Source: Desulfovibrio sp.
GTDB taxonomy: Bacteria > Desulfobacterota > Desulfovibrionia > Desulfovibrionales > Desulfovibrionaceae
Length of the DNA: 56,248 nucleotides
Assembly: GCA_024699605.1 (NCBI GenBank)
Contig: JAILPJ010000050.1
Coordinates: 1-56,248, forward strand
Direction of reading: 5' to 3'
Position 1 is the first letter of the stretch; every line of letters starts with the position of its first letter. Position numbers and translations under genes: made by a program. A model generated the notes under the pieces. The model ran no database searches, was not told the origin of the DNA, and saw nothing but the letters and a program-made list of their open reading frames with translations. This document shows positions 1 through 56,248 of the stretch, in pieces.

Positions 1-174
1 AAAGAATTAATAGAAATTATAGAACATTTTAATTCAGAAGAAATTTTTGTACGACTAACTACTGATATAGGACCTTGTAGTTTTGAAGGTAAGAAAGATC
101 CTTTTTATATAGTAGTAGTTATGCCAATTCAAACAGTCGAAAAATCATACGAAGAAGAGCAAGAAGAAGATTAA
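1..174 (+). CDS. dnaN: DNA polymerase III beta sliding clamp, C-terminal fragment
   Basis: The frame is open from the left window edge and ends at TAA 172-174, so only the last 57 residues are present. They contain the end of the third clamp domain, with a GPCSFEG segment and a hydrophobic YIVVVMPI strand. In DnaN proteins this precedes a very short tail; here the tail is extended by an acidic EEEQEED stretch. The clamp tethers DNA polymerase III to DNA. Its position immediately before gyrB is the classic origin-proximal order (dnaA-dnaN-(recF)-gyrB). recF is not between them here. The stretch is strongly AT-rich, like gyrB. Identification rests on the tail motif plus context. Confidence 0.85.
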   Translation, partial: KELIEIIEHFNSEEIFVRLTTDIGPCSFEGKKDPFYIVVVMPIQTVEKSYEEEQEED

Positions 175-183
175 ATTCATTAA

Positions 184-2619
<2,436 letters not shown>

Positions 2620-2659
2620 TTATAATTATTATATAATGTAGGTTAGTGAGGGCATAGTT

Positions 2660-5200
2660 TTGGAAGAACAAGAGAAAATCATACAGCAGAGAAATATTGA
2701 AACGGAACTTCGAGAATCCTATCTAGAATATTCTCTTGCCGTAATAGTTGGACGTGCCATTCCTGATGCTCGGGATGGTCTTAAGCCTGTTCATCGACGT
2801 ATTCTTTTTGCGCAAAATGAACTTGCTAATTATTATAATCGTCCCTCTAAAAAATCGGCGCGTATTGTTGGTGATGTTATCGGTAAATATCACCCTCATG
2901 GAGATACAGCGGTCTATGATGCTATTGTACGTATGGCTCAAGATTTTAACATGCGTGATCCGCTGATTATAGGTCAAGGAAATTTTGGTTCTATTGATGG
3001 AGATGCTCCTGCAGCTATGCGTTACACTGAAGTGCGTATGGCCAAGCTAGCTCAGGAGTTACTATTAGATATAGATAAAGATACTGTAGATTTTCGTCCA
3101 AACTATGATAATACATTAGAAGAACCAGTTGTTCTTCCTGCTAAATTTCCTAATCTTTTGCTTAATGGTTCTTCCGGTATTGCGGTTGGTATGGCAACGA
3201 ATATACCACCACATAACTTAGGTGAACTTTGTGATGCAGTACTTTATCTTTTGAATAATCCAGATTGTAATGTTCAGGATTTGATGAAATTTGTTAAAGG
3301 TCCTGATTTTCCAACTGCAGGTTTTGCTTTTTATAGCAAGGGTATGGTCGATGCTTACCGTGAAGGACACGGATCAATTAAGGTACGTGGACGTATTAAA
3401 ATAGAGGAAAGAAAGAAAAATTTAGAGTCAGTAGTAATAACCGAAATTCCGTATGCCCTTAATAAATCATTGCTTGTGCAAAAGATTGCAGCACTCGTTA
3501 ATGATCGCACGATAGAAGATGTCACTGATCTTCGCGATGAATCAGATATGCGGGGTATCCGAATTGTTCTTGATCTGAAGCGTGGTGCATTATCTGATAT
3601 AATAATTAATAAATTATATAAATATACACAGCTTGAATCGACATTTGCTGTGAATATGCTTGCTGTTGTTGATAATCGGCCAGTACGCTTGAACCTTTTG
3701 AGCGCGCTTACCTGTTTTGTGGATCATCGCCGTGAAGTAGTGATTCGTCGGACTCGCTTTGATCTGGCAAAAGCTCAGGCACGCGCTCACATTTTAGAAG
3801 GTTTGAGAATAGCTATCGACAACATCGATGCCGTAGTAGCTTTGATCCGGGCTTCTGCCAATCCTGAAGAGGCAAAGCTTGGTTTGATGCAGACCTTCCA
3901 GCTTTCTGAGCTCCAAGCCAAAGCCATCTTAGAAATGCGTCTGCAACGTTTGACTGGTCTGCAGCGTGAGGAACTAGAGCTAGAATACGCAGAACTTCTG
4001 AAAAAAATTGAGTTTTTACGTTCTGTGCTTGCTGATACAGAAGTTTTGAAGAGTGTTTTGGTAGATGAAATCTCTGAAATCAAGCAGAACTACGCAACTC
4101 CAAGACTTACTGAAATTGTTGCCTCCAATCCTGATGAAATTGATATTGAAGATTTGATTCCTGATGAGGAAGTTGTTATCACGCTCTCCCGCCGTGGTTA
4201 CCTGAAGAGGACAAGCCTTGAAAATTACCAGCAGCAGAAGCGGGGAGGCAAGGGGATTGCAGGACTGCATACTGCTGAAGATGACTATGTACAGGACTTT
4301 TTGGTCACTAGTAATCACCAAAATATTTGTCTGTTTACCAACAAAGGTCGTATGTATCGGCTGAAAGTCCATCAAATTCCCGAAGGTAGTCGTGTCTCTA
4401 AGGGAGTCCATATCAAGAACATCATTCCTGTTCTTGATGAATGTGAATGGATTACAAATATCCTAGCATTACGTACTTTTGCTGAAGATAAATATTTCCT
4501 TTTTGTTACGCGGAAGGGCATGATAAAATGTTCTTCTTCTTCTCTCTACGTAAATGCACGCTCTACTGGTCTTATTGCAGTAGGTCTCAATGATGATGAC
4601 GAGCTTGTATCGGTTAAACTTACCTATAGTAGCAATCATATTCTACTTGTTACATCGAATGGTATGGCTATCCGTTTTTCTTGTCAGGACATTAGACCTT
4701 GTGGACGAAGTGCCCATGGAGTTCGTGGCATAGCCCTCAAAGGAAATGATTTTGTCGTTTCTGCAGTGGTCTTGCGTGCTAACGACGATAGTACTGAGTT
4801 TATTACTGTTTCTAGTCAAGGCTATGGTAAACGTACGAATATAGGTCACTATAGACTACAGTCACGCGGAGGTAAAGGTTTAATAAACTTCCGAGTTAAT
4901 AATAAGACAGGAACAGTGATCGGAGCATGTCCTATTCGGGATAGTGATAGTCTCGTTCTTATGTCATCGACGAATAAGATAATACGGATTGGAGCTCAGG
5001 GCATCCGTAGTATAGGTCGCATTGCGATGGGAGTAACGCTTGTGAAACTCGATGAAGGCGCTCAACTTGTCGCTTTTGATCGTATTAAAGAGGATGCTCA
5101 AAATCTTGAAAATAAAGATGATGATAGTATATTACCTTTGACTTCTGCTGATACAACCAATGTTGACGAAAATATAAAAACTACAGAGTCTGATTTTTAA
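2660..5200 (+). CDS. gyrA: DNA gyrase subunit A (TTG start)
   Basis: DNA breakage-reunion subunit of gyrase, 846 aa. The catalytic Tyr122 lies in the AAMRYTE motif. The quinolone-resistance region reads [10 protein letters not shown], with Thr at the position equivalent to E. coli Ser83; Thr is a frequent wild-type state outside enterics, so this is no proof of resistance. The GyrA-box QRGGKG occurs near residues 525-532, followed by the beta-pinwheel repeats of the C-terminal domain. The start is TTG at 2660, about 8 nt after GTGAGGG; no ATG gives the conserved N-terminus, so the TTG is accepted. Base composition shifts within the gene from AT-rich at the 5' end towards the window average. 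It follows gyrB by 40 bp and precedes purF closely. Confidence 0.97.
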
Positions 5201-5219
5201 TGAAAGAGTGAGAAAGCAC

Positions 5220-6587
5220 ATGATTCGTCACTATTGTGGTCTGATGGGTATCTATGATCATGAAGATGCTGCTAAACTTACCTATTTTGGTTTGTATGCT
5301 CAGCAACATCGTGGGCAAGAAAGTGCTGGTATCGTCACAATCGACGAAAATGGACTTCATGAACACAGAAAATTAGGCCTAGTTCATGATGTTTTTACCG
5401 AATCCGATTTTCTCCATCTCACTGGCAAAACGGCGATAGGTCATGTTAGGTATTCGACCACAGGGATTAGCAGTACGCCCAATGTACCTCCTTTTATAGC
5501 TCGTTTTCATGATCACAATATTGTCATTGCCCACAATGGCAATCTTGTGAATACAAGGCAATTGCGTAGAGAGCTTGAGGAAAGAGGTTCTCTTTTTACG
5601 TCTGATAATGATACGGAAGTATTTCTCCATCTGCTTATCCGCGAATTGAGAACAAAGACATTAACCCAGGCCGTTAAAGCAGTCTGTGAGAAAGTTCTGG
5701 GAGCCTATTCGCTTTTGATCTTGATGGATAAGACGATGATTGCCTTACGCGATCCTCACGGTATTCGTCCCCTGGCTTTGGGTAGAATAGACAAAAAGCC
5801 TGTATTTGCCTCTGAAACCTGCGCTTTTGATTTGCTTGAAGCCGATTACGAGCGAACCCTAGAACCCGGAGAAATGTATATTGTCGATGAAGATGGTGAA
5901 CGTTCTGAATTTTTGAAAGAAAAGCTACCCAGACCACGTCAATGTATTTTTGAACTGATTTATTTTGCGCGACCTGATTCCTACGTTTTTAACGAGCAGG
6001 TTTATGTCTGCCGCAAGCAAATGGGTTGGCAGTTAGCGCATGAATCTCCCTCTGATGTTGATTTTGTCTTGCCATTTCCTGATTCTGGTGTCTATTCAGC
6101 GGTAGGTTTTGCACAGTATTCGGAGCTGCCTTATGAGCATGCCATGATCCGTAATCATTACGTCGGCCGTAGCTTTATTCAGCCTTCTCAGAATATGCGC
6201 AATTTTAGTGCGCGAGTGAAAATTAATCCTGTCAAGCCGATGATTCATGGAAAGAAAATATGCATTGTTGATGATTCAATTGTCCGTGGCACTACCATGA
6301 TTACGCGTGTCAAAAAGCTGCGTGAACTTGGAGCTAAGGAAGTTCATATCCGAATTTCCTGTCCTCCCATCAAATTTCCCTGTCATTACGGCATTGACTT
6401 TGCTGACCAGCGAGAACTCATTGCAGCCAGACACAGTATTTCAGAAATTCAAAAAATCCTCGGTGTTGATAGCTTGCATTATCTCAGTGTCGATGGTCTT
6501 TTGCGTTCGGTGATGCATTCAGAAAATTACTGTCTGGCCTGTTTTACAGGTGACTATCCTGTTCCCTGTGAAGGCTGTATTCGCTAA
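5220..6587 (+). CDS. purF: Amidophosphoribosyltransferase (glutamine PRPP amidotransferase)
   Basis: First committed enzyme of purine synthesis: PRPP + glutamine to phosphoribosylamine. The N-terminal nucleophile Cys is in YCGLMGIYDHED, preceded by a short propeptide, and QQHRGQESAGI follows. The PRPP loop is IVDDSIVRGTT. Cysteines in CPPIKFPCHYG and YCLACFTG fit the Fe-S ligands of the Bacillus-type, propeptide-cleaved, 4Fe-4S-containing PurF. Two starts are possible: GTG 5208 and ATG 5220. ATG 5220 is preferred because the purine-rich AAGAGTGAG lies at proper distance from it, whereas GTG 5208 has no clear Shine-Dalgarno. It lies 19 bp after gyrA and is probably in the same transcript. Confidence 0.96.
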   Translation: MIRHYCGLMGIYDHEDAAKLTYFGLYAQQHRGQESAGIVTIDENGLHEHRKLGLVHDVFTESDFLHLTGKTAIGHVRYSTTGISSTPNVPPFIARFHDHNIVIAHNGNLVNTRQLRRELEERGSLFTSDNDTEVFLHLLIRELRTKTLTQAVKAVCEKVLGAYSLLILMDKTMIALRDPHGIRPLALGRIDKKPVFASETCAFDLLEADYERTLEPGEMYIVDEDGERSEFLKEKLPRPRQCIFELIYFARPDSYVFNEQVYVCRKQMGWQLAHESPSDVDFVLPFPDSGVYSAVGFAQYSELPYEHAMIRNHYVGRSFIQPSQNMRNFSARVKINPVKPMIHGKKICIVDDSIVRGTTMITRVKKLRELGAKEVHIRISCPPIKFPCHYGIDFADQRELIAARHSISEIQKILGVDSLHYLSVDGLLRSVMHSENYCLACFTGDYPVPCEGCIR

Positions 6588-6640
6588 TTATGATGAGTCA
6601 CCCCATTGTAACGTTTATCTTTTGGCTACGGGAAAAGGAT

Positions 6641-6678
6641 GGAGGCAGCGTTTTCTCTAACACGCTGAAAATTCGATG
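6641..6678 (+). promoter_or_regulatory. Shine-Dalgarno / hairpin / start-codon element of hisS
   Basis: GGAGG at 6641-6645 is 30 nt upstream of the hisS ATG (6676), too far for direct use. Immediately after it CAGCGT (6646-6651) can pair with ACGCTG (6662-6667) around a 10-nt loop. If the hairpin forms, GGAGG is brought to about 8 nt from the ATG. The same arrangement occurs before aspS and before the gene at 14137. Confidence 0.6.
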
Positions 6679-7938
6679 AAAATTTCCAAGATTAAAGGTT
6701 TTGCTGATCTTTACGGCGCTGAGAGCGATCGTTTTACTTTTATGGAGAATCAGGCGCGCAAGATATTTGCTGCTTGCGGTTTTACGGAATTGCGGACCCC
6801 GATTCTTGAACAAACCGAACTGTTTAAACGTTCGATCGGAGAAGAGACGGACGTTGTAAATAAGGAGATGTATTCCTTAACTACGGAAAAAGGCCGCTCT
6901 TACAGCCTTAGACCTGAAGCTACGGCAGGTGTGATGCGTGCCTATATTGAAAATTCCCTGTATAGCAAAAATCAGATCTGTCGGCTTTTTACCACAGGTC
7001 CGATGTTTCGACACGAGCGCCCACAAAAAGGGCGCTTGCGTCAGTTTCATCAGATCAATTGTGAATGTCTGGGCTCAGAAAGTCCATTGGCTGACGCTGA
7101 CATGATCACTATGCTGATGCGCTATTTGCATACTTTGGGTCTTGAGAATATCCGGCTTGAAATTAATTCCCTAGGTTGTTCTGCGTGTCGTCCTCATTTT
7201 CGTCAAGCGTTGCAGGATTTTTTGGCTGCTTTAGACGCTGATTGTCTTTGTGAAGACTGTCAGCGGCGTCGTTCTGTTAATCCCCTGAGAGTTCTTGACT
7301 GCAAGCGTGAAGCTTGTAAAACCGTGATCGAAAATGCCCCGCGCATTTCTGATTATCTCTGTGCAGATTGTAAGCGGCATTTTTCTATGGTTATGGATTT
7401 GCTCGAGCAGCAGCAGGTTAGTGCTATTGTCAATCCTAAACTCGTGCGTGGTCTGGACTACTATTGCCGTACTACTTTTGAGGTGGTGAGCGGTGAGATA
7501 GGTGCACAAAGCGCCATAGCCGGTGGTGGCCGTTATGATGGTTTAATTTCGGCGCTAGGCGGTCCGGATATACCCGGTATTGGTTTTGCCTGCGGTATGG
7601 AACGTTTGGCTTTACTTTTACCGGATATGCAGCCAGTTTCTCCCGATTTTTATCTTCTTATCATGGAAGAGAAAGATTTTTCTAAAGGTTTTCGTCTGCT
7701 GCAAAGCCTTCGTGCTCAGGGTTTAAAAGGAGAAATGAACTATACTTGCCAAAGTTTTAAAAGTCTTTTACGACAAGCAGATAAATCACAGGCTGCTTTC
7801 TGCTTGATTATTGGAACAGAAGAAAGTTTAAATAATTCTGTTACTTTAAAATCTATGAGAGATGGTAATCAACAGTCTATACAAATAAATGATATTGTTT
7901 TTTATTTATGTGAAAAATGTTTAAAATCTAATAGATAA
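6676..7938 (+). CDS. hisS: Histidyl-tRNA synthetase
   Basis: Class II aminoacyl-tRNA synthetase charging tRNA-His; 420 aa, normal for the family. It starts MKISKIKGFADLYG (motif region KGxxDxxG). Motif 2 lies around TGPMFRHERPQKGR, the HisA signatures are LVRGLDYYCRTTFEV and GGGRYDGL, and motif 3 is GIGFACGMERL. A Cys-rich patch around residues 188-235 (CEDC, DCKREAC, CADC) sits in the insertion domain and may bind zinc, as in some bacterial HisRS. Translation seems to start from the hairpin-spaced site described separately. The last ~200 bp are abruptly AT-rich although the reading frame is intact. Confidence 0.96.
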   Translation: MKISKIKGFADLYGAESDRFTFMENQARKIFAACGFTELRTPILEQTELFKRSIGEETDVVNKEMYSLTTEKGRSYSLRPEATAGVMRAYIENSLYSKNQICRLFTTGPMFRHERPQKGRLRQFHQINCECLGSESPLADADMITMLMRYLHTLGLENIRLEINSLGCSACRPHFRQALQDFLAALDADCLCEDCQRRRSVNPLRVLDCKREACKTVIENAPRISDYLCADCKRHFSMVMDLLEQQQVSAIVNPKLVRGLDYYCRTTFEVVSGEIGAQSAIAGGGRYDGLISALGGPDIPGIGFACGMERLALLLPDMQPVSPDFYLLIMEEKDFSKGFRLLQSLRAQGLKGEMNYTCQSFKSLLRQADKSQAAFCLIIGTEESLNNSVTLKSMRDGNQQSIQINDIVFYLCEKCLKSNR

Positions 7939-7981
7939 ATATACTTAGTATTTATTATTATATTAATTTAGGAAAAATTAC

Positions 7982-8040
7982 GGAGGCAGCGTTTCCTTCC
8001 CGCTCAGTAAGTGGGTTCTATGCGCTGAAATTATTAGATG
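7982..8040 (+). promoter_or_regulatory. Shine-Dalgarno / hairpin / start-codon element of aspS
   Basis: GGAGG (7982-7986) lies 51 nt before the ATG at 8038. CAGCG (7987-7991) is complementary to CGCTG (8023-8027). Inside this stem CCCGCT and AGTGGG form a second pairing with one G-U. Folding leaves about 10 nt between GGAGG and ATG. This is the second copy of the element seen before hisS. Confidence 0.6.
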
Positions 8041-9888
8041 AGTGAAGAACAAAATGTTGATCTCCAGCAAGAACATCAAAAATATATTGAAGATCTTGCT
8101 GGCTGGATGAGAACCCATCATTGTGGGCAATTGACCCTTGCTAACGATGGGGAGAATGTTTGTCTAATGGGCTGGGTACAGTTTAGACGTGACCATGGTG
8201 GTTTGATTTTTGTCGATCTGAGAGATCGGGAGGGATTGACTCAGGTAGTTTTCAGTCCAGATATTGCACCTCAAGCTCATGAAAACGCTCATATTCTTCG
8301 CTCTGAATATGTTCTTGCCGTTAAGGGGAAGGTGCGTCCAAGACCAGAAGGTATGCGCAATCCTCATTTGATTACGGGTGAGATTGAGGTTGTAGTGCTG
8401 GAATGGAAACTTTTGAATACGTCCAAAACACCTCCTTTTGCCATTGAAGACCGCTGTGATGCCGGTGAAAACCTCAGGCTCAGCTGGCGTTATCTTGATC
8501 TTAGACGGCCTTATATGCAGGCCAATCTCCGATTGCGGCACAAAGTTATGCAAAATATTCGCCGTTTTCTTGATGACAACGGCTTTTTAGAGATTGAAAC
8601 GCCTTTTCTGACTAAATCTACACCTGAAGGTGCGCGTGATTTTCTTGTTCCCAGTCGACTGAATGCGGGTCAATTTTATGCCTTGCCGCAATCTCCTCAG
8701 CTTTTTAAGCAATTGCTGATGGTTTCTGGCTTTGATCGTTATTTTCAGATTGTCCGTTGTTTTCGCGATGAAGATTTGCGTGCAGACCGTCAACCGGAAT
8801 TCACTCAGGTCGACCTTGAAATGAGTTTTGCTGATGAAGAACAGGTTATGCAGCTTTCTGAAGCGTTAATGGCCAATCTCTTTAAGCTTGTCTTAAACCG
8901 AGACCTGCCACTACCTTTCCCGAGAATGACTTGGACAGAATCTATGGAGCGTTTTGGTGTAGATAAACCAGATACGCGTTTTGGAATGGAACTTGTCAAT
9001 ATTACGGATCTGGTCAAAAATTCAGGATTTAAGCTTTTTGCCCAGGCTAAACTGGTCAAAGCCATGAAAGTGGAAGGGGGCGAAGCTTTTACGCGTAAGG
9101 AAATTGAAGAGTACACGAACTTTGTCTCTGCCTATGGAGCCAAAGGACTAGCATGGATCAAAATTAAGGCTGATGAATGGCAGTCGCCCATAGCAAAATT
9201 TCTTTCAGAAGAAGAGCGGAGAGGAATTGCCGAGCGTCTAGGTCTTCAAACTGGTGATATTGTCTTTTTCCAGGCTGCAGAACCTAGTGTGGTCAATGCT
9301 GCACTCGGCAATCTCAGAGTGCATATTGCCCGTGAGAAACAGCTCGTTCCAGAAGATTCCTACAATTTCCTTTGGATTACGGATTTTCCGCTCTTCGAAT
9401 ACAGTGAAGAAGAAAAACGTTTTGTTTCCTGTCATCATCCCTTTACATCACCTAAAGAGGGGCATCTTGATCGTATGGAGAGCGATCCAGCTAATACCTT
9501 TGCCAGGGCCTACGACATGGTTTTGAATGGCAATGAGGTAGGAGGCGGCTCTGTACGTATCCATACCAGTGAAGTACAGCGGAAAATGTTCAAAGCCCTT
9601 GGATTTACTGAGCAACAGGCAGAAGAACAGTTTGGTTTCTTTATGCGCGCTTTGGAACATGGTGCGCCGCCACATGCCGGCCTCGCTTTTGGGCTTGATC
9701 GTCTTGTGATGCTGCTTTCTGATTCCACAAGTATTCGTGAAGTCATTGCTTTTCCCAAGACTCAGAAGGCTACGTGTCTGATGACCGGTTCACCTTCTGT
9801 CGTTTCGGCCAAGCAGTTACGTGAACTCAATCTGCGGCTGCGTGAACAAGCTAAAGAAGAGACCAAAAACAGCGGAACAAATTCATGA
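8038..9888 (+). CDS. aspS: Aspartyl-tRNA synthetase
   Basis: Bacterial-type class II AspRS, 616 aa. An N-terminal OB anticodon-binding domain (about residues 24-135) is followed by the catalytic core, with QSPQLFKQLLM, motif 2 FRDEDLRADRQPEFTQ, the GAD insertion (about 300-420) and motif 3 GLAFGLDRLVMLL. The N-terminus is about 23 aa longer than usual. ATG 8107 (M-R-T-H-H-C-G) would give the typical family start, but ATG 8038 fits the hairpin-spaced GGAGG. Which start is used is unsettled. The stop overlaps the def start by 4 bp (ATGA), which implies translational coupling. Confidence 0.95.
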   Translation: MSEEQNVDLQQEHQKYIEDLAGWMRTHHCGQLTLANDGENVCLMGWVQFRRDHGGLIFVDLRDREGLTQVVFSPDIAPQAHENAHILRSEYVLAVKGKVRPRPEGMRNPHLITGEIEVVVLEWKLLNTSKTPPFAIEDRCDAGENLRLSWRYLDLRRPYMQANLRLRHKVMQNIRRFLDDNGFLEIETPFLTKSTPEGARDFLVPSRLNAGQFYALPQSPQLFKQLLMVSGFDRYFQIVRCFRDEDLRADRQPEFTQVDLEMSFADEEQVMQLSEALMANLFKLVLNRDLPLPFPRMTWTESMERFGVDKPDTRFGMELVNITDLVKNSGFKLFAQAKLVKAMKVEGGEAFTRKEIEEYTNFVSAYGAKGLAWIKIKADEWQSPIAKFLSEEERRGIAERLGLQTGDIVFFQAAEPSVVNAALGNLRVHIAREKQLVPEDSYNFLWITDFPLFEYSEEEKRFVSCHHPFTSPKEGHLDRMESDPANTFARAYDMVLNGNEVGGGSVRIHTSEVQRKMFKALGFTEQQAEEQFGFFMRALEHGAPPHAGLAFGLDRLVMLLSDSTSIREVIAFPKTQKATCLMTGSPSVVSAKQLRELNLRLREQAKEETKNSGTNS

Positions 9889-10406
9889 TTTTAGATATTG
9901 TGAGTTATCCTGATCCTAGGTTGAAAACGGTCTGCACACCTGTGGAAAGCGTCAATCAGGGCCTGCGGCTGTTGGCGGACAATATGCTTGAGACAATGTA
10001 TGCCGCCCCAGGTGTTGGTTTGGCAGCTCCACAGGTGGGTCGCTTCATTCGTATGGTCGTGGTCGACTATAGCTCTAAAGAAGAAGTACGTATGCCCCGC
10101 GTTTTGATTAATCCACAGCTCGAATTGCAGGGAGAGCTGATTGTTAGCGAACGCGAAGGTTGTCTATCCGTACCCATGGGATATCGGGCCAATGTTCAAA
10201 GATATAGTCGCATACATCTCACTGCCCGCGATCTTGACTGGAACCTCATTGACGAAGAGCTTGAAAACTTTCCGGCAATTGTTGTGCAGCATGAGACCGA
10301 TCATCTTGACGGTGTGCTTTTTATTGATCGCATCAGCCGTCTGAAGCGTACCTTCTTTGATAGTAAGGTTAAGAAATGGATGCGCAAGCAAAAAAATACC
10401 GCATAG
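9885..10406 (+). CDS. def: Peptide deformylase
   Basis: Removes the formyl group from the N-terminal Met of nascent proteins using a metal ion. All three family motifs are present in 173 aa: GVGLAAPQVG (about residues 45-54), EGCLSVP (about 91-97, metal Cys) and QHETDHLDG (about 134-142, the HExxH metal/catalytic motif). The ATG overlaps the aspS stop by 4 bp. Its own 3' end overlaps the fmt start by 31 bp. The def-fmt pairing (deformylase with formyl-Met-tRNA formyltransferase) is a widespread conserved operon. Confidence 0.97.
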   Translation: MILDIVSYPDPRLKTVCTPVESVNQGLRLLADNMLETMYAAPGVGLAAPQVGRFIRMVVVDYSSKEEVRMPRVLINPQLELQGELIVSEREGCLSVPMGYRANVQRYSRIHLTARDLDWNLIDEELENFPAIVVQHETDHLDGVLFIDRISRLKRTFFDSKVKKWMRKQKNTA

Positions 10407-11338
10407 TTTTTATGGGAACTCCGCCTTTTGCGGTGCGTATTCTTGAGCACCTTGCCAACTGGCCGCATGGTGAGATTGTGGCAGTCTATACGCAACCTGA
10501 TCGGCCCGCCAAAAGGGGGAAGAAACTCTGCCCTTCCGCTGTCAAGGAAGCGGCCATTGCCCATGATTTTCCTGTGTTGCAACCCTTCAATTTTAAGGAC
10601 CAAGCCAATGTTCAGCAGTTAGCTGCTTTGCATCCTGATTTTCTTGTGGTTGCAGCCTATGGTCAGATTTTGCCGGCAAATGTTTTGGCTATACCTGTTT
10701 TTCCTCCGCTTAATGTGCATGCTTCCCTTCTTCCCAAATACCGTGGGGCCGCGCCTGTACAACGTGCTATTATGGAGAACTATGGGGCTGATGCCCAAAC
10801 AGGCGTTTCCATTATGCAGATGGTAGAAGCGCTTGATGCCGGTCCGGTCTTTTTGCAGAAGGCTATTGCCATTGGTGAAAAAACAAGCGACGAGCTTTTT
10901 GAGGAAATAGCAGAACTCGGTGGCAAGGCTTTACTAGAAGTTCTTTTGGCTTTTCTTGAGGGCAAAGCACAGAGTCTGCCGCAGGATGACAGTCAAGCAA
11001 GTTATGCCCCAAAAATAGATAAATCAGCTGGTGTTGTGCATTGGGATGCAACTTTTGATCAGGTCCATGCGCAGATTCGAGCTGTCACGAGTGTTCCAGG
11101 AGCACGTACCGTGCTTACCATCGATCAAACACACTCCTATGACGTTTTTTTGCTACCTGGACGTCGTGGATCATTGTGTAGCGGTACAGCCTGCGGTTCA
11201 GTGCGTTTTGACGATGAAGGCCTAGCCATAGCCTGCAGTGATTACTGGTACCGAGTCGACAAGGTCAAACCGCAGGGCAAGGCTTTTATGTCATCAAAAT
11301 CTTTTGCCAACGGCTATCTTCGGAAAAAATCAAACTGA
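10376..11338 (+). CDS. fmt: Methionyl-tRNA formyltransferase
   Basis: Formylates initiator Met-tRNA with 10-formyl-tetrahydrofolate. 320 aa. The N-terminal formyltransferase domain shows IVFMGTPPFAVRIL, the catalytic/folate loop NVHASLLPKYRGAAPVQ, and the conserved Asp region in EALDAGPV. The smaller C-terminal OB domain follows from about residue 205. ATG 10376 lies inside def; a second in-frame ATG at 10412 (in the FMGT motif) is too late. The gene ends just before a terminator-like hairpin, closing the aspS-def-fmt group. Confidence 0.96.
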   Translation: MDAQAKKYRIVFMGTPPFAVRILEHLANWPHGEIVAVYTQPDRPAKRGKKLCPSAVKEAAIAHDFPVLQPFNFKDQANVQQLAALHPDFLVVAAYGQILPANVLAIPVFPPLNVHASLLPKYRGAAPVQRAIMENYGADAQTGVSIMQMVEALDAGPVFLQKAIAIGEKTSDELFEEIAELGGKALLEVLLAFLEGKAQSLPQDDSQASYAPKIDKSAGVVHWDATFDQVHAQIRAVTSVPGARTVLTIDQTHSYDVFLLPGRRGSLCSGTACGSVRFDDEGLAIACSDYWYRVDKVKPQGKAFMSSKSFANGYLRKKSN

Positions 11339-11352
11339 TTTCAGAACGACAA

Positions 11353-11386
11353 AAAGCGACTTTCTTGGAAAGCCGCTTTCTTTTTT
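11353..11386 (+). terminator. Rho-independent terminator after fmt
   Basis: AAAGCG (11353-11358) pairs with CGCTTT (11374-11379). After one mismatch the stem continues as CTTT/AAAG around a 5-nt loop. TTTTTT follows at 11381-11386. It sits only 4 bp before the rsmB start codon. Confidence 0.8.
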
Positions 11387-11389
11387 ATT

Positions 11390-12748
11390 ATGAGCCAAGA
11401 GCAATCTATAAGCTTTTTTAAGGGCAGAGAAGATGTCCGCAATGCCTGCCTTCTCGTTTTGCGCCTGCTTGATGATGGTTGGCTGATACAAGAAGCTCTC
11501 TCCCGGGCCTATGCCGATTTTTCTCTGAACACAAAGGATCGTCATCTGCTTTCGGAGCTGGCTTTTGGTATTCTGCGCAACGAGGACCGCTTGGAGTTTA
11601 TTCGGAATACATTTTTGCAAAAACCAGAACGTTTGCCAGTCCCCTTTCTGCATATTCTGAACATTGCTATCTATTCTCTGCTCTTTCTTGAGCGTTTACC
11701 TCATTATGCGGTTTTTTCCTCAGCGCAAAAAGAGATAACCCGTCTTTTTGGTCTCAAGCTTGCGCGTTTGGCCATTGCGGTTTTGCACCGTATAGTGAAT
11801 GAGAGAGCAAACTTTCTTGATCCCTCTGCCTATCTTAAGCAAGAAGACCCCGCACCCTTGCGTCAGATGCTTGCGCTTGCCCGCTACTACAGCCTGCCGT
11901 ATTGGCTTTTGCATTACTGGCAGGAGGTTTACGGTACAGCGGCTTCTCTGCATTTATGTCGCAGATCCTCATCAAGGCCAGCTTCGGGTCTTTTAGTCAA
12001 TGCTCAAATCCCTTCTGCAGAAACTTTTTGCCATTTGCTCGCAAGGAAATTGCCCACTGCAAGAACTATTGGAGCCTGGGGCTTTTCTTTGTCTGATCAT
12101 TCTCTTTGGCAGGCTTTTCCAGCTGAGCAGGTCTCTCAATGGCATACTCAGGGGCGATTTTCCTGGCAATCTCCGGGCTCTCTAGCTGTGGTTGAACAGC
12201 TTGGTTTGCGTCACTGGCAAAGACCTGTTTGGGATATGTGTGCTGGCTTTGGCGGGAAAAGCGCATTGCTTGCGCAATGCGGTGTTCCTATTGCCTTGTG
12301 TACGGATACGGCGAGAAAACGTCTTCAGGCGTTACTGCCGGAATTTTTGCGGCGTGCTTTGCCGGTACCCTTGGTTTGTTTGGCCGATGCTGCAAAGCCA
12401 CCTTTGTCAAGCTTTGACGGGCATATCCTTTTGGATGCTCCCTGTAGTGGTCTCGGTATTCTCAATAGACGACCCGATTTGCGGCGTAAGCGCAAAAATA
12501 AACGTTGCTTGCGTCTTTTTCCCAAGACACAAAGGGTTTTGCTTGAAAAGGCTGTAGAGCTATTAGCTCCTGGCTGTGAACTGGCCTACATTACCTGTAC
12601 CCTCAACCCCTGCGAAAACGAACAGTTGATTGCACAGGTTTTAGAAGACCATCCCCATCTTGAGATCCGTTGTCTCTGGCAGACTCCGCACGATGACGAA
12701 GTTTTGGAAGGTATGTTTGGAGTGCTTTTACGCAGACCTTGCCTGTGA
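11390..12748 (+). CDS. rsmB: 16S rRNA m5C967 methyltransferase, RsmB-like
   Basis: 452 aa. An N-terminal NusB-like RNA-binding domain (about residues 10-145) precedes a Rossmann SAM methyltransferase of the NOL1/NOP2/Sun class. The SAM motif is DMCAGFGGKS. The two catalytic cysteines of m5C RNA methylases are visible in LDAPCSGLG (motif IV) and YITCTLNPCENE (motif VI). This architecture is that of RsmB, which methylates C967 of 16S rRNA. ATG 11390 lacks an obvious Shine-Dalgarno and follows directly on a terminator, so initiation here is unusual. The gene converges on parB with a 4-bp gap. Confidence 0.9.
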   Translation: MSQEQSISFFKGREDVRNACLLVLRLLDDGWLIQEALSRAYADFSLNTKDRHLLSELAFGILRNEDRLEFIRNTFLQKPERLPVPFLHILNIAIYSLLFLERLPHYAVFSSAQKEITRLFGLKLARLAIAVLHRIVNERANFLDPSAYLKQEDPAPLRQMLALARYYSLPYWLLHYWQEVYGTAASLHLCRRSSSRPASGLLVNAQIPSAETFCHLLARKLPTARTIGAWGFSLSDHSLWQAFPAEQVSQWHTQGRFSWQSPGSLAVVEQLGLRHWQRPVWDMCAGFGGKSALLAQCGVPIALCTDTARKRLQALLPEFLRRALPVPLVCLADAAKPPLSSFDGHILLDAPCSGLGILNRRPDLRRKRKNKRCLRLFPKTQRVLLEKAVELLAPGCELAYITCTLNPCENEQLIAQVLEDHPHLEIRCLWQTPHDDEVLEGMFGVLLRRPCL

Positions 12749-12752
12749 GCAT

Positions 12753-13685
12753 TTAGCAGCCACTGTCCAGTGAAGCGCCCAATTTGAGAAGGATTTTTTG
12801 GAGTTCTTCGGCATTAGCGTAAGTTATGGTGATTTTGCCGTGATTTTCGTTTCCACGGACCTGTGTACCGCAGTTAAGAACTTTAGAAAGAATATTCTCA
12901 AGTTTCTCAGAGAGTTCGTTTTTGCGACTGGCTTTTTCCTTTTTATTTGCTCTTTCCGTGCCATTTTCCTGATCTTGATTTGCTTCTTCAGCTTTTTGCC
13001 AAGGAAAATGTCCTGTATTTTTCCATGTACTGACAAGTTCTTCACTCTCTCTTACGGAAAGATGATTTTCCGTAATATACTTGCGGACATTTTCCGCAAG
13101 CTCAGTGTCAGTAATGGCCAGAAGGGCTCGAGCATGGCCAGCAGTGAGAAGACCGCTGCTGACGTCACTTTGTGCCTCTGCGCTCAATTGCAAGAGTCTG
13201 AGGGCATTAGCTACAGAGGAGCGACTTTTCCCCAGTTTTGCGGAAAGCATTTCTTGTGTCAGATTGAGCGTATCGCGGAGTTTTTTTAAGGCGTGAGCCT
13301 CTTCCATGGGATTGAGATCTTCCCGTTGAAGATTTTCTATGAGGGCTGCGGTCATGACCTCTTCATCACTTAACGCTTTGATGAAAACAGGCACATGGCT
13401 TAATCCCGCCTTTTGAGCCGCACGCCAGCGTCTTTCTCCGGCTATGATTTGATAACTGTTGTCAGCAAGCTCTCGTACCAGCAGAGGCTGAATGATACCC
13501 TGATTTTTGATGGATTGGGCAAGTTCGTCGAGGTTTTCTTCATTGAAGTCGTGACGGGGCTGCCACGGATTGGGCTTCAGTAGCTCAATGGCAATTTCGG
13601 AATTTTCTCCTTTTTTTTGAGGGGCTACTTCCATATCCTCGAGAAGAGCCGTCAGTCCTCTGCCGAGTTTTGGAGATGTGGACAT
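12753..13685 (-). CDS. parB: Chromosome partitioning protein ParB (Spo0J family)
   Basis: Centromere-binding CTPase clamp, 310 aa from the ATG at 13685, whose product begins MSTSPKLGRGLTALLED, the usual ParB N-terminus. AAGGA lies about 9 nt upstream; a longer frame to 13790 lacks such support. Motifs: NPWQPR, GERRWRAA (CTP-binding) and ENLQREDLNP, then a HTH around residues 140-170 that reads parS, and a C-terminal dimerisation segment. A Lys/Glu-rich linker lies at about 225-255. It shares strand with parA but is separated from it by the opposite-strand gene at 14137, so it needs its own promoter. Two perfect parS sites occur in this window. Confidence 0.96.
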   Translation of the reverse strand: MSTSPKLGRGLTALLEDMEVAPQKKGENSEIAIELLKPNPWQPRHDFNEENLDELAQSIKNQGIIQPLLVRELADNSYQIIAGERRWRAAQKAGLSHVPVFIKALSDEEVMTAALIENLQREDLNPMEEAHALKKLRDTLNLTQEMLSAKLGKSRSSVANALRLLQLSAEAQSDVSSGLLTAGHARALLAITDTELAENVRKYITENHLSVRESEELVSTWKNTGHFPWQKAEEANQDQENGTERANKKEKASRKNELSEKLENILSKVLNCGTQVRGNENHGKITITYANAEELQKILLKLGASLDSGC

Positions 13686-14062
13686 GTGAGGTATCCTTTT
13701 TCGTGACAGAATGTCTGTAGCGGCGAAAGAGTCCGCTATCACTCTTTTTGATGATTGAAGTTTTTTGTCTTCAGTGATAGCTGAAGGCAATCTTAGACAA
13801 CGAAAGCAAATTATTATTCTCTGTTCAGCCAGTTTTCAGCTGTCAAGTACGGCATTCATGCTCCAGAGGCCATTCTCTCTGCCGTATTTTTACGAGAAGG
13901 AGAAGTATCTCCATTCGCGCAGCTGAGCAGACAAAATACTATGCGACACTATGTTTCCCTATGTGTTAGGATCGACACTTTCGATCAATTCGCCTTGCCT
14001 TACGCTCTGTCATAACATATAGCGCCAATTCAATATTTCGTCTCTTTATTTTTGCTACTATA
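13686..14062. promoter_or_regulatory. parB upstream region; promoter for the gene at 14137
   Basis: Non-coding stretch between divergent genes. For the + gene, TTGCCT (13995-14000), a 17-bp spacer and TATAGC (14018-14023) form a good sigma70-type promoter. This leaves a leader of roughly 100 nt. GATCGA and TCGATC (13970-13986, 5-nt loop) form an inverted repeat just upstream that could be an operator. No convincing parB promoter was singled out, and nothing else was recognised. Confidence 0.5.
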
Positions 14063-14139
14063 GGAGGCAGCGTGATCTTTCGGTCTGATCAGTCTTGCTC
14101 TTTGAGAGTGAGCTGTCCGGGATTCAACGCTGAAGAATG
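14063..14139 (+). promoter_or_regulatory. Shine-Dalgarno / hairpin / start-codon element (third copy)
   Basis: GGAGG (14063-14067) is followed directly by CAGCGT (14068-14073), complementary to ACGCTG (14127-14132), only 4 nt before the ATG at 14137. The enclosed ~53 nt has further pairing potential (GCTC/GAGC). The arrangement matches the leaders of hisS and aspS. Confidence 0.55.
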
Positions 14140-14547
14140 TTTGTGAAAAATGCTATTCTTTATTTGGTGGATGAGGCCGGTGTGATCAAGGGGGTGCAGC
14201 TTTCCCCTGAGCTTTGGAAAAAAGCAGAAAAGCTTGTTCTGCCACTTCTTGAAGAGCACGATGCCAGTGAAATTCAGCGTGACGGGCCGTTGAAAGATTT
14301 CCAAACGCTTATGGAATACTGGGATTTTTCCTATCCCTATTCACCAAAAGTTCGCTGTCCTCACTGTGGGGCAGCCTGTGACGATTGGCGTTCAGATGAG
14401 AATCATACGTTTATTCTCAATAATGCCAATCTTGGTGGTCTTTTGGTTTTTCACTGTACGCGCTGTGGTACAACCATCCGCCATAAGCATTTCAAAGATC
14501 ATGTGAGTATCGAGCACAGTATTCCAGCAAAGTACAAGAAAAGCTGA
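14137..14547 (+). CDS. Conserved zinc-ribbon-like protein of unknown function
   Basis: 136 aa with no named family recognised. The N-terminal half (about residues 1-65) is a mixed alpha/beta region reading like a short domain (ILYLVDEAGVIKGV). The C-terminal half has CPHC and CTRC pairs about 35 residues apart, a four-cysteine zinc-ribbon pattern, followed by a His-rich segment (RHKHFKDH). It has its own promoter and a hairpin-spaced ribosome site. It lies antisense between parA and parB, and its TGA abuts the parA stop with no intervening base. A role linked to partitioning is possible from position only. Confidence 0.75.
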   Translation: MFVKNAILYLVDEAGVIKGVQLSPELWKKAEKLVLPLLEEHDASEIQRDGPLKDFQTLMEYWDFSYPYSPKVRCPHCGAACDDWRSDENHTFILNNANLGGLLVFHCTRCGTTIRHKHFKDHVSIEHSIPAKYKKS

Positions 14548-15318
14548 TTACTCAGAACGTGCTCTCAGCACGATTTCTTTGGCTAAGCCTATATAGGCCT
14601 CGGCTCCTTTCGATTTTACATCATAGTGAATGATGGATTTTCCGTGGCTCGGAGCTTCAGAAAGCCGTACATTTCTCGGAATGACTGTTTCAAAGAGCTG
14701 ATCAGGAAAACATTTTCGTACTTCCTGAGCCACTTCACGGGTAATTTTATTGCGTGAATCGTACATGGTGAGCACGACACCCAACATGCTGAGTTGTGGA
14801 TGCAGCCTTTTTTTGACCAGATCGATGGTCTTGAGCAGTTTGACGATGCCTTCGAGGGCAAAAAATTCGCACTGTAGAGGAATCAGCACTTCGTTAGCCG
14901 CACAGAGGGCATTGAGTGTTAGAAGACCAAGGGATGGCGGACAGTCAATGAAAATATATTCATAATTTTTACTCAAGCATTTCAAACATTCTGCCAGAAA
15001 AAATTCACGCCCTATTTTGTCCACAAGTTCGAGCTCTGCGCCAACCAGATTTGTACTTGCGGGAATGATGTCCAAAAAGCTGCTGCGAGTCTTGTGCACA
15101 CTTTGCATTATTTCTTCCGGTTTATAGAGGCAAGTGTACAAATCCTTTTCCACAGCGTTTTGTTCCAGGCCAAGACCGCTTGTGCTGTTGGCCTGTGGAT
15201 CGGCATCAATAAGCAAAACCGTTTTCTCCATGACAGCCAAAGCCGCTGAAACATTGATGGCTGTTGTTGTTTTGCCTACGCCGCCTTTTTGATTTGCAAT
15301 GGCGATGATGCGAGTCAC
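14548..15318 (-). CDS. parA: Chromosome partitioning ATPase ParA (Soj family)
   Basis: Deviant-Walker ATPase that moves ParB-parS complexes. 256 aa from GTG 15318, which is chosen because GGGGAG lies 8 nt upstream and the product begins (M)TRIIAIANQKGGVGKTT, exactly the family start; the ATG at 15339 has no such support. The signature Lys of KGGVGKTT, the DADPQANST switch and FIDCPPSLG (Walker B region) are visible. A perfect parS lies 39-54 bp upstream of the start, suggesting autoregulation by ParB. Unlike the usual parAB operon, parB does not follow directly. Confidence 0.96.
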   Translation of the reverse strand: MTRIIAIANQKGGVGKTTTAINVSAALAVMEKTVLLIDADPQANSTSGLGLEQNAVEKDLYTCLYKPEEIMQSVHKTRSSFLDIIPASTNLVGAELELVDKIGREFFLAECLKCLSKNYEYIFIDCPPSLGLLTLNALCAANEVLIPLQCEFFALEGIVKLLKTIDLVKKRLHPQLSMLGVVLTMYDSRNKITREVAQEVRKCFPDQLFETVIPRNVRLSEAPSHGKSIIHYDVKSKGAEAYIGLAKEIVLRARSE

Positions 15319-15356
15319 GAAGTTTTCTCCCCAGGGCATTGTGTAAAATTTGAGAT

Positions 15357-15372
15357 TGTTTCACGTGAAACA
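15357..15372. other. parS centromere site 1
   Basis: TGTTTCACGTGAAACA matches the bacterial parS consensus at all 16 positions. The palindrome extends to 20 bp (15355-15374, ATTG...CAAT). It lies just upstream of parA, where bound ParB could also affect parA transcription. Established knowledge: ParB nucleates at this sequence near origins in most bacteria. Confidence 0.96.
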
Positions 15373-15374
15373 AT

Positions 15375-15815
15375 GTTTTTTTTAAGTGGGTGAACTGTAA
15401 AAAAGAGCATTGCTAAAGTCAAGTAGACCTTATGGTTTTTTGAGCCGTTTTAATTGGATTTTCTCTTGAATCTCTGCATAGAGTGTATTGCTTATTTTTC
15501 AAAGAGAGAGGGGAGTAGCCCCGGGAATTTACTGACCGCGCTCTCAAGATCGCTTGATACGGTTTACACTTTCTGAGAATCAATACGCCGATTAGGGAAA
15601 GGGGTTCAGCCCAGCTTGTGTCGCTCAAAACCGGCTCATGAGATTGACAAATTATACTGAAACTTCATAGATAAGGATCTTAAGAACATTTTGTCACAAT
15701 CCTGCTTTTGTTTTTCTGCAATCATACTGTTTTGCTTGGCTTTTTTTTTTGTACCGTAGGATCTTTGCTATCAAAGTCAGCTATTGAGCTTGCTGCGAGT
15801 ACAGCCGGAGAAAAG
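15375..15815. promoter_or_regulatory. Intergenic region with a promoter for the response regulator and small hairpins
   Basis: TTGACA (15644-15649), an 18-bp spacer and TAGATA (15668-15673) make a good promoter reading towards the response regulator at 15816. Further left, GGGG-AGTAG-CCCC (15510-15522) and TCAAG-ATCG-CTTGA (15544-15557) are compact hairpins in a GC-richer patch. They could belong to a small RNA, but no family was recognised. No protein-coding gene is convincing here. Confidence 0.45.
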
Positions 15816-16196
15816 ATGGATACCATTCATGTGCTTCTCGTTGATGATGAACTCGAGGTTTCTCGTATTCTTTCCAAGCGACTTACCAGACGAGGCTATA
15901 GCTGTGAATGTGCCGCGAACGGTCGTGAGTGTCTTGAGAAAATGCAGATTCAACGGGCAGACATTGTTATCCTTGATGTGAAGATGCCAGTGATGGATGG
16001 GCTTGAAACGCTCCCTCTGCTTTTGGAAAAATATCAAGGTTGCAAAATTATTTTGCTTTCCGGTCATGCTGATATGCAGATTGCCGTTCAGGCCATGAGC
16101 CTTGGGGCATTTGGGTATCTCATGAAGCCTGTGGATTTTGATGAATTGCTTTTCAAGATTGAAGATGCTGTGCAGCAGTTGGAACTTGAAAAATGA
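15816..16196 (+). CDS. Single-domain response regulator (CheY-like receiver)
   Basis: 126 aa forming only a receiver domain, with no output domain. Acidic pocket Asp10/Asp11, phospho-acceptor Asp54 in LDVKMP, Ser82 and Lys104 (MKPVDF) are all in place, so it should be phosphorylatable. The start ATG 15816 follows GGAG at 5 nt and gives a canonical N-terminus (MDTIHVLLVDDE). The same frame extends upstream to 15708, but that stretch looks like untranslated leader. No histidine kinase is in the window, so the partner is unknown. Confidence 0.9.
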   Translation: MDTIHVLLVDDELEVSRILSKRLTRRGYSCECAANGRECLEKMQIQRADIVILDVKMPVMDGLETLPLLLEKYQGCKIILLSGHADMQIAVQAMSLGAFGYLMKPVDFDELLFKIEDAVQQLELEK

Positions 16197-16337
16197 AGTT
16201 AGGCGACATAAGAAACCCCATGAAGGATCACATGACTTTACCCATGTGCCCCATGTGAGGCTTCACAAGAAGTGCTGAATTTGTGTTGTTTTGACATTTT
16301 GTTCGACAATTTCCCAACGAAACGGAGTGGGGGAGGT

Positions 16338-17135
16338 ATGGTGAAATCCTGGCTGATGGTCGGCTTCATTCTTGTTATGAGCGTTTCTCTGAGCATTCAA
16401 GCCCATGCTGAAGAGCCTATGGGCAAGCAGGAACTCCAAAAATTTATACTCGATACGATACGTCAGAATCCCCAAGTGCTCATTGATATCTTGCGCAATA
16501 ATAGTGAGACAGTCCTCGATATTGCTCAAGAAGGAAGCAATCAGCGACGTATTCATACCTTGCAGAAGCAATGGCAGAAAGACCTTGGAGAAAAAAAGAC
16601 GTTGCGTACTGCGGACCGCCCAGTTCTTGGTGAGAAAGATGCGCCGGTACGCATAGTTGCCTTTTCGGATTTTACCTGCCATTACTGTCAGGCATCGAAA
16701 TCCGTTGTGGATAGTATTCTTCAGGAATTTAAAGGGAAGGTTTCTTTTCAATTCAAAAGTATCCCTTTTGAGGAAAAAGGTCCTTCGGCTTTAGCTGCCA
16801 TCTGGTTTTTGGCGATTTCACTGCAGGATGAAGCTAAGGCCTGGCAATTCTATAATTTGATGTTTGATGAAAGTGACAAGCTAAAAGCTGAGAATGAACG
16901 TTTTCTGCGTAAGACAGCCAAAGATCTCAAGTTGAATATGTCCAAGCTGGAGAACGATGTACGCTCCAATAAAAAGATCAAGACCTTATTGCGAGAAGAC
17001 CGTGAAGATGCTGACAAGTTGAATGTTGAAGGCACTCCTTGCTTTTTTGTAAACAATATTGTCGTGCGCGGAGCTCAGCCTCTTGAATTTTTCCGTTTGG
17101 CCGTGAAAATGGCTTTAAGCGACGCCAAAAAGTAA
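16338..17135 (+). CDS. Exported DsbA-family thiol-disulfide oxidoreductase
   Basis: About 265 aa. A signal peptide (hydrophobic VGFILVMSVSLSI, cleavage after QAHA) directs it across the inner membrane. A helical N-terminal spacer (about residues 30-90) precedes a thioredoxin-like DsbA fold with active site CHYC (DFTCHYCQAS). A helical insertion follows, then the cis-Pro loop GTPCFFVN. Disulfide oxidase or isomerase activity in the periplasm is inferred. GGGGGAGG lies almost directly against ATG 16338; GTG 16341 three bases later would have better spacing and is a fair alternative. A strong terminator follows. Confidence 0.88.
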   Translation: MVKSWLMVGFILVMSVSLSIQAHAEEPMGKQELQKFILDTIRQNPQVLIDILRNNSETVLDIAQEGSNQRRIHTLQKQWQKDLGEKKTLRTADRPVLGEKDAPVRIVAFSDFTCHYCQASKSVVDSILQEFKGKVSFQFKSIPFEEKGPSALAAIWFLAISLQDEAKAWQFYNLMFDESDKLKAENERFLRKTAKDLKLNMSKLENDVRSNKKIKTLLREDREDADKLNVEGTPCFFVNNIVVRGAQPLEFFRLAVKMALSDAKK

Positions 17136-17140
17136 ATTAG

Positions 17141-17179
17141 AGCAAAAAAAAGCCCCCGAAGAGGGGGCTTTTTTTTGCT
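17141..17179. terminator. Strong bidirectional terminator
   Basis: A 17-bp perfect stem (17141-17157 with 17163-17179) and a GAAGA loop. The core is GCCCCC/GGGGGC flanked by A8 and T8, so it can act on both strands. It separates the DsbA-like gene (+) from the MerR-like gene (-). Confidence 0.92.
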
Positions 17180-17190
17180 CAATCTATCAG

Positions 17191-17775
17191 CTAGGCGGTT
17201 TGACTGGAGCGTCTCAGGAAACGTCCCATCCAAGTCCGTAATTGCTCGAGGTCAGCCTGTTGATTCTTTTCTGAGGCATCAAGGAGAATGGAGAGCTTGG
17301 AGACTTCTTTTTGCAAATCCGCAAGACTTTTGGCATGAGCCTCGTTGACCATACTATTGGAGCAGAGATGTGAGGTCAACATATTCAGCATCTTCGCAAT
17401 ACCTTCCAGGGCCTGCGTTTGACGCTCCATGAAATTCAAAGCAATGGGAGGAAAGATTTGTTCAGCATGCAAGGCAACTGGCTTGGGAACCTCAAGAAAC
17501 TCCTCTTCGCGAACACTCAAGGCATTGCGGGGAAACCGGATGGCCAGTGCATCTTCCACGGCATTGGCTGTACGCGATTTTTTCATTTCTTCGAGGATAG
17601 CCGAGATGACATCAATGGTGGTTTTGCGATAACGCCGTCTGCGACCTTCGCCAACACTGGGAATATACTCCGCAAAGCGCTTACAATAATAACGGCAGGT
17701 GGATTCGGGAAGAGAAAAATGTCGGGCAATGTCCGCAATGCTGAAAAGTTGATCGTCGCTGGCTGCTGTGGTCAT
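17191..17775 (-). CDS. MerR-like transcriptional regulator
   Basis: 194 aa. The N-terminal winged helix (residues 8-70) reads FSIADIARHFSLPEST followed by an Arg-rich wing (GEGRRRRYRKTTID), as in MerR-type DNA-binding domains. The C-terminal part is helical and coiled-coil-like (about 110-185) without a recognisable ligand domain. GGGGGAG precedes the ATG. A likely promoter is TTGCTT (17831-17836), a 17-bp spacer, TATCTA (17808-17813), on the minus strand. Target genes are unknown. Confidence 0.78.
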   Translation of the reverse strand: MTTAASDDQLFSIADIARHFSLPESTCRYYCKRFAEYIPSVGEGRRRRYRKTTIDVISAILEEMKKSRTANAVEDALAIRFPRNALSVREEEFLEVPKPVALHAEQIFPPIALNFMERQTQALEGIAKMLNMLTSHLCSNSMVNEAHAKSLADLQKEVSKLSILLDASEKNQQADLEQLRTWMGRFLRRSSQTA

Positions 17776-17807
17776 GGGCTCCCCCTTTGCTCTCCTTAGA
17801 TTTTTTT

Positions 17808-17836
17808 TAGATAACTGGATAGCAAAAGAAAAGCAA
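17808..17836 (-). promoter_or_regulatory. Promoter of the MerR-like gene
   Basis: Read on the minus strand: -35 TTGCTT at 17836-17831, 17-bp spacer, -10 TATCTA at 17813-17808, about 33 bp upstream of the start codon. Confidence 0.5.
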
Positions 17837-17931
17837 GGGGAATAGAAAAATTTTTCTTCTAGTACCTTGTTGAAATTTCTAGATTTCTCCTCGCAAAGAA
17901 CGACAATAGTGTTACGGAATTTCTTTTGCGG

Positions 17932-18432
17932 TCAGCGAATGATGCGCCGAACAGCAATCAACCTTTCCTTCCAGTAGATATTATTCACACTGTCGACCTT
18001 GACCTTTTTTCCTTTTGATGGGCTATGGATAAAGTTGTTGTTACCCATACAAATGCCAGTGTGTAGTCCTCGTGGACTCTGGGCGACTTTAAAGACGAAG
18101 ATGTCGCCCTCGCGAGCATATTTTTTGGAAATAGCCTTACCGACCTTGGCCTGCTGAGTGCTAATGCGAGGGATTTGATAGCCATTTTTGCGATAAACCC
18201 AGTAAAGAAGGCCAGAACAGTCAAAACCCTTGGATGGGGAAGCTCCTCCACTACGGTAGGATTTGCCAATTTGATTGTATGCTGTTTTGACAACCTTACG
18301 AGCGTCAGCTGGGATTGGGTCACTTTCTTGTGTCTGAAAAAGTCCGCAGGCACAGAGATTGAGACAAAGCAGCATAAGCAGGCCGAGCCTGAGTATAAGG
18401 CAACCTGTTTTTTGTCTGTGAATGCCTGACAT
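17932..18432 (-). CDS. NlpC/P60-family lipoprotein (cell-wall endopeptidase)
   Basis: 166 aa from ATG 18432, with GTGAGG ahead of it; an upstream extension of the frame is not supported. The hydrophobic N-terminus ends in a lipobox-like LCAC, so it is probably lipid-anchored. The NlpC/P60 domain (about residues 45-166) carries catalytic Cys in FDCSGLLYW and His in HTGICMG, plus a later His in NNFIHSP. Members cleave peptidoglycan stem peptides (D-Glu-DAP bond). Which bond is cut here is inferred from the family only. Confidence 0.88.
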   Translation of the reverse strand: MSGIHRQKTGCLILRLGLLMLLCLNLCACGLFQTQESDPIPADARKVVKTAYNQIGKSYRSGGASPSKGFDCSGLLYWVYRKNGYQIPRISTQQAKVGKAISKKYAREGDIFVFKVAQSPRGLHTGICMGNNNFIHSPSKGKKVKVDSVNNIYWKERLIAVRRIIR

Positions 18433-18652
18433 ATGGACCTCACTAGGTTTCTGAGCAGAGGGATCCTGTAGAGTTGAGCGTCTTTTTGGATTTGTGTCTT
18501 GCCACTTATTGGAAAACACGCTATTAGGCAAAAAAATTGAGCCAGAAGGGTGAGCGTTCTTGCTCCGTTATGGTTGCGGTGTTTTCGTTGAATTTCTTAT
18601 CGGCGAATTCCTTTTTTTCTTGCGTTTGACCTTCGTCGTTTTTTTAAAAAAA

Positions 18653-18749
18653 CGGCAATGTTCTGCGTTGAACATTGCCGCTGCTTCCGAAGGTTGTTTT
18701 GTTCTCTCTAACGAAAAACCGACGTACTTGCTGCAAAAGACAAGTACGT
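18653..18749 (+). promoter_or_regulatory. Two perfect hairpins in the leader of the gene at 18769
   Basis: Hairpin A: CGGCAATGTTC (18653-18663) with GAACATTGCCG (18670-18680), 11 bp, loop TGCGTT. Hairpin B: ACGTACTTG (18722-18730) with CAAGTACGT (18741-18749), 9 bp, followed by TTTTGC. Hairpin B ends 19 nt before the start codon. This may be terminator/attenuator or RNA-stability structure. The rest of 18433-18768 shows no other feature. Confidence 0.5.
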
Positions 18750-18768
18750 TTTGCTCACGGACACACTT

Positions 18769-19017
18769 ATGAAGATCACTGTGAAGGGTATTGTTGTTTC
18801 AGTACCCGTTGATGGCAGACAGACGAGAATTGCTGTAGCTCAGGATGGTGACGAATACCGCATCTTGCCGAGGGCTGCCGGCATTGATCTCGAAGACGAG
18901 ATTAATGTTTCTGTGGAAGTCAGAGGAGAACTGCTCGAAGAAGACGAAGTCAAGTATCTGACGGTCAGATCCTACAAAGTTCTTGAAGACGATGCCTGGG
19001 ACGAGGACAATCGTTGA
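18769..19017 (+). CDS. Small conserved acidic protein, function unknown
   Basis: 82 aa. Alternating hydrophobic strands (ITVKGIVVSVP, RIAVAQ, INVSVEV) suggest a small beta-barrel, and the C-terminal half is strongly acidic (LLEEDE, EDDAWDED). No named family was recognised. ATG 18769 is preferred over 18751 because it gives MKITVKGI. The Shine-Dalgarno is weak (CACGG), so the upstream hairpin may matter for translation. It converges on the helicase gene at 19029 with an 11-bp gap. Confidence 0.6.
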   Translation: MKITVKGIVVSVPVDGRQTRIAVAQDGDEYRILPRAAGIDLEDEINVSVEVRGELLEEDEVKYLTVRSYKVLEDDAWDEDNR

Positions 19018-19028
19018 CCCAAGAGCGT

Positions 19029-22000
19029 TCAGTTCAATAAGCTGCCGACAACCTGTATTTTGCGGGTTTTTTCCGTGACACGGCTTTTTTTGAAGTATTC
19101 TTGAATACCTTCAAAAAATGACGAGACTGTCATGGCTCTTCTTTTCCCGTAGAGCATACGTGATTCTGCTCTGCTGACGTAGAGCAGTCGGCTGGCCCTG
19201 GTGATGCCCACATAGCACAGACGTGCCTCTTCTTTTTTTTGTCTTTCCCGTTCCTCTTCATTTTGTCTGCACGCTGCAAAAGACGACAGATCGGCAGGCA
19301 GAATGCCCTCCTCCATCGCCGGTAAGAAAACTGCCTGAAATTCCAAGCCCTTGGCTGCGTGCAGTGTCAGAAGACGCACGGCCTCACTTTTTTCTCGATA
19401 GTTTTCTTCATTCTTAAGCCATAGCAATTCCTGAAAGAATTTTTCCCAGTCTCCACACTCCCTCCACATTTGACAGAGCTTGCGAAAGGCTGTGCTCTTG
19501 CCGGGCTGATAGCCGCTCCAGCTTTGCGTTTCAAGCCATGGGAGCATGGCTTCCGGCTTGGGCAGGGCATTTTTGTCAAAAGGGAAAGACGGTGACTGCT
19601 GGGTCGGGTCGAGAAGCTCCAAAAGCTGCTCGATACAGCTATCATGCCAAAACGCATCAACAGCTGGACAGAAGACAGGAATGCCGGCAGCTGTGAGACT
19701 TTTCGCAATGGGTGGCATAAGCTGTTTAAAGCGTACGAGAACCGCAATATCGCTTGGAGCGAGTACTTCGTCCTCTGTCTTTTGGCTATCTTCAAGGCTG
19801 TGAGAACTTTTACCCAGCAGCTGGGAAATCGTGCGGGCTATCCAGCGGCTTTCGGCCTGCTCGTCGGCTACCTGGCAGAAATGCAGTTGACAGGAAAGAT
19901 TCTTGGCAGCCATCAGCTTTCCGCAATGCGGTGTTTGTAAGAGGCTCTGAGCCGTGTTGAGTATTTCTTGTGCTGACCGGAAGCTTTGGTCGAGTTTTCG
20001 GACGTACAGATTCGGCCAGAGTCTGCGCAAGGCCAGTTCTATGTTTTCTACAGATCCTCTGAAGCCGTAGATGGCCTGATCGGGATCGCCGATGCCAAAG
20101 AATCCTGAGCCATTTGGCGGAAGTAGGGTTTTGATCAATGCCAGATTGAGCGGTGAGCAGTCTTGAATCTCGTCCACAAGCACAGCCGAAAACTGGCTTG
20201 GTTGCGCTTGGAAAAAAGCGAGCGCGGACTCCACAAGTTGCGTGAAATCGCAGATCTGATGGTCTGAAAGGGATTTTTGGGCCGCAAGGTAATTGGCAAA
20301 AAGCCTTGCGTAGTCGCTAGCGTCCAAGCGGCATTCTTCCCGCAATCTGTTGATTATCTCCCAGATTTTACGTCCCTCAGTCTTGTCGAGGGTGGGATTG
20401 GCGTGGAGAAAGAGGCGCAATGCGGAATCTTCACTTTGCAGCAAAAGATCCGGCTTTGCTTGCCTCAGGATTTGGTAGCAGAAGGCATGGAGGGTGGTGC
20501 AGACTGGCAAATTGTCGTGGCCAAGCTGTGTCATGAGGCGCTTGCGCATCTCTTCGGCAGCTCTGCGGGTGAAGGTGATAGCCAGGATCTTTTCTGCTTT
20601 GTGTCCTTGCTCCAAAAGATAGCCAATGCGCCCCATCAGCAAATGGGTTTTGCCACTGCCAGGGCCTGCCAGAACCAGCGTCGGAGCCAGCGAAGTCTGT
20701 ATGGCTGCCTGTTGCGCCTGAGAATAGACGCATTTTGCAGTCTGGGGTGTTTTGCTTTTGTTTTGTAGCGCCTGAAAACGTAAGAGCTCAGAGAGATTTT
20801 CCTGACTTGGGGATCTTGAGCTATCGGTTTGCCTTGATGTTGCCGTTTGCTTCGGCAAAGCTTCCGTAAGCAGACTTTGCGTTCCAGGCACTGCGTAGAT
20901 GGACTTTTTTCTGCCCCTTTGTGCTTGCTCTTCGTCCGTAAAAATTCGTACTCTGCCAAACTCTCCGTCGTAGCCGGCCTTGAGCTGCACTTGACCCTGA
21001 CGGAGCCGACCGCAGGCAATTGCCAGATCCTGGCTATAACTGGATAGATCTGTAAGAGGCACTTGCAGCAGAATGTCCAGTTCAGAACCCAAGCTCGCGA
21101 GCATGCGGCCATATTCTGTCTGCACCTTGCGTGAGGTAGGACCAACATTGAGGATTTCAGCAATCATTTCTTGCAAAGGCATAATGGACTGAAAACGCGG
21201 TTCCAGTGGAGGCGAGGCAGGGCTCGTGCGATCGGCCAATTCCATGACGCGGTGGAGAACCCCAATGGTTAGCGGCTTGTGGCAGACCGGACAGATATTT
21301 TGCAGTTCACGAGTTTCCAGAGGATTGAGTGAAACATGGCAGGCACGGTGTCCGTCAAGATGGTACTTGCCCTCTTCTGGAAAAAACTCCATCGTTCCCA
21401 GAAAACGACAGGAGAGTTCATCCTGTTTGGGATCGCGCCTAGCTGAAGCCTTGAGCGCTGAAAAAATACCCGCAAAGCTTGGCTTGCCGGCAAATATATT
21501 GGCTTCGCGAGCGAGCTTGCTGCCTGAATGCGCATCGGAATTGGAGATGAGCGCGTAACCGTCAAGTGCACTGATATAGCGGTTCATGAGAGGGTCTGAG
21601 GACAAGCCGGTTTCCAAGGCAAAAATCTCTTGGGTGAGATCTTCAAAGCACTCTTCAATTCGGTCAAAGCCTGAGCGTGAGCCAAAGAGAGCAAACCAGG
21701 GCGTCCAGATATGGGCAGGTACGAGCACCGCGTTTGGCACGATCTCAAGTGTCAGTTCCAAGAGTATCTTGGGATCAAGACCAAGAATGGGGCGTCCGTC
21801 AGAAGCAATATTGCCGAGTTTTTCCAGCCGCTTGGCCAGAAGGTCGGCGTCTTCCAGACTCGGGAGATAGACAAGGGTGTGTACTTTGCGTACACGCCCT
21901 TTCTTTTTGTAGATGGAGCTGATTTCTGTTTCAAGGAGGAAAAGTGGATCTTGTTTTGTCTCAAGACAGGTTTTTTCAGGCAGAAAGGGGAGCTTTTCAC

Positions 22001-22211
22001 GGGCAACGGCAAGTTTGTACAATCCACTGTCTTCATCGCGTACTAGTTGTTCGCGCATTTCTTTACGCCAGGCAGGGTGAACACAGTCTCCAGTTGCGAT
22101 GACGTTGAGGCCTTTGGCGCGCGCCCAGGCATCGAGATTGCGAGCAGAAAGATCCTTGCTCGTGGCAAGGGAAAAACGCGAATGAATGTGCAGATCAGCG
22201 AGAAAGGTCAT
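19029..22211 (-). CDS. EndoQ-like PHP nuclease fused to UvrD/Rep-type helicase
   Basis: 1060 aa with two complete enzymes. Residues about 1-420 form a PHP-fold nuclease of the EndoQ type: metal motif ADLHIHSRFS, ATGDCVH, a middle Glu (ETEISS), PAHIWTPW and SNSDAHS, then a zinc-ribbon-like segment C-x(14)-CPVCHKPLTIGVLHRV, the EndoQ hallmark. EndoQ cuts DNA 5' of deaminated bases. After a polar linker (about 440-500) a full SF1A helicase follows: AGPGSGKTH, ITFTRRAAEEMRKR, VDEIQD, GDPDQAIYGFRG, QSFRSAQEI, TLHAAKGLEF and YVGITRA. ATG 22211 is preferred to GTG 22247. The inferred role is incision at deaminated bases followed by unwinding. Confidence 0.88.
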   Translation of the reverse strand: MTFLADLHIHSRFSLATSKDLSARNLDAWARAKGLNVIATGDCVHPAWRKEMREQLVRDEDSGLYKLAVAREKLPFLPEKTCLETKQDPLFLLETEISSIYKKKGRVRKVHTLVYLPSLEDADLLAKRLEKLGNIASDGRPILGLDPKILLELTLEIVPNAVLVPAHIWTPWFALFGSRSGFDRIEECFEDLTQEIFALETGLSSDPLMNRYISALDGYALISNSDAHSGSKLAREANIFAGKPSFAGIFSALKASARRDPKQDELSCRFLGTMEFFPEEGKYHLDGHRACHVSLNPLETRELQNICPVCHKPLTIGVLHRVMELADRTSPASPPLEPRFQSIMPLQEMIAEILNVGPTSRKVQTEYGRMLASLGSELDILLQVPLTDLSSYSQDLAIACGRLRQGQVQLKAGYDGEFGRVRIFTDEEQAQRGRKKSIYAVPGTQSLLTEALPKQTATSRQTDSSRSPSQENLSELLRFQALQNKSKTPQTAKCVYSQAQQAAIQTSLAPTLVLAGPGSGKTHLLMGRIGYLLEQGHKAEKILAITFTRRAAEEMRKRLMTQLGHDNLPVCTTLHAFCYQILRQAKPDLLLQSEDSALRLFLHANPTLDKTEGRKIWEIINRLREECRLDASDYARLFANYLAAQKSLSDHQICDFTQLVESALAFFQAQPSQFSAVLVDEIQDCSPLNLALIKTLLPPNGSGFFGIGDPDQAIYGFRGSVENIELALRRLWPNLYVRKLDQSFRSAQEILNTAQSLLQTPHCGKLMAAKNLSCQLHFCQVADEQAESRWIARTISQLLGKSSHSLEDSQKTEDEVLAPSDIAVLVRFKQLMPPIAKSLTAAGIPVFCPAVDAFWHDSCIEQLLELLDPTQQSPSFPFDKNALPKPEAMLPWLETQSWSGYQPGKSTAFRKLCQMWRECGDWEKFFQELLWLKNEENYREKSEAVRLLTLHAAKGLEFQAVFLPAMEEGILPADLSSFAACRQNEEERERQKKEEARLCYVGITRASRLLYVSRAESRMLYGKRRAMTVSSFFEGIQEYFKKSRVTEKTRKIQVVGSLLN

Positions 22212-22259
22212 GGCAGCTCTGTGAAGGCTTGATAGACTCCCTGACACAGGGGCCTCAGA

Positions 22260-23018
22260 TTATTTTTGATGGCCTGCACCCAGCCATGGGCAAAAGCTAA
22301 GTGCGGAGTCAGAAAATTTCTGTTCTCCTTGTCTTGTGTGCAGTACAAGTGGGGGCAAAAGATCACACTGGCATTTTGCGTCTTTGCAGGCACAGACGAG
22401 CACGCGTTTCCCAGGGGAGTCGGGAAAACTGGCCACAGGTAAAAGTGTTCGCAGGCAGAGACGGTATTTGGCAAGTTTGACAGTCAGCAATTGCAGTTTG
22501 TAGGCCGGATAGATGCAGAAAAATAAGCTGTGGTGTTGGAGTAGGCGGCTTGCTTGCTCAGTGAACAGCTCAAGAGCCTCATCACCGCGTTGGGCACTAT
22601 TGCGCAGACAATGCGGTGAAGGTCGGCCTTCCCCGTTTTGGAAATACGGGGGATTGGCGAGTACAGCCGTAAACGCTCCGTGGTAGGGAACAAGATTTTG
22701 CTTCTTTGTTAGGTCAGACTGTACGATCTTCAGGCGATGAGCTAGGCCAAGGTTTTTGAGATTGGTTTCTGCGCAATGGATGTGCTGGGCCTCTTTTTCA
22801 AAGCCAATCCCTTGCAGCTCATTGCGCAAAAGCGCAAGACCGCAAAGTGCAGCGGCACAACCACAGCCAAGTTCCGCTACGCTGAGCGACCTGGGGGGGA
22901 GAAAACGGTCCGCAAAGCTCGCAAGCAGCAAGGTATCACTGGCAAAATGACAATTCTCAACCTGTGAAAGGCCACGAGGAAAACGCTGTTGCGTTTGGGC
23001 ATCGTTGAAGACGTTCAT
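22260..23018 (-). CDS. TrmN6-like N6-adenine methyltransferase
   Basis: About 252 aa from ATG 23018. The Rossmann SAM motif is ELGCGCAAALCGLAL (about residues 49-63), and the adenine-N6 catalytic motif NPPYF lies in LANPPYFQNGEGR. That is the signature of the TrmN6/YfiC group, which methylates A37 of tRNA1-Val. Family members modifying other RNA or DNA adenines share the motif, so the substrate is uncertain. The stop of the upstream U32 gene is 2 bp away from ATG 23018. An overlapping start at 23069 is possible but less likely. Confidence 0.78.
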   Translation of the reverse strand: MNVFNDAQTQQRFPRGLSQVENCHFASDTLLLASFADRFLPPRSLSVAELGCGCAAALCGLALLRNELQGIGFEKEAQHIHCAETNLKNLGLAHRLKIVQSDLTKKQNLVPYHGAFTAVLANPPYFQNGEGRPSPHCLRNSAQRGDEALELFTEQASRLLQHHSLFFCIYPAYKLQLLTVKLAKYRLCLRTLLPVASFPDSPGKRVLVCACKDAKCQCDLLPPLVLHTRQGEQKFSDSALSFCPWLGAGHQK

Positions 23019-23019
23019 A

Positions 23020-25050
23020 CTAGAGCAATGGCTGTTCCCAATTGAAAAGACCTGGACGTGCCGCAGCACCTTCTATGGGCGGATCATTTTCTGAAAGCGT
23101 GGCAAAAAAGCTATAGCCAGCGCTCAGCAGTTCACTTTCCTTTTCTTTGAGATTCAGGGGCCAGGCCGGATAGATCCAGGTGTTTTGCCCGTAGTTGCGT
23201 GCCCAGAACATTTCCCCCTTGGGGCTGGAAAAGGGCACGTTCTGTTTGAGCCCCAGCAGACCGAAGCGGCTGATCCCTACGGGCCAGAAGCCTTCAAGGA
23301 CTAGGCCAAGAGGCAGTGGGCTAAGTCGAGGCAGGGCCAGAAGATCCTTTTTCCCCAGTTCTGGGCTGATGAAGGCTGCTTTGAAGCCCATCCGGGCTAA
23401 GAATTGGAGCGTGAAGACATTGGCAATATTACAGAAGGGGCCGGCCACAAGATCCGCCCCCGCAGGCAGTATTTCCGGAAAAAAGGCTCTTTGCCAAGGC
23501 GCATTGGCCACGAAATGTCGAGAGCCGTCGCGCCAGAGGTGCTGAATGATGCGTCCAAGCTTTGCCGATTCATCAGGCCAGACAACAGGTGGAAGCCACC
23601 AGAACACTCTGCGTGCCACAGTGCGTGAGATCTCAGCGGTTTTCGGTGTCAGCCAGAGGGCAAGCATATTGCGTGAGCCTGCCCGATTATCCTTGCCTCT
23701 GGGAATTGTGGCAAGAACATGCATATCTGGTCTGCGCCGGCTTTTCTGCGGTGCTGGGAGTTCGAGGCGGAGATCACAAGGAGAGGTCTTGCGACCAGGA
23801 TAGTTACGCCGTTTTTCTTCATAGCGGGCCAGTGCTTGCACCAGACGAGGTTCACGTCGATCAATGAGATAGACCGGTGTGCCTTCTGGGGGAAGCTTTT
23901 TTCCTCGAAAGGGCAGGATTGTCACGGCGTCTGCAGCTCCGTTGCGCGGAAGCCGCAGGGTTTCATGCCAGCGCTGATCCTCTGAGCCAATGCGAAGGAA
24001 ATCTTTGGCTTTGAGATCCGTGGCGGGTCTCAGCAGAAGCTTTTCACCTGAACGTTGAATTTTACCCAGAAGTAGGCCTGAGCCTGTGTAACCGCCGGGA
24101 TTGGTGGGTATGCGCTGGCGTTTTGGCAAAAAGCGGGCCTGTGTTCCAGGCCTGCCGAGTGCCATGGTCAAAAGCTCTTGGGCTTCTTTCTGTGCTGCAG
24201 GATCAACAGCATGATCTCTGAGCAATTTGTAGGCTGCTACACAGTGATAGACATAGTGAGGTCCCTTTTTGCGACCTTCGATTTTCCAAGAAGCGAGATG
24301 GGGTATAGAGAGAAGGGTTTTGCTGATACAGGCCAGAGAGAGATCCTGGCAGGAAAAAAATTGGCTGGCTTTGCCTTTTTTTGAGATTCTTTTGGGATGA
24401 CTGCTCTGACCAATTTGGTAGGCTCGACGACAGGGTTGAACGCAACGTCCGCGCAGACCACTTTTGCCACCCAGATAGCTCGACCAGTAGCAGCGCCCGG
24501 AAACACAAAAACAAAGCGCTCCGTGTACAAAAAGTTCAAGATCTAAATTGTCAGGGCAGCGTTCAGCCATCAGACGTACTTCGTCCAGAGAAAGCTCGCG
24601 TGGCAAAATGACACGTGAAACGCCAAGGGCTGGAAGCAGGCGCAACGTTTCTGGATGCGTGACATTGGCCAGCGTCGAGAGAAAAAGGCCTCCTGAAAAA
24701 CCGGCGGCTTTGGCAATGGTCAGGACAGCGGGGTCTTGGATGATCAATCCATCGCAATGCACCTGGTCTTCTAGGCGTTTAATCAGGCGAAAGCATTGAT
24801 GACACTCTTCTTGTTTGATCAGAGTGTTCATAGTGATATAGACGCGAGCGCCTTCGTCATGAGCGAGGTCGCATAGTCCAGAGAGCTCTGTCAGACCGAA
24901 GTTCTCCGCTTCCATGCGCGCAGAAAAATTCTTTAGTCCGAGGTAGAGCGCATCGGCTCCTGCTGCCAGCGCTGCCAGAAAGCATTGGCTGTCGCCGACC
25001 GGTGCCAAGATTTCCGGTTTACGCAAAGTATTTTCTGATACTTGTGACAT
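23020..25050 (-). CDS. Peptidase U32 family protein, RlhA/TrhP-type
   Basis: 676 aa. The N-terminal U32 barrel begins EILAPVGDSQCFLAALAAGADALYLG, here split as APVGD and AGADALYLG. The family cysteine cluster is present (HGALCFCVSGRCYWS and RGRCVQPCRR), which in studied members binds an Fe-S centre. A long C-terminal region (about 400-676) makes it the size of RlhA, the 23S rRNA C2501 hydroxylase. TrhP (tRNA U34 hydroxylation) is shorter. Despite the family name, RNA hydroxylation is more likely than proteolysis. It heads a tight minus-strand group with the methylase. Confidence 0.82.
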   Translation of the reverse strand: MSQVSENTLRKPEILAPVGDSQCFLAALAAGADALYLGLKNFSARMEAENFGLTELSGLCDLAHDEGARVYITMNTLIKQEECHQCFRLIKRLEDQVHCDGLIIQDPAVLTIAKAAGFSGGLFLSTLANVTHPETLRLLPALGVSRVILPRELSLDEVRLMAERCPDNLDLELFVHGALCFCVSGRCYWSSYLGGKSGLRGRCVQPCRRAYQIGQSSHPKRISKKGKASQFFSCQDLSLACISKTLLSIPHLASWKIEGRKKGPHYVYHCVAAYKLLRDHAVDPAAQKEAQELLTMALGRPGTQARFLPKRQRIPTNPGGYTGSGLLLGKIQRSGEKLLLRPATDLKAKDFLRIGSEDQRWHETLRLPRNGAADAVTILPFRGKKLPPEGTPVYLIDRREPRLVQALARYEEKRRNYPGRKTSPCDLRLELPAPQKSRRRPDMHVLATIPRGKDNRAGSRNMLALWLTPKTAEISRTVARRVFWWLPPVVWPDESAKLGRIIQHLWRDGSRHFVANAPWQRAFFPEILPAGADLVAGPFCNIANVFTLQFLARMGFKAAFISPELGKKDLLALPRLSPLPLGLVLEGFWPVGISRFGLLGLKQNVPFSSPKGEMFWARNYGQNTWIYPAWPLNLKEKESELLSAGYSFFATLSENDPPIEGAAARPGLFNWEQPLL

Positions 25051-25096
25051 GGCAAAAAACTCAAAGTGCTGTAACAGTCGTAGACAAAGATGATTA

Positions 25097-27424
25097 TCAG
25101 GTCCTGATGAATTCGGCCAGCTGGCGGATACGGGCTTTAAGATGGCTCATTCTGAAAATAGTCCTGTTATTGTCTATGGCATGGAAAAGAGCTTGACGTT
25201 CTCCAACGAGTACGACGAGTTTTTTTCCACGTGTCACGGCGGTATAGAGGAGATTTCTCTGCAGCATCCACCGGTGAGCCATGACCAGGGGAATGACCAC
25301 GGCAGGATATTCAGACCCCTGCGATTTATGAATGGAAATGGCGTAGGCGGTAATTAAGGCATCCAATTCTGAAAAATCATACTCCGCCTTGAGCTCATCA
25401 AATTGTACCGTAAGCCTTCTTGCCTTGGTATTGAGATCGATAATGGTACCGATGTCGCCGTTAAACACTTCTTTTTCATAATCGTTGCGAATCTGCATGA
25501 CCTTATCATACAAACGGAACTCGCCATTGGTCCTTTGCACCTTGTACTTCTGAGGATTGAGTGCGTCCTGCAGCTTGCGGTTGAGCGCAAGCACTCCGCA
25601 ATCTCCCTTGCGCATGGGGCTGAGTACCTGGATGTCGTTGACATCAAAATGATAGTAGGCGGGAAGCCTCATGCTGACAAGATCGCTGATGGTTTGAGCC
25701 AAATGCGTTGGATCATCTTCTTCGATAAAATAGAAATCTGTGCGATTTTTATGGTCGTTTTTGAAGGGAGGAATTTCACCTTGGTTGATCATGTGGGCAT
25801 AGCGCACAATGGCGCTTTCTTCTGACTGACGGAAGATGTGAGTCAGTTTGACCACGGGCACAATGCCTGAACCGATAATGTCAGAGAGAACCATGCCTGG
25901 CCCCACAGAGGGCAATTGAAAGATATCACCCACAATGATCACAGTTGCACCGAGAGGCACAGCACAGAGCAGGTGATAGAAAATACTCACATCCATCATT
26001 GAGGCTTCATCAACGATCAAAACGTCACAAGCAATGGGATTGTTTTCATCGTATTCACAGATATTGCCAGAAGCTGAGAACTTCAGCAGTCGATGTATGG
26101 TTTTTGCCGTTCGTCCTGTGGCTTCCTGCATGCGTCTCGCTGCTCGGCCAGTGGGGGCGGCAAGTTCAATTCTTGCCTTCTGTGTTTCGAAGAGATGGAT
26201 GATCGCATTAATGATCGTCGTTTTGCCTGTACCGGGGCCACCGGTGATTACCAGCATTTTTGACTCAGCGGCCATAATCACCGCTTCACATTGCTCGGGG
26301 GCGAGCACGAATTCTTCTTTTTTGATGATGTTTTCTGCGATAACTTGAGGATTTCGCAGTGTAATGGATTTCGGCGCACAGAGGATATTCAGGATATTTT
26401 CAGCGATTTTGTTTTCAAAATGGTGGTAAACGGAAAGAAAAACAGCTGTCAGTTTTGTTCCGAAATCGTCCTCAATCTCCTCACAGACAATGCGATTTTC
26501 TGCTTCGAGGCTTTGGAAAAGTTGGTCACAATCTGGAATTGCCTGCGCAGCGCTTCCCGCTTTTGGCAGATCCTCTTGCCATTCTTCTTCGGGCTCAACT
26601 TCAGCATCTCTGTTTTGCCCTGTTTGCCAGCTGCTTTGGCTAAGCAGTGAAGACAGACGATCTTCAAGCAAGTCCTTGGGCTGATAGAGATGGCCATGAC
26701 TGGCGGCCTGGCGTAAGAGTGTAATCAGGTAAGCTTTTTGCCGCAGAGGATGATCTTTGGCGAGGTTCAGACTGGCTGCCAGAGCATCTGCGGTATGAAA
26801 GGAAATGTCGGGAACTTCGAGACAGAGCAGATAGGGATTGGCCTTGATTTGTTCCAAGGCAGTGGGGCCGAATTTGCTGAGGATAAAGGATGTCTTGGCA
26901 ATGCTTATGCCAGAGGGTCGCAGAAAGAGCATGAGATTGCGCTGCAACCTGTGTTCAGCCCAGCTGCGACAAATGGTTTCACAGGTTTTTTTACTGATGT
27001 TCTCAACGCTGAAGATGCGTTCAGGCTCTTTGTCGAGGATAGTGAAGGTGTCCGGTCCGAAGGCTTTGACAATATTGGCTGCTGTTTTTTCTCCCAGCCC
27101 CTCGATAATGCCTGATCTCAAAAAATCTGTGATGCCCTCGAGCGTTGACGGTAGTATTTCTTCATATTGGCTGAAGGTGAATTGCAGGCCATAGCGTGGA
27201 TGGCGGGTAAAGGAGCCTGTGAATTGGATGTGGGCAAACGGTTTTGCCTCAAGCAGAGAGCCGACACAGGTCACAGTTTTTTTTGTGCTTTCTTCTTTGA
27301 GTTCATTGGCCAGCATTTCCAGTGAGTCTTTGTCCACCTTCACAAGCACGATGCTGTACCCGTTTTCCTCATTGCGGAAAACGATTTTTTCGAGAACGCC
27401 AGAAAGCACACAAGCGTCATCCAT
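25097..27424 (-). CDS. recD2: RecD2-type ATP-dependent DNA helicase
   Basis: 5'-3' SF1B helicase, 775 aa. An N-terminal OB-like region is followed by helix-hairpin-helix segments (FLRSGIIEGLGEKTAANIV, about residues 103-121). Then come Walker A GGPGTGKTT (about 395), APTGRAARR, Walker B VDEASMMD, GDIFQLPSVGPG and the C-terminal AYAISIHKSQGSEY and YTAVTRGK motifs. It lacks RecB/RecC neighbours, as is typical for RecD2. A variable acidic insert (EVEPEEEWQED) lies near residue 275. AAGGT precedes ATG 27424. Its role is genome maintenance; the adjacent EndoQ-UvrD supports a repair neighbourhood. Confidence 0.93.
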   Translation of the reverse strand: MDDACVLSGVLEKIVFRNEENGYSIVLVKVDKDSLEMLANELKEESTKKTVTCVGSLLEAKPFAHIQFTGSFTRHPRYGLQFTFSQYEEILPSTLEGITDFLRSGIIEGLGEKTAANIVKAFGPDTFTILDKEPERIFSVENISKKTCETICRSWAEHRLQRNLMLFLRPSGISIAKTSFILSKFGPTALEQIKANPYLLCLEVPDISFHTADALAASLNLAKDHPLRQKAYLITLLRQAASHGHLYQPKDLLEDRLSSLLSQSSWQTGQNRDAEVEPEEEWQEDLPKAGSAAQAIPDCDQLFQSLEAENRIVCEEIEDDFGTKLTAVFLSVYHHFENKIAENILNILCAPKSITLRNPQVIAENIIKKEEFVLAPEQCEAVIMAAESKMLVITGGPGTGKTTIINAIIHLFETQKARIELAAPTGRAARRMQEATGRTAKTIHRLLKFSASGNICEYDENNPIACDVLIVDEASMMDVSIFYHLLCAVPLGATVIIVGDIFQLPSVGPGMVLSDIIGSGIVPVVKLTHIFRQSEESAIVRYAHMINQGEIPPFKNDHKNRTDFYFIEEDDPTHLAQTISDLVSMRLPAYYHFDVNDIQVLSPMRKGDCGVLALNRKLQDALNPQKYKVQRTNGEFRLYDKVMQIRNDYEKEVFNGDIGTIIDLNTKARRLTVQFDELKAEYDFSELDALITAYAISIHKSQGSEYPAVVIPLVMAHRWMLQRNLLYTAVTRGKKLVVLVGERQALFHAIDNNRTIFRMSHLKARIRQLAEFIRT

Positions 27425-27477
27425 GGAAGTTACCTTTGGCCCGAGTGTCAGGGCAGCCTGAGAAGAACAGAAGGATC

Positions 27478-28560
27478 TTAGCCAAGACTATTTTGCATCA
27501 GCCAGGCATCAGCCAGAACCAGGGCTGTCATAGCTCTGAGCACCGGAACTATTCGTGGTATTGCCGAAAGGTCATGTCGTCCGCCAATGGTGATCTGGCA
27601 GGGATGACCGTCAAGATCTACGGTCTGTTGCGGTCTTGGCACAGAGGCAATGGGTTTAACGGCCACCCGTGCGATAATGCTCTGACCGGTCGTGATCCCA
27701 CCAAGCATCCCGCCGGCATGATTGGTGGCAAAGCCTGGAAGAGCTCCTGCACTTTTGGGGGCAAGCAAAAGGTCATTGTTGGCTGAACCTGTGCTGCGGG
27801 CAGCTTGAAAGCCATCACCAAATTCTACGCCTTTAACAGCCCCTACACTGAGAAGACCGTGTCCGAGCATAGCCGATATTTTGTCAAAAACCGGTTCTCC
27901 CAGACCTGCTGGAACATTGTTAGCTTCAATTTGAACAATACCTCCCAGGGTATCGTGGTTTTCTCTGGCTTTTTGAACGGCTTGATCCCAGCGACTGATG
28001 ACGGAATCTGAGGCGGCAAAATAGGGTCGGGCGAGAGCCCCGGCCAGATCGACGAACTCATTATCTATGCCAATACCGCCAAACTCCACGCTCGCCGCGA
28101 AAATCTCCACGCTGATCTGAGCGAGAATTTTGGCCGCTATGGCGCCTGCAGCTACTCGCGCCGCTGTTTCACGGCCCGAAGCACGCCCCCCACCACGATA
28201 GTCACGGAAACCATGATATTTTGTATGATACGTAAAATCCGCATGCCCTGGACGGAAGACGCGAGCAAGCTCATCGTAGTCGCTTGACTGCTGATTGGTG
28301 TTCTCAATGAGAAAAGCGATGGGGGTACCTGTTGTTTTGCCCTGAAAAAGACCTGATTGTATATGCACCAGATCCGCTTCCTTGCGAGCTGTGGAGGTTG
28401 AGCCCTGGCCAGGTTTGCGCAGATCGAGCTCTCTCTGCAAGTCTTTTTCGCAAAGCTCCAGTCCTGGTGGCACACCGTCTACAATGCCTCCGATTGACAG
28501 TCCATGCGATTCACCAAACGTTGTTAATCTGAGCAGATGACCAAAAGTATTGCCTGGCAT
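27478..28560 (-). CDS. aroC: Chorismate synthase
   Basis: Converts EPSP to chorismate with reduced FMN; last step of the shikimate pathway. 360 aa with signatures GESHGLSIGGIVDGVPPG, split here as GESHG and DGVPPG, RPGHADFTY, the FRDYRGGGRASGRETAARVAAGA region (RGGGRASGRET) and the C-terminal GGRHDLSAIPR. GAGAGGAT precedes the ATG. It lies apart from the aromatic operon at 38.7-44 kb that makes its substrate and uses its product, with no sign of the attenuator found there. Confidence 0.97.
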   Translation of the reverse strand: MPGNTFGHLLRLTTFGESHGLSIGGIVDGVPPGLELCEKDLQRELDLRKPGQGSTSTARKEADLVHIQSGLFQGKTTGTPIAFLIENTNQQSSDYDELARVFRPGHADFTYHTKYHGFRDYRGGGRASGRETAARVAAGAIAAKILAQISVEIFAASVEFGGIGIDNEFVDLAGALARPYFAASDSVISRWDQAVQKARENHDTLGGIVQIEANNVPAGLGEPVFDKISAMLGHGLLSVGAVKGVEFGDGFQAARSTGSANNDLLLAPKSAGALPGFATNHAGGMLGGITTGQSIIARVAVKPIASVPRPQQTVDLDGHPCQITIGGRHDLSAIPRIVPVLRAMTALVLADAWLMQNSLG

Positions 28561-28650
28561 AGTCTATCCTCTCAAATGAGAATTGCAGCAAAGGGGGAAA
28601 TCTCTTAGCACAGATGGGCCTTTTCGAAAAGACCGAAAGCAGAGGATTGC

Positions 28651-28693
28651 CAAAAAACAAAACGCCTTGTTTTCCAGTGGAAAGCAAGGCGTT
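28651..28693 (-). terminator. Rho-independent terminator of metK
   Basis: On the minus strand AACGCCTTG (28693-28685) pairs with CAAGGCGTT (28669-28661) around a 15-nt loop that can extend the stem. It is followed by TTTTGTTTTTTG. It separates panC-metK from aroC. Confidence 0.88.
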
Positions 28694-28714
28694 GAAAGAA
28701 AAACACAGAACAGT

Positions 28715-29887
28715 TTAGACGTGTGCTGCTGTTTTCAGATCCTTAACAGCGTCAATTTTTTCCCAGTTGAATTCGGGCAGTTCTCTCCCGAAATGGCCGT
28801 AGCAGGAAGTTTTTTGATAGATGGGGCGTTTCAGATCAAGACGCTTGCTAATAAAATAGGGGCGCAGATCAAAAACTTCTCGTACAGCTCGCGTCAAAGT
28901 CTCATCAGGGATCTCGCTGGTGCCGTCTGAAGAGACGAGCACGCTGACCGGTTCAGCTACGCCGATGCAGTAAGCAATCTGAACTTCGCAGACAGGTGCG
29001 AGTCCTGCTGCCACGACATTTTTGGCGATATAGCGTCCCATATATGCCCCTGAACGATCGACTTTCGATGGATCTTTCCCCGAGAAAGCTCCGCCGCCGT
29101 GGTGACCACTGCCGCCATAGGTGTCCTGGATAATTTTGCGTCCAGTCAGTCCGCAGTCACCCATGGGGCCGCCTACCACAAAACGACCGGTCGTATTGAT
29201 AAAAATTTTGCAGTCCTTTTCGTCGAAGAAGCCGGAATTTTCCAGGACAGGGAAGATAACTTCCTGTTTGACCGCTTGAATGATGTCGTCCTGGGAGACA
29301 GAAGGGGCATGCTGCGTAGAAACCACGATATCGTGAATGCGTACAGGCTTGCCGTCATGATATTCAAAAGACACCTGCGTTTTGCCGTCAGGGCGGAAGA
29401 AATCGACTATACCCTGCTTGCGAACGGCGGTCAGACGCTGAGAAAGCTGATGTGCCCAGTAGATGGGGGCTGGCATGAGTGTTGCCGTTTCTGAACAAGC
29501 ATAGCCAAACATCATACCTTGATCGCCGGCTCCTTGCTCTTCAGGTGTTTCACGTGAAACACCTTGGGCTATATCCGGAGACTGATGATCAATGGAGGAG
29601 ATAACAGCACACGTTTCAGCGTCAAATCCCATACTGGAATCGGTATAACCGATTTCACGGATGGTCTTACGGACAACAGAAGGAAGATCCGCATAGCCTT
29701 TTGTGCTGATTTCGCCGGCAATAACGGCCATACCAGTGGTGACGAGCGTTTCACAAGCTACATGGGCATCAGGATCCTGTTCCAGCAAGGTATCAAGAAC
29801 GGCATCGGAGATTTGATCGGCTACTTTGTCCGGATGCCCTTCTGTAACCGATTCTGATGTGAAAAAGTATTTCCCTTTGGGTAGCAT
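28715..29887 (-). CDS. metK: S-adenosylmethionine synthetase, with parS inside
   Basis: Makes SAM from ATP and methionine; 390 aa. Signatures: [32 protein letters not shown] (ATP/Met binding), and [19 protein letters not shown] (P-loop region). TAAGGAG, overlapping the panC stop, is its Shine-Dalgarno, so panC-metK is one operon. Between the conserved DIAQGV and EEQGAGDQG the sequence is SRETP, where E. coli has DRADPL. The codons for V-S-R-E-T are exactly GTTTCACGTGAAACA, the core of a perfect parS. An operator of SahR type lies before panC. Confidence 0.97.
29546..29561. other. parS centromere site 2, inside metK
   Basis: TGTTTCACGTGAAACA matches the consensus completely. The palindrome extends to 22 bp (29543-29564, AGGTG...CACCT). 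It is 14.2 kb from site 1 and within the metK coding frame. Confidence 0.95.
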
Positions 29888-29897
29888 TCACAACTCC

Positions 29898-30761
29898 TTA
29901 GGCCTGTGTGCCACAGGCAGTTAAGAGAATATTGTCGATAAGACGGGCCTTGCCAAGGCGTACAGCACAGGCCATAAGGGCCTCATTCTCAAGATATTCG
30001 ACGTTTTCCAGGCTACGAGGATCCACAATGGTTAAGTAATCAAGGCGGCCCAGAGGTATGTCCTTTGCCCATTTTTGCAAGACATGATTTTTGATTTTTT
30101 GCGCATGTCTCTCACCGCTTGCTACCAGGTTTTGGGCTGCACAGAGTCCAGCGTAGATAGCCGGTGCCTGGCGTCGCTCCTCGGTGGAGAGGTAGACATT
30201 GCGTGATGAGAGAGCCAGACCATCTCTTTCACGGACAGTTGCTCGCGTTTTGATACAGACAGGCACATTGAGATCTTCAGTCATTTTTTTCAAAATGGCC
30301 TGTTGCTGCCAGTCTTTTTCACCAAAAACCGCAAAGTCAGCCTGCGTTAGATTGAAAAGCTTCAGTACAACAGTACAGACACCCCGAAAGTGAATGGGTC
30401 GAGAAACACCACAGAGCACTTTTGCCATTTTCGGGACTTCGACCCACGTCGCATGATCCTGCGTAAACATATCCTGGGCATCAGGCAGAAAAAGCAGGTC
30501 ACAACCGTGAGACTCGGCTATACGGGCATCTCGTTCATGGTCCCTTGGATAATTCGCTAAGTCTTCCGTAGGCCCAAACTGGGTTGGATTGACAAAAAGA
30601 CTGACCACAAGTTTGTCGGCTAGGGTTCGACCGTACTGCATGAGGTCTTCATGCCCTGCGTGATAGTACCCCATAGTGGGTACAAGACAGATGCTCTGTC
30701 CTGCATTACGCCATGCGCGACATTGCGCCGACAGTTCGGCGGGATTTTTGATTATGTGCAT
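29898..30761 (-). CDS. panC: Pantothenate synthetase
   Basis: Joins pantoate and beta-alanine with ATP (CoA pathway). 287 aa. It has the nucleotidyltransferase motif VPTMGYYHAGHEDLM (H-x-G-H type), NPTQFGPTEDLANYPRD, FGEKDWQQ, and the KMSKS-like SSRNVYLS. ATG 30761 corresponds to the normal family start, yet no Shine-Dalgarno precedes it. A -10-like TATATC on the minus strand (30772-30767) would put the transcription start at about the ATG, so the mRNA may be leaderless. An operator-like repeat covers the same bases. It is co-transcribed with metK (10-bp gap). Confidence 0.95.
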   Translation of the reverse strand: MHIIKNPAELSAQCRAWRNAGQSICLVPTMGYYHAGHEDLMQYGRTLADKLVVSLFVNPTQFGPTEDLANYPRDHERDARIAESHGCDLLFLPDAQDMFTQDHATWVEVPKMAKVLCGVSRPIHFRGVCTVVLKLFNLTQADFAVFGEKDWQQQAILKKMTEDLNVPVCIKTRATVRERDGLALSSRNVYLSTEERRQAPAIYAGLCAAQNLVASGERHAQKIKNHVLQKWAKDIPLGRLDYLTIVDPRSLENVEYLENEALMACAVRLGKARLIDNILLTACGTQA

Positions 30762-30779
30762 ATCAAGATATAGTGATGT
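30760..30779. promoter_or_regulatory. Candidate SahR-type operator over the panC-metK start
   Basis: ATATCA-N8-TGATGT has the same half-sites and exactly the same spacing as ATATCA-N8-TGATAT at the sahR promoter (51518-51537), with one base difference. It overlaps the panC start codon and the inferred -10. Since metK is the SAM-synthesis gene, control by a SAM-cycle regulator is plausible. Confidence 0.5.
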
Positions 30780-30865
30780 AGTTGAGGTGAGCTAAATCTT
30801 TACCTGTAAAACAGGGCTTTGTAAAGAGCTAAGCGGCTTTGCTTGATGGCCTTTCAACGCAAAAA

Positions 30866-31384
30866 TTAGACAAAACGAATGTAGTCTGGCTTGCGAGCCT
30901 GTGCTTGCGAAAGATCGCCTTTGGGATAGCCCAGAGCACAGTGGCCAATACCTTCAAAATTGTCGCCAAGACCCCACTTTTGCAGGAGGCTTTGTCCTTC
31001 AGGGCAGGCGAATTCCTCCTTGGCACGATGAATCCAGCAACTGCCAAGGCCAAGAGCATGCGCTGCGAGCATGAGATTGCCCATGACCAGGCTGCCGTCG
31101 TAGAGATAGGTTGGGAAGGTTTTATCTGCCAAAACCACCATGATGCAGGGGGCGCCGTAGAAGGGGTCGCTGGTAACGCCGAGGAATCGGGCATTCATGG
31201 CTGAAATTTGATCTCGCGTGGCTTTGTCAGTTACGACAATAATGACTGGTGACTGCTTGCCACGGCCTGAAGCCGCATAGCTGCCTGCTTTGGCAATTTG
31301 TTCAAGTAGCGCTCTCTCCGGCATGGTTTCCTGATAGGCACGGCAGCTGCGACGCGCCTCTATGGCTGTAAGAATTTCGTTCAT
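30866..31384 (-). CDS. Nitroreductase-family flavoprotein
   Basis: 172 aa from ATG 31384, chosen because AGGAT lies 8 nt upstream; ATG 31393 is too close to it. It has the N-terminal FMN-binding EARRSCRAY, the KAGSYAASGRGKQSP phosphate-binding region, an ALGLGSCWIH segment, and C-terminal IGHCALGYPKGD. FMN-dependent NAD(P)H oxidoreductase activity is expected from the family, but the substrate cannot be told. It sits between the panC-metK operon and the terminator of rpsB-tsf. Confidence 0.87.
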   Translation of the reverse strand: MNEILTAIEARRSCRAYQETMPERALLEQIAKAGSYAASGRGKQSPVIIVVTDKATRDQISAMNARFLGVTSDPFYGAPCIMVVLADKTFPTYLYDGSLVMGNLMLAAHALGLGSCWIHRAKEEFACPEGQSLLQKWGLGDNFEGIGHCALGYPKGDLSQAQARKPDYIRFV

Positions 31385-31417
31385 AGGGGACATCCTAGGT
31401 TAGGGTGTGCAAAATGT

Positions 31418-31449
31418 AAAAAAAAGGGGGAAAGAAGCTTCTTTCCCCC
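31418..31449 (-). terminator. Terminator of rpsB-tsf
   Basis: A perfect 24-bp palindrome (31426-31449) with arms GGGGGAAAGAAG and CTTCTTTCCCCC. On the minus strand it is followed by a run of eight T (31425-31418). It ends the ribosomal transcript. Confidence 0.92.
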
Positions 31450-31476
31450 ACTTATATACCATTGATTGGAAACTGA

Positions 31477-32340
31477 CTATTCTTCGGCGGTCAGCTGAAT
31501 GCGGTTGTAGCCAAGCACGGTAATTGTGTCACCCAGAGCCTTGGCCGCTTCCTTGATGATTTCATTGACAGCTTTTTTATCGTCACGAATATAGGGTTGA
31601 TCCAAAAGGCAAACAGATTTCTTGAATTTTTGCACGGCACCATCGGCAATTTTGTTGACAATCTGCTCAGGTTTCCCTTCAGCCCGCGCTTTTTGAATGT
31701 ACACTTCGCGTTCGCGTTCAATAGCCTTGGGGTCAACGCCATCGGCATCGAGAGCCATAGGATTGCTGGCGGCAATCTGCATAGCCAATTCACGTAACAG
31801 TGTTTTGGTGGTCTCGCTGGCACAGTTTTCGGCTTTGCCAAGTTTTGCCCAGACCAGTACGCCAATTTTGCCGTTGGAGTGAATGTACTGACCGAGGGCT
31901 TCTTGATCAGAGGCTTTGGTGTGGCGAGCGAACGCACCAATTTTCATGTTCTCACCAACGGTCGCGATGAGCTGTTTGACCTCATCACCAAGAAGGGCTT
32001 CAAGAGCTGGAAGATCTTTGGGATCTTTGTCCAGGACCACTTGGGCGATTTTGTCAACTTCTGCCTGAAATTTATCGCCGCGGGCTACGAAGTCGGTTTC
32101 ACAGTAGAGCGAAGACAGAGCCGTGGTCTTGCCGTCAGCAGAGCTTTTGACACAAACCAGGCCTTCAGCTGTGGCCCGACCGGACTTGGTGGCCGCCTTG
32201 GCCATACCTTTTTGTCTAAGCCAGTCAACGGCTTTTTGCTCGTCACCATCAACAGCTACGAGCGCTTTTTTGCAGTCCATCATACCTGCGCCGGTTTTTT
32301 CGCGCAGGTCCTTGACCATTTGAGCTGTAATTGTCGCCAT
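31477..32340 (-). CDS. tsf: Elongation factor Ts
   Basis: GDP/GTP exchange factor for EF-Tu, 287 aa. It has the N-terminal UBA-like domain with LREKTGAGMMDCKKAL (about residues 11-26), the core motif LYCETDFVARGDKF (TDFV contacts EF-Tu), and the C-terminal coiled-coil region with KPEQIVNKIADG. It lies 31 bp downstream of rpsB as in most bacteria. The usual next genes (pyrH, frr) are absent; the transcript is terminated instead. Confidence 0.97.
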   Translation of the reverse strand: MATITAQMVKDLREKTGAGMMDCKKALVAVDGDEQKAVDWLRQKGMAKAATKSGRATAEGLVCVKSSADGKTTALSSLYCETDFVARGDKFQAEVDKIAQVVLDKDPKDLPALEALLGDEVKQLIATVGENMKIGAFARHTKASDQEALGQYIHSNGKIGVLVWAKLGKAENCASETTKTLLRELAMQIAASNPMALDADGVDPKAIEREREVYIQKARAEGKPEQIVNKIADGAVQKFKKSVCLLDQPYIRDDKKAVNEIIKEAAKALGDTITVLGYNRIQLTAEE

Positions 32341-32371
32341 AATGCACCTTTTTCAGACACAAGTTATGCTG

Positions 32372-33133
32372 CTACTGGGCAGCGTTTTCTTCTTTGCCTT
32401 CATTTTCCGCGGCTTTCTGCAATTGCTCTTCCGCATTGCCGCCGTCTTTGTTCATAGCCTCACCTTCGAGGCAGGCATCGGCAAAAGAACCAACAAAGAG
32501 CTTGATGGCGCGAATGGCGTCGTCATTGCCGGGAATGATGTAGTCGATGTTGTCGGGATCGCAGTTGGTGTCGGTAATGGCAACAATCGGAATGCCGAGC
32601 TTACGGCATTCACGCACCGCAATATCCTCGCGGTTGGGATCAATGATGAAGGCCAGCTGGGGAAGGCGTTCCATATTCTTGATACCGCCCAGTGTTTCCT
32701 CGAGCTTGTTTTTTTCGCGTTCACGCAGCAGGACTTCTTTTTTTTGATATTTGTTGATGCTGCCATCAGCAAACATGGCCTCAAGCTTCTTCAGACGTTC
32801 GATGCTCTTTTGAATGGTCACGAAGTTCGTCAGCGTTCCACCCATCCAGCGGTTGGATACATAGTACTGACCGCAACGGGTGGCTTCAGCCGCAATGGTT
32901 TCCTGAGCCTGACGTTTGGTGCCGATGAAGAGCACCTTGCCGCCTTTGGCTACCGTATCCACGATGGCATCGTAAGCCTTGCGGAAGAGGTGCACGGTCT
33001 GCTGGAGATCAATAATATGGATGCCGTTGCGGGCACCAAAAATAAAAGGACGCATTTTGGGATTCCAACGACGGGTCTGATGACCAAAATGCACGCCAGT
33101 CTCAAGCATCTGTTTCATTGTGACGTAGGCCAT
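32372..33133 (-). CDS. rpsB: 30S ribosomal protein S2
   Basis: 253 aa with [22 protein letters not shown] at the start (signature [15 protein letters not shown]), the FIGTKRQAQ segment, [10 protein letters not shown] and [25 protein letters not shown] ([10 protein letters not shown]). The C-terminus has a 20-residue acidic tail. AAGGAG precedes the ATG. A leader of nearly 200 nt with an attenuator-like hairpin separates it from its promoter. S2 autoregulates rpsB-tsf in E. coli; whether it does so here is not known. Confidence 0.98.
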
Positions 33134-33362
33134 GAAAACTCCTTAAGGGTTCAACCGCCATCTCGCGTATGTCCCGTACGGGGCAGGATTGACTTTCATG
33201 AATCACCCGAAAAAGCGAGATGTGTGAAATGAATGTGATCCTCACGAATGTGAGCAAAAAAGGGCAAAGCCCTGAACCGTTTCCCGCAAAGCGCAGGCTA
33301 GCGCCTGGCTAGAACAAACCGGGAAAGAGAGGTTATATAGATCCTTTTCGTCCAAATGGCAA
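33134..33362 (-). promoter_or_regulatory. rpsB promoter and structured leader
   Basis: On the minus strand: -35 TTGCCA (33362-33357), 17-bp spacer, -10 TATATA (33339-33334). In the leader, AGGGC-TTT-GCCCT followed by T6 (33273-33255) has the form of a small intrinsic terminator. Right after it comes CTCAC-ATTC-GTGAG (33254-33241). GGTTCA just upstream of the terminator-like stem could pair with TGAACC near the ribosome site. The rest up to 33565 shows no other feature. Confidence 0.5.
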
Positions 33363-33565
33363 GATTTGCGTGCGCAAAATTTGCGCAGAATGAACAGCAG
33401 GCTGAGCTGAGGACCAGTATATACAGCGATTTTGACAAAAAACTGAGAAATGTCTAATGGTAAGATTTTCAATGAATACTTGTATTTGGCCTCCATCCGT
33501 CATTGATTGCTTTTTGGATATTTTTGCACGGAACATCCAGTTATACCTTTTGCAAGGATCGGTTT

Positions 33566-36493
33566 ATGAGCACTCCGGCATTTACCCTGCTTGAGACGCG
33601 CGAACTCAGTGAAGTCGGCGGAACAGTAAGTCTGTATGAACATACGGTGACCAAGGCACAGCTACTCTCCGTGGAAAATAGCGATGAAAACAAGTGCTTT
33701 GGGGTGACCTTCAGGACACCACCCGCAGATTCCACCGGTGTTGCACATATCATGGAGCATTCCGTGCTTTGCGGTTCTGAGAAGTATCCCGTGAAAGAAC
33801 CCTTTGTGGAATTACTCAAGGGATCATTGCAGACATTTCTTAACGCCTTCACCTTCCCCGACAAAACGTGCTATCCTGTGGCCAGTGCCAATCTTCAAGA
33901 TTTTTATAATCTTATTGATGTTTATCTCGATGCCGTTTTTCATCCGAGCATCAGCGAAGACATTTTTCGTCAGGAAGGCTGGCATATCGACGCGCAGAGT
34001 CTGGATGGGCCATGGACTTTTAAGGGTGTGGTCTTCAATGAAATGAAGGGCGCCTATTCCTCTCCAGATTCGGTTCTCGCCGAACAAAGCCAACAGGCTC
34101 TTTTTCCCGACACCCTCTACAGCCTTGATTCAGGCGGCGATCCTGAGCGTATTCCCGATCTCACCTATCAAGCGTTCAGAGATTTTCACACTCGCTACTA
34201 TCATCCATCCAATGCTCGCTTTTTCTTCTGGGGTGATGATCCTGCGGAAAAACGTCTGGAAATTTTGGAAAAGGTGCTTGCAGGCTATGCGTTTAAAGCC
34301 GTGGATTCGGCTATCCCTCTGCAGATTCCTTTTTCTCTGCCGAGACAGCGTGAAGTTGCCTACGCAGCGGGCGACGGCCGTGATAAGGCGATGTTCACCG
34401 TCAACTGGCTGCTCGGAGAACGGGGCGATGTGCATGAAGCCCTGCAGATGGAGATGCTTGATCATATTCTGGCAGGCATGCCTGGTAGTCCCTTGCAGCG
34501 CGCCCTGATCTGTTCAGGGCTCGGTGAAGACACCACAGGTTGCGGTCTTGAGACAGATCTGCGGCAAATGTATTATTCAACAGGACTCAAGGGTATCCGT
34601 CGTGAAGACATTCCGCGGGCAGAGACCTTGATTTTTGATACGCTGCAGGACCTTGTGGATCATGGCATTCCAAACAGTACGGTGTTGGCTGCCGTCAATA
34701 CCGTTGAGTTCGATTATCGTGAGCGCAATACCGGCCGTTTCCCCAGAGGTTTGGCCGCTATGATTCAGGCCCTCTCCACATGGCTCTACGATGGCGACCC
34801 TTTTGCCGCGCTAGCCTTTGAAGGCCCTCTGGCGGCCATTAAAGAACGTCTTGGCCGTGGTGAAAAGCTTTTTGAAGAACTGATTGAGTCACGATTCTTA
34901 AAAAATACCCACCGTGCCACGGTGATTCTTTTGCCTGATCGCGATCTCGGAGCGAGACTTGAAAAGAATGAGGCCGAGCGTCTTTTGCGTATCCAGCAGG
35001 CACGGGATGAAAATGGCCGCAAGCACTTTCTGGCTGAAACTGAACGTCTGGCGAAAGCCCAGACCACGCCTGATACTCTGGAGGCTTTAGCCACGATTCC
35101 GGCGCTGACCGTTGCGGATTTACCTAAACGCAATGCGCTTATTCCACAAAAAGCCGAGCAAAAGGATTTCCTTTTTCTTGCCCATGAACAGCCAACTGTG
35201 GGCATCGCCTACACAACACTGCTCCTGCCACTTTGGCGTGTCCCAGACCGACTGGTACCGCTCTTGCCGCTTTTTTTGCGTACCCTCACAGAGATCGGCA
35301 CAGAAAAACACGATTATATTGCCCTTGGCGATTGCATCGCAGCGAATACCGGTGGCGTAAGCGGCGGCATGACCGTGGGGACAACCTTTGGTACGCAATC
35401 GTTCTTTGGCTATTTTGCTCTTGGTGGCAAGGCTGTCTATGAGAAAGTCGAGGATCTGTTTGCGCTGTTCGAGGAAATTCTCTTTGAGCCGCTGCGCGAC
35501 AGGCGTGTTGCGGCTGAACGAATTGGTCAGATTCTGCTTGAGATGCGATCCGGCATGGAACAGTACCTGCAATCAGCGGGGCATGCGGCTGTCTCTACAC
35601 GTCTGGCGGCCCGCTACAGCATTCAAGGGGCTTTGGCTGAACGTACAGGGGGCATTAGCTATCTGTCCTCCTTGAAAGAATATTTAGCGGCTTTTGGTAA
35701 CAATCCCGACACGTTGCTCGACGATCTTGAAATCATACGGAACGCTATCATGGCCAGTCAGGATGCCATTGTTAGCTGCACGGCCGAAGACGCTATTCTT
35801 GGTAAGGTGCAGGGTCTTGCATCTTCCTTGATTCGGCGTTTGCCAGAAGTTGAGGGCAAGCAAGCCATCAACTTTTCTTCACTTGAACATCTGCCGCAGG
35901 CCGAAGCCTTGATCATGCCCTCGCGTGTCAACTATGTGGGTAAGAGCGTCAATCTTTATCAAGCTGGTTGGACGTACCACGGTTCGGCCAGTGTTATCCT
36001 GCGCTATTTGAAAATGGGCTATCTCTGGGAAAACGTGCGGGTTTGCGGCGGAGCCTACGGTGCGTTCTGCTCTCTTGATCGCTGCCGAGGGACTCTGACC
36101 TGTGCCTCTTACAGGGATCCCAATACGCAAAAGACCTTTGAATCCTTCGACAATATGGCCCACTATCTTGCTCATTTTACCCCCAGTGCAACGCAACTGA
36201 CGCAGGCTATTGTGGGGGCTGTGGGAGATCTCGACTGCTATCGACTGCCCAGTGCCCGTGGCGCTGTGGCGTTAGCACGCAGGCTGAGCAAAGACAGTGA
36301 AGAGCAGCGGCAAAAAATGCGTGAGGAGATGCTGGCTACCGAACCTAGGCATTTCAGAGAGTTTGCTGACGTTCTGGCTCTGCTCAAGGATGGGGCCAGC
36401 TGTCTCTTGGGTGGTGAGGAGGCTAAAGCCTTTGCCGAAAACCACGGTTTTACTGTGGTCAATGTTCTTTCTGACGATCAGGGGCTTGCTTGA
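33566..36493 (+). CDS. M16C-family zinc metalloprotease (PreP/presequence-protease-like)
   Basis: 975 aa. The inverted zinc motif HIMEH (H61, E64, H65) with the distal Glu region EMKGAYSSPDS marks the catalytic M16 domain. Three further M16-fold domains follow, with the M16C-associated region in the middle. Total size and order match eukaryotic and bacterial PreP, which degrades short peptides in a closed chamber. ATG 33566 follows AAGGA; an upstream extension of the frame to 33503 lacks support. No signal peptide is visible, so cytoplasmic peptide turnover is inferred. Its stop overlaps the start of the sulfotransferase gene. Confidence 0.92.
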   Translation: MSTPAFTLLETRELSEVGGTVSLYEHTVTKAQLLSVENSDENKCFGVTFRTPPADSTGVAHIMEHSVLCGSEKYPVKEPFVELLKGSLQTFLNAFTFPDKTCYPVASANLQDFYNLIDVYLDAVFHPSISEDIFRQEGWHIDAQSLDGPWTFKGVVFNEMKGAYSSPDSVLAEQSQQALFPDTLYSLDSGGDPERIPDLTYQAFRDFHTRYYHPSNARFFFWGDDPAEKRLEILEKVLAGYAFKAVDSAIPLQIPFSLPRQREVAYAAGDGRDKAMFTVNWLLGERGDVHEALQMEMLDHILAGMPGSPLQRALICSGLGEDTTGCGLETDLRQMYYSTGLKGIRREDIPRAETLIFDTLQDLVDHGIPNSTVLAAVNTVEFDYRERNTGRFPRGLAAMIQALSTWLYDGDPFAALAFEGPLAAIKERLGRGEKLFEELIESRFLKNTHRATVILLPDRDLGARLEKNEAERLLRIQQARDENGRKHFLAETERLAKAQTTPDTLEALATIPALTVADLPKRNALIPQKAEQKDFLFLAHEQPTVGIAYTTLLLPLWRVPDRLVPLLPLFLRTLTEIGTEKHDYIALGDCIAANTGGVSGGMTVGTTFGTQSFFGYFALGGKAVYEKVEDLFALFEEILFEPLRDRRVAAERIGQILLEMRSGMEQYLQSAGHAAVSTRLAARYSIQGALAERTGGISYLSSLKEYLAAFGNNPDTLLDDLEIIRNAIMASQDAIVSCTAEDAILGKVQGLASSLIRRLPEVEGKQAINFSSLEHLPQAEALIMPSRVNYVGKSVNLYQAGWTYHGSASVILRYLKMGYLWENVRVCGGAYGAFCSLDRCRGTLTCASYRDPNTQKTFESFDNMAHYLAHFTPSATQLTQAIVGAVGDLDCYRLPSARGAVALARRLSKDSEEQRQKMREEMLATEPRHFREFADVLALLKDGASCLLGGEEAKAFAENHGFTVVNVLSDDQGLA

Positions 36494-37299
36494 AGCCCTG
36501 GTCGCGTTTGATCCTGGTGTTGGGAATGCACAGAAGCGGAACCAGCACTTTGACGCGTGCCCTGCCTGTCTTTGGTGTAGATATAGGCAGACAGCATCTG
36601 GCGCGGGCAGACAATCCACGCGGTTTTTTTGAGCATCCGCAATTTGTGGCGATCAACGAGCGAATTTTGTCGGCTTTTGGCGCTGACTGGAAAAGTTTCA
36701 AGACCTTGCCCATGCCGCACTTTTCTTCTCTTTTGGCTGGTGAGACAGGGCTTATGGCTCGCGCTTTTCTTCAGAACTATTGCCCACAAGATTCGCTCAG
36801 AGGACTCAAAGATCCCAGAGCTTCACGGCTTTTGCCTTTTTGGCGACCGCTTTGTGCCGCCCTGAATATTTCGCTGACTATCCTTGTGCTTTTGCGTAAT
36901 CCCGCAAACGTCGCGCATTCTTTGGCGAAGAGGGATGGCCTTGCGTATCCCTGGGCTTGCGCCTTGTGGAAGCAATATGTCTGTGAAGCGTTGCTTTACA
37001 GTCATACCTTGCCCAGGCTGCTCGTTTCCTACGAACAGCTTATAGAACGTCCACGCTCTGAACTGATGCGAGTGGCCCGCTTTCTGGGGCAACCCTTTCA
37101 TGAACAGGCCTATCAAACCTTTGCAGAAAATTTCCTGGATCCGGCTTTGTGTCATCACCGCGAGAAAAAAATAGGCAGTGATCCTTGTCAGCTGCTTTAT
37201 GCCCGTCTTCTGCCTTTGACAGAAGGGTTGGAGCACCATCAGCTGGATAGCCCCCGCTTCCAGCGTGCCCTTTTTTCCGCTCTGGAAGAGCGTGTCTAA
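36490..37299 (+). CDS. Sulfotransferase-family protein (TTG start)
   Basis: 269 aa. The N-terminal P-loop-like GMHRSGTSTLTRAL (about residues 12-25) is the 5'-phosphosulfate loop of PAPS-dependent sulfotransferases. LLRNPANVAHSLAKRDG (about 133-149) fits the 3'-phosphate-binding motif. The acceptor is unknown; cell-surface glycans are common substrates of such bacterial proteins. The start is TTG within TTGA, overlapping the stop of the protease gene by 4 bp, so translational coupling is likely. The next gene is a DHH phosphoesterase of the type that can hydrolyse pAp, the by-product of PAPS use. Confidence 0.82.
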   Translation: MKPWSRLILVLGMHRSGTSTLTRALPVFGVDIGRQHLARADNPRGFFEHPQFVAINERILSAFGADWKSFKTLPMPHFSSLLAGETGLMARAFLQNYCPQDSLRGLKDPRASRLLPFWRPLCAALNISLTILVLLRNPANVAHSLAKRDGLAYPWACALWKQYVCEALLYSHTLPRLLVSYEQLIERPRSELMRVARFLGQPFHEQAYQTFAENFLDPALCHHREKKIGSDPCQLLYARLLPLTEGLEHHQLDSPRFQRALFSALEERV

Positions 37300-37359
37300 G
37301 GTGCCGGGAGCCAAGATGTTGTTTTTCCGCGTTACTGCCTATTGCTCCAAGGAATAGCT

Positions 37360-38364
37360 ATGAGTCTTGATTTTGTCTCGACCTTTAAACGTTGGCTTGC
37401 GCAGCAGAATAAAACAAGCAGCTACTGTCTTTTGATTTCTGCGGATCCTGACGCTTTGGCTTCGGCAATGGCTTTGCGCAAACTCTTGCGTCAGAAGGTG
37501 CAGCGAGTTGACATTCGCTATATCAATGAAATTTCGCGGCCTGATAATTTGGCCATGATCCGCTATTTGCGGATTCCAGCAGCTCCATGGCGCTGCGAAG
37601 ATGCCGACAATTACAGCCATTTTGGTATGCTCGATTCTCAACCTACTCACCACGCCGCTTTTGCGCCCTATTCCTATAGCCTCGTTGTGGATCACCATCC
37701 AAGTGACGAAATTTCCCAGTATTTGCGCTCAGATTGTTACTGTCTCGTGCGCAAGGGGGTCGGAGCCACTTCCACAATTCTTACCCGTTTGATCAAGGGC
37801 ACAGGTCAGAGACCAGGTCCGCTTTTGGCCACGGCCTTGCTCTATGGCATTCGCACAGATACCGCTTCCTTTGAGCGCTCAGGAGGAGAAGAGGATCTCA
37901 AGGCCTATCATTGGCTCTTCAAATACGCCAATGCCGTCATTTTGCGGCGTATCTGCCGCAGTGAATATTTGAGAGACTGGTTGCCGCTTTTTGCCAGAGC
38001 CTTTCGTTCTCTTAAGGACTGCCCAGGCAATGGAGCGCATGCCTCGTTAAACGATGTGAAAAATGCCGATCTTCTGGTTTCCATTGCGGATTTTTTCACC
38101 AAAGTGCATGGCTTACGTTGGATTGCCGTGAGCGGAATGGTAGAGAAAAAAATCGTTGTGATTTTCAGGGGTGACGGAGCACGCGATGTGGGGCTGATGG
38201 CCAAACAGTGCTTTGGGGCTCTGGGACAGGGCGGCGGGCACCGCAATCTGGCACGAGCGGAGTTTTTGCTGAACGCTGTGCCGAACAACATCAAACCAGC
38301 GGAATTTGTCCATCAGAAGCTTGCTGCCTATCATGTGCTGCGTAATGTTCAGACCGAAGCCTAA
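37360..38364 (+). CDS. DHH/DHHA1 phosphoesterase (NrnA/pAp-phosphatase-like)
   Basis: 334 aa from ATG 37360, which follows AAGGAA; the TTG at 37342 is not needed. The DHH domain has ISADPDALASA (metal site, about residues 24-34), a conserved Asp in the HFGMLDSQ strand and VVDHHPSDE (about 109-117). The DHHA1 domain ends with GQGGGHRNLARA. This is the build of NrnA nano-RNases, which also dephosphorylate pAp, and differs from RecJ by its small size. It lies 60 bp after the sulfotransferase gene on the same strand. Confidence 0.87.
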   Translation: MSLDFVSTFKRWLAQQNKTSSYCLLISADPDALASAMALRKLLRQKVQRVDIRYINEISRPDNLAMIRYLRIPAAPWRCEDADNYSHFGMLDSQPTHHAAFAPYSYSLVVDHHPSDEISQYLRSDCYCLVRKGVGATSTILTRLIKGTGQRPGPLLATALLYGIRTDTASFERSGGEEDLKAYHWLFKYANAVILRRICRSEYLRDWLPLFARAFRSLKDCPGNGAHASLNDVKNADLLVSIADFFTKVHGLRWIAVSGMVEKKIVVIFRGDGARDVGLMAKQCFGALGQGGGHRNLARAEFLLNAVPNNIKPAEFVHQKLAAYHVLRNVQTEA

Positions 38365-38436
38365 CCTCCTCCCCGCTGTAACGATCACGGCCTGTGGGCA
38401 ATGTGGGAGATTTTGCACAAATTTTAGGCTTTGCTC

Positions 38437-38465
38437 TTGACGGGAGACGATCTTTGAACTAAAAA
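38437..38465 (+). promoter_or_regulatory. Promoter of the aromatic operon leader
   Basis: TTGACG (38437-38442), a 17-bp spacer and TAAAAA (38460-38465). The -35 is good and the -10 weak. The expected transcription start is near 38472, about 40 nt before the leader ORF. Confidence 0.5.
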
Positions 38466-38512
38466 GCAAAAAAACATTTTTTTTCACGCTAAGATCAGGT
38501 AGACGGAAAATC

Positions 38513-38620
38513 ATGACTTTTTCTTTGGCCACTTTTGCACAAGGGAATACCCGCAGCAATACTCAGTTTTTTTGGGGGTATTATTTTTTTGCATCCTGTG
38601 GCCGAGGACAGCTCTCCTGA
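38513..38620 (+). CDS. Leader peptide of the aromatic amino-acid operon (FFWGYYFF)
   Basis: A 35-codon ORF, ATG 38513 to TGA 38618-38620. Codons 19-26 (38567-38590) encode FFWGYYFF: four Phe, two Tyr and one Trp within eight codons, in a protein otherwise made of ordinary residues. Such clusters are the hallmark of attenuator leader peptides, where a ribosome starved of the relevant charged tRNA stalls. GACGGA lies upstream as a modest ribosome site. It sits between a promoter and an intrinsic terminator directly ahead of five shikimate/aromatic genes. It is too short to be picked up by usual gene finders. Confidence 0.88.
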   Translation: MTFSLATFAQGNTRSNTQFFWGYYFFASCGRGQLS

Positions 38621-38682
38621 CGCGTGAACGCAAAGAGTTTTGTCTGGGGCCACAGGTTAACGAAACTGTGGCCCCTTTTTTT
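38527..38682 (+). terminator. Transcription attenuator with competing RNA pairings
   Basis: The terminator stem GGGGCCACAG (38646-38655) / CTGTGGCCCC (38666-38675) is followed by seven T (38676-38682). The antiterminator is CCTGTGGCC (38595-38603), perfectly complementary to GGCCACAGG (38648-38656), i.e. the 5' arm of the terminator. The pre-emptor GGCCAC (38527-38532) is complementary to GTGGCC (38598-38603). So segments 1:2, 2:3 and 3:4 form the classical four-segment attenuator. Segment 2 begins 5 nt after the last Phe codon of the FFWGYYFF run. Confidence 0.88.
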
Positions 38683-38711
38683 ATCCATACTTAAACACAA
38701 AGAGGTGTCTT

Positions 38712-39509
38712 ATGTACCTGGGAAAACGCATTCGTCTTGAACGCATTTTGAAACGCAACAACGGCCGGACGATTATTGTTCCTATGGACCACGGCGTGAG
38801 TATGGGGCGTGTGGAAGGTTTGATCGATATGCGTGAAACCGTCAGTGATCTTGCTGAAGGCGGAGCTGATGCTGTGCTCATGCATAAGGGCCTCGTGCGC
38901 TGTGGTTACCGCAGCCGGGGCAAGGACGTGGGGTTGATTATCCATCTTTCGGCGTCCACGGATTTATCTCCCCTGCCCAACAGCAAAACTCTGGTCTGCA
39001 CAGTGGAAGAGGCCATTCGCCATGGTGCCGATGCCGTTTCCGTGCACGTGAATATTGGCGATGACAACGAAGCTTCCATGCTGGCAGCTATGGGAAAGGT
39101 TGCCGGCGCTTGTGACGATTGGGGTATGCCCTTGATTGCCATGGTTTATGCTCGCGGACCCAAGATTCCCAATAGCTATGATCCCAAGCTCATTGCTCAT
39201 TGTGCCCGTGTGGGTGTGGAACTGGGTGCTGACATTGTCAAGGTGAGCTATTCCGGAGATGTGGACAGCTTCTCGCGTGTTGTCGATGGCTGTTGTGTGC
39301 CTGTGGTGATCGCTGGCGGTCAGCGCATGGACTCCACACGTGACGTGCTGACGATGGTCTATGATTCACTGCAGGCTGGTGGTGCTGGCATTTCTATAGG
39401 ACGCAATGTTTTTCAACACCCACGTCGTGCCAAACTGGTTGTTGCGTTAAAAGCCATAGTGCACGAAAACGCTGGTGTGGAAGAGGCACTGGCCATAGTT
39501 GGAGAATAG
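38712..39509 (+). CDS. 2-amino-3,7-dideoxy-D-threo-hept-6-ulosonate (ADH) synthase
   Basis: 265 aa, class I aldolase-type TIM barrel of the archaeal (MJ0400-like) family. It condenses a deoxy-ketohexose phosphate with aspartate semialdehyde, replacing DAHP synthase as entry to the shikimate pathway. Visible: [10 protein letters not shown] (Asp25 region), [15 protein letters not shown], the Schiff-base Lys in [11 protein letters not shown] (about 176) and [15 protein letters not shown] precedes the ATG. It is the first structural gene after the attenuator. This non-canonical route is established for methanogens and found in Desulfovibrio-type bacteria. Confidence 0.93.
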
Positions 39510-39511
39510 CC

Positions 39512-40495
39512 ATGGCTAAGGTTTTTTTCCTTTGTGAGCCCTACGACAAGAGTGCCGTTACTCTGGCCTTGGAAAGCGGGGTGGACGGTTTGATCGTTGG
39601 GCGCGAGCATCTGGCCAGTTGCCAGAGCCTTGCCCGCTGCCAAGTGCAGGCCCTTGAGGACGTTGAATTTGTGGCTCTTAGCGGCAAGAGTGATGAAAAC
39701 GAGGCCTTGTCGCGTCTGAACAAGGGACATACCGTGATCTTGCAGCGAGGCTGGGAAGTCATTCCTGTGGAAAACCTTTTGGCGCAGAGTGAAGCCGTCT
39801 ATGTGGAAGTCGCCAATGTGCGTGAGGCCAAGCTTGCAAGCGGTATTCTTGAACGCGGTGTTTTTGGGCTGGTTGTCGGCCTGGCAGCCTGCGGCGAGCT
39901 CAAAAGCATTGTGAAAGAGTGTAAACTCGCCCAAAAAGACGAAAAGCTTGTGGAAGCAAAAATCACACGTATCGAGCAGGTGGGATTAGGACACAGGGTT
40001 TGCGTAGATACGCTTTCGCTCTTGCACAGAGGGCAAGGCATGCTTGTGGGCAATAGCAGTGCCTTTACCTTTCTCGTACACGCCGAGACCGAGCACAACG
40101 AGTATGTGGCGGCACGGCCATTTCGTGTCAATGCCGGAGGGGTCCACGCCTATGTTCGTCTGCCCGGCGATAAAACCTGTTACCTTGGGGAGCTTCAGGC
40201 TGGCAAAGAAGTCCTGATTGTTCAAAACGATGGCAGCACAGCTCTGGCAACGGTCGGCCGTGTAAAAATTGAAGTGCGGCCAATGTTGCTCATTGAGGCT
40301 GAGGTGACAACTGAACAGGGGACTGTGCGGGGTACGGTTTTCTTACAGAATGCCGAGACCATCCGGCTGACAGCTCCTGATGGGCGCCCTCTGAGTGTGG
40401 TAGGACTGGCTTCGGGAGATACGGTGCTTTGTCGCATTGATGTTGCTGGTCGGCATTTTGGCATGCGTGTCAGCGAGGAAATTGAGGAGAATTAG
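39512..40495 (+). CDS. 3-dehydroquinate synthase II (archaeal AroB' type)
   Basis: 327 aa. It oxidatively deaminates and cyclises ADH to 3-dehydroquinate, with NAD. It is unrelated to the normal AroB and matches the MJ1249 family: SGVDGLIVG, the conserved KITRIEQVGLGHRVCVDT segment, GNSSAFTFLVHAETEHNEYVAARPFRVNAGGVHAY (short pieces GNSSAFTFLVHAETE and RPFRVNAGGVHAY) and YLGELQAG. It begins 2 bp after the ADH synthase stop, so the pair is translationally coupled and works in sequence. Confidence 0.93.
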   Translation: MAKVFFLCEPYDKSAVTLALESGVDGLIVGREHLASCQSLARCQVQALEDVEFVALSGKSDENEALSRLNKGHTVILQRGWEVIPVENLLAQSEAVYVEVANVREAKLASGILERGVFGLVVGLAACGELKSIVKECKLAQKDEKLVEAKITRIEQVGLGHRVCVDTLSLLHRGQGMLVGNSSAFTFLVHAETEHNEYVAARPFRVNAGGVHAYVRLPGDKTCYLGELQAGKEVLIVQNDGSTALATVGRVKIEVRPMLLIEAEVTTEQGTVRGTVFLQNAETIRLTAPDGRPLSVVGLASGDTVLCRIDVAGRHFGMRVSEEIEEN

Positions 40496-40498
40496 TCC

Positions 40499-41677
40499 AT
40501 GGCTTCAATGCATACCGGAGCAGGCGAGATCAATGAAAGACTGCAAGGCATTCGTCGTGAGATTGATGCTCTCGATTCACAGCTGCTCGATCTTTTAAAC
40601 CGGCGTGCGGGCCTCAGCCGTGAAGTGGGTCGCATCAAGGCCGATGCCGCGTCAGTGATCTTCAAGCCCCTGCGCGAGCATGAACTGCTCAATGACCTTG
40701 CGCGACGTAATCCTGGTCTCCTGCCTGAAGAGCATCTACGCTCCATCTGGCGAGAAATCCTTTCCTCTTCTCGGGCCTTGCAGCGTCCGCAGGATGTGGC
40801 CTATCTTGGCCCCGAAGGGACTTTTTCCTTTTTTGCCGGTCTTGAATATCTTGGCCATTCAGCGACATATCATCCCTGTCGTGATATTGTTGAAATCTTT
40901 GAAATGGTCAATGACGGCCGTTGTGAACTGGGAGTAGTCCCCCTTGAGAATTCCCTGCAGGGCACAGTAGGTGTCAGTTTTGATCTTTTTTTGAAATATC
41001 CGGTTTTTATTCAGGCTGAACTCTTTTCACGCATCTCGCACTGTTTTTTAAGCAGCGCCCAAGATCTCTCCTCCATTACGACCATCTACTCTCACCCCCA
41101 ACCCTTGGCGCAGTGCAGTACGTGGTTGCGAACACACTTACCCAGAGCCGTGCTTGTGCCAGTGGAATCAACGGCCAGTGCAGCACGTAGAGCCGCCGAA
41201 CTGCCCGATACAGCAGCCATCGGTCACCGTGGCCTTTCGGTAATGCTCGGTCTCAATGTTTTGGCTAGCCGCATTGAAGATGAGCCGGGCAACTGGACGC
41301 GCTTTGTGATCATTGCCTCGGAAAAATTTCGGCAAAGCCGCAAACAGGGGATTGCGCAAAGCAAGAACGTAGCCGACAAAACCTCGGTGCTTTTTACCTT
41401 GCAGGACCAGCCTGGCGCTCTTTCAGCCGTTTTGAACTGCCTTGCGCTGAATAAGATCAATATGCGTAAGCTTGAAAGCCGACCGCTGAAGACTGAAACC
41501 TGGAAATATGTGTTTTTTGCCGACGTGGAATGCGATCTTGAATCAGAAACCTATGCTCCTCTTGTGGAGGAGCTTTCTACGCACTGCAGCAGTTTTCGTA
41601 TTCTCGGCAGCTATGTCACAGGACCTCAGCTTGATCGGACTATGCCCGAAAGTGATGAGGAGGACAGGGAGAACTAA
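40499..41677 (+). CDS. pheA: Bifunctional chorismate mutase / prephenate dehydratase
   Basis: 392 aa. The AroQ-type chorismate mutase domain covers about residues 12-95 (IRREIDALDSQLLDLLNRR, seen as EIDALDSQLLDLL; IKADAASVIFKP). The dehydratase domain begins VAYLGPEGTFS at about 100, with PLENSLQGTVG and the catalytic TRF of NWTRFVII near 264. The C-terminal ACT domain (about 298-378, LQDQPGALSAVL and KLESRP) should bind Phe for feedback inhibition. GAGGAGAA precedes ATG 40499. It makes phenylpyruvate, the Phe precursor, and lies in the attenuated operon. Confidence 0.96.
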   Translation: MASMHTGAGEINERLQGIRREIDALDSQLLDLLNRRAGLSREVGRIKADAASVIFKPLREHELLNDLARRNPGLLPEEHLRSIWREILSSSRALQRPQDVAYLGPEGTFSFFAGLEYLGHSATYHPCRDIVEIFEMVNDGRCELGVVPLENSLQGTVGVSFDLFLKYPVFIQAELFSRISHCFLSSAQDLSSITTIYSHPQPLAQCSTWLRTHLPRAVLVPVESTASAARRAAELPDTAAIGHRGLSVMLGLNVLASRIEDEPGNWTRFVIIASEKFRQSRKQGIAQSKNVADKTSVLFTLQDQPGALSAVLNCLALNKINMRKLESRPLKTETWKYVFFADVECDLESETYAPLVEELSTHCSSFRILGSYVTGPQLDRTMPESDEEDREN

Positions 41678-41708
41678 GCCTTTGCTTATTTATTATTGTT
41701 AAGACTTG

Positions 41709-41757
41709 AGCTATAAAAACCTTTTATAGCTTGCGGTCCCTTCCTTTTTTCGGAAGG
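41709..41757 (+). promoter_or_regulatory. Two hairpins between pheA and aroA
   Basis: AGCTATAAAA-ACC-TTTTATAGCT (41709-41731, 10 bp) and CCTTCC-TTTTTTC-GGAAGG (41739-41757). No U-run follows either, so they look more like RNA-processing or stability elements than terminators. The pheA-aroA gap (131 bp) is the only long one in the operon. Confidence 0.4.
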
Positions 41758-41808
41758 TGATAAGCAAAATAATCGTAGAACTTTCTGTCTTTTTTGGGGA
41801 GGGAGAGC

Positions 41809-43224
41809 ATGGAGCCTTTGCAAAATCAGCAGAATGTGGTCAGCATCGATGTGCCAGGATCCAAATCACTTTCGCATCGCTATCTGATTGGTGCAGCACT
41901 GGCCAGTGGTCAATCAACGCTCAGGCATGTGCAGAACAGTTCGGATATTGATGTGACTCGCGCTCTTCTGCAACAGATCGGTGCCGAGATTGAGCCTCTG
42001 TCAGGTGAAGATCTTAGCGTGCGCGGAGTAGGGGGGCAGGTGCGTGGCGGAAGCGGCAGCCCCTTGGATTGTAATGTAGGGGAAAGTGGCACAAGCTGTC
42101 GTCTGCTCAGTGCGGTCTTTGCAGCCGGGGATGGACTTTTTCGCATCTTTGGTCAGGGGCGTATGCACGAACGGCCGGTTGAAGATTTGTGCCATGCGCT
42201 GACGAGATTGGGTGCCGGTGTAATCTATACCGGCAAGACGGGTTGTCCGCCCTTTCTCTTGCAAGCGCGCGGACTCAATCCTGATCTGGTCAAGGGTGAG
42301 CTGAGTATCGGCATGGATGCGTCAAGTCAGTATTTCTCAGGTCTCCTACTGGCTGCGCCCATGTGTCCGACTTCTTTGGTTTTAGAGCTTGGTGGCAATA
42401 AGGCTGTTTCTTGGCCCTATGTCGGTTTGACCTTGCAGTGTCTGACGGATTTTGGTCTGTCTTTCACTGTGGCTACACGTCCAAATAAAACTGCTGAATG
42501 GAAAACGCTGGAGAGCGGCGCCTGGCGTGAAGTGGCCTTGGCGGTACCTGGTTGTCTGCGAATCACTGTGCAGCCTGGTGCCTATCAGAGCGGAGTTTAC
42601 GACATTGAAGGGGACTGGTCTCAGGCCTCCTATTTCCTTGCCGCTGGTGCACTGGGCAGCCGACCGGTCTGTGTCCGGGGTTTGCGTGAAGATTCACTGC
42701 AGGGTGACCGCATTATCCTCGATATCCTTTGCAAGATGGGCGCTCAGCTGACCCTTGGCGATAATGCCGTGACCGTCTTTCCTTCCGCATTGCATGGTGT
42801 GGATCTCGACATGTCGAGCTGTCCTGACCTTGTACAGACGGTGGCTGTCCTGGCCGCTTTTGCCCATGGTTCAACCAGAATTCGCAATGTGGCGCATTTG
42901 CGTTTTAAGGAAAGTGACCGCATTGCCGCTCCAGTTGAAGAGCTGGGAAAAGTCGGTGTTGTGGCGGATACGCTCTCCGACGGGCTGTTAATCAGTGGCA
43001 AGGGTGGCAATGTGCATCATAAGCGTGGCGAAAGTGTCCTGCCGAGTCTTCCAGAAGGCGCCATGCTTTCCTCTCACAATGACCATCGCATGGCCATGGC
43101 TCTGGCTTTGCTTGATCTTGTCAATCCTGATCTGCATGTTGAAAAGCGACTTGACGATGCGACAGTGGTAAAGAAATCATTTCCTGACTTTTGGACGAAA
43201 TGGCAATGCGTGCTTGCGAAGTAG
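41809..43224 (+). CDS. aroA: 3-phosphoshikimate 1-carboxyvinyltransferase (EPSP synthase)
   Basis: 471 aa from ATG 41809, preceded by GGGGAGGGAG. It joins PEP and shikimate-3-phosphate. Motifs: PGSKSLSHR (PEP/S3P-binding Lys), GESGTSCRLL (where many enzymes read GNAGTxxR), HERPVEDL, the DASSQYFSGLLLA segment, VRFKESDR-like LRFKESDRIAAPVEEL and the C-terminal SHNDHRMAMA. The Glu-Ser replacement in the GNAGT loop is of the kind relevant to glyphosate contact, so sensitivity class cannot be assumed. The stop overlaps the tyrA start. Confidence 0.95.
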   Translation: MEPLQNQQNVVSIDVPGSKSLSHRYLIGAALASGQSTLRHVQNSSDIDVTRALLQQIGAEIEPLSGEDLSVRGVGGQVRGGSGSPLDCNVGESGTSCRLLSAVFAAGDGLFRIFGQGRMHERPVEDLCHALTRLGAGVIYTGKTGCPPFLLQARGLNPDLVKGELSIGMDASSQYFSGLLLAAPMCPTSLVLELGGNKAVSWPYVGLTLQCLTDFGLSFTVATRPNKTAEWKTLESGAWREVALAVPGCLRITVQPGAYQSGVYDIEGDWSQASYFLAAGALGSRPVCVRGLREDSLQGDRIILDILCKMGAQLTLGDNAVTVFPSALHGVDLDMSSCPDLVQTVAVLAAFAHGSTRIRNVAHLRFKESDRIAAPVEELGKVGVVADTLSDGLLISGKGGNVHHKRGESVLPSLPEGAMLSSHNDHRMAMALALLDLVNPDLHVEKRLDDATVVKKSFPDFWTKWQCVLAK

Positions 43225-44006
43225 CGGGGAAAACAATCCTGATTATTGGTGAAAACGGACGGATGGGAGGAATGTTGCTGCGGCGCGCGCAGAGTTTTGG
43301 TTGGAACATTTTGGGAATTGATCAGCCGCTGGACAGCCGTGAACTCGAGACAAAAGCTCAGGCAGTTGCAATGGTCATTTTTTGCGTTCCAGCCTCTGTA
43401 TTTGAGCAGGTGCTCGAGCGTGTTTGTCCCTACCTTCCTAAGACCTGTATCGTCTCGGACATCACCTCGGTCAAGGAGCTGCCCATGGAGGCCATGGAGC
43501 GCGTCTGGCCAGGCTCATATGTGGGCACACATCCCCTATTTGGTCCAAGTCCGGATTTTTCAAGTTCTCTGCCTGTGGCCATCACTGCGGGAAGACTTCT
43601 CAACGCTCAGGATCTCGTTTTCTGCGAAACGTTCTGGACCAGTCTTGGTTTTGACGTTTTTCGTTGTTCGGCTCAGGAGCACGATGTGGCCATGGCCAAG
43701 ATTCAGAATCTGAATTTTATCAGCAATCTGGCCTATTTTGCCTTGTTGGCTGACCAAAAAGAGCTTTTGCGCTATATCACGCCATCCTTTCGGCGCAGAC
43801 TGGCTTCAGCAAAGAAAATGCTCACAGAAGACGCTGCCATGTTTTCTGCACTGTTTGAGGCTAATCGCAACAGTCACGAAGTTGTCCGCAACTATAGCCG
43901 AATGCTCAATTTAGCCGCTTCTGGGGATATTGGCCTTCTGAGCGAACGGGCCAAATACTGGTGGCTGGAAGAAGGAGACGATGCTGGCAAAGGAGGCAGT
44001 GACTGA
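43200..44006 (+). CDS. tyrA: Prephenate dehydrogenase family protein
   Basis: 268 aa from ATG 43200. The N-terminal Rossmann motif is IIGENGRMGGMLL (GxGxxG, about residues 15-27). IFCVPASVFEQVLE, SDITSVKELPM and the GTHPLFGPS substrate loop follow, then a helical C-terminal domain with a conserved His in RNSHEVV. It oxidises prephenate (or arogenate) towards Tyr. It overlaps aroA by 25 bp; ATG 43206 and TTG 43191 are other possible starts. It ends the operon: no trp genes follow, unlike the arrangement known in some relatives. Confidence 0.9.
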   Translation: MAMRACEVAGKTILIIGENGRMGGMLLRRAQSFGWNILGIDQPLDSRELETKAQAVAMVIFCVPASVFEQVLERVCPYLPKTCIVSDITSVKELPMEAMERVWPGSYVGTHPLFGPSPDFSSSLPVAITAGRLLNAQDLVFCETFWTSLGFDVFRCSAQEHDVAMAKIQNLNFISNLAYFALLADQKELLRYITPSFRRRLASAKKMLTEDAAMFSALFEANRNSHEVVRNYSRMLNLAASGDIGLLSERAKYWWLEEGDDAGKGGSD

Positions 44007-44064
44007 GCACGACTTGTGCTGCCTTGGGATAAGAACGAAAAAAGCCTGAAAGCGTCAGTCTTAG

Positions 44065-45153
44065 CTATTCTGAAGACGTATTACGGTATTCGTTTTCTGG
44101 CGCAAGTTGTCTGCGGCGTCGCGCTTTGAGAGTGGTATGTATTGTTTCCCAGTCAGGCAGGCTAAAGCCGCTTTGTCGATTTGCTTCAACCACAAAGCTG
44201 CGGGAAGAGCTCTGGCAGCTGACATTCATGCTGGCCCGAGAGCTGTTGGCGAGGGCTTTGATGGCGTAGGAAAGGGTGGTTTGTCCGGCAAGTTTGAGTA
44301 TTTCGTCTGGCCACTGGCTTCCGTAGCGAGCCAGAGCTACGGGAGAGGGAATTCCTGGAAAAGTGATTAGCGCATCCTCTTCGCTGCGCAATGCTCGTAA
44401 TGCGTCGTTATCACGGCTGTTGCGGCCCATGCTCAGCCAGTAGAAGGTCTCTCCCACATTCAGCCAGAATTGACGGCCGGTATTGGCCAGGTCAAAATCT
44501 TTCGCCTTGGGATCATTGCTGTGTTCCAGAACCATCCAGTAGCGTCTGGCGTTCTCGCGTTCTGTGAGCTTACAGCCGCCACTGGGCGAAGGGATCTTGG
44601 CAAGGTGAAAACGATTCTGGGCAAGAGCGAGCTGTTCCTGGCGTCCGCGACCTTGAATCGCTAACAGCTTTTCTCGGTCAACGAGACCCGCTGCTTCCAT
44701 GGGCGTGACATCAAGGTGTTGAGCAGACAGCGGACGGAGTAGGCAGTCTTTGACGTCGGCTTCACGCATGATGGTGTTAAGTACATCACGGCGCTGTGAC
44801 ATGGGGCGCTGACCGATGACTTCGCCGGTAGCGAGTATTTTTGCGCCATGCGCAAGCATGATTTTTTTGGCTTCCTGCAGCAGGAGGATTTTACAGTCCA
44901 CGCAGGGATTGAGAGTTTTGCCGAAACCATGAGCTGGCTGGCGTAAAAGCTCAACAAAAGCATCTCCAAGATCGTGCTGTGCAATGCGTAGACCGTAAGC
45001 GTTTTGCCAGTAGGGTATCTGTCTGGCATCGCCGAAAAAGGGTGAAGTCATGTGCAGGCAGAGGACGTTCAATCCCTGATCAGCCAGCAGCCGTGCGGCG
45101 AGGATACTGTCGAGTCCCCCTGAGAAGAGGGCAATTGCATCAATTCTGTCCAT
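44065..45153 (-). CDS. PP-loop ATPase, tRNA-thiolation type (MnmA/ThiI-like)
   Basis: 362 aa from ATG 45153, with GGGAG upstream. The N-type ATP-pyrophosphatase motif FSGGLDSILAARLL opens the protein (about residues 9-22). NPCVDCKILLLQEA (about 105) gives a Cys pair as in MnmA-like enzymes, and RPMSQRRDVL follows. The C-terminal part (about 215-290, FWLNVGETFYWLSMGRNSRDN) resembles an NFACT-R type RNA-binding domain. Function inferred: adenylation of tRNA for 2- or 4-thiolation; the exact position is unknown. It is on its own transcript, converging on tyrA. Confidence 0.75.
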   Translation of the reverse strand: MDRIDAIALFSGGLDSILAARLLADQGLNVLCLHMTSPFFGDARQIPYWQNAYGLRIAQHDLGDAFVELLRQPAHGFGKTLNPCVDCKILLLQEAKKIMLAHGAKILATGEVIGQRPMSQRRDVLNTIMREADVKDCLLRPLSAQHLDVTPMEAAGLVDREKLLAIQGRGRQEQLALAQNRFHLAKIPSPSGGCKLTERENARRYWMVLEHSNDPKAKDFDLANTGRQFWLNVGETFYWLSMGRNSRDNDALRALRSEEDALITFPGIPSPVALARYGSQWPDEILKLAGQTTLSYAIKALANSSRASMNVSCQSSSRSFVVEANRQSGFSLPDWETIHTTLKARRRRQLAPENEYRNTSSE

Positions 45154-45208
45154 GGTGGCTCCCACAGATTGCCATTAGCACGTGACAGCGTGAGCCGCAA
45201 GGAAGTGA

Positions 45209-45217
45209 TATGGTTTC
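45209..45217. repeat. Left target-site duplication of the ISLre2 element
   Basis: TATGGTTTC, identical to 46936-46944. Nine bp is the duplication length known for the ISLre2 family. Confidence 0.9.
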
Positions 45218-45422
45218 GGGTGTAGCTAAAAAAAGTGGTAACTGGTAGGAAAAGTGCTCTGAAAGGCTACTTCAGAGCTTAGCTCAAGGCTCAAGATAGA
45301 ATGCCAGAAGACGACAGCAAGTTATGGTAAAGGAAGCACGCGAGGCTTTTGAAAATCCTAAGAGTTTCGCGTTGTTAAAGGATGTGCATTTTGTGGGATG
45401 GAGCACTTGCGAAAGTGAATCC

Positions 45423-46649
45423 TTATTGAATGCCCATTTTCTTCAAGACCAAAGGAACTACCGTAGAATCCCACAGTCTGCTTTCAAGCTTTGCCTTTAA
45501 AGACAGGACGAATTGGGCAGTCTTTGTATTCCAACGCATCCCAGGAAGCTTAAGTCGGTTCTGCATAACGACTTTATTGCCGCTATCAATAGCCCCACTG
45601 CCAACAAAAAAGCCTTTTTCCTTGTATAAAGGATAATTAATATTATTCTTGTTATTTACTATATAATTATATAAATTTACACATCCTGTATTTGGTTTCT
45701 CTCCTTTATATTTTTCAATTTTTGTCAAAACTTTTTCCCATTCTCCATCTTCAAGCATTTTGCAAATTTCTTCAGACCAATCTTTATATAGCGATTTATT
45801 ATTAAATATATATTTTGAGAAACTATATACGTTTTCTTTTAAATGAAATAGGTCTAAAATTTGCTGCGCATCTGGGAAAAGTTCTTCTTTTATATTTCTT
45901 ATCCAGGTGCCCCCATCGCTAAGAATCACAGTTTGCTTGTATTTTCCATATCCATTACGGATTGCTAATGCTAAAAAATGATATTTAAATTTTTCAACAG
46001 AACCGATGTAGCTAATATATTCTCTTTTTACTATTCTATGACATAATATTCCTTTTTTATTTTTCCAGTATCGTATATTTTTATTTGTAAAGGCTATCGC
46101 AAGTTTATTTTCGCGCCATGTTGAACCATTATCATCCTTTATACGCGTGTTTAGAGCAGCACCATCTGTCATGAGATAAAGAATTCCATCATCAGAAAAA
46201 TTTCCATCGATAGACTGTTTATCAATAATTTTTCTAACAGACTCTGCGGCTTCACAATCTGCATCAAAAATTATTTTGCCAATATAGTTAACAATATTTC
46301 TTATGGTATCATCACTTATTTCAACGTTATATACTCTTTTAAAATAGTCTTCTGTGTCTTGATATGATGAAGATTTTATCGCCCAGTATGCAATCTCAAG
46401 CATCATATCAGAAGAAATTTTAAAGGGAAGGCGATCAATTTTTAGCGCTATATCTAATGGTATTACCGCTTTTAAGCTTTTGGTATTCTCAAGAAGTTCT
46501 CGGCTTTCTTTGTCAACAGGTATTAGAATATAACGACTATATGTAATATGACCATGTTTTGTTAGAATTTCCCTCGAGCTTTTTCTATGAGTTTTTAACC
46601 TGATCCCCCCTTGTCTGAATACTCTTTTTTTGACTGTATCAACGCCTTC
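45423..46649 (-). CDS. ISLre2-type transposase, frame B (main part)
   Basis: The open frame starts after a stop at 46650-46652, and no ATG occurs before 46406. Yet codons between 46604 and 46407 read like the N-terminal part of ISLre2 transposases (REILTKHGHITYSRYILIP). So the ATG at 46406 is not the real start; the product must come from frame A by a -1 frameshift. A central region with YLMTDGAALNTR, SDGGTWIRN and DLFHLKENV, and the late VGSGAIDSGNK, carry the acidic residues typical of this DDE family (UPF0236). The fusion of frames A and B would be 480 aa, a normal transposase length. Confidence 0.85.
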   Translation of the reverse strand, partial: EGVDTVKKRVFRQGGIRLKTHRKSSREILTKHGHITYSRYILIPVDKESRELLENTKSLKAVIPLDIALKIDRLPFKISSDMMLEIAYWAIKSSSYQDTEDYFKRVYNVEISDDTIRNIVNYIGKIIFDADCEAAESVRKIIDKQSIDGNFSDDGILYLMTDGAALNTRIKDDNGSTWRENKLAIAFTNKNIRYWKNKKGILCHRIVKREYISYIGSVEKFKYHFLALAIRNGYGKYKQTVILSDGGTWIRNIKEELFPDAQQILDLFHLKENVYSFSKYIFNNKSLYKDWSEEICKMLEDGEWEKVLTKIEKYKGEKPNTGCVNLYNYIVNNKNNINYPLYKEKGFFVGSGAIDSGNKVVMQNRLKLPGMRWNTKTAQFVLSLKAKLESRLWDSTVVPLVLKKMGIQ

Positions 46650-46864
46650 TCATCCAAGTCAGACAAATAAGCGGAAATCATGTCTGAATAAGTTTTATTG
46701 GTGGATTCGCTCAGGGATGCCCAGAGGGACTCTATTTCGGCAAAGGAGATAAATTTTTCGGGATCCTTTGTCCCTGAATCGAGCTTATGAGTGAATTCCC
46801 GGACGTTTTTTTCAATTTGATGGATTGCATCCTCGCAAGCCTTTTCCAGTTTTTCTGAACTCAT
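46595..46864 (-). CDS. ISLre2-type transposase, frame A (N-terminal part)
   Basis: 89 aa from ATG 46864, with AAGGAGGAG ideally placed upstream; TAA at 46597-46595. Helical and acidic, it ends ...SKKEYSDKGG, which continues naturally in frame B as IRLKTHRKSSRE. Two -1 slippery heptamers lie in the 56-bp overlap: A_AAA_AAA (46631-46625) and G_GGG_GGA (46610-46604). The second gives the family-like junction. This may be programmed frameshifting or a frameshift mutation. Confidence 0.75.
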   Translation of the reverse strand: MSSEKLEKACEDAIHQIEKNVREFTHKLDSGTKDPEKFISFAEIESLWASLSESTNKTYSDMISAYLSDLDEKALIQSKKEYSDKGGSG

Positions 46865-46935
46865 AGCACCGCTCCTCCTTGGGCAGGACGATGCCATAAT
46901 CTTTCAAAAAATACCACATTTTTTTAGCTATACCC

Positions 46936-46944
46936 TATGGTTTC
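46936..46944. repeat. Right target-site duplication of the ISLre2 element
   Basis: TATGGTTTC, identical to 45209-45217. Confidence 0.9.
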
Positions 46945-47390
46945 ATGGTTCACGCTTGTTCTTTTCTTTTTGGCGAAATTGCAGTAAGAGACTCCAGCCT
47001 TTGACAGAAATTCCGCCGTACTGGCGGTTTTTTGTCGCTTGTTTTGCGAAAATGATCGCCGCATTCTCGAGACTTGGCGAGGTTGGCGCAGGATTCAGAA
47101 GTTCCTCCGAAAGCTGTTATGAGAAGCACCTGCACCTGGATTGATTGCCTTAAGATGAATGCGTTGCTTGCGGCGTAAGCCGAAAGTTTTTCACGTCTGT
47201 CCCGTTGAGAGCGATAGCTACCCCGACGCCTCTCAAGGGCGACCGCAAACTGTCTCTGGCCCATTTGCGGCATGAGGAAACCCATGACGTGAGTCATGTG
47301 AGGCGTTACGCTGTTTTTTCCGGCCAGTTTGTCGATGCTCGTATCTCGGCTGGAACATGGCCGTTTTTTTTTGGCACTTAGGGAGGTATG
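46945..47390. other. Gene-poor region with a + strand terminator
   Basis: CCGCC-GTACT-GGCGG followed by T6 (47013-47033) is a good intrinsic terminator for + transcripts, yet no + gene now lies before it. Joining the IS flanks restores a 10-bp stem 34 nt to its left. CATGAC-GTGA-GTCATG (47283-47298) is another short hairpin. A 115-codon minus frame here is not convincing. The ribosome site of the next gene (GGGAGG) lies at 47381-47386. Confidence 0.5.
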
Positions 47391-48449
47391 ATGGCCAAAA
47401 CTATCCGTGTGGCGCTTGTGGGCGCAACGGGTCTCTTGGGGAGAGAACTGCTGAATCTTCTTGCAGAAAAAAACTTCCCGGCCAAGGAAGTGCGGGTTTT
47501 TGCCTCAGAGCAATCTGTCGGAGAATCCCTTTCCTTTGGGGAGAGCGAACTTGAAGTGGAGGCTTTGACGAAGGAAGCTTTTGCCGATAGTGATTTGGCT
47601 TTTTTTTGTGCTCCTGAAAAGGTGGCGCAGGAATATGTGCCTTTGGCCCTTCAAGCCGGCTGTATGGTCCTGGATGCTTCTCGCGCCTTTCGGAGCGACA
47701 ATCGCAGTCTTGTTCTTGTGCCTGGACTGCAAAATGAAGCTCTGCCGCTGCATCGCGGACTGATCGTTCTTCCCTCAAGCACCAGTCTGGCTCTGCTCTA
47801 TGCCTTATGGCCGCTGCATGAAAGTGCAACACTCACGCGTCTTGTGATCACGGCTCTACAACCAGTTTCCTCTGCCGGACAAAAAGGACTTCAAGAGCTG
47901 GAAAAACAAGTCAGCGATCTCTTGAATATGCGAGAAATTGTCTGTCAGAATTTTCCCACACAGATCGCCTTTAATGTCCTACCCCTCAGTGGAGAGCTGG
48001 CTCACGACGAATACTGTGTTGACGAAGAAGACCTGGTTTGTGATATCACCCGTGCTCTGGATGCGCCGGAACTTGCTATCACAGCCAGTTGTCTGCAAAT
48101 GCCCGTTTTTTTTGGTCAGGCCCTTTCGGTCAACGTGGAAACCGAAAAGAAGCTCTCTGCAAAAACGGCACGAGCTCTTCTTTCTCAGGCTTATGGGGTG
48201 CGCGTCCTTGACAATCCCAGTGAGCAGATTTTCCCGACCCCCATTGACTGCACAGGTCAGGATGAAGTCTATGTGGGACGTATTCGCGAAGACAAAAGCC
48301 GTTCCGCAGCGCTGAATCTTTGGATCTGTGCTGACAATTTGAGACGCGGTTCGGCCACGGCTCTTTGCGAACTTGGGCTGGAGCTGCTAGCGGGTGATTA
48401 TCTCGAAAATGGCTGGCCAACTCAGCTTTGGGAGGGAAAGCATGCGTGA
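47391..48449 (+). CDS. Aspartate-semialdehyde dehydrogenase paralogue lacking catalytic residues
   Basis: 352 aa, full length for ASADH, with the N-terminal NADP motif VALVGATGLLGREL intact. The catalytic loop, normally PNCST, reads PSSTS, so the nucleophilic Cys is Ser. In the substrate/His segment (CVRVPVxxGH in active enzymes) the sequence is CLQMPVFFGQ, with both the Arg and the His replaced by Gln. It therefore cannot work as a normal ASADH; it resembles the USG-1 branch of the family. ATG 47391 has better spacing to GGGAGG than ATG 47388. The stop overlaps the next gene by 8 bp. Confidence 0.82.
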   Translation: MAKTIRVALVGATGLLGRELLNLLAEKNFPAKEVRVFASEQSVGESLSFGESELEVEALTKEAFADSDLAFFCAPEKVAQEYVPLALQAGCMVLDASRAFRSDNRSLVLVPGLQNEALPLHRGLIVLPSSTSLALLYALWPLHESATLTRLVITALQPVSSAGQKGLQELEKQVSDLLNMREIVCQNFPTQIAFNVLPLSGELAHDEYCVDEEDLVCDITRALDAPELAITASCLQMPVFFGQALSVNVETEKKLSAKTARALLSQAYGVRVLDNPSEQIFPTPIDCTGQDEVYVGRIREDKSRSAALNLWICADNLRRGSATALCELGLELLAGDYLENGWPTQLWEGKHA

Positions 48450-49392
48450 ACTGGGCTTTGACGAGTATTTGCAGAGCATGCTTGCCCTGCCACGACCGGG
48501 TGCCGAAAACTTTTTAGGCTTCTATGATCACAGAATAGGAGCCATGTGCCGTGATGCAAGGCTTTTGCTGATTCCTCTCGACGATCACCTCTGTCATCGC
48601 GGTGACGGTCTTTTTGAGAGCATTTGCTTTCGCCAAGGCCGTATTTTTGGTCTAGAAGCTCATTTACAGCGCATGCGTCAGGGGGCAGAAGTACTCGAAC
48701 TGACGGCGCCATGCCCATGGGAAGAAATGAGCCGCATCATCTGCGAACTGTGTCGAGCTTGTGGAGTTGCGGATGGGGATCTGCGTGTATTTTTGAGTCG
48801 TGGCCCCGGAGGTTTTGGTGTTCAGCCAAGTGAATGCCCGAGGGCTGGTTTCTATGTGGTAGTTCTGCGTCCCAAAGTCCACAATGCCGCACTCTATGAA
48901 AGCGGCATACGTGCCTTTACCAGCACTATTCCACCCAAACAGAGCTATCTTGCCCGCATAAAGAATACCAATTATTTGCCCAATGTTTTTATGGCGCGAG
49001 AGGCGGAGAAAAAAGGCCTGGATGTGGCTGTGAGTTTTGGCGAGGACGGAGTGATGGGGGAGGCGGCTGTTGCCAATATTGCCATAGTCGATGCCGATGG
49101 GCGTTTTGTCTGCCCCAAGTTCACGCATATTTTGCCTGGAACAACGCTCCTTGCGGCTATGCAGTTGGCCAGTCAGCAAATGACTGTGGTACAGCAGGAT
49201 ATTCGTCATGAAGATCTTGCAAGCGCCCGTGAGGTCTTGCTCTTGACAAGTTCTATGCTTTGTGTGCCCGTAACCTCCTTTGATCAGAAGCCTGTTGGAC
49301 AGGGAGAACTCCGCGGGCGCCCAGGTCCTTGTGCTAGGTGGTTGAAAGAGCGCCTTTTTGAAGAACTTTTTGCTCAGGGTACCGCTTTTTAA
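48442..49392 (+). CDS. Class IV (D-amino-acid / branched-chain / ADC lyase) PLP enzyme
   Basis: 316 aa from ATG 48442, after GGAGGG. PLP-fold type IV: HRGDGLFESICFRQG (about residues 53-67), a phosphate-binding Arg in LEAHLQRM, the catalytic Lys in ARIKNTNYLPN (about 176), EAAVANIAIV and LPGTTLLAAM. The family includes branched-chain aminotransferase, D-Ala aminotransferase and 4-amino-4-deoxychorismate lyase (PabC). Substrate choice is not readable, and PabC is possible given the aromatic context. It overlaps the ASADH-like gene, so the two are translated together. Confidence 0.85.
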   Translation: MRELGFDEYLQSMLALPRPGAENFLGFYDHRIGAMCRDARLLLIPLDDHLCHRGDGLFESICFRQGRIFGLEAHLQRMRQGAEVLELTAPCPWEEMSRIICELCRACGVADGDLRVFLSRGPGGFGVQPSECPRAGFYVVVLRPKVHNAALYESGIRAFTSTIPPKQSYLARIKNTNYLPNVFMAREAEKKGLDVAVSFGEDGVMGEAAVANIAIVDADGRFVCPKFTHILPGTTLLAAMQLASQQMTVVQQDIRHEDLASAREVLLLTSSMLCVPVTSFDQKPVGQGELRGRPGPCARWLKERLFEELFAQGTAF

Positions 49393-49403
49393 CGCTTTGC
49401 ACT

Positions 49404-50315
49404 ATGAAATGTCGTATTTGCAAACGTGAAGCCCGTGTCAGTCTCAAAAGCCACAATACCGCTTTTTGTGAGGACTGTTTCTTGGCTTTTTTTGGCCGGC
49501 AGGTGAGCCGCGCCATTGAAAGCCAGAAACTCTTTACATCCGATGACCGGATTCTTGTTGCTCTTTCCGGAGGCAAGGATTCTCTGGCGCTGATGCTTGA
49601 ACTTGCCCGTCAAGGTTATGCCGTTACGGGTTTGCATCTGGATCTGGGCATCGGTCAATCCTCAAGATTGGCCCGTGAGGCTGTGGAGAACTTCTGTCAA
49701 AAAGAACATCTGCCCTTGCTCATCAAGGAATTGGCCCGTGAGGGCTTGGCCATCCCCAGAGTGAAAGAGGCCTTGAAGCGACCCATTTGTTCGGCCTGCG
49801 GTTCCATTAAGCGGTACTATTTCAACAAAGTGGCCATGGATGAGGGCTTTAGCGTATTGGCCACAGGACATAATCTCGATGACGAGGTAGCTAGACTTTT
49901 TAGCAATACCTTGCGTTGGGATACCTGCTATCTTGGCCAACAAAGTCCCCTGCTTGAAGCCGAAGGGGGCTTTGTGCGCAAGGTGAAGCCTCTATGGCGT
50001 CTTACAGAGTACGAAACCGCCAACTACGCTTTTCTCTGCAATATTCAAACCCACTACGCACCCTGTCCCTACAGTGCGGGTGCCTCCTTCAGTGTTTTGA
50101 AAGGGCTGATGCAGCGTCTCGAACATCTTATGCCAGGCCGCAAGATTGATTTTTATCAGGGTTTTTTGAAACGTGGCCGCCCTGTTTTTAGCCAGCTTGA
50201 AGAGAAAAGTGTGACCTTACATCCTTGTTCGCATTGCGGTTATCCCACTTCCGCTGAAGATCTTTGTCAGGTCTGTCGTATTCGAGAGCAGCTTGCTCAA
50301 AGTCGTGAACCGTGA
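49404..50315 (+). CDS. TtuA-type tRNA thiolation enzyme
   Basis: 303 aa. Layout of the TtuA/NcsA group: an N-terminal zinc finger (CRICKREA and CEDC, residues 3-25), PP-loop VALSGGKDSLALM (about 52-64), the Fe-S cysteines CSACG (about 131) and CPYS (about 218), ATGHNLDDEVARL, and a second zinc finger (CSHCG and CQVC). Such proteins use ATP and a sulfur carrier to make 2-thio-pyrimidines in tRNA. It starts 11 bp after the aminotransferase gene with a poor Shine-Dalgarno. A ThiS-like protein is encoded 4 kb away. Confidence 0.87.
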   Translation: MKCRICKREARVSLKSHNTAFCEDCFLAFFGRQVSRAIESQKLFTSDDRILVALSGGKDSLALMLELARQGYAVTGLHLDLGIGQSSRLAREAVENFCQKEHLPLLIKELAREGLAIPRVKEALKRPICSACGSIKRYYFNKVAMDEGFSVLATGHNLDDEVARLFSNTLRWDTCYLGQQSPLLEAEGGFVRKVKPLWRLTEYETANYAFLCNIQTHYAPCPYSAGASFSVLKGLMQRLEHLMPGRKIDFYQGFLKRGRPVFSQLEEKSVTLHPCSHCGYPTSAEDLCQVCRIREQLAQSREP

Positions 50316-50349
50316 TTGGCAAAACTTTGCTAACAGCTCAAAAAAAAAA

Positions 50350-50380
50350 AAGACCTTTCTGTGTGGGAAGGTCTTTTTTT
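50350..50380. terminator. Terminator between the ttuA-like gene and the gene at 50401
   Basis: AAGACCTT (50350-50357) pairs with AAGGTCTT (50368-50375). It is flanked by a long A-run on the left and T7 on the right, so it can work on both strands. Confidence 0.88.
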
Positions 50381-50400
50381 GCATTTATCGGCAAAAAATA

Positions 50401-50769
50401 TTAGGCATTACTGATATTTAATTCTTCAACTTCTTCGAGGGAAGGTGTTTCACCGGCTTTCAGGCCGCACATGCCTCGCACAACGTGCATGAGCATATCA
50501 AAAGGCAGAGTGACGGTACTTTTTCCATTATTAATGGTGCAGGTTTCTCCGCTTACAGAAAAGCGGTAGGCATGATGAGTTTTTTGTTCGCCTGAGGAGC
50601 GGACAATATAGTAAATTTGTTCTTTATTGTCAGTGACATAGAGTTTTTGTCTTGTCAGCTGTTTTTCCTCTTCATCAAACCATGAACATTCCGAATAGAG
50701 ACTGCCACGAAATGTCAGGTCTTGACCATTATCTTGCGTAAGCGAGATATTTTCGAAGGTTTTTTGCAC
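50401..50769 (-). CDS. Conserved protein of unknown function
   Basis: 122 aa from GTG 50769, which has GGAGG 7 nt upstream; the ATG at 50784 lies upstream of that site and is less likely. The sequence is mainly beta (DLTFRGSLYSEC, KLYVTDNKEQIYYIVRSS, AYRFSVSGETCTI) with an acidic C-terminal helix. No named family was recognised and no signal peptide seen. A promoter TTGACA - 17 bp - TACTGT reads into it. Confidence 0.65.
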   Translation of the reverse strand: MQKTFENISLTQDNGQDLTFRGSLYSECSWFDEEEKQLTRQKLYVTDNKEQIYYIVRSSGEQKTHHAYRFSVSGETCTINNGKSTVTLPFDMLMHVVRGMCGLKAGETPSLEEVEELNISNA

Positions 50770-50821
50770 GAGCTGCCTCCGCATCGCTGCAGGTTGAGGT
50801 GGTAAATCATAATTTGTCTAG

Positions 50822-50850
50822 ACAGTACACAGGCAGAAAACAATTGTCAA
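50822..50850 (-). promoter_or_regulatory. Promoter of the gene at 50401-50769
   Basis: On the minus strand: TTGACA (50850-50845), 17-bp spacer, TACTGT (50827-50822). Confidence 0.55.
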
Positions 50851-50969
50851 CAATGGCAACAACCAAACAGCAAAAACGCAGCCCTGGCGAAAAATAGAGC
50901 CAAAGGCGCGCACTTTGAAGCAAGACATAGGATGCGTTTTTGCGGATGCGCTTGCCGAAGAACGGAGTG

Positions 50970-51488
50970 TTAGGATTCCAGAGGCTTTTCGGGTGATTGC
51001 TTTTTCAGGTATCTGGCATAGCAACGGGCTATGGCAGAATTGGGGTCCATGTTCTTTAGATAGGTCCCTTTGGCCTGATGTTCAGGCGGTTCATCCTGCC
51101 ACACGCTTTGTTCACGCAATGTCTGTGCTTGTGTTACCGGGGCCTTGCCAAGCATCAGCTCAACGCGCAATTTGCTGAACACACGGGAACCCAGGAATTC
51201 ATTGACCACCTTGAGAATGTCCTGTTCATGCATGCGCAGTTCCTGTACTTCTATGGAATCCTCGCAACCCATGATCAAGGTCTTTTTTTGGTGACCAAGA
51301 GGTTCCCCAAATTCTATCTGGAGTTTTTTCTTGATAGCAGGCCAGTTTTTCCAAAGATTATGTAAAATTCCTTGTATATTTTCTCGGTCAAGATGGTCGA
51401 GATAGTCGGTGAAAGAGATCGGTCCTAAAAACGATCTCCTTTGCTGTCGCTCTGTTTTCTTTTTTTTGGTTTTAGGCACTCGTGGCAT
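50970..51488 (-). CDS. DciA-like (DUF721) protein
   Basis: 172 aa. A basic N-terminal tail (KTKKKKTERQQRR) precedes a DUF721-type domain: the WKNWPAIKK segment, a GEPLGHQ motif, the strand-rich TLIMGCEDSIEVQELRMHEQDILKVVNEFLG (short: CEDSIEVQEL), and RVELML. DciA proteins interact with the replicative helicase DnaB and stand in for DnaC as loaders. An origin-proximal position fits. The C-terminal ~55 residues are Gln/Pro-rich and not conserved. AAAGGA lies ahead of the ATG. It is divergent from sahR and shares its intergenic region. Confidence 0.7.
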   Translation of the reverse strand: MPRVPKTKKKKTERQQRRSFLGPISFTDYLDHLDRENIQGILHNLWKNWPAIKKKLQIEFGEPLGHQKKTLIMGCEDSIEVQELRMHEQDILKVVNEFLGSRVFSKLRVELMLGKAPVTQAQTLREQSVWQDEPPEHQAKGTYLKNMDPNSAIARCYARYLKKQSPEKPLES

Positions 51489-51511
51489 AGCAGTCCTTTG
51501 GGCAAAGTGGC

Positions 51512-51540
51512 TTGACTATATCATGGAATTTTGATATATA
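51512..51540 (+). promoter_or_regulatory. sahR promoter overlapped by an inverted-repeat operator
   Basis: TTGACT (51512-51517), a 17-bp spacer and TATATA (51535-51540) form the promoter. TATATCA-N8-TGATATA (51517-51538) spans exactly from -35 to -10, so a bound repressor would occlude polymerase. A further TTGATAT half-site occurs at 51551-51557. Autoregulation of sahR-ahcY is inferred. Confidence 0.7.
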
Positions 51541-51594
51541 TATAAAGAAAAGTTGATATGAGCGTTTTGGCAACATTCCTTTTGCGGAGTCTGC

Positions 51595-52527
51595 ATGCAG
51601 CTTCTTCAATTTAAAGCCCTGGCTGACAGCACGCGCTTGCGCCTGCTCCATCTGCTGCTCAGATACGAATTCTCAGTGAATGAACTGGTGCAGATTTTGG
51701 GCATGGGGCAGTCGCGCATCAGTCGTCATTTGAAAATTTTGACTGAAGCTGGGCTTTTAACGTCACGTCGGGATGGACTCTGGATCTTTTATACCGTTCC
51801 CCGTGAAGGTCTTTGTCACGATTTTTTAGCGGCTCTGTCTCCCTTTTGGGTTTTGACCGAAGAAATGAAGATCGATGGCAGCAAGGCGTTGCATGTCCTG
51901 GATGAGAGGAGCGCCCGTTCACGTCGCTTTTTTGACGCCATTGCCGAGAAATGGGATGATTTGAACCGTGAGATTCTGGGCGATTTTGATCTGCCTGCCG
52001 CCATCTGTCAGGCAGTGCCTCAGGGCTGTCATACAGCGGGTGATCTTGGTTGTGGAACCGGATCGGTTTTGACTGTTCTTGCCAAGTTCGCGCCGACAGT
52101 CATTGGGGTCGACAACTCACAGCGTATGCTGGAGTTTTGTGCCAAACGTTTTCAGAATCCCGAGTTCGCCACGGACAATCTTTCGTTGCGTATTGGTGAA
52201 CTTACCCATTTACCCTTCAGAGATCGTGAACTCGATTTCGCTTGCATTAATCTTGTGCTGCACCACCTCTCAGATCCTGTGGCTGCTCTTAAGGAAGCAA
52301 GACGTTGCCTTGAGCCTGGTGGACGGCTTTTTATCTCGGATTTTGAACAGCACAATGATGAGATGATGCGGGTGCGTTACGGTGATTTACGTCTTGGCTT
52401 CAGCCGCGAAGAACTCAAAACATGGCTTGAGCGCACGGGGTTCAGGCTTGAGCAAATGACGGCCCAAGGCGTGCAGCGGGATCTTACCCTGCTTTTGCTC
52501 TGTGCCCGTGCCAGTGATGAATCCTGA
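51595..52527 (+). CDS. sahR: ArsR-type regulator fused to a SAM methyltransferase domain (SahR-like)
   Basis: 310 aa. The ArsR winged helix (residues 1-75) has LADSTRLRLLHLLL and the recognition helix QSRISRHLKILTEAGLL. A methyltransferase-like SAM/SAH-binding fold (about 110-305) follows, with DLGCGTGSVL (150-159), VIGVDNSQRML and LVLHHLSDP. In Desulfovibrio-type bacteria the ArsR-family regulator beside ahcY is SahR, which senses S-adenosylhomocysteine and controls the SAM cycle. The position 33 bp before ahcY fits. An operator-promoter overlap lies upstream, and a matching site occurs at panC-metK. The gene symbol is by context and build, not by alignment. Confidence 0.87.
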   Translation: MQLLQFKALADSTRLRLLHLLLRYEFSVNELVQILGMGQSRISRHLKILTEAGLLTSRRDGLWIFYTVPREGLCHDFLAALSPFWVLTEEMKIDGSKALHVLDERSARSRRFFDAIAEKWDDLNREILGDFDLPAAICQAVPQGCHTAGDLGCGTGSVLTVLAKFAPTVIGVDNSQRMLEFCAKRFQNPEFATDNLSLRIGELTHLPFRDRELDFACINLVLHHLSDPVAALKEARRCLEPGGRLFISDFEQHNDEMMRVRYGDLRLGFSREELKTWLERTGFRLEQMTAQGVQRDLTLLLLCARASDES

Positions 52528-52560
52528 GCCGTGTGCTGGGATAAACCATAAGGAAATACA

Positions 52561-53982
52561 ATGACTCAGAAATTGGAAACAGCGCTGCCCTATAAGGTTG
52601 CGGATCTGAATCTTGCGGAATTTGGCAGTAAAGAAATGCAACTTTCAGAGCGGGAAATGCCTGGTTTAATGGAATGTATCAAGAAATACGGGCAGACAAA
52701 ACCCCTCAAGGGGATGAAAATCTCTGGTTCTTTGCACATGACCATTCAAACGGCCATGCTCATTAAGACATTACATGCGCTAGGTGCCGATGTGCGCTGG
52801 GCCTCTTGTAATATTTTTTCCACTCAGGACCATGCGGCGGCAGCTGTGGCAAAGCAGGGCCTGGCCAAGGTTTTTGCCTGGAAAGGCGAAAGCCTTGAAG
52901 AGTACTGGTGGTGCACGGAAATGGCCTTGACCTGGCCTGATGGTTCAGGGCCTGACCTGATCGTGGACGATGGCGGCGACGCCACGCTCTTTGTGCATAC
53001 AGGCTATGCCGTGGAAAATGATCCTTCATTGCTTGAGAAAAAATCCGATAACAAGGAATTTCAATGCATTTTGGACCGTCTGGCCCTACGTTATGCAGAG
53101 GACCCCAAACATTGGCACCGTGTTGCGGAAAATATTCGCGGAGTATCTGAAGAAACCACCACAGGCGTGCATCGTCTTTATCAAATGGAGCGTGAGGGGC
53201 GGCTGCTCTTTCCGGCCATTAATGTCAATGATTCGGTGACCAAGTCTAAATTTGATAATCTCTATGGCTGCCGGGAATCGTTAGCTGACGGCATTAAACG
53301 TGCCACTGATATCATGGTGGCTGGCAAAGTTGTGGTTGTTTGCGGCTACGGTGACGTTGGCAAGGGTTGTGCCCAATCGATGCGCGGCTTCGGAGCTCGT
53401 GTGCTGGTTACCGAAATTGATCCAATTTGTGCCTTGCAGGCTGCCATGGAAGGTTATGAAGTGACCACTATGGAAGATGCGCTCGCAGTGGGTGATATTT
53501 ATGTAACCTGCACAGGCAATTACCACGTGATCACAGGGCAACATCTCGAAGGCATGAAGGACGAGGCCATTGTCTGCAATATTGGCCATTTCGACAGCGA
53601 AATTGATATGTCCTACCTTGAATCCACACCTGGTGTCACCAAGGTCAATATCAAGCCCCAGGTGGACAAATGGACTCTGAAGAGTGGGCGCAGCATCATC
53701 GTTCTCGCTGAAGGTCGCCTTGTCAATCTCGGTTGTGCCACAGGCCATGCCAGCTTTGTTATGAGCAATAGCTTTACCAACCAGACCTTGGCCCAAATCA
53801 AACTGGCCAAAGAAAAACTGGAAAATAAGGTCTACACTCTGCCCAAAGAATTGGATGAAGAAGTGGCTCGTTTGCATCTGGCCCGCCTTGGTGTCAAGCT
53901 GACAAAACTGACACAGGAACAGGCCGACTACATTGGCGTGAAAATCGAAGGACCATACAAACACGACATGTATCGCTATTGA
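52561..53982 (+). CDS. ahcY: Adenosylhomocysteinase
   Basis: NAD-dependent hydrolysis of S-adenosylhomocysteine to adenosine and homocysteine; 473 aa, the long bacterial form. Motifs: [13 protein letters not shown], the EEYWWCTE stretch, [15 protein letters not shown], the NAD site [14 protein letters not shown] (about residue 258) and the C-terminal signature ending [13 protein letters not shown] (substrate-binding Lys-x-x-x-YRY). AAGGAA precedes the ATG. Co-transcribed with sahR and followed by a strong terminator. Confidence 0.98.
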
Positions 53983-54005
53983 GCCTGAAAACTGGGACTT
54001 TTTTC

Positions 54006-54037
54006 GAGGAAACCTCTTGGGTTTCCTCTTTTTTTTT
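54006..54037 (+). terminator. Terminator of sahR-ahcY
   Basis: GAGGAAAC (54006-54013) pairs with GTTTCCTC (54021-54028) around a 7-nt loop, followed by nine T (54029-54037). Confidence 0.93.
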
Positions 54038-54039
54038 GT

Positions 54040-54315
54040 CTAACCGCGTGAAGCAACTTTACGTACGAGGATGATATCATTGGGTGCCAGGGCGCAATCG
54101 TGTGTGAGTAGAATGCCTTCACGGGCTACAAGAGCAGATTCTTCAGGCAAATCGAGTGCTTTGAGGAGCTGCCAGACTGTTTTGCAGCGCGGCAGTGAGA
54201 GAGTACGTCCCTCAGGCTGAAGGAGAACTGTGATACGCGGTCCATGGAAATCTGGAGAGAGAATTTCCGGTTTTCCTTGTGTTGCGAGCAGTTCTTCCCA
54301 AGCTTTTTTATCCAT
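54040..54315 (-). CDS. ThiS/MoaD-like small sulfur-carrier-type protein ending in RG
   Basis: 91 aa from ATG 54315, with AAGGAG 6 nt upstream. After a 25-residue N-terminal extension there is a beta-grasp-like sequence: TVLLQPEGRTLSLP, the helix TVWQLLKALDLP, ALVAREGILLTHD, and DIILVRKVASRG at the very C-terminus. ThiS/MoaD/TtuB proteins end in Gly-Gly, which is thiocarboxylated; here the end is Arg-Gly. Possible partner: the TtuA-like enzyme at 49404. It overlaps the neighbouring start/stop region of the membrane protein gene, so the two are co-translated. Confidence 0.7.
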   Translation of the reverse strand: MDKKAWEELLATQGKPEILSPDFHGPRITVLLQPEGRTLSLPRCKTVWQLLKALDLPEESALVAREGILLTHDCALAPNDIILVRKVASRG

Positions 54316-54326
54316 TAGCTTCTCCT

Positions 54327-55271
54327 TCAAAAGCAGAGGCAGTAGAAGGCCGTGATGACGGTCATGCTTAAGGCTCTCAGACTCTGATTAAGGACAATGA
54401 GTCGCAGGCCAAGTGCCGGATTAAAAAAACCGGCGTAGGATGGCAACTGATGACGTAGAGCTCTGATGGGCGTTGAGAGAATGTTGCCCACAAGCAGGGC
54501 CACGATCACCTCACGTTCGCTAATGCCCCCTGCGGCTAACAGAGAGCCAGCCGCCCCCAGAGCACTGCCAAGCTCGGCGAGAAAATGCAGCATGATGATG
54601 CCAGCGCATTGAGGACTCAAAAAGGATAAGGCGGCTGTCTGAGTAGAAAGCCATGCATTGAGACGGTCAAAATGCCCCGCAGTCTGCAGATAGTACATGA
54701 GTAGATAAATGGGCACGACGAAGACTAACAGTCTGGGTAGGCGTTTTTTAAGGCGTTTGCAGGCGCGCTCAAAGGCCGAGCGCAGGGAAGTCGGATGTTC
54801 CTGGCATTGCGTCGTTTGCCTGCTGAGGCATGGGGGGAGCATTTGTCTTGAAAGCAAAAGAGTCGCCAGCGTACGTAGCAAAGCGGCAAGAAGACTCAAG
54901 CCAACATAGACAATGGCCGCAAAACCCAGCACAGGCCATGTTAAGAGGAAGATGGTTGGCGTGTGAACAAAGTAGGCTGGTAGACTATTGAAGAGATTGG
55001 CCAGGGTCAGTTCGCGCAGAGAAAGAACCTTGTTTTTATATGCTTCGGAGAGCAAGGCATTGGCCTGCGCCGGGGAAATAAAGGCCATGATGAAGGCTGC
55101 TTGAGAGCTTTCACCGAGATGGGCGGCTCGGGCAAAAGGGGCGGCAAGTCGGGCCAGATAGCGAGTCCAGTGCAGGGCTTCGAGCACATTGGCCACGAGT
55201 AAGCCAAGGGACAAGGACAGCACAAGCCGGGACATGGGGAAAAAAAGGGTCTGCCAGAGTGACGTTTCCAC
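54327..55271 (-). CDS. Membrane protein with nucleoside-recognition (GATE) domains
   Basis: 314 aa, multi-spanning, with hydrophobic segments at about residues 13-33, 110-140, 185-200 and 215-235 and two helical GATE-like repeats (AFISPAQANALLSEAY and LLVGNILSTPIRALRH). A cytoplasmic basic loop (KRLKKRLPR) lies near 170. The family includes SpmA/B-like and ferrous-iron-transport-associated proteins; substrates are not known. The start is GTG 55271 with a weak ribosome site, while ATG 55235 is possible but lacks one. It sits 16 bp after rnhA. Confidence 0.75.
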   Translation of the reverse strand: METSLWQTLFFPMSRLVLSLSLGLLVANVLEALHWTRYLARLAAPFARAAHLGESSQAAFIMAFISPAQANALLSEAYKNKVLSLRELTLANLFNSLPAYFVHTPTIFLLTWPVLGFAAIVYVGLSLLAALLRTLATLLLSRQMLPPCLSRQTTQCQEHPTSLRSAFERACKRLKKRLPRLLVFVVPIYLLMYYLQTAGHFDRLNAWLSTQTAALSFLSPQCAGIIMLHFLAELGSALGAAGSLLAAGGISEREVIVALLVGNILSTPIRALRHQLPSYAGFFNPALGLRLIVLNQSLRALSMTVITAFYCLCF

Positions 55272-55287
55272 GGCTGAGAGGCCTGCT

Positions 55288-55764
55288 TCAAGAATGATAA
55301 CCAGTGTCAGGAGGCAAATTTCCGCTTTCAGCTATGCTGCGAGCCAGAGCATCACAGCGCTCGTTTTCAGGCTGACCGGCATGGCCCCGCAGCCAGTGCA
55401 TGGTAACCTTATGGCGATTAAGTTCAACAAGCAAAAGTAGCCAAAGATCCTTGTTCTTGACGGGCTGTTTGCTTGAGTTGACCCAGTTTTTCTTGATCCA
55501 TGAGCTGAGCCAGCCTTTCTCGATAGCCGAACAGACGTATTGAGAGTCTGAATAGATCTGAACGCAGGATGGTTCAGGCAGTGCTTTGAGTGCTTCCAAA
55601 ACGCTGATGATTTCCATGCGATTATTGGTTGTGTGACTGAAACCGCCGGAGAGCGTGAGAGGATTTGTGTCGTCTGGTTGTTTAAAGATGCGGCAGGCCC
55701 AGCCACCGGGACCGGGATTGCCGAGACAGGAGCCGTCAGTATAGATGGTTATTTCGTTAGCCAT
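55288..55764 (-). CDS. rnhA: Ribonuclease HI
   Basis: 158 aa from ATG 55764 (MANEITIYTDGSCLGN). It degrades RNA in RNA-DNA hybrids. All four catalytic acidic residues are visible: Asp in YTDGSC, Glu in NRMEII, Asp in YSDSQYV and Asp in ERCDALA. The WLRGHAG loop with the catalytic His is present too. The frame extends upstream to 55839 but that part has no homology-like character. The Shine-Dalgarno is weak. Confidence 0.94.
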   Translation of the reverse strand: MANEITIYTDGSCLGNPGPGGWACRIFKQPDDTNPLTLSGGFSHTTNNRMEIISVLEALKALPEPSCVQIYSDSQYVCSAIEKGWLSSWIKKNWVNSSKQPVKNKDLWLLLLVELNRHKVTMHWLRGHAGQPENERCDALARSIAESGNLPPDTGYHS

Positions 55765-55911
55765 AGAAAACCCGAAAGATAAGATTGATGCGGAATAAAA
55801 CGTTTTTGTATAAGCCTTTGAAAAAAAAACCAAAGCCAATGCTTGGCCACTGGCATCCTAATACGTGAAAGGAGCATGAGGGCAAAACGCAGGGCAGTTC
55901 CTTCAAAAGCG

Positions 55912-56248
55912 TTATTGACAACGTATACCCAATTTGGTCAGAACGAGGTGTTTTCGGTAATCTGCCAGTGTAGAAAGGGAAAAGTCCCCATTTTTGCAGA
56001 GAAGGCCTTTGTGATCACATAGTCGGCAGCGTTGGCTATGCTGCTCACCTTCTTCATACACTCCGGCGTGAGGATCTTTTTGGCCTTTGAGTTTCAGTGA
56101 AATGGTCTTAGAGCCTATCCACAAATAAGGAAAATGCCGAATAATGCGCAGTTTATCAGCTTTGCAAGGTGAAAGGCCGCCAGATGTCCTACTGTGTAGT
56201 GAAGATAGGAAACATGATTCCACGCATGCGAAAAACTCATCTGGAAAG
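55912..56248 (-). CDS. Cys-rich protein, partial at the right window edge
   Basis: The minus frame is open from the right edge to the stop at 55912, so the start lies outside (GTG 56223 is an internal alternative). The last ~70 residues look protein-like, with a cysteine cluster CRLCDHKGLLC and the C-terminal DYRKHLVLTKLGIRCQ. No family was recognised. It may be the C-terminal part of a metal- or Fe-S-binding protein. 55765-55911 holds only an A-rich stretch and no recognised gene. Confidence 0.45.
   Translation of the reverse strand, partial: FPDEFFACVESCFLSSLHSRTSGGLSPCKADKLRIIRHFPYLWIGSKTISLKLKGQKDPHAGVYEEGEQHSQRCRLCDHKGLLCKNGDFSLSTLADYRKHLVLTKLGIRCQ

Follow-up and report, generated by a model that had tools for sequence, protein, structure and literature searches.

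The window, by which we mean the whole 56,248-nt stretch of DNA analysed here, contains an operon for aromatic amino acid biosynthesis preceded by a leader open reading frame (ORF) encoding the 35-residue peptide MTFSLATFAQGNTRSNTQFFWGYYFFASCGRGQLS and by an intrinsic terminator (Table 1). In the operon's pheA gene, the chorismate mutase domain models score under their own cut-offs. The initial annotation had described the operon as feeding all three aromatic amino acids; its five genes are present, but the trp genes lie elsewhere, with trpE and trpA of this genome located on another contig, outside the aromatic operon. This separate trp operon has its own leader, MKTNCTFSFFAFAWWRRKLRRGDVHP (L113:1339-1419), with tandem Trp codons, and in the region L113:1339-1480 that leader is followed by a terminator-like hairpin. 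The aromatic operon is flanked upstream by a gene for a DHH-family protein (37342-38364, + strand; Pfam DHH) and downstream by one for a ThiI-like protein (44065-45165, - strand), both scoring under the NCBIfam cut-offs, and by an ORF that looks transposase-like by eye (45423-46406, - strand). A plasmid search with ADH synthase yielded nothing further.

Table 1. Leader elements and genes of the aromatic operon in the window
Feature	Position	Strand	Basis
Possible promoter, TTGACG - 17 nt - TAAAAA	38437-38465	+	by eye
Leader ORF, 35 codons (ATG to TGA)	38513-38620	+	translation
Segment 1, pairs with 38598-38608	38522-38532	+	fold
Regulatory codons Phe-Phe-Trp-Gly-Tyr-Tyr-Phe-Phe (FFWGYYFF)	38567-38590	+	sequence and translation
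Segment 2, core and second helix GGACAG (38606-38611)	38595-38611	+	fold, duplex energies
Segment 3, terminator left arm	38646-38656	+	fold, relatives' terminators, covariation
Segment 4, terminator right arm	38666-38675	+	fold, relatives' terminators
T7 of intrinsic terminator	38676-38682	+	sequence
2-Amino-3,7-dideoxy-D-threo-hept-6-ulosonate (ADH) synthase	38712-39509	+	TIGR01949, 392.7 bits, cut-off 299.45
3-Dehydroquinate (DHQ) synthase II	39512-40495	+	NF002628, 522.9 bits, cut-off 508
Chorismate mutase / prephenate dehydratase (pheA)	40499-41677	+	NF008865, 241.9 bits, cut-off 219
EPSP synthase (aroA)	41794-43224	+	TIGR01356, 344.7 bits, cut-off 287.25
Prephenate dehydrogenase-like (tyrA), start uncertain	43191-44006	+	best NF008400, E 7e-34, under cut-off

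The initial annotation had also proposed a 35-codon leader with the run FFWGYYFF, four segments with a T7 tract, and the pairings 1:2, 2:3 and 3:4; every element lies where it had been placed, and folding of the leader region recovers all three stems. The segment cores are GGCCAC (38527-38532) for segment 1, CCTGTGGCC (38595-38603) for segment 2, GGCCACAGG (38648-38656) for segment 3 and CTGTGGCC (38666-38673) for segment 4, the pairing arm of the latter reaching 38675. A promoter consensus scan found none, the candidate in Table 1 being a by-eye reading.

In the fold of the entire leader, 1:2 and 3:4 form together (-65.7 kcal/mol, z -5.3). Folded alone, the stretches with 1:2 (z -5.8) and with the terminator (z -5.2) are each matched by none of 200 shuffles, and the stretch with 2:3 (z -3.7) by one of 200. 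The 1:2 helix spans 11 bp and has a p of 0.02 in the duplex-energy test. A second 2:3 helix joins GGACAG to the bases immediately 5' of segment 3 in the fold, of which the duplex-energy test shows GGAC only. The 2:3 fold of 38591-38660 (-32.4 kcal/mol) is roughly equal in stability to the fold of 38591-38682 with 3:4 (-32.7) and can arise while segment 4 is still untranscribed, as fits a co-transcriptional switch. A standard terminator scan found no terminator here; it allows loops of up to 8, and the actual loop is 10.

Aromatic genes elsewhere are controlled by riboswitches, T-boxes or protein-dependent attenuators, and such an element could in principle replace ribosome-dependent control here. 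An Rfam scan of positions 38300-38800 returned no match near its threshold, neither Trp_leader nor Phe_leader is among the seven matches listed there at E<=10, and a scan of the corresponding regions of nine relatives (91,772 bases) gave nothing at the gathering score; the T-box covariance model was unmatched at 38300-38800 and in the nine regions. We reject the Rfam families as the identity of this leader for want of any covariance-model match in these sequences. Given also that the ORF and the 2:3 and 3:4 pairings account for the conserved parts of the leader, we give hardly any credence to this type of control.

Conservation of the leader was examined upstream of ADH synthase, which is matched in 270 of 288 genomes of the family. 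We compared 175 distinct upstream regions, chiefly from Desulfovibrionaceae, 152 of which adjoin DHQ synthase II; regions with less than 150 nt of upstream sequence were left out, among them that of the trp-lacking genome G009 (L178). At least five aromatic codons in ten occur at 144 of the 152 loci. The other eight comprise seven second copies of a tandem ADH synthase pair and one locus, L170; of the 144 runs, that at L189 proved on inspection to be a false window and was dropped from the tree and the Trp counts, leaving 143 leaders. Thus two of the 152 loci, L170 and L189, have no visible leader upstream of ADH synthase. Phe and Tyr codons are present in all 143 scored runs; Trp codons accompany them in 114 and are missing in 29, counting as a leader without Trp one (L006) whose Trp codon falls immediately beyond the window that was scored. 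For L061 and L091 the scoring picked a window other than the real run, with no effect on their class. The leader of Candidatus Desulfovibrio kirbyi, a termite-gut ectosymbiont (L061), reads YWRFFAYF 330 nt upstream of position 6304, with the terminator kept. The proposal of one leader carrying all three aromatics consequently holds for the window and for 114 of 143 homologues, and the remaining 29 lack Trp in the scored window.

A plain 5' terminator, or the terminator of the upstream gene, next to a chance ORF and without regulation would also place a hairpin at this point: the DHH-family ORF stops at 38364, and the hairpin that follows is strong for an intrinsic terminator. A stricter statistic, which asks for at least six aromatic residues among 12 within 480 nt upstream, is reached by 139 of the 152 actual sequences; it is reached 9 times in 152 by reverse complements and 46 times in 1520 after dinucleotide shuffling. 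On the contigs of the named loci, 69 of 436 upstream regions reach six aromatic codons in ten; 59 of these 69 lie at ADH synthase starts, leaving only 10 among about 377 other regions. These counts and this rarity lead us to reject a chance ORF. Considering too that the run, the competing stem and their spacing are kept at 143 of 152 loci and in other families, an unregulated terminator is scarcely credible.

The pairings are likewise kept among relatives. A terminator was found in 141 of the 143 leaders tested (one of 144 loci was skipped for an N), the two failures being L080, which has a longer-loop terminator by eye, and the leaderless L189. An initial stem test that accepted only uninterrupted Watson-Crick runs detected 2:3 in 38 and 1:2 in 21 of 141 loci; because the 2:3 stem of most relatives contains a G-U pair, this test was weak on 2:3 and duplex energies were used instead. 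By that measure, 127 of 141 loci have a 2:3 duplex stronger than in shuffles at p<=0.05, and 96 still do at p<=0.01. Pairing each segment 2 with its own segment 3 gives a total of -3437 kcal/mol, a level that 2000 random re-pairings (-3068, sd 27) never reached, relatedness being ignored in this comparison. At one 2:3 position (n=139) all four Watson-Crick pair types are seen: T-A in 93 leaders, C-G in 27, A-T in 4 and G-C in 2, with T-G in 10 and no pair in 3. In 101 of 140 leaders the segment-3 base of this covarying pair is unpaired in the terminator stem, and a base that covaries in 2:3 yet is mismatched in the terminator indicates that pairing with segment 2, and not just with segment 4, constrains segment 3. 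The competing antiterminator, which shares an arm with the terminator, is thus conserved with compensatory changes. Pairing 1:2 is significant (p<=0.05) in only 35 of 140 loci, with a mean of -17.8 versus -15.0 kcal/mol in shuffles, so that segment 1 is, on the sequences compared, the least conserved element of the attenuator. The initial annotation had looked to homologous leaders for a run and competing stems; run, terminator and 2:3 turn out to be kept through the family and the order, with compensatory changes, and on this conservation and covariation we propose an attenuation mechanism with high confidence.

The aromatic codons stop short of segment 2. Counted back from segment 2, codons 2-8 encode Phe, Trp or Tyr in 65-93% of relatives' leaders, and codons inside segment 2 do so in 0-1%. 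The stop codon ends 24-34 nt past the start of segment 2 in 127 of 141 leaders, so that a ribosome at the stop codon would sit over the 3' part of that segment; overlaps with segment 2 were estimated here from the usual size of the ribosome footprint. In the window, stalling at the final pair of Phe codons (38585-38590) would probably place the ribosome over some of segment 2, and stalling at the earlier Phe, Trp and Tyr codons would leave that segment free.

A translatable, aromatic-rich leader ahead of an aromatic operon might also encode an arrest peptide of the TnaC kind, in which the nascent chain senses the free amino acid and stalls the ribosome. Against this, the order and spacing of Phe, Trp and Tyr vary freely, and RNA pairing accounts for what is conserved at the C-terminal end: two leaders (L079 and L120) translate the same segment 2 in another frame, as QPVV instead of ACG, which argues that the leader tail is conserved as RNA and not as peptide. 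Biosynthetic genes, moreover, should answer to scarcity and not to excess. Lacking a fixed peptide, and with segment 2 in the other frame in those two leaders, the arrest-peptide reading was rejected, and we regard it as highly improbable.

The leader is very likely a ribosome-mediated transcription attenuator of a chorismate/Phe/Tyr operon whose regulatory codons are Phe, Trp and Tyr. With all three tRNAs charged, the ribosome would pass FFWGYYFF, reach the stop codon (38618-38620) and cover segment 2 in its 3' part; the terminator would then form from segments 3 and 4, ending transcription at about 38682. A shortage of Phe-, Trp- or Tyr-tRNA would make the ribosome stall in the run and disrupt segment 1, allowing 2:3 to pair before segment 4 is made, so that no terminator would form and the operon would be transcribed. 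If the leader is not translated, 1:2 would form and the terminator would be favoured. We infer translation of the leader, termination at 38682 and a response to each amino acid from these features.

Whether the Trp codons follow the trp genes bears on how many amino acids the leader answers to. We sought trpA in the 49 genomes of the named loci and in the 288 family genomes, and trpB and trpD in 36 genomes, chiefly those without a trpA match. Genomes with trpD in which trpA was not found were counted as trp-present, as were all rows unflagged as trp-lacking, including at least five (L086, L087, L088, L102 and L104) classed without a direct look-up. One leader with Trp (L094), from the 75% complete genome G024 where trpA and trpD were not found, was left out, its contig ending before DHQ synthase.

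Among the 143 relatives, 45 have trp genes within the same operon, and all 45 of their leaders contain Trp. The codon is also present in 47 of 63 leaders with no trp gene within at least 6.7 kb downstream, in 20 of 25 whose trp linkage is unknown, and in 2 of 10 from genomes where trpA and trpD were not found, those two assemblies being 74% and 89% complete; 21 leaders are without Trp despite trp genes counted as present. On a tree of the 143 rows built from ADH synthase plus DHQ synthase, the Trp codon changes 16 times, with no change on the trp-linked branches that account for 35% of the tree's length (p about 0.0009, from one parsimony reconstruction). The presence of trp genes changed 6 times on this tree and trp linkage 3 times, so that independent-pairs tests are unable to reach 0.05: for presence, agreement is seen in 3 of 4 informative pairs when every row is used and in 3 of 3 once the two incomplete genomes are removed, and for linkage only 2-3 pairs are available. 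From genomes with a separate trp operon, 41 regions were examined and 30 include the trpE start; 25 of these 30 have a WW or WWW leader, and the other five have Trp codons that are single, spaced or doubtful.

Neither trpA nor trpD was found in 11 of the genomes searched (G067, G068, G087, G117, G183, G271-G275 and G281). In nine of the 11, trpB scores over its cut-off, a possible sign of indole salvage, and the leaderless loci L170 and L189 belong to this genome set. Of 35 genomes of the order, 4 gave no trpD match; the leaders of two (G356, G361) are without Trp, and those of the other two (G346, G359), which are assemblies of about 490 and 410 contigs, contain it.

Eleven ADH synthases on long contigs without an adjoining DHQ synthase II were treated as a paralogue set. 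Seven of them (L067, L185, L192, L193, L206, L207 and L208) have runs of at least six Phe, or Phe and Tyr, and no Trp; an eighth (L074) has five, and the remaining three (L069, L200 and L201) have no run worth naming. A Phe-rich run of the form FFFFFSFYF lies about 150-170 nt upstream of ADH synthase at L192 (gene at 801-1592), L185, L206, L207 and L208. The L192 enzyme matches TIGR01949 at 401.9 bits, and its 12.4-kb stretch shows no match to the other aro or trp queries. The seven and L074 have by eye a terminator-like repeat and a T run, absent from some minimum-energy folds. In other genomes of the genus with the FFFFFSFYF paralogue, the main-operon leaders contain Trp. The stand-alone ADH synthase seems to be an isozyme whose separate leader is narrower in specificity. 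Tandem ADH synthase pairs occur at L106, L121, L124, L133, L194, L195 and L199; at L106 and L133 an aromatic leader precedes the first copy, and the other five loci end too short upstream.

The same attenuator could be effectively monovalent, with a single amino acid, most likely Phe, limiting in practice and the Tyr and Trp codons acting as near-neutral passengers. The AroR leader of Corynebacterium glutamicum aroF (Neshat et al. 2014, as described in the available part of PMC11802643) contains Phe-Tyr-Phe and answers to Phe only, Tyr limitation being ineffective, which shows that a codon in a leader is no guarantee of sensitivity to the amino acid it encodes. Phe is moreover found in every scored run, and the 16 changes of Trp on the tree would suit a passenger codon. 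Tyr, though, is just as constant, no loss of Trp is seen among the 45 trp-linked operons, and the Phe-rich stand-alone leaders without Trp stand against main-operon leaders of the same genus that have it. We judge a monovalent attenuator unlikely, if worth serious attention, and separate sensing of each of Phe, Tyr and Trp to be likely.

Outside the family, 28 distinct loci were kept of 40 from other families of the order (Desulfovibrionales). Run and terminator are present in 26 of the 28, one terminator (L282) being weak at -4.2 kcal/mol, and 25 also have a significant 2:3; the two loci without a strong run (L269 and L271) both come from genomes where trpD was not found. The phylum, judging by its named members, is Desulfobacterota; DHQ synthase II is present in 92 of 296 genomes sampled from it, 79 of the 92 lying outside the order, from which we took 37 and obtained 36 testable loci. 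Run and terminator occur together at 23 of these 36, with a significant 2:3 in 11 and none in 12; at the other 13 of 36 no aromatic run was found. The leader tails outside the order differ (GLPTVS, CASTFK), and stems there are therefore not plainly the same sequence. From these comparisons, what we describe appears to be a real order-wide attenuator with a classic mechanism and an unusual codon set.

We lean towards a broader reading, in which a multi-amino-acid aromatic attenuator accompanies ADH-synthase/DHQ-synthase-II operons in much of the phylum, with a codon set that changes to suit the wiring of the operon: Phe, Tyr and Trp in an aro/phe/tyr/trp superoperon, Trp on a separate WWW leader once the trp genes leave, Trp lost with the pathway, and a Phe-rich run without Trp on the duplicated, stand-alone ADH synthase.

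The four-segment logic of this leader is that of E. coli trpL, where Trp is the regulatory codon, as it is in the window genome's own Trp leader. The trpL stop codon falls between segments 1 and 2; the present ORF instead contains the segment 2 core, with 14 nt separating that core from the stop codon. The ilvGMEDA and thr leaders likewise combine, in one leader, codons for several amino acids made by shared enzymes, with a branched-chain or Thr/Ile set as opposed to the aromatic set described here. A Phe leader and the same terminator/antiterminator logic are found in E. coli pheL-pheA and pheST, and pheA is also in the present operon, but those systems concern a single amino acid and a single terminal branch or synthetase (PMC11802643, in the part available). 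AroR is the closest described case, with an aromatic-codon leader before a first-shikimate-step operon and stalling that raises transcription; it differs, in the text available, in that no Trp is named, the response is to Phe only, the enzyme is an ordinary DAHP synthase and the phylum is another.

Among the matches listed in the literature searched, outside of which lie most subscription papers and all preprints, there is no leader with all three aromatics, and the Phe, Trp and Tyr codon set was not found in the available parts of that literature, including PMC545781, PMC3766115, PMC2965389 and PMC5343134; none of the matches listed has, by title or opening of the abstract, a Desulfovibrio aromatic leader as its subject. 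In the sections available, PMC3766115 reports attenuator motifs for His, Leu, Thr and Trp over a genome set that includes 10 Desulfovibrionales, names Ile/Val and Phe attenuators as known but then outside Rfam, and suggests a possible gamma-proteobacterial origin for amino acid attenuators. PMC5343134, to the extent available, mentions trp and pheA attenuation in gammaproteobacteria and a common shikimate pathway usually controlled through isozymes and repressors (TyrR, TrpR). Relative to this literature, as far as it was accessible, the mechanism is already known and the codon set, with Phe, Tyr and Trp in one leader, appears to be new.

Aromatic attenuators in the accessible literature answer to one amino acid; in these sulfate reducers, one RNA appears to integrate three end products for a whole pathway, whereas the available text of PMC3766115 points to gamma-proteobacteria as a possible source of amino acid attenuators. 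The leader of this rumen sulfate reducer looks like an old and widely kept switch for aromatic shortage. Operon splits, pathway losses and gene duplication provide natural experiments on the evolution of regulatory codons, with predictions testable in each genome, and, if the proposed correspondence is true, leader codons could reveal which amino acids an operon answers to.
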